Source: a virus. From it: DNA of 21,326 nucleotides. This document shows, one piece after another, positions 1-21,326 of the stretch. The notes under the pieces are model-generated. The model had not been told where the DNA came from. It did not search any database and saw only the letters and a list, made by a program, of their open reading frames with translations. The stretch covers positions 1 through 21,326 of IMG/VR virus record IMGVR_UViG_3300042539_002203, one strand, 5' to 3'. The position numbers and the translations under genes are program-made. How positions within the stretch are numbered: the first letter of the stretch is position 1; each line of letters begins with the position of its first letter.

Positions 1-879
1 AGCGAGGTATTTGGTGTACTGTTCGGTACTGTATTCGGTAATACCTAAAATGTCGTTGCCAACAATGTGATTTGTCCAGCGACATTCGTGTTTAACGGCA
101 GTATCGAACATCTCATAAATCTGTTCAACGGAATAGGAGAAAGTGTCCATAGCTTCCGGAATAAGTTTCTGATACAAACGGACGTGACTTAATTCGTCCC
201 GGTTGATCATTTTGAAAACGTCAGCACTACCCGACATTAGCTGTCGAGAAGCGAGATTATAGAAAAAGATAAAGCCGTTGTAAAAGTACAAACTCTCCAG
301 CAAATAATCGGCGACAAGGGCGATAAAATAGCTTTCAGTAGTTTGTTTGTCGATATATTGCTGGTAGAGACTAGCAATAAATTCACAGCGATCCCTGAGA
401 ACTTTATCAGTGCGCCAAAAGTCATAAACTTCGCCTCTGCGAGCGGAGGGAATAATCGTTTCAATTAAGTATTGATAACTTTGATTGTGCATGGCCTCTT
501 GAGAAATTTGTTCCGCCATACAAAGACTAATTTCTGGGGCAGTGACGCTACCTTTTAGGTGGGGAATATTACAGGTTTGTACGGAATCAAGAAAAGTTAG
601 ATAGGACAAAATACCATCATAAGCAGATCTTTCTTCGTCGGCAAGATGCCCGTATTCAGTCACGTCTTGAGTGATATCTAATCGTTGCGGAATCCAGAAA
701 TTTTCACGCATTTGTTGATATAAACCCACCGCCCAAGTGTAGCGGACATCGTTTAATTGCATCAGGTTGGTGGTGTTACCAAACCAGATCGAACGGTTTT
801 CGATCGCATCATCTCCCGCCGGATTGAATATCGGGGAAATGGGCATTGAATGGGGAGAATTAACTAAATGTAAGGACAT
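1..879 (-). CDS. nrdB: Ribonucleoside-diphosphate reductase, beta (radical) subunit, partial
   Basis: This gene encodes the small subunit of class I ribonucleotide reductase, which holds the di-iron/tyrosyl radical cofactor used with NrdA to make deoxyribonucleotides in the cytoplasm. The first 293 residues are visible; the 3' end lies outside the window. Reading down from the ATG at 879, residues matching the family's metal ligands are D98 (LDSVQ), E128 and H131 (QEAMHNQSY), E195 (LLESLYFYNGF), and E229 and H232 (NRDELSH). Y135 sits where the radical tyrosine is expected. The frame is open over the whole 879 bases and the N-terminus is a normal cyanobacterial NrdB start. The call as NrdB is firm; that it is a host gene and not a phage copy is inference from its neighbours, since the prophage-type genes begin only after the 1 kb gap to its right. 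Confidence 0.95.
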   Translation of the reverse strand, partial: MSLHLVNSPHSMPISPIFNPAGDDAIENRSIWFGNTTNLMQLNDVRYTWAVGLYQQMRENFWIPQRLDITQDVTEYGHLADEERSAYDGILSYLTFLDSVQTCNIPHLKGSVTAPEISLCMAEQISQEAMHNQSYQYLIETIIPSARRGEVYDFWRTDKVLRDRCEFIASLYQQYIDKQTTESYFIALVADYLLESLYFYNGFIFFYNLASRQLMSGSADVFKMINRDELSHVRLYQKLIPEAMDTFSYSVEQIYEMFDTAVKHECRWTNHIVGNDILGITEYSTEQYTKYLA

Positions 880-995
880 AATTGCCGTTGATTGAAAGAC
901 AGGAATTGATTGACTCGGATATTACTGCTTGATTTAGCCAATCACCTAAATTATCCTCAAAGTAAAATCTTTGCAGGAACTAGACAACACAGTAT

Positions 996-1015
996 TTGAA
1001 GCAAAACCGCTTCAA
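996..1015. repeat. Short perfect inverted repeat upstream of nrdB
   Basis: TTGAAGC (996-1002) and GCTTCAA (1009-1015) form a perfect 7-bp inverted repeat with a 6-base centre, about 120 bases upstream of the nrdB start. It could be an operator or leader hairpin of nrdB; there is no direct evidence for either. Confidence 0.3.
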
Positions 1016-1044
1016 TTCAAGCAAATTTTGTAGAAATACAACTA

Positions 1045-1170
1045 TCGTGGGGCGCACGAAAAGTAACGCTTGGGGAAAGAACTACCTCTGGACTAGGAAT
1101 CGCAAGGGACTTAGTTTAAGTGGACTTGTTGAACCAAGAATCCCTCGCTTTTAGCGATGGGAGCGTCAAG
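1045..1170 (+). mobile_element. Possible decayed 3' end of an IS200/IS605-family (TnpB-type) element
   Basis: The stretch resembles the last part of a tnpB gene plus the terminal hairpin common at right ends of cyanobacterial IS200/IS605 elements. One frame reads like a degraded TnpB C-terminus (GLGIARDLV, stop, VDLLNQESLAFSDG). It is followed by a hairpin with TCGCT (1145-1149) pairing AGCGA (1153-1157) over a TTT loop, extended by CCC/GGG around one bulged T, then GAGCGTCAAG. No intact transposase or left end is visible, so this can only be a remnant. The call rests on resemblance to remembered element ends, not on a search. Confidence 0.4.
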
Positions 1171-1181
1171 TGCATAATAAA

Positions 1182-1260
1182 AGCTAACTTATCCCCTCTC
1201 GGAAAATGTTCTATTTCCCCCTTTTTAGGGCATTTTCGAGGTGAGAAGTGGTTTAGGGCT
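1182..1260. repeat. Long imperfect palindrome
   Basis: The two halves of this 79-base segment are imperfect reverse complements. AGCTAACTT on the left faces AAGTGGTTTAGGGCT on the right, and CCTCTCGGAAAATG faces CATTTTCGAGG. It could fold as one long hairpin, as in MITE-like elements or a structured RNA. Small frames on both strands (1120-1320 and 1116-1298) are products of this symmetry and are not called as genes. Confidence 0.4.
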
Positions 1261-1388
1261 AATCTTTTTCGTACCAAAACCGACCGCGAAACTCCCATTT
1301 ATCCCTGTATTTTTGAGTAGGTTCCCCCTTTTGTTTCCATCGAGTGATATTGCTTTTTAAATTGGGACACTTCCCTGTTATCGATGTG

Positions 1389-1860
1389 TGAAACTCTAAC
1401 ATTTTCAATAACATCCGAAATCCATTTCTATCAAGCTTTTCAGAAAAATGTTAGGATGTTCGGGCGATCCTAGTGAGAAAAAAGTCGGGAGAAAAAGAGA
1501 TGTGTTACATGAGTAGTATGTGTAATACATCGAACTCTACTATAGGGATCGCTGTTCGAGGTGTGTGGGGATGTTAGAGATGTTTTAACATCCTGAAACG
1601 CTTACTCTGTCTACAATGTAGCAAAGTGTTATGGATGTTTAGCCGATCCTAGTAAGAAGAAAAAATGGGAGAAGATAGAGCAAGGTCATCCGTGAAAAAG
1701 TAAGAAATTGGATCAGGAAAAAGTAAACACAGAAAATTGATTAACACTCTAACAAAAGGATAGAAGTATTGATATATCTATCTTTCCTTATGTTATTTAC
1801 TCCCTAACATCGCTCTAACGGTCTAACATCCCTATCCCGTCCCCGTCCCCACATCGCACT
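1389..1860. repeat. TGTTA/TAACA-rich noncoding repeat block, left copy
   Basis: No convincing gene is seen here. The block contains two imperfect direct copies of about 46 bases (about 1450-1496 and 1628-1676), each with GGATGTT, then CGATCCTAGT, then an A-rich tail. It also has an inverted repeat GGATGTTA/TAACATCC (1569-1576 and 1586-1593), a palindrome around 1501-1530, and several CTAACA sites at 1750-1840. A related block occurs in opposite orientation at about 11904-12300; the 3' boundary of both blocks is a near-identical terminator hairpin. Possible roles are a protein-binding array, a replication or recombination site, or a noncoding RNA; the sequence does not decide between them. Confidence 0.55.
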
Positions 1861-1892
1861 AAAAATCCCCCTAGAAACTTCTCTAGGGGGAT
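1861..1892 (-). terminator. Rho-independent terminator of the BRO-like gene
   Basis: ATCCCCCTAGA (1865-1875) and TCTAGGGGGAT (1882-1892) form a perfect 11-bp stem with a 6-base loop. On the minus strand the stem is followed by TTTTT. It lies 20 bases after the stop of the BRO-like gene. A near copy on the plus strand is at 11904-11936. Confidence 0.85.
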
Positions 1893-1912
1893 GGACGTAG
1901 GATTCTATCGTT

Positions 1913-2671
1913 TTAGTGGGTTCTGCTCACTCTGACTCGCAGTTTAGTCACTCCTGATGGAATACTTTCTTGATCGCACTCACATCGCTCTAAAACCTCT
2001 GGCAAAAGCGATCGCAAAATAGCCGAATTGATTTTGACAAGGTTTCCCTGTTCATCGGGAATCTTGCGGGATTGAAACTTCTGATGGAGATCCCGAACTT
2101 TGGGCATGACTCCTTTTACCTGGACGAACCGATCGATGAATGCGGCCATATCGTCTAGTAACCTTTCCCGTATCTGTTTTCCGGTAAGTTTTCCTGCGGA
2201 ATACTGTGCATATTCGATCTGGTTTTGTTCTAGGCGAAGTTCCTCGATTATCCGATCATTAGTGCTTACAATCCGTTCCCGTTCTAGCTCGATTTTTGCG
2301 GTTTCTAGTTCAATTTTCAGGGTTTCGACCTCCGACAACTCTTGCCGTTGTCCATATCCCCCCGTCTTGCGGATTGAGGGCAGAACTTTTTCAAAAACCC
2401 AGTCTTGGAATTTTTCTGCGGCTGGTAACTTGGAAGAGAAAATCAGTTGATAGATACCGGGTTCCTCTAGAACCATTACATCACGGAGTTTTCCGTCAAG
2501 TGTCTGGGATTTACAGACACTTTTGTTTTTCTCGTTAACAAGTCGGTAAACAGCGTCGGCGGGATCGGCGTAACCCAACACTCGGGCTACATCGTTAGCG
2601 ACGGGGCGATCGCCGACAAAACGGATTTCTTCGTCTTGAAACTCGAAAACTGCTAAATTAGAGTTAGCCAT
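1913..2671 (-). CDS. BRO family N-terminal domain protein (anti-repressor-like)
   Basis: This 252-residue protein has a BRO-N domain at about residues 8-104: an FQDEEIRFVG strand region, the VLGYADPADAVYRLV segment, the LEEPGIYQLIFSSKLPAAEKFQDWVFEKVLPSIRK core split here for length, then a charged coiled coil at about 110-160 and a basic C-terminus. BRO-N proteins bind DNA, and in prophages they often act as anti-repressors or regulators. The start at 2671 is preferred because AAAGG lies 8 bases upstream and the protein then begins MANSNLAVFEF, a usual BRO beginning. An in-frame ATG at 2725 would add 18 residues with no family match. The gene is followed by a strong terminator. TGTTA and TAACA half-sites flank the AAAGG, so translation or transcription may be controlled there. 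The family call is strong; the role is inferred. Confidence 0.85.
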   Translation of the reverse strand: MANSNLAVFEFQDEEIRFVGDRPVANDVARVLGYADPADAVYRLVNEKNKSVCKSQTLDGKLRDVMVLEEPGIYQLIFSSKLPAAEKFQDWVFEKVLPSIRKTGGYGQRQELSEVETLKIELETAKIELERERIVSTNDRIIEELRLEQNQIEYAQYSAGKLTGKQIRERLLDDMAAFIDRFVQVKGVMPKVRDLHQKFQSRKIPDEQGNLVKINSAILRSLLPEVLERCECDQESIPSGVTKLRVRVSRTH

Positions 2672-2729
2672 AGTGTTAACCTTTCTAACATTGTGGTCAG
2701 ACCTTCTAGTGTTCGCTAGGGGCATTTTT

Positions 2730-2762
2730 GTTATACAGCTTCAGAAAGTTTCTGTTATGATG
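2730..2762. promoter_or_regulatory. Candidate operator between the BRO-like gene and the tRNA
   Basis: CAGAAAG TTTCTG at 2742-2754 is a 13-base palindrome (6-bp arms) lying between the divergent BRO-like gene and the tRNA. On the minus strand a TATAAC (2735-2730) is a possible -10; on the plus strand TATGAT (2757-2762) is another. The -35 elements are weak, so promoter assignment is tentative. Confidence 0.35.
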
Positions 2763-2767
2763 GATAA

Positions 2768-2838
2768 TGCAGGTGAGTGAAACGGCTCACGCAAGGCTCA
2801 TAACCTTGAAACAGCGGGTTCGACTCCCGTGCCTGCGT
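2768..2838 (+). tRNA. tRNA-Met (anticodon CAT)
   Basis: A full cloverleaf can be drawn. The acceptor arm is TGCAGGT (2768-2774) with GCCTGCG (2831-2837). The D arm is GTGA/TCAC with GG in the loop. The anticodon arm is CAAGG/CCTTG around CTCATAA, giving CAT. The T arm is GCGGG/CCCGT around TTCGACT. CCA is not encoded. Odd points: only 71 bases, G in place of the usual U8, a U-G pair at both ends of the acceptor stem, and a very short D loop. The anticodon stem lacks the three G-C pairs of initiator tRNA, so it is an elongator Met or, if C34 is modified to lysidine, an Ile tRNA. Its last base touches the terL stop codon on the other strand. Confidence 0.75.
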
Positions 2839-4517
2839 TACCGTCCTCGTCCCCTCGATAATCCGGCCCTAAATTCGTTCACCGGGCTGGGCGATGCAAT
2901 CGGCATCACTCCATCATCATCATGTCCCAGAAACTCATTTTCAAGGGAATAGAACGCGCCAGACAAGGAATCAACTATGTCATTTACTGGTGGTGTCTTT
3001 TTGTTGCCATCAAAGTTCTGGCAAGCATTAAGAAATCGATTATTCCAGACGGAGTCACGAAGTAAAAATATCTGTCCCCTACTGGCCGCCGTGGCCGCAG
3101 GTAACGCCCGTGTTAATTTGTCTCCCTGTGGGGCGATCGCTGCCACATCATGATTCGGATGATATTCTCGGATGACATTGGTGATCGTATTTTCTACAAA
3201 TTTACCGCTCGATCCGCCCTCTTGTTCCCACCGAACCGCCACGGGTTTCCCATCTATCCCGGCAGTGTTTTTCAACATTAATTCAACTTCCCCGACTTTT
3301 TTCTGCTCACAGAGATTATCGGCGACAACGTAAACAAATTCTCTTACTTCTTTTCCGTCCGATAGTACGGTTTTAATACGCTCGTATTTATAAACAAGCG
3401 TTCCAGAAGTGTAGCAGTGATAATTCTCGGCATTTTCCTTCGCTGTAGCGGCCAAGTCCCAGAATCGCACTTTTCCGATCAGTTTCCAGTCATCGGGAAT
3501 GCTATCCAGTATCTCGAACCATGTGCGATCAAAAACAGTTCCAGCTTCATATTTAACCTTCCAGTTTCCCTTGAGTAGCCTTTCTCGCTCGATCGGATGG
3601 AGAGCGTACAGGTTAGCAAGGTAAGTAGGATTGACCTTAATTAAGGCTCGATTATCAAAAATTGTAGCGGGGATGAAAGTGAAGCTTTTTACTAAATCTT
3701 CTGGTTTAATTTTTACATCATCGTCCGCTAAAAACTCCTCTCGAATATCGGGCGGGATCATCTCGAAAAGCTTGTTTTTAAGGTCAAACTTTTCGATTAG
3801 TTCATCTCTTGTATCAGCCCAATGTACGGTATTTCCTTCTCGTACAAAATACCGCACGACTCCCGCTCTTTCCTCGATAGCGTATCCCGTCCGCGGGTCG
3901 ATCCACCACGAGATAAAATCGGCTACCCAACTATCAGCATCGGGGTTACAGGTAGCCCTGACTGCCGGCTTAATTCCCGATACCGATCTATTACGGGAAA
4001 GGAGATAGAAAAATTGATCTTCCGTAAAGTGAGTTAGCTCATCAAAGCCGATTCGGGCAATCTGCGCCCCTTGGTAGCTGTAAACGGTTTTTTCGTGCTG
4101 TAAATGCCGAAATGATATTCGCGAACCGCTTGCAAACCTCCATTCAAGGTTCGGTTTTTCTGCGAAACTTCCCTTGATCGGTTGATAGATTTTCCTGCTT
4201 TCATCAACCAATCCGCCCGCTTGCGTAAATTCGGGATAAGTACGCCGAAAAATTACCGCTCGGTAGTCGGGATTATCGATAAATTCTTGTCGGGCAAAAT
4301 CGACTAAAAGGGCGTGAGATTTCCCGGAGCCGGCCGCACCGCCGAAAATTATTACATCTGCGTCAACTGCCCCGAAAAGAGCCTGTTTTCCTTCCTGCAA
4401 ACGAGGAAATGTGACGATATTATTTGCCGCATTCGTTTCTTGAATGCGGCGATAGGTTTCCGTGTTGGATTTAATCTTTGATCGGTTTTTAATCGATAGT
4501 CCGTTACGGAATTTCAT
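2838..4517 (-). CDS. terL: Phage terminase large subunit
   Basis: This is the ATP-driven motor and nuclease that packages phage DNA into procapsids. The 559-residue protein has the two expected domains. The N-terminal ATPase has Walker A GGAAGSGKS at residues 59-67, Walker B ending in IGFDE at 156-160, and coupling motif TCNP at 189-192. The C-terminal RNase H-like nuclease has RFWDLAAT at 351-358 (D354), acidic residues in RWEQEG near 431-433, and NDIVDSLSGAF at 512-522. The start at 4517 follows the stop of the upstream small gene by 3 bases (TAAGCAATG), so translation is probably coupled; no strong ribosome binding site is visible. The gene is last in a minus-strand run with the probable small subunit two genes upstream. 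Length and motifs are complete, so it may be functional. Confidence 0.95.
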   Translation of the reverse strand: MKFRNGLSIKNRSKIKSNTETYRRIQETNAANNIVTFPRLQEGKQALFGAVDADVIIFGGAAGSGKSHALLVDFARQEFIDNPDYRAVIFRRTYPEFTQAGGLVDESRKIYQPIKGSFAEKPNLEWRFASGSRISFRHLQHEKTVYSYQGAQIARIGFDELTHFTEDQFFYLLSRNRSVSGIKPAVRATCNPDADSWVADFISWWIDPRTGYAIEERAGVVRYFVREGNTVHWADTRDELIEKFDLKNKLFEMIPPDIREEFLADDDVKIKPEDLVKSFTFIPATIFDNRALIKVNPTYLANLYALHPIERERLLKGNWKVKYEAGTVFDRTWFEILDSIPDDWKLIGKVRFWDLAATAKENAENYHCYTSGTLVYKYERIKTVLSDGKEVREFVYVVADNLCEQKKVGEVELMLKNTAGIDGKPVAVRWEQEGGSSGKFVENTITNVIREYHPNHDVAAIAPQGDKLTRALPAATAASRGQIFLLRDSVWNNRFLNACQNFDGNKKTPPVNDIVDSLSGAFYSLENEFLGHDDDGVMPIASPSPVNEFRAGLSRGRGR

Positions 4518-4520
4518 TGC

Positions 4521-4826
4521 TTATAACCAATAGGTTTTTTCTTCTTTTTCCCCGCAGAAATCGACCTTATAGTTAATTGCATCTTCAAGGGTATTGAACG
4601 TGCGTAGTTCTTCCCATTGAATATCTTTCCACCATTCCCAGATCGTAAAAACACTATCTTGCCCGCAGATAAAATCACCGACGCATATAATTACAATAAC
4701 TGGAAACATAAGAGAATACCCGATTACCTTAAATATATTTCTTCTTTGGTAAAGAGTAAAAATCGTAGTGTTTTTAGCGTAGCTGGCACTTCCGATAACT
4801 TTAAATTGTTTATTGCATTTAAACAT
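4521..4826 (-). CDS. Small protein with one predicted membrane segment, unknown function
   Basis: I do not recognise this 101-residue protein. It has one hydrophobic stretch at about residues 36-54 (IGYSLMFPVIVIICVGDFI), a Trp-rich part after it (IWEWWKDIQWEEL) and several cysteines. Its ATG overlaps the stop of the upstream gene by 8 bases and it ends 3 bases before terL, so it belongs to the same translationally coupled terminase run. A membrane protein between terS and terL is unusual. It could be a moron gene, for example a superinfection-exclusion type; that is a guess from position and topology only. Confidence 0.65.
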   Translation of the reverse strand: MFKCNKQFKVIGSASYAKNTTIFTLYQRRNIFKVIGYSLMFPVIVIICVGDFICGQDSVFTIWEWWKDIQWEELRTFNTLEDAINYKVDFCGEKEEKTYWL

Positions 4827-5124
4827 AGGGGTATTTCCACTGTCTTTCTAGGGTTTTAAAATTCACCAAAGGAACACAAAAGTCACCATATTTAATCCCA
4901 TCGGGCTTAATCGCTTTTCTGGCACGATTGTAAAGTATTTTACGGAATCTTAACGTGAACATTATTTCTTGAATAGGAAGCGATAGCCAATCAAAATTGT
5001 TGTCAACATAGGAATCGAAGCCTTGCTCTAGTTGAGGGTTTTGATAACCATAATCAGTCTCTATTCTTGCTAATTCTAACGCAAGAAAAGTATCACAAAC
5101 TGTTTTATCTATTAATGTAGTCAT
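4819..5124 (-). CDS. Hypothetical protein in the terminase operon
   Basis: This 101-residue protein is not recognised. It looks soluble and mostly helical, with an acidic N-terminal half and a basic stretch (FRKILYNRARKAIKPDG) near residues 61-77. Its ATG overlaps the stop of the upstream terminase small-subunit-like gene by 4 bases (ATGA), and its own end overlaps the start of the next gene by 8 bases. The continuous overlaps on one strand support it as a real gene. The function may be linked to packaging, by context alone. Confidence 0.65.
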   Translation of the reverse strand: MTTLIDKTVCDTFLALELARIETDYGYQNPQLEQGFDSYVDNNFDWLSLPIQEIMFTLRFRKILYNRARKAIKPDGIKYGDFCVPLVNFKTLERQWKYPYV

Positions 5125-5888
5125 TCTTCATCCTCATCGTGTTTCATCATTTTAGTAGGAATTAGCACGTCATCAATCTCTGCGCTATCACGAATAATTA
5201 CTGCTAGGTCATCAGCACCAGACCCGATCGCTCCCTGCCCGATTATTTTGCCATCGGGGTCGATAACCGCTAATCCATGTTTTTGAACGATATTTAGTGC
5301 ATATTCGAGAGTGTCTAATCCCATAACTTTTTCAAGCACATCTGTTAGGGCTTTGCTCATAGTCAGCGCGTCCCGGTGTGACCAGTTCCCGTTAGGTTCA
5401 ATTGTTACCTGTAATGGAGTTCCATCTTCATTGATCGATGTAATCTGCTTTCTACTAATCGGGTAATTTGTCATCGCCTCGATCTTGTCAAGCGATTTTA
5501 TTGCGATTTTTAGTGTTCTCTCGCGAATTTCGGTCAAAACATGGTCAATATGCCCGTCTTGTTCTTGGACTTTTTTTAGCCAGTAAGCTCTCGCTCGTTC
5601 TTCCCATCGGTAATTCTTGCAAGCAATTTCCCAGTTATCTGGCGTATCGATATTTCGCTTGATTTGCGTTTTTGGAATTTCTTGTCCTGCCGCAATTGAA
5701 CAATTTTGATAGGCGCGGTTAAGCGTTCGGTAGCCACTTGGTAAAGATAAATACCAAAGCGAGAATCTTTCGTACCACTCTGGCATTTCGTAAGGCTGTT
5801 TTTCCCAGACTGGAAAAGTTACAAATTCGATAGGTTCTTTCGGGATTAAGTTTTTTGGTCGCTTTCCTGTTTCTTTTACTATTGGCAT
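5121..5888 (-). CDS. Probable terminase small subunit (DNA recognition)
   Basis: This 255-residue protein sits first in the minus-strand packaging run, two small genes before terL. Residues 60-105 hold a segment typical of phage small-terminase-like proteins: an HTH-like part followed by NWEIACKNYRWEERARAYWL, with the WEERARAYW core at 95-103. The rest is helical, with an acidic tail (MKHDEDEE). Terminase small subunits bind the packaging start site on phage DNA and recruit the large subunit. The start is the only good ATG. It lies only 42 bases from the divergent ParB-like gene, so both promoters must overlap in that short gap. The name rests on one motif and on position; a different packaging-associated DNA-binding protein is possible. 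Confidence 0.65.
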   Translation of the reverse strand: MPIVKETGKRPKNLIPKEPIEFVTFPVWEKQPYEMPEWYERFSLWYLSLPSGYRTLNRAYQNCSIAAGQEIPKTQIKRNIDTPDNWEIACKNYRWEERARAYWLKKVQEQDGHIDHVLTEIRERTLKIAIKSLDKIEAMTNYPISRKQITSINEDGTPLQVTIEPNGNWSHRDALTMSKALTDVLEKVMGLDTLEYALNIVQKHGLAVIDPDGKIIGQGAIGSGADDLAVIIRDSAEIDDVLIPTKMMKHDEDEE

Positions 5889-5930
5889 TTAGATAAGGTA
5901 AAGTTTGTAATCATACTAGACAACTCAATT
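5889..5930. promoter_or_regulatory. Short divergent promoter region between packaging and ParB/methyltransferase genes
   Basis: Only 42 bases separate two divergent start codons. No consensus promoter is seen on either strand; AAGGT at 5895-5899 and CATACT at 5913-5918 are the nearest plus-strand elements. Transcription may start inside the neighbouring genes, or use phage-specific or activator-dependent promoters. Confidence 0.35.
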
Positions 5931-6533
5931 ATGCCAGATAAGTTAGCGATCGAATATTGCCGCCTCTCCGATCTTGTTCCGCTAAAAAGCAATTCCAAAA
6001 AGCACGCAACCGAAAACACGATCGCTCTGATTCTTGAATTTGGATTTAAAGACCCGATAGGCATAGACCCGTCTCTTAACAAGGGGAAAGGAGGGATTAC
6101 AGAGGGTCATGATCGCCGTGCGGCTTTACTAGAAATCAAAAAACGGAATATTAAGCCGCCGCGGGGAATTTTGACCGATAAAGACGGAGAATGGTTAGTG
6201 CCTGTTTTGATAGGAGTAGAGGCGGAAAGTGAGGGAAAAGCTGTAAAATACTCCATTTTACACAACCATTCTACGATTCACGGGGCAGGACTCGATCCTA
6301 TCGATGAGCTAAAATTATTCGATCACGATCTGCTACTCGAACAAGCAGAATATCTCGATAGCGAGGGGGAAAATTTAGGAGCGATCGGGGATTTAAATTC
6401 AATTCTTGCCACCTTGAATGTAGGAGACAGCGACGATAGTGGCGATGAAATTCCCGACGATAATCAAGATATAGATGAAGAAAGCTTAGGAGAAACCAAA
6501 CACGAATGCCCAAACTGTGGCTTTAAATGGTGA
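5931..6533 (+). CDS. ParB/Srx-fold domain protein with C-terminal Cys pair
   Basis: This 200-residue protein has a ParB-like domain at about residues 6-118: the YCRLSDLVPLKSN start, the helix around ENTIALILEFGFKDPI, and the ITEGHDRRAALLEIKKR box at 56-72 that matches the ParB GxxR (CTP-binding) motif. It ends in HECPNCGFKW, a single CxxC that could be half of a zinc-binding site shared in a dimer. Phage ParB-like proteins of this kind are usually next to DNA methyltransferases, as here: the next gene overlaps or abuts this stop. They are not necessarily partition proteins; some have nuclease or DNA-modification roles. Residues 145-190 are a long acidic linker. Domain call firm, role uncertain. 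Confidence 0.85.
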   Translation: MPDKLAIEYCRLSDLVPLKSNSKKHATENTIALILEFGFKDPIGIDPSLNKGKGGITEGHDRRAALLEIKKRNIKPPRGILTDKDGEWLVPVLIGVEAESEGKAVKYSILHNHSTIHGAGLDPIDELKLFDHDLLLEQAEYLDSEGENLGAIGDLNSILATLNVGDSDDSGDEIPDDNQDIDEESLGETKHECPNCGFKW

Positions 6534-6538
6534 TAGTT

Positions 6539-7555
6539 ATGACGTGGAATTTTCACCCAAAACCACAAACAAAACCGATTACAATACGAGAGGCTTTTAG
6601 GGGATTAAACGAGAGCGAACCTTGTCCGATTGTTATGCCCGAATATATCCGAAAAGTCGCTAGGGAGATAACACCGGGGGATTTTAATAGCGACAAGGTA
6701 AAGCCGATACTTGCCAAGCATAATAATGGGAAAACGGGCGGTTTTATGAGTTTAAAGCGACTATCATGGCACAAAGAATCATGCACTCTTATTAAATCTT
6801 CCCACTGGGGAAACATCGGCATAATTCACCCCAATGGTGAGCGGTTTATCAATGAAGCGGAATTAAAGCGGGTTGGGAGTTTTCCCGACGATTTTATATT
6901 CCCTGATTCCCTCGGATTTAAAAATGTGATCGAGCGGATCGGGAATTCAGTCCCCCCCAATCTAATGCGGGCGATCGCTGAGAATATCAAAAATTCACCA
7001 TTTCTTCGAGATACCGATCGCCTGACCGCGATCGATACTTTTTCAGGATGTGGAGGATCGTCGCTCGGATTAAAGCTCGCTGGCTACGATGAACGCTTGG
7101 CCGTGGAGTGGGATGATAATGCGTCCGCTACCTACCGAGTCAATTTCCCCGACACTCCCCTGTATCATGGCGATATAGCAAAACTTTCCCTAGAAAAAGC
7201 GATCGAACTATCGGGATTGAGACTTGGAGAACTCGATTTACTCACTGGCTCACCGCCCTGCCAAGGATTCAGCGTGGCAGGGAAACGAAACCTGTATGAT
7301 GATCGCAATCAGCTATTTAAAGAGTATTGTCGGTTTTTGCAGGGTTTCAAGCCAAAAGCGTTCGTGATGGAAAATGTGCCCGGTATGATTTGTGGCCACA
7401 TGAAACAGGTCGCTCTCAATATATATAAAGAGTTGCGATCCTGTGGGTACGAGGTCAGGGGGCAAGTCCTCAACGCTAAATACTATGGGGTTCCGCAATC
7501 TAGGGAGCGGGTGATCCTAGTCGGTGTACGCTCGGATTTAGTACAGAGGCATTAG
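6539..7555 (+). CDS. DNA (cytosine-5)-methyltransferase with circularly permuted motif order
   Basis: This enzyme transfers a methyl group from S-adenosylmethionine to C5 of cytosine. All key motifs are present but in rotated order. Numbering from the ATG at 6527: a recognition-domain-like part comes first (about 17-110), then FPDDF (119-123), motif X IGNSVPP (138-144), motif I AIDTFSGCGGSSLGL (168-182), motif IV GSPPCQGFS with catalytic C245, motif VI ENVPG (282-286) and motif VIII QSRERV (324-329). The protein stops just after VIII. Usual enzymes begin with motif I and end with the target domain, IX and X. The ATG at 6539 is preferred because GGTGA lies 5 bases upstream; the ATG at 6527 overlaps the ParB-like stop and lacks one. 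The gene is followed by a terminator. No restriction endonuclease is visible nearby, so it may be an orphan phage methyltransferase. Confidence 0.92.
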   Translation: MTWNFHPKPQTKPITIREAFRGLNESEPCPIVMPEYIRKVAREITPGDFNSDKVKPILAKHNNGKTGGFMSLKRLSWHKESCTLIKSSHWGNIGIIHPNGERFINEAELKRVGSFPDDFIFPDSLGFKNVIERIGNSVPPNLMRAIAENIKNSPFLRDTDRLTAIDTFSGCGGSSLGLKLAGYDERLAVEWDDNASATYRVNFPDTPLYHGDIAKLSLEKAIELSGLRLGELDLLTGSPPCQGFSVAGKRNLYDDRNQLFKEYCRFLQGFKPKAFVMENVPGMICGHMKQVALNIYKELRSCGYEVRGQVLNAKYYGVPQSRERVILVGVRSDLVQRH

Positions 7556-7594
7556 CTATAGATGTGCATCGATAGTTATCTATGATGGGCATTG

Positions 7595-7640
7595 AAAAAA
7601 CTCTCGAAAAAAAGTTTCAAGATTTTCTGAGAGTTTTTTT
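7595..7640 (+). terminator. Rho-independent terminator after the methyltransferase
   Basis: AAAAAACTCTC (7595-7605) pairs with GAGAGTTTTTT (7629-7639) and the stem ends in a run of seven T. It lies 40 bases after the methyltransferase stop. Confidence 0.75.
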
Positions 7641-7704
7641 GTGAGAATCAGCAGACTCCTTGCGGGGCAAGTGTTTTAGGAGTTAGGCAGTGCTTCTGTC
7701 CTTT

Positions 7705-7722
7705 ACTTGACAATTCAAGAAA
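7705..7722 (+). promoter_or_regulatory. Palindromic promoter/operator element, copy 1
   Basis: ACTTGACAATTCAAGAAA is identical over 18 bases to 12402-12419. It contains the palindrome CTTGA-CAAT-TCAAG and a consensus -35 TTGACA. No good -10 is obvious at 17 bases here (CATTCT). It lies about 100 bases upstream of the gene at 7804, so it probably drives or represses that gene. Confidence 0.5.
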
Positions 7723-7803
7723 TGAGCGGCATTCTTAAGCTATGAGGGAAAACAAAACGCCCCAAACAAACACGAAACATCACAAGAAAAGGAAAAAATC
7801 ATC

Positions 7804-9102
7804 ATGTTTTTGTCTATCGAACAAATCAAAACCTGCGAAGTTTACTCCGAATTACAAGCTATCGGCAAGGAACTGAATATCGCTTACGAAGCGGAATTAA
7901 GAATACTAAGAATTTCTAAGGACAAGTTGCGGGAATCGATTATTAATTGGATCGAGGAAAACTTAGCTGATTATTTCCCAGATTGGAAAATCGAGCCGAT
8001 TAGCATCGAGAATGTAGAAATCAAAGCGCAGGGAGTTAAATTCCCGAAAATCAACAAAAACGCAACAATAGAACAGTACCTAGAGCAAAGCGATTGTTAC
8101 GAGTTTGACGTGATTATAACCGAAAAAATCACCTTATCCGATAAGGATTTTATCGAGTTTAAGCAAAAGCTTTTGGCTGATTATGAATGGTTAGCTGGCA
8201 AAGGCGGGGAGCAGAACTGCTTACTCGTAACATCTCTAAACGGCGATCCACTCGTGGTCGATCCACAAGGTCATAACTATCCTCGCTATGTAGGATTCCT
8301 GACAGAAGAAACCACAAACGAAACCGAAATCGTGACCGCTATCGAGGAGATCGAAACTGAAACTATCGAAGAAACCGAGACTATCGATGAAACCGAGACT
8401 ATCGATGAAACCGAGTCAGAAACGACCCCTGACGAAACCGAGAAAGATATCCACATCAGCGTTACCCCTGATAAGAAATACTGGGTAACAAAAAACTACA
8501 CCGAAAACTGTATGCAATTAACAGATAGCACTTTTAAAGTGATTGCTTCTATCCCCATGGAAGTATGGGAATCGCTAAAAGTAAAAACTCATATCATGCT
8601 GTACAAAGAATGGCTGGAACTAAACACTCCTGTAAACATTCCCACGATCTCTGAATGGCTAGAGTCTAAAGGACTAAATGATCGCTGGGTTGATACAGGA
8701 TTAGTAAACATGGACTGCCGATTGTTCACTGACGGCACTAAATACTACGCCGTCAATAAAGATGGGGCTATCATGTCCACAATGGATAGCCAGTTCTTTA
8801 ACCCGAAGTGGTTTAAGTCTCAGTCGTGGGAAAGCTGGCTAGGTATCGAGAAAAAATCATCAAGCCGCAAGTCTGGCGCACCCGGCACACGCGCATCCAA
8901 TCCCAACGCTAAGACTCCCAAAGTACCGCAAAAACTGATCGACTTTATGCGAGAAAAACCCCGGACAGTACAAGAAATGATGGAACTGATGGGATGGAAT
9001 TACCACAACGCCCGCAATTACTTAAACTACATCAAGTGGAACGGGATGACTCTCGTTTCCGAGGGCAAAGGCGAAAGCCGTACTCATCAAATCATTGACT
9101 AA
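7804..9102 (+). CDS. Large accessory protein with acidic repeat linker and C-terminal winged-helix-like region
   Basis: I do not recognise this 432-residue protein. Residues 1-165 form a mixed domain. Residues 167-214 are a low-complexity Glu/Thr linker built on ETIDET units; its DNA has three tandem 18-bp units at 8362-8415. Residues 220-355 form a Trp-rich domain with short DGTKYYAVNKDG-like strands. The last 60 residues (VPQKLIDFMREKPRTVQEM onward) look like a winged helix for DNA binding. AAGGA lies 9 bases upstream of the ATG. The 18-bp promoter element at 7705 is upstream. It is probably a DNA-associated accessory phage protein; no enzymatic motif is visible. Confidence 0.8.
   Translation: MFLSIEQIKTCEVYSELQAIGKELNIAYEAELRILRISKDKLRESIINWIEENLADYFPDWKIEPISIENVEIKAQGVKFPKINKNATIEQYLEQSDCYEFDVIITEKITLSDKDFIEFKQKLLADYEWLAGKGGEQNCLLVTSLNGDPLVVDPQGHNYPRYVGFLTEETTNETEIVTAIEEIETETIEETETIDETETIDETESETTPDETEKDIHISVTPDKKYWVTKNYTENCMQLTDSTFKVIASIPMEVWESLKVKTHIMLYKEWLELNTPVNIPTISEWLESKGLNDRWVDTGLVNMDCRLFTDGTKYYAVNKDGAIMSTMDSQFFNPKWFKSQSWESWLGIEKKSSSRKSGAPGTRASNPNAKTPKVPQKLIDFMREKPRTVQEMMELMGWNYHNARNYLNYIKWNGMTLVSEGKGESRTHQIID
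8362..8415 (+). repeat. Three tandem 18-bp units inside the accessory gene
   Basis: Units start at 8362, 8380 and 8398. Units two and three are identical and the first differs by one base. They encode TIEETE, TIDETE, TIDETE in the acidic linker. Such repeats change copy number easily, so linker length may vary between strains. Confidence 0.85.
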
Positions 9103-9168
9103 ACTCCCACGGGTTCCCCTCGGAGCCCCTCTCTAGAAACCACTAATCACCTAACAGGAGTAAAAACA

Positions 9169-9393
9169 ATGTTAACCCCGCACACACAAGAAAGATGTTT
9201 CCGCTTCTGGGAAATTATAAACGAAGCACAAACAAAAAAGGAGATTGAGAGAGCGGTTACAGGATTAAAAGCTTGGAAAAGTTCCAACTCATATCGCCTA
9301 ACCGAATCAGACAAAGCGGCGATTGATTTGTACATCCATCAAGCAAAAAAAGGAATTAATCGCACATTAAATTATTCCAATCGTTCTTTTTAA
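9169..9393 (+). CDS. Small hypothetical protein
   Basis: This 74-residue protein is not recognised. It appears to be all-helical and basic, with residues 11-40 containing FWEIINEAQTKKEIERAV and a second helix around residues 45-63. A good ribosome binding site (AGGAG) precedes the ATG by 8 bases. It follows the large accessory gene by 66 bases on the same strand with no terminator between, so the two are probably co-transcribed. Confidence 0.65.
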   Translation: MLTPHTQERCFRFWEIINEAQTKKEIERAVTGLKAWKSSNSYRLTESDKAAIDLYIHQAKKGINRTLNYSNRSF

Positions 9394-9521
9394 TCCCCTC
9401 TAGTAAACTCTAATTACAATGGAGTAAAAACTCTGCAAGGCTTTCGATTGTTAATAACCTTATCTACAATCTATCTACAATGATAACAAGTAGATATACT
9501 TAGTACATCTGCTCAAAAATA

Positions 9522-9554
9522 ATTCTCCCACTTACTTAACTTTATTGGGAGAAT
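9522..9554. repeat. Perfect 9-bp inverted repeat (hairpin)
   Basis: ATTCTCCCA (9522-9530) and TGGGAGAAT (9546-9554) are perfect reverse complements with a 15-base loop. It is 44 bases upstream of the next start codon. No T-run follows on the plus strand, so it is a poor terminator for the upstream gene. It could be a leader hairpin or an operator. Confidence 0.45.
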
Positions 9555-9597
9555 GATCCACAATAGAAATGTAAACAAAACACAGAGGTAACAAGCT

Positions 9598-10035
9598 ATG
9601 ACTTCTATTGATTTTTACGAGAGAGATACGCTTATTAAGCGCATCGAAGACAATTTTAATCAGATTAGTCAAAAATACTTTGAGGGAAGCTACGGAATAG
9701 TAAGCGTTATTGATAACAGCGATGATAACGGCGATTATGTTACAGTCAGAGGACATAGTTTATTTGTTGGGGACTATGATACTCAAAAGCTTTTTGATGT
9801 TTTAGAAAATTATAGTCAAAAAGAGTACGAGCTTTCCTGTTACGAGCTTTGGGATTATTTAGATAATTGTAAATACACCCTTCCAGAAAATCAGGAAACT
9901 GAAAATGAGTTAAAGACCGATGATGAGTTATCTTTTTCTGAAAAACGACAAGTTGCGCTTGTTGATATGTTGTTAGGTGAAGCTGTAATTACTACCAAAG
10001 CTTTTACCTTAAGCGACGAAGTTATAAGGACATAA
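9598..10035 (+). CDS. Hypothetical acidic protein, apparently truncated by a frameshift
   Basis: This 145-residue protein is not recognised. It is acidic, with a likely beta-rich part around GIVSVIDNSDDNGDYVTVRGHSLFVGD (residues 33-59) and a Tyr-rich helix after it. GAGG lies 9 bases upstream of the ATG. The frame stops at 10035 after SDEVIRT, but the -1 frame continues without a stop to 10118 and encodes a convincing helical C-terminus (KDIKAIHEAKAKASKRDLE). The simplest reading is loss of one base near 10028-10031, leaving a shortened protein. No slippery heptamer is seen, so programmed frameshifting is unlikely. Confidence 0.65.
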   Translation: MTSIDFYERDTLIKRIEDNFNQISQKYFEGSYGIVSVIDNSDDNGDYVTVRGHSLFVGDYDTQKLFDVLENYSQKEYELSCYELWDYLDNCKYTLPENQETENELKTDDELSFSEKRQVALVDMLLGEAVITTKAFTLSDEVIRT

Positions 10036-10118
10036 AAGCTATTCACGAAGCAAAAGCAAAAGCTTCTAAAAGAGATTTAGAAGCAATGTTTACACTAGGA
10101 GACTATGGAGTTATCTAA
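10032..10118 (+). pseudogene. Out-of-frame C-terminal remnant of the gene at 9598
   Basis: In the -1 frame relative to the gene at 9598, this stretch encodes about 28 residues (IKAIHEAKAKASKRDLEAMF and GDYGVI) ending in TAA at 10116-10118. There is no start codon in the open part of this frame (from 9981), so it is not an independent gene. A single added G near 10029 would join it smoothly to the upstream protein. A sequencing error is also possible. Confidence 0.5.
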
Positions 10119-10135
10119 AAATTTTCCCTAACCTC

Positions 10136-10174
10136 TTGACAACATAAAAACATATCTCCTATAATAGGGGATAT
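10136..10174 (+). promoter_or_regulatory. Consensus promoter with palindromic operator over the -10
   Basis: TTGACA (10136-10141) and TATAAT (10160-10165) are both perfect sigma-70 elements with an 18-base spacer. Positions 10152-10174 form a 23-base palindrome with one mismatched pair: ATATCTCCTAT, central A, ATAGGGGATAT. It covers the -10. This is a classic layout for a repressed promoter. It drives the small-gene operon starting at 10200. Confidence 0.85.
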
Positions 10175-10199
10175 TCCAAAACACAAAGGAGATAAACAG

Positions 10200-10376
10200 A
10201 TGCTTAACAGAGAAAAACGTACAATAGAAATACAAATTGAATACAAAAAACAAAGACTTTCTGTAGTTGAATTACAAATTAGAAAACACCGAAATCCTGG
10301 TAAATACAAAAAAGAAAGAGACTTGATTTTGTCTGAAATTGAAAAAATGGAAGCCTTAATTAATGCAATGTCCTAA
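10200..10376 (+). CDS. Small coiled-coil protein (58 residues)
   Basis: This 58-residue protein is almost all charged helix (for example REKRTIEIQIEYKKQRLSVV), with leucine/isoleucine spacing fitting a coiled coil. AAAGGAG lies 7 bases before the ATG and a consensus promoter lies about 35 bases upstream, so this is strongly supported as the first gene of an operon. Its stop region overlaps the next start by 14 bases. It resembles in character the small protein at 11072. The function is unknown; a small partner or regulator protein is plausible. Confidence 0.7.
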   Translation: MLNREKRTIEIQIEYKKQRLSVVELQIRKHRNPGKYKKERDLILSEIEKMEALINAMS

Positions 10377-10560
10377 ATGCCAATCACAGAGAATCTCTAA
10401 AAAGGGATTCTCTGTGTCGGGAAAACAAAGATACCGATGTAAAGATTGCCAGTATTATTTCACTGGTAATCCCGTCGGTAGACCGCCAGAAAATGAAACC
10501 AGCAACAACGCCGAAAGATGCCGGCGTTATCGATTAAAGAAAAAGAAATCAAGTTCTTAA
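10363..10560 (+). CDS. Zinc-ribbon protein similar to IS1 InsA N-terminus, with AT-hook-like tail
   Basis: This 65-residue protein begins MQCPKCQSQRISKKGFSVSG and goes on to KQRYRCKDCQYYF. The two CxxC pairs at C3/C6 and C26/C29 form a zinc ribbon like that at the N-terminus of IS1-type InsA proteins. It is followed by NPVGRPPENE, whose GRP core looks like an AT-hook, and a Lys-rich tail. It therefore probably binds DNA. No transposase catalytic domain follows, so it is either a domesticated fragment or a small phage regulator. It overlaps the upstream gene by 14 bases and is followed 9 bases later by the next gene, all in one operon. Confidence 0.75.
   Translation: MQCPKCQSQRISKKGFSVSGKQRYRCKDCQYYFTGNPVGRPPENETSNNAERCRRYRLKKKKSSS
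10386..10415 (+). repeat. Perfect 10-bp hairpin inside the zinc-ribbon gene
   Basis: ACAGAGAATC (10386-10395) and GATTCTCTGT (10406-10415) are exact reverse complements with a 10-base loop. The hairpin lies just after the start of the zinc-ribbon gene, where it could slow translation or be an autoregulatory site. It has no T-run, so it is not a terminator. Confidence 0.6.
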
Positions 10561-10569
10561 AGGAGTTTT

Positions 10570-11064
10570 ATGGATTCTCAAAACAGCCCCGAAGTAGTTG
10601 CCTACCGCAAAAAACAAAAGCGCATGGCGGAAATTCTCTCTCGATTGGGAGAGATAGAAATTGAAAAAGTATCCTTAGAGCGGCAAAAAGCCAAGTTATT
10701 AGCTGAGTACGAACAGTTAAATCAAATAGTTGTAAATCCAGAGGGAAAAGAAGAAAAGGGAAAAAGCAAATTCCATTTTCCCGAAGACTTAAAACATCGG
10801 CGAGAAGAGGCAGATTTGTTAATAGATTTGCTTCGATTGGATTACCTAGTAGGAAAGCCACGCATCTACATACAACCATCTTCGGTTGTATGCTGGGAGT
10901 TAAAGCCCACGCACGAACCAACAATTCGATGGGGATTGTGGCTTCAATCCTCTGGCTGGTCAATGGATAAAATTAACACCAAAGACCCCGACGAATGGGG
11001 AGACTACTTCCCTTGTGATGTGTATGATTTTGCTATTAGCAACGACTTAGAATTAGCGGAGTAA
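10570..11064 (+). CDS. Hypothetical protein with N-terminal coiled coil
   Basis: This 164-residue protein is not recognised. Residues 10-56 are a charged coiled coil (KKQKRMAEILSRLGEIEIEK and on). After a Gly/Lys/Glu linker, residues 72-164 form a Trp-rich globular part, with WELKPTHEPTIRWGLWLQSS at about 109-128 and an acidic C-terminus. AAAGGAG lies 6 bases upstream of the ATG. It is the third gene of the operon starting at 10200. The coiled coils in this and both flanking small proteins suggest a multi-component complex; that is inference. Confidence 0.75.
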   Translation: MDSQNSPEVVAYRKKQKRMAEILSRLGEIEIEKVSLERQKAKLLAEYEQLNQIVVNPEGKEEKGKSKFHFPEDLKHRREEADLLIDLLRLDYLVGKPRIYIQPSSVVCWELKPTHEPTIRWGLWLQSSGWSMDKINTKDPDEWGDYFPCDVYDFAISNDLELAE

Positions 11065-11071
11065 GGCAACA

Positions 11072-11242
11072 ATGAACAACGAAGAAATAGAACAACTTGA
11101 ATTTGAACTCGAACTAGAGTTAGAAGAAATCAACAACCAAATTGCAGAATTAAATGGCAGAAAGCATATCATATACCAAAAGCTTCGCAAACTATACAAG
11201 CACCTGTTAAAAAATGAGAATCAATTACAAGTAAAAAGCTAA
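11072..11242 (+). CDS. Small coiled-coil protein (56 residues)
   Basis: This 56-residue protein starts MNNEEIEQLEFELELELEEI and ends with a basic helix. It is an almost perfect leucine/glutamate coiled coil. AAGG lies 6 bases before the ATG and the gene starts 7 bases after the previous stop. It is followed by a strong terminator, marking the end of the operon. Its likeness in size and character to the protein at 10200 suggests a shared type of role. The function is unknown. Confidence 0.65.
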   Translation: MNNEEIEQLEFELELELEEINNQIAELNGRKHIIYQKLRKLYKHLLKNENQLQVKS

Positions 11243-11263
11243 AAGAAAAAGCTAAAAGAAAAG

Positions 11264-11299
11264 GATAGAGAGTGTTGTTTACTTTCTGTCTTTTTTTTT
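11264..11299 (+). terminator. Rho-independent terminator of the small-gene operon
   Basis: GATAGAGAGT (11264-11273) pairs with ACTTTCTGTC (11281-11290) with two G-U pairs and a 7-base loop, followed by nine T. It is 21 bases after the stop of the last operon gene. Confidence 0.85.
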
Positions 11300-11439
11300 G
11301 TCCCTTGTAGTATGTCTGTTTAGCTTTAAGTATTTCTAAGGACTGCTTATTTTATTTTTTTTTAAGAATCCCGTAAATTCTGTATTCTCGACAAAAAGTT
11401 CAACCTGTCAACTCCAAAACTAAACACCCACAATATTGA

Positions 11440-11592
11440 TTAAAGGCTGCCGCAATTAATGCGACCAGTCCAACACATCCCAGAAGCCTCATTAGTTAAC
11501 TGGTCTTTGTTGGATTCGGTAGTCTGAGCAAAGACAGGAGTGACAGTGACAAGAGCAGAAAATAACAAAACAGATGCTAGAATAGATTTCAT
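11440..11592 (-). CDS. Small secreted peptide precursor
   Basis: The start at 11592 gives a 50-residue protein with a clear signal peptide: MKS, a hydrophobic core (ILASVLLFSALVTV) and an AxA-like cleavage site ending VFA before QTTESN. The predicted mature part is about 27 residues with two cysteines (GMCWTGRINCGSL), which could form a disulfide. An upstream ATG at 11694 would add 34 residues that hide the signal peptide, so it is not preferred. It is divergent from the small membrane protein at 11678. The function is unknown; a secreted toxin, lysis-related or signalling peptide are possibilities. Confidence 0.6.
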   Translation of the reverse strand: MKSILASVLLFSALVTVTPVFAQTTESNKDQLTNEASGMCWTGRINCGSL

Positions 11593-11677
11593 GACAAAAA
11601 AATAAGTAAGCTCAACTTTTGCTTTTATTATCGGGGGGGAATCCCTGTCTTTCTCTTTTTTGTAAGGATGATAATAT

Positions 11678-11827
11678 ATGGGTATTTTTAACATATTGAG
11701 CGATATTTGGACAATGATTAAAAAATCTCCTCTATGGTTCCAGGTATTTTTGTTTAATTTACAGGTTTACCTGATCTTAGGTTTTATAGTGTGGGGAGTG
11801 GTTTGGGTTGTCTTAAGCCTGCTTTGA
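11678..11827 (+). CDS. Small membrane protein (49 residues)
   Basis: This 49-residue protein has a short N-terminal amphipathic part (MGIFNILSDIWTMIKKSPLW) and a strongly hydrophobic C-terminal half (VYLILGFIVWGVVWVVLSLL) that should span the membrane. AAGGAT lies 7-8 bases upstream of the ATG. It is followed by a terminator at 11904. The size and topology fit small holin-like or type I toxin-like proteins, but no family is recognised. Confidence 0.55.
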   Translation: MGIFNILSDIWTMIKKSPLWFQVFLFNLQVYLILGFIVWGVVWVVLSLL

Positions 11828-11903
11828 CCAAAATTTTGTCGGTAACAGCTAGTAGGACTAAACACTATTCAGGAGTATCTGAACAAACGACAAATCCCCT
11901 GTC

Positions 11904-11936
11904 AATCCCTCTAGAGAAAGTTCTAGGGGGATTTTT
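11904..11936 (+). terminator. Rho-independent terminator after the small membrane protein
   Basis: AATCCCTCTAGA (11904-11915) pairs with TCTAGGGGGATT (11922-11933) with one G-U pair, followed by TTTTT. It is nearly the same as the minus-strand terminator at 1861-1892 and marks the inner boundary of the right repeat block. Confidence 0.8.
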
Positions 11937-12345
11937 GATGCGATGTAGAGAGAATAGGGATAGAAAGAAAAATGTTATCTCTGTTAATCAATGTTATTTC
12001 CTCTCTAACATTCTCTATCCCTTTCCTCGCTTACGTTTCAGGCTTTTGTTATGGCTGTTAGGGGATTTTTTGTGTTTCCCGTTTTGTGTCGTTCGCTTTC
12101 CCGATCCCCTCAAAATTCCCCTTTATCCCCATTCTTCCCACCTCCTTGATAGAATCTATATCCCGATCAGTTTTCGTGTCTCTAGGCGTATTCTTATGGT
12201 CGAGTCTGGTTATTTACATCTTTTCTCTTTTTTTACTAGGATCGCCACAACATCCATAACACATTCCTGAAAAGCTTATCCCGTAAGCTTTTCAGGATGT
12301 TAGAAACTCTCTAACATTGACCTAATCCCGATAACATGGACGTAT
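11937..12345. repeat. TGTTA/TAACA-rich noncoding repeat block, right copy
   Basis: No convincing gene is seen here. Read on the minus strand, about 12300-12230 matches about 1587-1652 on the plus strand: ACATCCTGAAA, GCTTAC, GTGTTATGGATGTT and CGATCCTAGTAA occur in the same order. Nearer the terminator both copies share TAACAT, CTATCCC and ACATCGCA. On the plus strand GAAACTCT...AACATT...ATAACAT (12303 on) resembles 1389 on. The middle part differs. The long frame 11791-12270 crosses the terminator and is not called. Confidence 0.55.
12266..12296. repeat. Perfect 13-bp inverted repeat in the right repeat block
   Basis: CCTGAAAAGCTTA (12266-12278) and TAAGCTTTTCAGG (12284-12296) are exact reverse complements with a 5-base centre TCCCG. 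AAGCTTTTCAG also occurs at 1431-1441 in the left block, beside the same GGATGTT/CGATCCTAGT motifs. Confidence 0.8.
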
Positions 12346-12401
12346 AGAGATTAATCTATAGTAACTATTCGGAAAATTACGGGAAAAAATTCTAAAAATT
12401 C

Positions 12402-12433
12402 ACTTGACAATTCAAGAAAATTCGGGATATAGT
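12402..12433 (+). promoter_or_regulatory. Promoter with palindromic operator, copy 2
   Basis: TTGACA (12404-12409) and TATAGT (12428-12433) with an 18-base spacer make a good sigma-70-type promoter. The -35 lies inside the palindrome CTTGA-CAAT-TCAAG, identical to that at 7706-7719. Transcription would start near 12440. This is probably a shared repressor site. Confidence 0.65.
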
Positions 12434-12435
12434 GA

Positions 12436-12672
12436 ATGTATCAAGAGACAAACAAAAAAAATAAGAAAAAAATATGGATTACTACGAAGCTTTCGATAAA
12501 GCCCGCAAAAGCGTGGGATTTTCCCGAAAACTTCACTGGCAAGCTGTCTAACATCAAAGGATCACCCTCGGATGAATACAAAGCAGACATCTTAGACGAT
12601 GAAAATCAAAAGGTGGGTGTTGCTCACAACCACATGGACGGAGACGAATGGTACTGCCAATACAAAAAATAA
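12436..12672 (+). CDS. Small hypothetical protein; start uncertain, possible frameshift
   Basis: The 78-residue frame is not recognised. Its second half (NIKGSPSDEYKADILDDENQ, then KVGVAHNHMDGDEWYCQYKK) looks like a normal folded small protein; the first 25 residues are Lys/Asn low complexity. The ATG at 12436 lies at or before the expected transcription start (about 12440), which is odd. Another ATG at 12473 in the +1 frame gives MDYYEAFDKARKSVGFSRKL and HWQAV before a stop at about 12548, exactly where the first frame becomes convincing. Removing one T there would fuse the two. Either the longer frame is real with a leaderless mRNA, or the gene is frameshifted. Confidence 0.5.
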   Translation: MYQETNKKNKKKIWITTKLSIKPAKAWDFPENFTGKLSNIKGSPSDEYKADILDDENQKVGVAHNHMDGDEWYCQYKK

Positions 12673-12712
12673 TGACGTGGCAACTAATTTTCTTGACTTT
12701 TTAAAGTGTATA

Positions 12713-12741
12713 ATGTCTTAGGTTATCCCTAAGACATTTTT
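12713..12741 (+). terminator. Terminator-like hairpin upstream of the tail operon
   Basis: ATGTCTTAGG (12713-12722) and CCTAAGACAT (12728-12737) are perfect reverse complements with a 5-base loop, followed by TTTTT. It is about 40 bases after the stop at 12672 and 8 bases before the next start. It may end the small upstream transcript, or act as an attenuator or anti-termination point for the tail genes. Confidence 0.7.
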
Positions 12742-12749
12742 GCTTTGCT

Positions 12750-13184
12750 ATGGACGAAAAGACAACTCAAGAAATAATTAAACGCTACCACGAAAATAAT
12801 TATTTATCTTTCGTGGAAATAGCGGACGATTTAAAAATAAATTACCATGACCTCGTAAAGCAACTACAGCTATTAGCAAAAAAAATAAAGTTTAAGGTAT
12901 TTAACCGCCAAAACAATAGAAATCCGCACGTTTTAAATGTTTCGCCATTTCTGATCGATTATTATTATATAGTCGATTGCGATCTGCATATTCTCGCTGA
13001 AGTGTTCGGATATTCCTCGGCTCGTAACGTGCTTAGGGTAATGCAAAAAAACACAAACTACGCCGGGAAAAATAAAAATATGTTTTCAGAAAGAACCGAC
13101 ATTCCTCCGTTTCCACAGCATACTAAAAGAATGAGGGATAGAAATAAAAATAAAAATAAAAATAAAATAAAAGCAACAAAATAA
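12750..13184 (+). CDS. Hypothetical protein with two helix-turn-helix-like segments
   Basis: This 144-residue protein has two parts that read like helix-turn-helix units: SFVEIADDLKINYHDLVKQL (about residues 20-39) and DLHILAEVFGYSSARNVLRV (about 78-97). The C-terminus is a Lys/Asn run (NKNKNKNKIK) encoded by short AATAAA-type repeats at about 13142-13170. It directly abuts the gp10-like gene (its stop is followed at once by ATG). No ribosome binding site is visible. Position at the head of the connector/tail genes suggests either a regulator or a small structural or packaging protein; I cannot say which. Confidence 0.7.
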   Translation: MDEKTTQEIIKRYHENNYLSFVEIADDLKINYHDLVKQLQLLAKKIKFKVFNRQNNRNPHVLNVSPFLIDYYYIVDCDLHILAEVFGYSSARNVLRVMQKNTNYAGKNKNMFSERTDIPPFPQHTKRMRDRNKNKNKNKIKATK

Positions 13185-13580
13185 ATGATCAACTGGAACC
13201 TCGGAAAAGAATTAGCCATCGAAGGATTTGAGGAAATGGTGAATGAATTCGCTCAAGAAATAACCTATCAAATCCGCGATCCAAAATGGCAATGGCCGCG
13301 GGAAACGAGACGGCAAAACGGCATGATCGTCGGCTCTCCCCGGGACATCGTTGACACAGAAGAGCTAAAAAATAGCCAGTTTATCGAACATATTAGCGAT
13401 ACTGACAAAATTATCGGCTATACCGCCGAACACGCCCCTTATGTTCACGAAGGATACGAAATAGAGCGGGCTGATGGGGGGATAACCGATGTTCCAGCGC
13501 GTCCGTTTATTACCACAGCAGTCGAAGATTATGATCCGCTTGAAAGTTACGCTGATATTATGAGGGGAAAAATAGGTTGA
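13185..13580 (+). CDS. HK97 gp10-like head-tail connector / minor structural protein
   Basis: This 131-residue protein fits the phage gp10-like family of neck proteins that help join tail to head. The N-terminal helix (residues 1-30) is followed by the WPRETRRQNGMIVGSPRDIV segment with the typical 'T/N-G...V-GSPRDIVDT.EL..S' pattern at 36-65, then AEHAPYVHEGYE (80-91) and VPARPFITTAVEDY (103-116), which match the family's 'Y-P-VE.G....ARPF' end. The gene starts immediately after the previous stop and is 4 bases from the next ATG, in one structural operon. The family call rests on motifs; the fine role is from family knowledge. Confidence 0.8.
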   Translation: MINWNLGKELAIEGFEEMVNEFAQEITYQIRDPKWQWPRETRRQNGMIVGSPRDIVDTEELKNSQFIEHISDTDKIIGYTAEHAPYVHEGYEIERADGGITDVPARPFITTAVEDYDPLESYADIMRGKIG

Positions 13581-13584
13581 AAAA

Positions 13585-14031
13585 ATGAATGAAGCCGAAC
13601 TACGGGAAACCCTTCAAGCCCTCAGAAATAACCTAGAAATAATCCTAGATACCGATCTAGGAAAGTACGAGATAATCAATCCCACTGGGCAAAAAATAAA
13701 AGAAGTTCCCGCTATCTGGGTAGAGCCACCCGAACTACCCGCAAATTACCGAATAAAAGCGAATAGCGGAATTGAGGCGATTATCCAACGGGAACCCGAC
13801 CCCCGTTACGATCCCCTGCTCGGTAACTACATTGAGATGGCAAATTACACGATCGTCTTAAAGCAGTACGATCTGTCTCGTTCGCTGACTCCTGTAGTGG
13901 GCAGAATTCAAATTAGTCCTTACTGGAATATCCTCGAATTGCCCCGCGTGACTGCCTACCTAAAAACAGCCGAAGGCATAATCCGACCGAAAGCCACTAT
14001 CAAAGTCTCCACTGCCAAACTTTTAAGGTAA
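13585..14031 (+). CDS. Probable tail terminator / completion protein
   Basis: This 148-residue protein lies between the gp10-like protein and the tail tube, where siphophages and myophages usually carry the tail terminator. It begins with an amphipathic helix (ELRETLQALRNNLEIILDTD) and continues with alternating strands such as MANYTIVLKQYD and PVVGRIQISPYWNILELPRV. AGGTTGA before the ATG may serve as a ribosome binding site. No strong family motif is seen; the name comes from gene order and general shape, so it is moderate. Confidence 0.55.
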   Translation: MNEAELRETLQALRNNLEIILDTDLGKYEIINPTGQKIKEVPAIWVEPPELPANYRIKANSGIEAIIQREPDPRYDPLLGNYIEMANYTIVLKQYDLSRSLTPVVGRIQISPYWNILELPRVTAYLKTAEGIIRPKATIKVSTAKLLR

Positions 14032-14067
14032 AATATTACTTGAAACTTTCAGGTAAAAAATAAAATA

Positions 14068-14811
14068 ATGGCGACTTATTCAGACTTGCAAGCCCCAGAT
14101 AATTTAACGCCGTCACGCAACGTGAAAGTGCTAGTGTCTGGCGTTTTTGCTTACGGAGATCCTGCGCCTACTAGAACCGTCGCCCTCGCTGCAGGAGTTG
14201 ACGAGGGCGACGATCAGATCACCGTTGCGTCCGAAGGATTCGGACGCATCTTGTTCGAGGGAACCAAGATCGAGATCGGCACTACTGGGAGCTATGTTAT
14301 CGTTCGCAAAAAAACCACGACTACAACGCAGACAGTGATCGACATCGAACGAGCGAAATTCACGGCCGCTCTCGCTACTCCCACTCCGCAGACCTGTACG
14401 ATCCGAGCGTGGATCCCGGTGATTTCGGCCAAAACCTATAATATCGACGCAAGCAATAATGAAGGCTCTGACTCGGTATTCTCGGACGATCTGGCGATGG
14501 AGAAGTTTATCGAAAGCGTCAACTACACTGGCTCTATTTCTGGGCCGGAAGTGTACGGCGATCCCGCTCTAAAGGTCATTACCACAGCCGAAGAAGAAGG
14601 AGCGTGCCTGTATCTCGAAATTCTCAAGCCCGGACAGCGCGGCGGTCGTGACGCTCAGTGCTATGTGTCGCGCGGGGAGAATGGCGAAAAAGCGTCCTAT
14701 CTTCAAAACACCATCAACCTCACGATCACTGGTAAAGCGGGCTATATTGACGGTATGGCGACATCTCCGTTCGATAGTGATGTAGTTGCGGCTGACTACA
14801 CCTTAGTATGA
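14068..14811 (+). CDS. Probable major tail tube protein
   Basis: This 247-residue protein is beta-rich, with few long helices and many Thr/Ser/Gly strands (for example TVALAAGVDEGDDQITVAS near residues 37-55), as expected for tail tube subunits that stack into the tail's inner tube. A segment VNYTGSISGPEVYGDPALKV (about 151-170) resembles tube proteins of this group. It lies just before a chaperone with a frameshift and a tape measure gene, the usual tail order. Its GC content and codon choice are higher than its neighbours (many CTC, ATC, GAC codons), as for a highly expressed gene. The stop overlaps the next start by 4 bases. Confidence 0.75.
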   Translation: MATYSDLQAPDNLTPSRNVKVLVSGVFAYGDPAPTRTVALAAGVDEGDDQITVASEGFGRILFEGTKIEIGTTGSYVIVRKKTTTTTQTVIDIERAKFTAALATPTPQTCTIRAWIPVISAKTYNIDASNNEGSDSVFSDDLAMEKFIESVNYTGSISGPEVYGDPALKVITTAEEEGACLYLEILKPGQRGGRDAQCYVSRGENGEKASYLQNTINLTITGKAGYIDGMATSPFDSDVVAADYTLV

Positions 14812-15077
14812 TCCGACACCTAGTAGACGCGGAACAAGAGGTATTTCTCGTAAATTGCGAGATTCGTGGGGAATATCTCTATTTTCGTGTCGGCGTGTTT
14901 GACAGAGAAATAAAGCAGAAAAATAAAGTTCTTCGCTCCGATCCCGATCCGAGGGGGAATCGAGACGAAATAGAGATAGAGCTAGACCCTTTGTGGCTTG
15001 ATGATCTTCCTCGGATGAAAAAAAATAAACGGGCAAAAATAAATGGCATTAAGTATTTTAGGGAAACTCAAAACTAA
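14808..15077 (+). CDS. Small tail-operon protein, unknown
   Basis: This 89-residue protein is not recognised. It has an N-terminal strand-rich part (EVFLVNCEIRGEYLYFRVGV) and a highly charged C-terminal half. Its ATG overlaps the tail tube stop by 4 bases (ATGA), and its end overlaps the chaperone gene by 35 bases. Tight overlap on both sides supports it as real. It could be a small tail-assembly factor; that is inference from position. Confidence 0.65.
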   Translation: MIRHLVDAEQEVFLVNCEIRGEYLYFRVGVFDREIKQKNKVLRSDPDPRGNRDEIEIELDPLWLDDLPRMKKNKRAKINGIKYFRETQN

Positions 15078-15801
15078 CGAAACGTTTTTCTTCCCCTTGC
15101 GAAAAGAATGGATCGAGTACATTGACGACGAAACCCTACTAGAAAAACTCGATTCGATCGCATTAGAAAAAGATGGGGAAATCGGGATCGAATTCCTTAA
15201 GCGGTACGGTATCCACCCCTCGGAAAATAAAGCTATGCCGGTCGCCTCCGAAGCGCGAGACAAGGCTGACAAGGCGTACTTAGAACAGTTAAAAGCAGTC
15301 AGTCAAAAAACAGGGCTGTCTGTTGGAGAGGTCGAATCGATCGTTACTAGCGACAATTCGCTACTTGAAAAAGTAGAAGAAATAATTGTCAATGCAGCGG
15401 AAACGGTTGAGCTAGAAAGTGTCGAGAAAAAAATAGAGTCGGCAAAAATAGCCCAAGAATCTATTGTAAATTCCCGTAAACGCCGGCGAGAGTTTAGCAA
15501 AGAAACGGCTGACTTAATCACTCCTTACCTTGACGAACTAAATAAGCTCTATCAAGAAAGAGTAGACACTTTCGACAATTACAATCGGGAATTAATCCGA
15601 TTGTTTTTGAATAGCCCGCGCCGAACAAAAAAAGCGGGGGTAGAGTTTAGTCGAGAAGACATCGATGCTCTCCACCCTAGTATGTTGGTGCGCCTCTATA
15701 ACGACTATGTTTATGCAGATATTAGTCAGTGGCCAAAGCCGTCCGAAAAGGAACCAGAACCTAAAGAAAAAGAAGATGAGGAAACCGAAAAAAACGAATA
15801 G
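15043..15801 (+). CDS. Tail assembly chaperone, short form (lambda gpG-like position)
   Basis: This 252-residue protein occupies the place of the lambda gpG chaperone, between tail tube and tape measure. The N-terminal part (MALSILGKLKTNETFFFPLR) is followed by long charged helices and a Glu/Lys-rich tail. Such chaperones coat the tape measure protein and recruit tube subunits during tail assembly. Near the end, codons GAA AAA AAC GAA TAG contain the slippery heptamer A_AAA_AAC in the right frame. Ribosomes that slip here read on into the -1 frame and make the long form. The assignment comes from gene order plus this signal; sequence similarity to lambda gpG is not apparent. Confidence 0.8.
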   Translation: MALSILGKLKTNETFFFPLRKEWIEYIDDETLLEKLDSIALEKDGEIGIEFLKRYGIHPSENKAMPVASEARDKADKAYLEQLKAVSQKTGLSVGEVESIVTSDNSLLEKVEEIIVNAAETVELESVEKKIESAKIAQESIVNSRKRRREFSKETADLITPYLDELNKLYQERVDTFDNYNRELIRLFLNSPRRTKKAGVEFSREDIDALHPSMLVRLYNDYVYADISQWPKPSEKEPEPKEKEDEETEKNE

Positions 15802-15823
15802 ATGAGGCGATTAACGCTCGCCT
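15789..15823 (+). promoter_or_regulatory. Programmed -1 frameshift site (A_AAA_AAC plus hairpin)
   Basis: The slippery heptamer is 15789-15795, with the 0-frame codons AAA (15790) and AAC (15793). Nine bases after it, AGGCGA (15805-15810) and TCGCCT (15818-15823) form a perfect 6-bp stem with a 7-base loop. The 0-frame stop TAG is at 15799. The -1 frame is open from here to 16247. Confidence 0.85.
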
Positions 15824-16247
15824 AGAAGCGATAAACAACCCGATTGATTGGGAGAAAATCTATTTTCAGTGGTTCGCTTGGGGATTGCCGGCCGAAGAGT
15901 GGCACGAATGGCCAGACTGGATGATTCTCAAAAAATGGTCGGGAGTGCAGCGAATCAAGGCAGAAGAAATAAACTCGCTATCGGGAACCGTGAGCCAGAT
16001 TGCCGCAATGGTTCATTCCTACATGAAAGCCCAAGCCAAGGATAGCGGAAAAATAAGCGACCTCACCCCAGGGGATTTTCTCCCATACCGACTGGAAAAA
16101 GAGAAAGAAACTTTCTTCGATCCCGAAACCGCCGAGATATTGGTAGAGGCATTAAAAGCCGGGGAAGTCCCCGTTTATGCCCTACAAATAATCGTGGATT
16201 GTGGACTATACGACGAACTCATACAGCTAGGAGACAAGGAAAAATGA
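15795..16247 (+). CDS. Tail assembly chaperone, -1 frame extension (gpGT-like)
   Basis: This frame has no ATG near its start and is read as a fusion after slippage: join of 15043-15795 and 15795-16247, about 401 residues in all. The extension begins RIDEAINARLEAINNPIDWE and contains a Trp-rich block (FQWFAWGLPAEEWHEWPDWM) like that seen in the T part of many G/GT chaperone pairs, then two helical parts. A TTG at 15885 could act as an independent start, but the open frame upstream and the slippery site make fusion far more likely. Its stop overlaps the tape measure ATG by 4 bases. The T part normally binds the tail tube subunit, while the G part coats the tape measure. Confidence 0.8.
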   Translation, partial: RIDEAINARLEAINNPIDWEKIYFQWFAWGLPAEEWHEWPDWMILKKWSGVQRIKAEEINSLSGTVSQIAAMVHSYMKAQAKDSGKISDLTPGDFLPYRLEKEKETFFDPETAEILVEALKAGEVPVYALQIIVDCGLYDELIQLGDKEK

Positions 16248-19200
16248 CCGTTTCACTAGGTACGCTAGAAATCGGACTAGGTTTAATTACTACTCAGTAC
16301 GATACTGGTATCGCACGGGCAAAAGGTCAACTTGTCTCCCTACAGCGTATGGCCGCCCGCTCTGGGGTGACGGTGAAAATCGGGGTAAAAGTAGATGATC
16401 GCCCGTTGTACCAACTAAACGATCACCTTAAGTTAAAACGGGATGACCTCGATAAAACCAGCGATCACTATCGGCGCAACCCTATTCGGGTATTTGTCGA
16501 GGATCGGCAACTTGTTAGTCTTAATCAGCAGTTGCGAGAGTTAAAGCGTGTCAGCGTTGATATAAAAGTTCCGTCCCGACTTGTGGTCGAGCATCGGTTT
16601 TCGGGGTATCAGGACAAAGTAGAAAAAGAGATCGAGCGATCAACATCTCGCCTTGCCTCAGAAATCCGAAAATCCTATAGCCGCGGAGGGATTGTTGGGG
16701 CGGCTAGTCGCTTAGTAACAGGCGTCATTGCTTTACCTTTTAAAGCTACTGCGACGGTTTTAAGAGACGTTGTTAGAGGCTATTTTGAAAGAATCGGACA
16801 AGAATTTTCTAACACTTGGGCAGTAGAACCATCACGCAATGCTGCAAGAAAAATAACTATTGCTATCAAAAAAATAGACAGATATTTATTAGGACAAAAT
16901 CAAGTTCTTGAAACTTACTTGTCAGAATTGACTCGCTCTGGAAGCACAGAAAAAGCATTTAACGCCGCTTTTAAAAGAACTAATGTAAATCAGGTAATAG
17001 AAAGGTTTAAAACTCTACAAGAAATAGCTACGGTTCCTGCAAGTAAAACAAAGGAAAGATTAAGGTTAATTCAAAAAGACCCTGAACTATCGAAAATACT
17101 CAAACAATCAACAGAGGAAATACAAAAACAATATGCAGGACAGGGGTTGTCCAAAGCTGAAATAGCAAATTTATCAATGCAACGATTTTTAGAAAATGCA
17201 CAACCTCAGACAAAAGTAGTTAATATACTTAATTCTTTTTTAAAAGAAATTAGCCCCTTTTTACGCTTCGTACAGGGAATGAAAGACTACAGAACTTCCC
17301 TAGAAGCCCAAAAGATTTACAGTGAAAGAAAGGCGGGTTTCCCAAAATTAAAAGAAGGGGAAGACGTTGTTAGCGTCATTGGAGGCGCACAATTTAGAGG
17401 GGGGCAAGGCGGGCGTAAAGCAGCTATGTCTTTAGAGCCGTTAGCTCCCCAAAAAAGATTTATTCCTGTAGAAAATCCTGAAACCGATACCGATTTAGAA
17501 AATGAAAGGCCAGCAGAAAAACAGTTTAAGGCTTTTATTTCTCGGAATTTAACCTTTTTAGAAGGGGAAGAAGCTCTAAACACCTTAATAAACGCTTTTA
17601 GGCAAATATCGTCTAGCTTGGACGCTTTTACTCCGTCAACTGCTGCGGCTCAAGCATTAGCCAACACAATGCTTGCTCAAGAGCAAGGACGTAAAGGAAA
17701 TGTTGTTTCATATTCTTTGGGTGGTGTGGATAATATTCAATATGCCAGAACCGCTCAATTTATGGGAGTAAAAGATACTCAAGCGTTAGCAATGGCTTAC
17801 CCTTTTGTTGACATAACCCAAAGCACACCCAAAAACTTCACGGCTTCGATGCTAACGTCCGATCCCCTCGGCTTTGTCAAGCTTCTAGGGATCGGGAATA
17901 AAACAAATCAATTTATGGGGATAGAAAGCACAAACCCCTATGGAAGTGCAAATCACCATCAGAAACATCTTTTTAAAAACATAGAATTTATAAATAAGTT
18001 TTTTGCAACAATTAACGCCAATATTCCAGATTTATCTCCTGGCAAAATATCAGCAATTGTAGAAGCAGGAGATAAGCTTTATGAGTTAATCGGTTCGATG
18101 AATCAAATAGAATCGGTGTTGAGTACAGGAGAATTTAATACCGATCTGCCTTTCCACAGATTTTTGCAAGGATACGATGGGCAAACCACCAAGTCTAATG
18201 TCTTAGACTTGGTGTTAGAAATGATGCAAGATAACTTCGCAATTGAAGCATTTAAAGATGTGGAAGGAGCAGAAGAATTTTATGCAAAGTTAAGAAATCA
18301 ATTTGACAAAATTGCATCACAATTTAAAGAAAAATTTCAAGCGTCAGGCGTTAATTTACCAGAAAACCTTGCTAGAGATTTTGCTGGTTTTCTGAAATAT
18401 CAGGAAGTGGCAGAAGGATACAATAAGTCCATGACGGAATTCCAGACCGGAAAAGTCTCTGAAAAACCGTCATGGTGGGCTGGCAATCTCGATCCCAATA
18501 CCGTAAAACAGCGCACTGGGAAGCTACAGACAGAAACTATTCCATGGTTTAGAAAAGAAGGCTCTAAATTTGGCTCCTATCAAGACGCTTTAATAGAAAT
18601 GTTTACCTTGATTGACAAGGTAACAAAAGAATATGTTAGTCGAGGCGGGAATTTATCGGACGAAACCAGACAAAATCTTAAGTTTTTCCCAACTGAAACA
18701 ATCCCAAGCGAAATAAACGCTTTTTTGGGAAAATCATTTCCTACCAAAAATTTACCCAAAGAAGAAATTGTTAGAGACTTAAATCTGCAATTCCCTGAAT
18801 ATACTGCTTCAACATCTAATTTAACTGCTTTACAAAAAATTGATTATGAAGCTGAAAAACAAAGAGTAACTAAGTTATTTAGAAATAGGCAAGCGGCTAT
18901 TCTTGCGTACAATAAATTAATCACGGAACTAACCGCTGAAATTGTCCCTAGTATAGACAAAATAAAAGCGATCGGTACGGGTTTTCCTGAACTAGGAATG
19001 CACGGCTCCTTTGCCTTTTTAACTGATGAATTTGTTTATAAAACCGATATTGACCCAGAAGGTGTTAATAAAAAGATAGCAACTCCTAATGAACTAGAAA
19101 CATATAAACAATTACAGGGGAGACTATCGCCGCTTCTTTATAAAGCGGTTCCCGATAAAGCTATCGTCACCGAAAGAATACAAGGAAAAACGCTAAAAGA

Positions 19201-21326
19201 AATTTTAACTAGAATAGCGCAACCGTTCAAGAAAGTTCAGAAACAATTGGCGGATGCTACCCTTGCGCTAGATAAAGTCACAAAAGAAGGCAATGAAGCT
19301 GAAATAGAAAGATTAAACAAAGAAATAACAAGTTTAGAAAAAACAGCACAAAAAGAAAAAACTCGCTTCAATAAAGCGGCAACCATTCTTTATAAACAGG
19401 TTGGACAATTAAACTCGGCATTACAAAAAATGGGTGTTGTCCATAATGATTTGGCCGAAACTAACGTATTTTTCTCGCCTCAAGGAATTCGGGCTATAGA
19501 CTTCGGTGGATCACAGGTTAATCCTACAGCCGCTCAAAAAATTGAAGACAAGAAAACCGTCATAGATAGAATGATGGGGAATAATCAGTATAAAGGTTTG
19601 ATGGACAAAACGGCCGTGGCTGGGGCTATTTTGTCTGGTTTTCAATCCCCTTTGCCAATACCTGAAAAACGAACCGTTGATCCAGAAAAGTTAAAACAAA
19701 CCACGCCAGGACAATTAATAGAACTAGGATCAACTAATCCCACGCTCTTGCAGCAATACGGTGAGAAAATAACCTACCCTAAAACAAAACCATTTTCTAT
19801 ACCTCCAAAGCAAGAAAAAGTTACTACGCCAAAAACTGAGAAGCTTAATCCTACTGTATTTCTAGAACAATCCTTAACCAGAAATACAGACAGAGCTATA
19901 ACAGCGTTAAATTCTATAGAACAAGCTTTAAATGAAATAAAAAAAGGTATTCTGGCTAAATATGCTAGTCCTTTAATCGATCCGTGGCAAAATAGCACGC
20001 CTGACCCGTGGGCTAAATCTAACGCCGAATTAATGCGGGCTTTTGTAGATGCAATTAACAAGGTATCCTCACAAAAGCTTTTGCCGCCCGCTCCTGACGA
20101 TTTTGGCAGTAGTGAAACAGATAGAGGAAACAGCCCACTAGAAAAAATCTTAGAAGATATATCTATTAAAGCCCAAGCGGGTTTAAAAAGTGCTTTAACT
20201 ACTAGATTATCAACTCCCGATAGTAGTGGTGAAATACAGCTTTTAACAGGGCAAGAAAACATTTCAGAACTGTTAAATCAGGTATTAATTAGAGAGGTAA
20301 AAGAAGCGGGCAGAATACTTGGAAACGCTCTCAAGGATGCCTCTCTAGATGTCGTCAAGTTCGGTCAAATTGTTTTCACCGTTCTAAAAGCGATCGAACG
20401 TCCCGTTATGGCTATTCCCGGTGTGGGACTGGGGAAAAAAGCACTACAGGTAGGGGGAACCGCCGCAATAGGAGCGGCCGCTCTCCACGCACTCCCGATG
20501 GGGTTAGATGCCACAATCGTTAACGAGATGCGAAGCATTCTAGCGGGGGCAATGAGTGCAGGCGGTCGGGAAATGATCCAAGCCGTAGCCACACAAATGA
20601 CTCAAGCTTTTAGCGGCTTGCCGTTTGGAGTGGGACAACAGTTAACGGAAGCGGTAATGAACCTTGTTACCGAACTAACCAACGGCACTATCAGCGTCTT
20701 AGCGCAAGGGGGGGCGGTCGCTGGATCGGCGTTAATGGCGGGGGAAGGGGTTAAGAAGCTTTTAGGGGCGGCTACCAGTAGCGTCCCTAAATTAATTGAC
20801 AAAGAAGAACAGCAAAAAATTGAAGGTAAAACCCAGAAACTTTTAAAAGCCGCAAAAGATAAAGCCGGTTCTTTAATTACTACTGAAATAACCCCATATT
20901 TTGACGAAAAAGCTTTCCCGGTAAGTAGTCCTATTCCAGCTAACATCAAGGCAATTAACCCAAAATATTACACGGTAAAACAATTACGAGGATTAGCTAG
21001 AGATCAGGGAATTGATGTACCAGCATCGGGAGCAGGAGCCAGAAAAGAGGAAATATGGAAATCATTAACTGAAAAATTTAACCCTGACCAACTAACTCGA
21101 CTTTTACTAACAACAAAAGCAAGTGATAGAACAAAATTAGGGAAAAAAGAACTTAGTGGATTCCAAGTTGAAACTACAGAAATTCCTGCTGATTTTACCA
21201 AGAGAATTGGCATTGGCATAAAAAACATTGGTCAAGAAATTAATACTACTAAAGATATCCAATCTTTAGAACGTCTTTATTTTCAATTAGAAAAAGTTAA
21301 AAAGGGAATTACAGCGTTAAGAGCTA
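16244..21326 (+). CDS. Phage tail tape measure protein with embedded kinase-like and hydrolase-like domains, partial at 3' end
   Basis: Tape measure proteins set tail length and pass into the host membrane or cytoplasm at infection. This frame is open for about 1694 residues to the window edge. Residues 1-170 are strand/coil and end in a hydrophobic patch near 160. Residues about 485-580 contain VVSYSLGG (S491), SDPLG (D540) and NPYGSANHHQKH (H571/H572/H575), like an alpha/beta-hydrolase triad. Residues about 905-1110 look like a kinase: Gly-rich GMHGSFAF, VYKTD (K933), ELETY (E952), a VTERIQGKTL hinge, then VVHNDLAETNVFF (D1069, N1074) and AIDFGG (D1086). A coiled coil (about 997-1050) is inserted in it. 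Residues 1393-1490 are Ala/Gly-rich hydrophobic, typical of tape measures, and 1575-1608 resemble SAP/Rho-N. Position after the chaperone and length support the tape measure call. Confidence 0.85.
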   Translation, partial: MTVSLGTLEIGLGLITTQYDTGIARAKGQLVSLQRMAARSGVTVKIGVKVDDRPLYQLNDHLKLKRDDLDKTSDHYRRNPIRVFVEDRQLVSLNQQLRELKRVSVDIKVPSRLVVEHRFSGYQDKVEKEIERSTSRLASEIRKSYSRGGIVGAASRLVTGVIALPFKATATVLRDVVRGYFERIGQEFSNTWAVEPSRNAARKITIAIKKIDRYLLGQNQVLETYLSELTRSGSTEKAFNAAFKRTNVNQVIERFKTLQEIATVPASKTKERLRLIQKDPELSKILKQSTEEIQKQYAGQGLSKAEIANLSMQRFLENAQPQTKVVNILNSFLKEISPFLRFVQGMKDYRTSLEAQKIYSERKAGFPKLKEGEDVVSVIGGAQFRGGQGGRKAAMSLEPLAPQKRFIPVENPETDTDLENERPAEKQFKAFISRNLTFLEGEEALNTLINAFRQISSSLDAFTPSTAAAQALANTMLAQEQGRKGNVVSYSLGGVDNIQYARTAQFMGVKDTQALAMAYPFVDITQSTPKNFTASMLTSDPLGFVKLLGIGNKTNQFMGIESTNPYGSANHHQKHLFKNIEFINKFFATINANIPDLSPGKISAIVEAGDKLYELIGSMNQIESVLSTGEFNTDLPFHRFLQGYDGQTTKSNVLDLVLEMMQDNFAIEAFKDVEGAEEFYAKLRNQFDKIASQFKEKFQASGVNLPENLARDFAGFLKYQEVAEGYNKSMTEFQTGKVSEKPSWWAGNLDPNTVKQRTGKLQTETIPWFRKEGSKFGSYQDALIEMFTLIDKVTKEYVSRGGNLSDETRQNLKFFPTETIPSEINAFLGKSFPTKNLPKEEIVRDLNLQFPEYTASTSNLTALQKIDYEAEKQRVTKLFRNRQAAILAYNKLITELTAEIVPSIDKIKAIGTGFPELGMHGSFAFLTDEFVYKTDIDPEGVNKKIATPNELETYKQLQGRLSPLLYKAVPDKAIVTERIQGKTLKEILTRIAQPFKKVQKQLADATLALDKVTKEGNEAEIERLNKEITSLEKTAQKEKTRFNKAATILYKQVGQLNSALQKMGVVHNDLAETNVFFSPQGIRAIDFGGSQVNPTAAQKIEDKKTVIDRMMGNNQYKGLMDKTAVAGAILSGFQSPLPIPEKRTVDPEKLKQTTPGQLIELGSTNPTLLQQYGEKITYPKTKPFSIPPKQEKVTTPKTEKLNPTVFLEQSLTRNTDRAITALNSIEQALNEIKKGILAKYASPLIDPWQNSTPDPWAKSNAELMRAFVDAINKVSSQKLLPPAPDDFGSSETDRGNSPLEKILEDISIKAQAGLKSALTTRLSTPDSSGEIQLLTGQENISELLNQVLIREVKEAGRILGNALKDASLDVVKFGQIVFTVLKAIERPVMAIPGVGLGKKALQVGGTAAIGAAALHALPMGLDATIVNEMRSILAGAMSAGGREMIQAVATQMTQAFSGLPFGVGQQLTEAVMNLVTELTNGTISVLAQGGAVAGSALMAGEGVKKLLGAATSSVPKLIDKEEQQKIEGKTQKLLKAAKDKAGSLITTEITPYFDEKAFPVSSPIPANIKAINPKYYTVKQLRGLARDQGIDVPASGAGARKEEIWKSLTEKFNPDQLTRLLLTTKASDRTKLGKKELSGFQVETTEIPADFTKRIGIGIKNIGQEINTTKDIQSLERLYFQLEKVKKGITALRA

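What the first reader, a model, noticed from the sequence alone, without database searches (positions are those of the whole stretch)
6539..7555. Circularly permuted cytosine-C5 methyltransferase in a prophage
Seen: FPDDF and IGNSVPP (IX/X) come before the SAM-binding motif I, the PPCQGFS catalytic loop, ENVPG and QSRERV, after which the protein ends. Known: most m5C enzymes run I to X; a few permuted ones, such as M.BssHII, start with IX-X. The break falls exactly where motif VIII would normally run into the target recognition domain, as expected from a tandem duplication that later lost its ends.
Basis: partly seen in the sequence, partly recalled or inferred. Interest (0 to 1): 0.75.

Follow-up and report, generated by a model that had tools for sequence, protein, structure and literature searches.

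The report
Phage cytosine methyltransferase with swapped halves
A virus, probably of cyanobacteria, carries a DNA-methylating enzyme whose two halves are in reversed order; about 27 such enzymes were already listed, but relatives in other viruses carry the DNA-recognition half on both sides at once, the half-way stage predicted for how such rearranged proteins evolve.

Summary
ORF 6527/6539-7555 (+) is a cytosine-C5 methyltransferase in the order TRD-IX-X-I...VIII. It is not an assembly artefact: two other assemblies read through the junction at 99.3-100% identity, a homologue (arm 70%, core 81-82% identical) has the same order, and dN/dS against it is about 0.1 in both halves. The topology is known ("Type H", as in M.BssHII; 27 REBASE cases). 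AlphaFold2 gives a confident single unit (pLDDT 88, pTM 0.89). The residue aligned to Arg350 of the carboxymethyltransferase CmoX is Asn136, so plain 5-methylcytosine is the expected product. What is new lies in the relatives. At least 13 homologues are single ~420-540-aa frames with a TRD-IX-X arm on both sides of one core; two more have the C-terminal arm broken; one locus has an upstream arm as its own ORF. N-terminal arms are scattered among C-terminal ones (one clade rejected, p-AU 3e-20). Together these form a natural series canonical -> two-armed -> permuted, as the duplication-and-loss model predicts. The nearest canonical relative is the enzyme of Aphanizomenon phage CL131. "Prophage" is not shown: the window is a 21-kb virus fragment. 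No held paper found describes two-armed enzymes; coverage is partial.

The parts
6527..7555 (+). Circularly permuted cytosine-C5 DNA methyltransferase, arm (TRD-IX-X) followed by core (I-VIII); start at 6527 or 6539
   Evidence: AlphaFold2 pLDDT 88.2, pTM 0.89; dN/dS about 0.1 against L009 in both halves, dS near saturation
6539..6991 (+). N-terminal arm, residues 1-151: linker after VIII, target recognition region, motif IX (FPDDF 6881-6895), motif X (IGNSVPP 6938-6958)
   Evidence: Arm HMM E about 1e-46; member of an arm family whose other members are mostly C-terminal (15 rows, 99*; 7 rows, 99/98*)
6992..7024 (+). Short linker joining the motif X helix to motif I (SPFLRDTDRLT), close to that of two-armed L011 and permuted L009, L075
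   Evidence: read through identically in L008 and L010
7025..7552 (+). Catalytic core, residues 163-338: motif I 7040-7069, motif IV SPPCQGFS 7250-7273 (Cys241), motif VI ENV 7370-7378, motif VIII QSRERV 7496-7513
   Evidence: Pfam PF00145 positions 2-165; VIA-align Z 18.0 to M.HaeIII 1dct, rmsd 2.0 over 168 residues
5931..6533 (+). ParB-like protein ending in a CPNCGFKW zinc-ribbon-like tail; its 3' end overlaps the first possible start of the methyltransferase
   Evidence: phrog_620 E 3.5e-14, phrog_498 E 1e-9; present upstream of all 12 two-armed loci with enough upstream sequence and of the close permuted ones
7594..7641 (+). Candidate intrinsic terminator hairpin right after the gene; no trace of a second arm was found downstream
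   Evidence: Fold -27.7 kcal/mol, z -2.67; arm HMM finds nothing downstream within the 1.5 kb held in L007

Best explanation
An active, orphan, phage-encoded DNA cytosine-C5 methyltransferase that folds like canonical ones but is read in circularly permuted order. The N-terminal arm (target recognition region plus motifs IX and X) packs on the I-VIII core, which binds SAM; the flipped cytosine is attacked by Cys241 and methylated at C5. The ParB-like gene upstream is probably translated together with it. The likely role is to mark phage DNA against host restriction. The permuted order most likely arose by gaining a second arm in front of a canonical gene (or a partial tandem duplication) and then losing the original C-terminal arm. 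Shown: the order, conserved motifs, purifying selection, a confident predicted fold, the two-armed and arm-broken relatives, and repeated change of arm position. Inferred: activity, 5mC as product, target site unknown, protective role, and the exact order of events in this lineage.
For: Motif order and family matches. Junction confirmed in independent assemblies. dN/dS 0.11 arm, 0.09 core. AlphaFold2 pLDDT 88, pTM 0.89. Core matches M.HaeIII and M.HhaI. Arg350 of CmoX (8yf3) aligns with Asn136 of the window (alignment; R350 named in PMC12783734); only L002, L003 and L005 of the sample have Arg there. Two-armed relatives: 13 intact, 2 with broken C arm. Four two-armed genes (L012, L013, L016, L184) keep an internal in-frame ATG with a Shine-Dalgarno-like stretch near where canonical relatives start. 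N arms as one clade rejected, p-AU 3.4e-20. Re-ordered arm+core tree: window, L009 and L075 one clade 97/90*, nearest canonical L001 of Aphanizomenon phage CL131 97/95*.
Against: No biochemistry; target and host restriction enzyme unknown. The arm-only tree puts L075's arm with a canonical one (98/86*), so there were either two permutations or arm exchange after one. No two-armed protein is the closest relative of the window, so its own intermediate is not seen. The natural start (6527 or 6539) is not settled.
Confidence: 0.83

Rival explanations
1. The permuted gene arose by reversed fusion of a split enzyme (arm subunit gene placed before core subunit gene, M.AquI-like) and not by duplication and loss.
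For: One locus, L066, has an arm in its own ORF just upstream of a canonical enzyme; a Prochloraceae genome has a core-only and an arm-only frame about 1.9 kb apart; PHROGs has short arm-only families (phrog_23910, phrog_13621).
Against: No locus in the sample has arm ORF plus core-only ORF in reversed order, whereas 13 have two arms fused to one core.
Confidence: 0.15
2. A carboxymethyltransferase (CmoX-type) that uses carboxy-SAM for base hypermodification.
For: The best solved relative by sequence is 8yf3, a DNA cytosine C5-carboxymethyltransferase; a ParBc-domain gene also accompanies many CmoX enzymes (PMC12783734).
Against: The carboxylate-binding Arg350 is Asn136 in the window and Asn in nearly all relatives where the motif was scored; no CmoA- or ligase-like gene was recognised in the window.
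Confidence: 0.04
3. Assembly error or decayed pseudogene.
For: None found.
Against: Same order in L008, L010, L009 and L075; dN/dS about 0.1; all catalytic residues conserved.
Confidence: 0.01
4. Two separate permutations, one in the window/L009 lineage and one in L075.
For: Arm-only tree separates L075's arm from the window's (98/86* and 99/93*).
Against: Concatenated tree joins them (97/90*), and the arm-to-core linkers are alike; exchange of arms after one permutation would give the same picture.
Confidence: 0.3

Closest known systems
M.BssHII, M.Alw26I, M.Esp3I, M2.BsaI and other natural Type H permuted C5 methyltransferases (27 in REBASE, PMC5944983)
   Same: Motif X before motif I; new N-terminus between motif VIII and the target recognition domain; single chain
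   Different: Those named belong to restriction-modification systems; this one is an orphan in a virus next to a ParB-like gene. Sequence kinship not tested
C-5 methyltransferase gp003 of Aphanizomenon phage vB_AphaS-CL131 (L001)
   Same: Nearest canonical relative: core 60-63%, arm about 45% identical; also a phage gene whose start overlaps the end of the gene before it
   Different: Canonical order core then arm
SpCmoX, DNA cytosine C5-carboxymethyltransferase of Synechococcus phage S-B43 (8yf3; PMC12783734)
   Same: Best match among solved structures; related arm and core; ParB-like neighbours common
   Different: Canonical order; Arg350 in motif X replaced by Asn136 here, so carboxy-SAM use is not expected
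Laboratory duplication/truncation intermediates of M.HaeIII and permuted M.MpeI/M.SssI (cited and described in PMC5944983)
   Same: Same arrangement logic: a fused duplicate truncated at its ends leads to a permuted active enzyme
   Different: Made in the laboratory; the two-armed proteins here are natural and their two arms differ in sequence

Membership tests
DNA cytosine-C5 methyltransferase (PF00145) | Motifs I, IV (PC), VI (ENV), VIII (QxRxR), IX and X present | tested here: met
   PF00145 E 1.9e-65; all key residues conserved in the alignment
DNA cytosine-C5 methyltransferase (PF00145) | Produces 5-methylcytosine | not testable with these tools
   Needs enzyme or methylome data
Circularly permuted C5 methyltransferase, Type H | Motif X precedes motif I in one chain | tested here: met
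Circularly permuted C5 methyltransferase, Type H | New N-terminus between motif VIII and the target recognition domain | tested here: met
   N-terminus aligns with the segment just after motif VIII; C-terminus 13 residues after QSRERV
CmoX DNA cytosine carboxymethyltransferase | Arg at the position of SpCmoX R350 | tested here: not met
   Asn136 (alignment)
CmoX DNA cytosine carboxymethyltransferase | cmoA (carboxy-SAM synthase) nearby | tested here: inconclusive
   None recognised among window proteins scanned, but the window is a fragment
Two-armed C5 methyltransferase (L012-L018 and others) | Second TRD-IX-X arm after the core | tested here: not met
   Stop 13 residues after motif VIII; no arm match downstream in the 1.5 kb held
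Split C5 methyltransferase (M.AquI type) | Core and arm in separate ORFs | tested here: not met
   One ORF
Type II restriction-modification system | Cognate endonuclease gene next to the methyltransferase | tested here: inconclusive
   Neighbours are a ParB-like gene and an ORF of unknown family; no nuclease recognised, but many ORFs have no family
Prophage | Host flank or integration site | tested here: inconclusive
   Linear virus record of 21,326 bp; no flank in the window

The most novel reading that the evidence does not exclude
In this phage family the arm that reads DNA is a mobile module that can sit on either side of one catalytic core. Two-armed proteins are working enzymes with two target specificities (and possibly two products from an internal start), and circular permutation, as in the window, is the by-product of arm gain and loss under pressure from host restriction.
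Probability: 0.4. Interest if true: 0.75.

Novelty: new member of a known kind. Interest (0 to 1): 0.52.

Why it matters
Circular permutation of methyltransferases was explained by duplication followed by loss of ends, and the intermediates were built in the laboratory. Here the predicted natural stages are found side by side in one virus family: canonical enzymes, enzymes with an arm on each side, two with the second arm broken, and the permuted enzyme of the window. That makes an evolutionary model directly testable with natural proteins, and suggests a family of possibly two-specificity cytosine methyltransferases.

Tried and rejected
Assembly swap: rejected. Carboxymethyltransferase: rejected on the R350 position. 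Remnant of a second arm downstream of the window gene: none found, and a terminator-like hairpin follows. N-terminal arms as one ancestral clade: rejected (p-AU 3.4e-20). Two-armed enzymes in isolate phages: L017 as query gave no record covering 80%; plasmid hits over 80% are spans of canonical size, 0.9-1.0 kb, where pieces of both arms of the query fall on one arm. Relatives among 386 cyanobacterial genomes: only the Prochloraceae MAG carries a close one. Sequential structure aligners show only the core of the permuted model, as expected. Literature searches for natural two-armed intermediates found none in the held library; PMC102321 is not held. Counts come from pattern-based scans seeded with this family, so they are not frequencies in nature.

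Full report
What is there. The ORF at 6527/6539-7555 (+) encodes a cytosine-C5 DNA methyltransferase in permuted order: a target recognition region, motif IX and motif X come first, then motifs I to VIII, and the chain ends 13 residues after QSRERV. Pfam, NCBIfam and PHROGs agree on the family. The junction is real: contig L008 from another metagenome matches 8246 bp of the window with one mismatch, L010 from a third matches 4619 bp at 99.3%, and the more distant L009 and L075 have the same order. Between the window and L009, dN/dS is about 0.11 for the arm and 0.09 for the core; dS is near saturation, so this shows strong constraint but not an exact value.

Fold. AlphaFold2 on 16 related sequences gives mean pLDDT 88.2 and pTM 0.89 for the whole 338-residue chain. 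The core matches M.HaeIII and M.HhaI. The high pTM argues that the N-terminal arm has a defined place on the core; I could not inspect the coordinates, so that the arm sits as in canonical enzymes is an inference.

Product. The closest solved relative by sequence is 8yf3, the carboxymethyltransferase SpCmoX of a Synechococcus phage (PMC12783734). Its Arg350, which holds the carboxyl group, aligns with Asn136 of the window, in IGNSVPP. Counting the printed alignment back from residue 365 puts the Arg of VGRMVPP at 350. In the sample only L002, L003 and L005 have Arg there. Plain methylation is therefore expected. In the core tree those three form a starred sister group to the window's family.

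Known topology. Natural permuted C5 methyltransferases are known: a REBASE search listed 27, all cut in the variable region, mostly Type H, with the new N-terminus between VIII and the target recognition domain (PMC5944983). The window enzyme fits Type H. Two more permuted enzymes seen here, in Thermus phage phiLo (L004) and in a cyanobacterial genome (L275), have distant cores, so permutation probably arose more than once.

The family holds the intermediates. I built profiles for core and arm and read the architecture of every fetched locus. Most are canonical. Thirteen distinct proteins are single open frames with an arm before and an arm after one core: L011, L012, L013, L015, L016, L017, L018, L076, L111, L117, L184, L205, L218. 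In a few of these one arm is matched only in its motif IX-X part. L018 recurs identically as L025 from another sample. L014 and L030 have the N-arm and core in one frame while the C-arm is interrupted; single metagenome contigs cannot exclude sequencing errors there. L066 has an upstream arm in its own ORF. Motif IX and X residues are conserved in the N-arms. AlphaFold2 of the two-armed L017 gives pLDDT 89.9 and pTM 0.75; its core plus C-arm aligns to 8yf3 over 316 residues with Z 38.1, leaving the N-arm as an extra domain.

Arms change sides. The best match of an N-arm is often a C-arm elsewhere: L014 N-arm is 70% identical to the L062 C-arm, the L017 N-arm about 60% to C-arms of L044 and L028, the L117 N-arm 64% to the L116 C-arm. 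Trees force at least six changes of position on well-supported branches, and a single clade of N-arms is rejected with p-AU 3.4e-20. In the core tree two-armed proteins are scattered among canonical ones. In L012, L013, L016 and L184 an in-frame ATG with a Shine-Dalgarno-like stretch lies between N-arm and core; in L013, L016 and L184 it falls where canonical relatives start (MLDFIDKPINP..). So an arm seems to have been set in front of a complete gene, and such genes might also make a canonical product.

The window lineage. With arm and core put in one order, window, L009 and L075 form one clade (97/90*), and the canonical enzyme of Aphanizomenon phage CL131 is the nearest canonical relative (97/95*). 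By arm alone L075 separates from the window, so one permutation with later arm exchange and two permutations both remain open. The short linker between motif X and motif I resembles that of two-armed L011.

Setting. A ParB-like gene overlaps the first possible start of the window gene and is found upstream of all 12 two-armed loci with enough upstream sequence, of the close permuted ones, and of 62 of 104 canonical ones of the close group. A ParBc-domain gene also accompanies many CmoX genes, function unknown (PMC12783734). The window carries a terminase large subunit, an anti-repressor-like protein, a neck/tail-completion-like protein and a long tape-measure-like ORF. GCGATCGC occurs four times against 0.27 expected; that this octamer is typical of cyanobacterial genomes is general knowledge. 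With the cyanobacterial relatives it suggests a cyanobacterial host. Integration is not shown.

Verdict. The window enzyme is a new member of a known kind. The natural two-armed enzymes and arm exchange around it are the more novel part; they lie outside the window and their function is untested.

Noticed in passing
window 16199-21325: Tape-measure-like ORF of 1709 aa (open at the window end) with an embedded kinase-like stretch (HNDLAETNVFF...IDFGGS); RIO1 matches below its cut-off, E 5e-4.
   Followed up: partly
window 1-879: Ribonucleotide reductase small subunit on the minus strand, cut by the window edge (PF00268 E 2e-58).
   Followed up: no
window 10363-10560: Short ORF with an InsA-like zinc-finger start only (phrog_1191 transposase E 7e-7).
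   Followed up: no
window 7804-9102: 432-aa ORF of unknown function after the methyltransferase with an acidic Glu/Thr repeat tract; phrog_21303 E 1e-8.
   Followed up: no
L012, L013, L016, L184, between N-arm and core: Internal in-frame ATG with a Shine-Dalgarno-like stretch, so a two-armed gene could also yield a canonical enzyme.
   Followed up: partly
L066 4794-5258: An arm in its own ORF between a ParB-like gene and a complete canonical methyltransferase: a possible stand-alone specificity subunit, or a frameshifted two-armed gene.
   Followed up: partly
L002, L003, L005: Moraxella phage Mcat8, Synechococcus phage S-B05 and Streptomyces phage TurkishDelight enzymes carry the CmoX-type Arg in motif X; TurkishDelight has ParB-like and glutamine amidotransferase neighbours, S-B05 an asparagine synthase.
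   Followed up: partly
L004 3824-5053; L275: Permuted C5 methyltransferases with distant cores in Thermus phage phiLo and a cyanobacterial genome, probably separate permutations.
   Followed up: partly
G010:C47:19068-21894: Prochloraceae genome with a core-only frame and an arm-only frame about 1.9 kb apart: split or interrupted methyltransferase.
   Followed up: no

What the first reader, a model, noticed from the sequence alone, without database searches (positions are those of the whole stretch)
18970..19620. Protein-kinase-like domain built into a tape measure protein
Seen: within one open frame, in correct order and spacing, a Gly-rich stretch (GMHGSFAF), a lysine in VYKTD (K933), a helix glutamate (E952), a hinge-like VTERIQGKTL, then VVHNDLAETNVFF (HND with D1069 and N1074) and AIDFGG (D1086). 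Known: HxD...N and DFG are the catalytic and metal-binding loops of protein kinase-like folds; HND...N with DFGGS is close to RIO/Bud32-like atypical kinases. Inference: the tape measure enters the host at infection, so an embedded kinase could be delivered as an effector, acting on host proteins, metabolites or competing defence systems. I do not know a described example.
Basis: partly seen in the sequence, partly recalled or inferred. Interest (0 to 1): 0.92.

Follow-up and report, generated by a model that had tools for sequence, protein, structure and literature searches.

The report
Kinase built into phage tape measure
A giant tail protein of an uncultured bacterial virus carries a kinase-type enzyme domain, alongside other exchangeable parts, which suggests that the virus may thread enzymes through its tail into the host cell together with its DNA.

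Summary
Window 18947-19729 encodes a Bud32/RIO-like kinase-fold domain inside a tape measure (TMP) frame: NCBIfam Bud32 E 2.6e-9 (below that family's cut-off), RIO1 23.1 bits (cut-off 22). An AlphaFold2 model of modest confidence has only kinase-fold proteins in the listed PDB rows (best Z 11.8). Full-length relatives (4,082-5,287 aa) show that the protein is a TMP (PF20155 over cut-off in 12 of 14 records). The kinase sits in an N-terminal extension beside a possible alpha/beta hydrolase; then comes a slot where unrelated modules, one ParB-like, replace each other between proteins about 97.7% identical on both sides. Some clade C relatives add endolysin-like and beta-lactamase-fold domains. 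I read it as a 'polyvalent' tape measure, a tail-delivered enzyme platform. Catalysis, ejection into the host and substrate are inferred. I found no published TMP with a kinase in the open-licence papers searched; injected phage kinases and TMP-derived effectors are known, so: new variant of a known kind.

The parts
16244..21326 (+). Tape measure protein gene (ATG 16244; alternative TTG 16199), runs off the window's end; complete relatives of the same clade are 4,308 and 4,318 aa (L011, L012)
   Evidence: open frame; L011 and L012 are 97.7% identical to each other over aa 1-1717 and carry PF20155 TMP_3 (E 3e-13) and phrog_2335 tape measure
17186..18100 (+). Possible alpha/beta-hydrolase-like domain (SYSLGG elbow; invariant S, D and H)
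   Evidence: Alignment A5, 8 sequences from four clades: S177, D226, H257, H261 invariant; model pLDDT 60; best Z 7.2 to a cutinase, under the tool's safe level; no convincing Pfam, PHROGs or PDB sequence match
18947..19729 (+). Bud32/RIO-like protein-kinase-fold domain (aa 902-1162 in ATG numbering)
18971..19018 (+). Glycine-rich loop of the kinase (IGTGF....GSFAF; G(T/A)GxxGAV in clade C)
   Evidence: G12 and G20 in 25 of 25 rows
19040..19042 (+). Lysine K933 (VYKTD)
   Evidence: K in 25 of 25 rows with sequence
19091..19093 (+). Glutamate E950, likely partner of K933
   Evidence: E in 26 of 26
19193..19429 (+). Long helical hairpin between hinge and catalytic loop (model helices 83-114 and 117-161)
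19442..19465 (+). Catalytic loop HNDLAETN (D1069, N1074)
   Evidence: H, N, D, N in 25 of 25 rows
19499..19510 (+). Metal-binding DFGG (D1086)
   Evidence: D in 25 of 25 rows; next residue F in 5 and L in 20
13185..15801 (+). ORFs 13185-13580, 13585-14031, 14068-14811 and 15043-15801, a probable tail module; a 120-aa ORF (15885-16247) lies between them and the TMP
   Evidence: same order upstream of the TMP in the close relative L004; no Pfam match, so the role is inferred from position
2838..4517 (-). Terminase large subunit: the record is a tailed phage
   Evidence: PF03237 E 1.3e-27; tblastn matches in 1,758 phage records

Best explanation
The domain is a catalytically competent Bud32/RIO-like kinase that forms part of a polyvalent tape measure. 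SHOWN: kinase-fold signature, conserved active site, position in the N-terminal extension of a giant TMP, and exchange of neighbouring modules. INFERRED: the TMP lies stretched in the tail tube with its C-terminus at the tip and its N-terminus next to the DNA, as described for phage 80alpha. On infection the tip end leaves first (in some clade C relatives this part holds endolysin-like and beta-lactamase/DD-peptidase-fold domains that could open the wall). The N-terminal part (possible hydrolase, kinase and exchangeable modules) enters last, just ahead of the DNA, refolds in the cytoplasm, and the kinase phosphorylates a host target early in infection, much as T7 kinase does after being made inside the cell (recalled). 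The swapped modules are further effectors adjusted to host or defence.
For: Kinase: profiles; profile of 12 TMP domains hits PDB kinases, best E 6.7e-5; model; the 50 rows listed in each search are kinase-fold proteins by their titles; catalytic residues invariant in 25 of 25 rows. Selection: dN/dS 0.14 between window and L005. TMP. Constant head: the hydrolase-region scan returns 24 contigs, all among the 25 with the kinase; the 25th begins inside the kinase. Module exchange; the L011 module matches the C-terminal part of phrog_21, E 1.6e-62. Wall-active domains in a clade C TMP (L047): PF13354 E 1.3e-25, phrog_90 endolysin E 6.8e-39. No cysteine in the extension; ten TMPs hold 1 Cys in 44,764 residues against 1.1-1.3% in other ORFs of at least 200 aa; three of three ordinary TMPs have none either, so the extension follows the same rule as the tail-lumen part. 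TMP orientation and ejection: PMC11661146, passages. Kinase domains in proteins predicted to be injected: PMC5512222 section 10.
Against: No activity, virion proteomics or infection data exist. The N-lobe of the model is poorly predicted (residues 25-40 under pLDDT 50), TM-scores in the listed rows are 0.26-0.43, and only 2 of 1,057 PDB matches and 0 of 385 viral matches have E <= 0.001. dN/dS is 0.42-0.46 within clade C and near 1 for two very close pairs, on few changes (4 synonymous and 14 non-synonymous; 1 and 4). A folded 2,400-residue extension should not fit in a tail tube (general knowledge), so it must be unfolded or cleaved. No HExxH metallopeptidase motif, the usual processing device of polyvalent proteins, in 10 TMPs, two of them partial. 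The wall-active motifs were seen in 3 of 4 clade C proteins and in none of the clade A or D proteins, and no endolysin family in the clade A proteins, so the tip-first scheme is not shown for the window's own clade. Zero cysteine may reflect TMP composition in general; 1 of 9, 3 of 27 and 3 of 22 other ORFs also have none.
Confidence: 0.56

Rival explanations
1. The extension works in the producing cell, not the target cell: kinase and neighbours act late, for example on tail assembly or host physiology, and are cut off before or during packaging.
For: The extension is too large to lie folded in a tail tube (general knowledge); TMP is often seen fragmented on gels (PMC11661146 passage).
Against: The extension lacks cysteine exactly as the tail-lumen part does; its modules vary as in proteins predicted to be injected.
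Confidence: 0.2
2. It is a small-molecule kinase (APH/choline-kinase/Kdo-kinase-like) that modifies a metabolite, lipid, sugar or other small defence compound.
For: PF01636 APH matches 9 of 12 members at E <= 0.01 (best 7.5e-5), more members than RIO1 (7 of 12); APH(3')-Ia Z 11.0, tied with Bud32.
Against: NCBIfam ranks Bud32 first in four of four clade representatives, ahead of APH models in the two where these are listed; the region after DFG is short.
Confidence: 0.15
3. It is a pseudokinase or ATP-binding structural module whose fold serves the mechanics of the tail.
For: The glycine loop varies in length and sequence, DFG is DLG or DLS in 20 of 25 rows, and the N-lobe model is weak.
Against: The catalytic and metal-binding residues are invariant across four clades, the others 40-51% identical to the window; a scaffold would not need that.
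Confidence: 0.1
4. Chance motif or assembly artefact.
For: The window is one metagenomic fragment with an open-ended ORF.
Against: The same domain lies in one uninterrupted frame in 25 other records, with profile and structure support.
Confidence: 0.02

Closest known systems
Bud32/PRPK (KEOPS kinase; NCBIfam TIGR03724) and RIO kinases (PF01163)
   Same: Best sequence profile (E 2.6e-9) and among the best structural neighbours (Z 11.8 and 9.3); HND...N...D active site; short region after DFG
   Different: 36.9 bits against a curated cut-off of 125; long helical hairpin before the catalytic loop; embedded in a tail protein
Kinase domains of phage polyvalent proteins (Iyer et al. 2017, PMC5512222; abstract, sections 5, 6, 10, 15, 33 and passages read)
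   Same: Kinase domain, described there as lacking the C-terminal subdomain, in large multi-domain phage proteins
   Different: Those have an insert between catalytic His and Asp (absent here) and are described primarily from (pro)phages of Verrucomicrobia-Chlamydia and Bacteroidetes; 'tape' does not occur in that main text
Sle1-type tape-measure-related effectors of contractile injection systems (PMC13277306; abstract and 12 of 24 passages read)
   Same: TMP-related scaffold with exchangeable functional domains, delivered from a tail-like particle
   Different: A cellular effector, not a phage TMP; 'kinase' does not occur in its text; variable part at the C-terminus
T7 protein kinase (recalled; named in PMC5512222)
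   Same: Phage kinase acting on host proteins
   Different: Made after entry and stand-alone (recalled)
TMPs of actinobacterial phages with C-terminal motifs that may modulate the host (mentioned in PMC13277306; details recalled)
   Same: Functional motifs inside a tape measure
   Different: No kinase known to me among them

Membership tests
Protein-kinase-like fold | Lys, Glu, HxD, Asn and Asp of the active site in order | tested here: met
   K 25/25, E950 26/26, HND 25/25, N 25/25, D 25/25 rows with sequence
Protein-kinase-like fold | Two-lobe kinase fold | tested here: met
   Model pLDDT 75.6, pTM 0.70; the 50 listed rows of each PDB comparison are kinase-fold, best Z 11.8, rmsd 4.4 over 161 residues; caveats: N-lobe weak, TM-scores 0.26-0.43
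Bud32 (TIGR03724) | Curated score cut-off 125 bits | tested here: not met
   36.9 bits, E 2.6e-9: a relative, not a member
RIO kinase (PF01163) | Pfam gathering score 22 bits | tested here: inconclusive
   23.1 bits for the excised domain, 20.1 for the whole window ORF, 18.7-18.8 for complete TMPs; only 47-48 positions align
Kinase group of polyvalent proteins (PMC5512222) | Insert between the conserved His and Asp of phosphotransfer | tested here: not met
   H-N-D contiguous in 25 of 25 rows; feature taken
[quoted passage not shown]
   The nearest candidate, position 79, is Q in 16, E in 8 and V in 2 of 26 rows, and lies just past the last predicted strand
Kinase group of polyvalent proteins (PMC5512222) | Loss of the C-terminal subdomain | tested here: inconclusive
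   After DFG the model has helices 195-210 and 221-232 and then low confidence; the paper's alignment file was not seen
Tail tape measure protein | TMP family profile in the same protein | tested here: met
   PF20155 over cut-off in both complete clade A proteins; over cut-off in 12 of 14 records searched, the misses G012 and G013 being short clade B records
Tail tape measure protein | Located in the tail tube and setting its length | not testable with these tools
   Needs virion structure or proteomics
Polyvalent phage protein | Two or more unrelated enzyme-like domains in one large polypeptide of a phage | tested here: met
   Kinase plus ParB-like module (clade A, L011); kinase plus endolysin-like and beta-lactamase-fold domains (clade C, L047):
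Polyvalent phage protein | Zincin-type HExxH metallopeptidase (common, not universal) | tested here: not met
   No HExxH motif in 10 TMPs, two of them partial
Polyvalent phage protein | Injected with the DNA | not testable with these tools
   Inferred from TMP biology only

The most novel reading that the evidence does not exclude
These proteins are a class of their own: polyvalent tape measures, in which the ruler of the tail is also a polymorphic effector carrier. A constant N-terminal pair (possible hydrolase plus Bud32-like kinase) is followed by a recombining cassette slot with a repeated linker, and in the members that also carry wall-active domains the order along the chain mirrors the order of delivery: wall-cutting enzymes at the tip end, cytoplasmic effectors next to the DNA.
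Probability: 0.38. Interest if true: 0.86.

Novelty: new variant of a known kind. Interest (0 to 1): 0.74.

Why it matters
Phage enzymes packed in the head and injected with the DNA have been proposed or shown (PMC9503650 and PMC5512222 passages). A kinase carried by the tape measure would be a second, tail-lumen route, limited by the need to thread through a narrow tube, and would make the tape measure an effector as well as a ruler. It gives defined, testable domains (kinase, ParB-like module, unknown modules) expected to act at the start of infection, and a natural module-swapping slot that resembles polymorphic toxins.

Tried and rejected
Chance motif: rejected. Membership in Bud32 proper or in the kinase group of Iyer et al.: rejected on tested features.

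Searches that found nothing or little: the window TMP in INPHARED phages (E <= 1e-3) and one clade D TMP by megablast; the kinases of clades C and D in INPHARED at E <= 0.1; the window kinase there only at E >= 0.6, in 32 records, with no tape measure among the annotated features listed; plasmids by megablast, and by protein only weak matches, best E 0.02; genome contigs twice. The contig scans use short peptide patterns, so distant or prophage relatives are not excluded. A further viral scan with the four-clade alignment returned 24 contigs, none new.

The hydrolase reading is weak: no PHROGs match, no PDB sequence match beyond E 0.97 and no Pfam match above a cut-off; Foldseek best E 0.076, to FabG, another fold; in the VIA second look the best Z is 7.2, with 30 of 50 rows cutinases (mostly mutants of one protein) and about 14 more lipases, esterases, thioesterases or similar. 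A PF17929 match there (18.1 bits, cut-off 26.3) was taken as chance. PADLOC matches to PD-T4-6 and Stk2 kinases (best E 6.3e-5) were read as general kinase similarity. PHROGs matches of the kinase (phrog_4098 E 4.5e-5, unknown function; phrog_3297 'kinase' E 0.013) could not be followed further. Modules of L012, L047, L051 and L049 gave no Pfam match at E <= 0.01; those of L049 and L047 reminded me of ADP-ribosyltransferase/DUF3626-type sequences (recalled, untested).

Literature: nine searches of open-licence PubMed Central papers showed me no tape measure with a kinase. Limits: searches list only 25 of 68, 20 of 1,552 and 25 of 911 papers; of the papers listed I opened only those named in this report, so for example PMC11719660, PMC3218107, PMC12802148 and PMC12733950, which hold both kinds of words, were not opened. 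Passages were checked in PMC8876498, PMC10343443, PMC9341999, PMC6102473 and PMC7824862: separate genes, reference-list words or unrelated text. Subscription papers were not searched.

Full report
1. What was checked. The window is a 21,326-base virus record of IMG/VR from a tailed phage: terminase PF03237 E 1.3e-27. The ORF from 16199/16244 runs off the right end.

2. It is a kinase-fold domain. The excised domain matches PF01163 RIO1 (23.1 bits, cut-off 22), then Pkinase, Kinase-like, Kdo, choline kinase and APH below their cut-offs. NCBIfam is clearest: TIGR03724 Bud32 is first for four of four clade representatives, E 2.6e-9 (A), 5e-8 (C), 1.2e-7 (D) and 2.5e-5 (B), all far below its curated cut-off of 125 bits. 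A profile of 12 TMP kinase domains finds PDB kinases, best E 6.7e-5; two copies of one non-kinase protein also appear, at 0.005. The AlphaFold2 model (9 sequences) has mean pLDDT 75.6 and pTM 0.70; the helices and catalytic region are good, residues 25-40 are under 50. Foldseek's best matches are Rio2 (5.1e-4, 9.0e-4) and Bud32 fusions; only 2 of 1,057 matches reach E <= 0.001, and the TM-scores listed are 0.26-0.43. Realigned, the best is PRPK/Bud32 at Z 11.8 (rmsd 4.4, 161 residues), with APH(3')-Ia at 11.0 and Rio2 at 9.3; by their titles the 50 rows are kinase-fold proteins. Against viral models no match reaches E <= 0.001; the best (1.2e-3) and most named ones near the top are annotated kinases.

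3. Conservation. Viral scans gave 25 contigs with the domain, in four clades that I named A (4, and the window), B (2), C (11) and D (8). In 26 rows (18 distinct sequences; one row lacks the N-lobe and another the C-lobe) K933, E950, H, N, D1069, N1074 and D1086 are invariant wherever present; E952 is K in 21 of 26; the residue after the DFG aspartate is L in 20 of 25. Clades B, C and D are 40-51% identical to the window. Clade C shows a clean G(T/A)GxxGAV loop. dN/dS is 0.14 between window and L005 and 0.1-0.3 between clades (synonymous sites saturated), but 0.42-0.46 within clade C and near 1 for two very close pairs with few changes.

4. It lies in a tape measure. Complete relatives in G003 and G001 (4,308 and 4,318 aa) carry PF20155 TMP_3 (E 3.6e-13 and 3.3e-13) near residue 2,600, and phrog_2335. 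PF20155 was over its cut-off in 12 of 14 records searched; the misses G012 and G013 are short clade B records. The B protein in L016 ends at a stop after 2,130 aa, so a full TMP is not shown for clade B. PF20155 itself is not specific to phage records: it rings in 5 of 14 control genomes, over the cut-off in 3, as expected of prophages.

5. Architecture. From the N-terminus: a possible alpha/beta hydrolase (invariant S, D, H; fold support weak); the kinase; a further block conserved between clades A and C; a variable slot; the TMP core. Hydrolase region and kinase go together: the hydrolase scan returned 24 contigs, all in the set of 25, and the 25th begins inside the kinase. In the slot, G003 and G001 are unrelated (aa 1717-2386 and 1717-2393), although 97.7-97.8% identical on both sides, apart from a shared linker. 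The G003 module matches the C-terminal part of phrog_21 'portal protein' (E 1.6e-62) and, weakly, a ParB-like nuclease family (E 0.0024); its motifs recall the DdrB/ParB domains of polyvalent proteins (my recall; that family is described in PMC5512222 section 15). The window ends before the slot, so its own cassette is unknown. The module of G001 recurs in L048 after a ParB-like one. A 74-residue linker (from L011) is found in one to three copies in each of the 10 TMPs searched, a possible recombination point. In clade C, L047, L048 and L051 hold endolysin-like and beta-lactamase-fold motifs towards the C-terminus, but L053 (partial) does not, nor do the clade A and D proteins; families were measured for L047 only: PF13354 E 1.3e-25, PF00768 4.2e-6 (just under its cut-off), phrog_90 endolysin 6.8e-39, phrog_17230 'tail fiber protein/ lysozyme' 9.2e-38 and phrog_28672 'metallo-endopeptidase' 1e-25 for the same stretch.

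6. Cysteine. Ten TMPs (three clades, so not independent; two partial) hold 1 cysteine in 44,764 residues; other ORFs of at least 200 aa (mechanical, not all surely genes) have 1.1% (window), 1.2% (parts of G003) and 1.3% (part of G006), although 1 of 9, 3 of 22 and 3 of 27 of them also have none. Three of three ordinary TMPs (lambda, a Rhizobium phage, a Methanoculleus virus) have none, so this looks like a general TMP property; the point here is that the enzyme-bearing extension obeys it as well (0 in 1,848-2,942 residues for the nine proteins divided, at boundaries that are approximate). I read this as weak support for the extension travelling with the TMP.

7. Mechanism. In 80alpha the TMP N-termini sit next to the tail completion protein and the DNA, the C-termini at the baseplate, and the TMP is probably ejected with the DNA (PMC11661146, abstract and passages). 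Applied here (inference), the tip end would leave first and hydrolase, kinase and cassettes last, into the cytoplasm. The substrate is unknown; a protein substrate is favoured because of the Bud32/RIO affinity, but the APH similarity (9 of 12 members) keeps small molecules open.

8. What is known. PMC5512222 describes kinase domains in polyvalent proteins predicted to be injected; the word 'tape' does not occur in its main text, and its kinase group has an insert that ours lacks. PMC13277306 (2026) describes TMP-related effectors with exchangeable domains in contractile injection systems, without kinases. My nine literature searches showed no TMP with a kinase, within the limits told under Tried and rejected. 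Hence: new variant of a known kind, with a fair chance of being a class of its own.

Noticed in passing
L011 aa 1717-2386 against L012 aa 1717-2393; L047, L048, L049, L051: Unrelated modules replace each other in one slot of otherwise near-identical tape measures, with a repeated 74-residue linker.
   Followed up: partly
window 17186-18100: Conserved SxSLGG / D / H region, possibly an alpha/beta hydrolase, next to the kinase in all four clades.
   Followed up: partly
L047:9480-12920 (clade C TMP): A beta-lactamase/DD-peptidase-fold domain (PF13354 E 1.3e-25) beside an endolysin-like domain inside a tape measure; a peptidoglycan role seems likelier than resistance.
   Followed up: no
L053 aa 3506 (clade C, partial TMP): This clade C protein lacks the endolysin and beta-lactamase motifs of its relatives and holds the only cysteine of ten TMPs (context ...GSAGCIAF...), so the C-terminal slot may be exchanged too.
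   Followed up: no
L011, L012, L047-L054: Giant tape measures almost free of cysteine (1 in 44,764 residues); three ordinary TMPs have none either.
   Followed up: partly
L049 aa 1531-2118, L047 aa 1696-2115, L051 aa 2419-2903, L012 aa 1859-2393: Module regions without a Pfam match at E <= 0.01; some recall ADP-ribosyltransferase-type sequences (recalled).
   Followed up: no
window 2768-2838: A tRNA-Met (CAT) gene touching the end of the terminase gene of the opposite strand.
   Followed up: no
window 6527-7555 and 1913-2725: C-5 cytosine methylase (PF00145 E 1.9e-65) and a BRO-N protein (PF02498 E 1.7e-19) in the same record.
   Followed up: no
L058:2435-3067: Formylglycine-generating-enzyme homologue upstream of a clade C TMP; 7 of the 10 best listed plasmid matches are cyanobacterial, a weak hint at the host.
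   Followed up: partly
L022:7459-14511 (clade B): Tandem near-identical stretches (GLLPSSVDYRYN...) in the chain after the kinase block.
   Followed up: no
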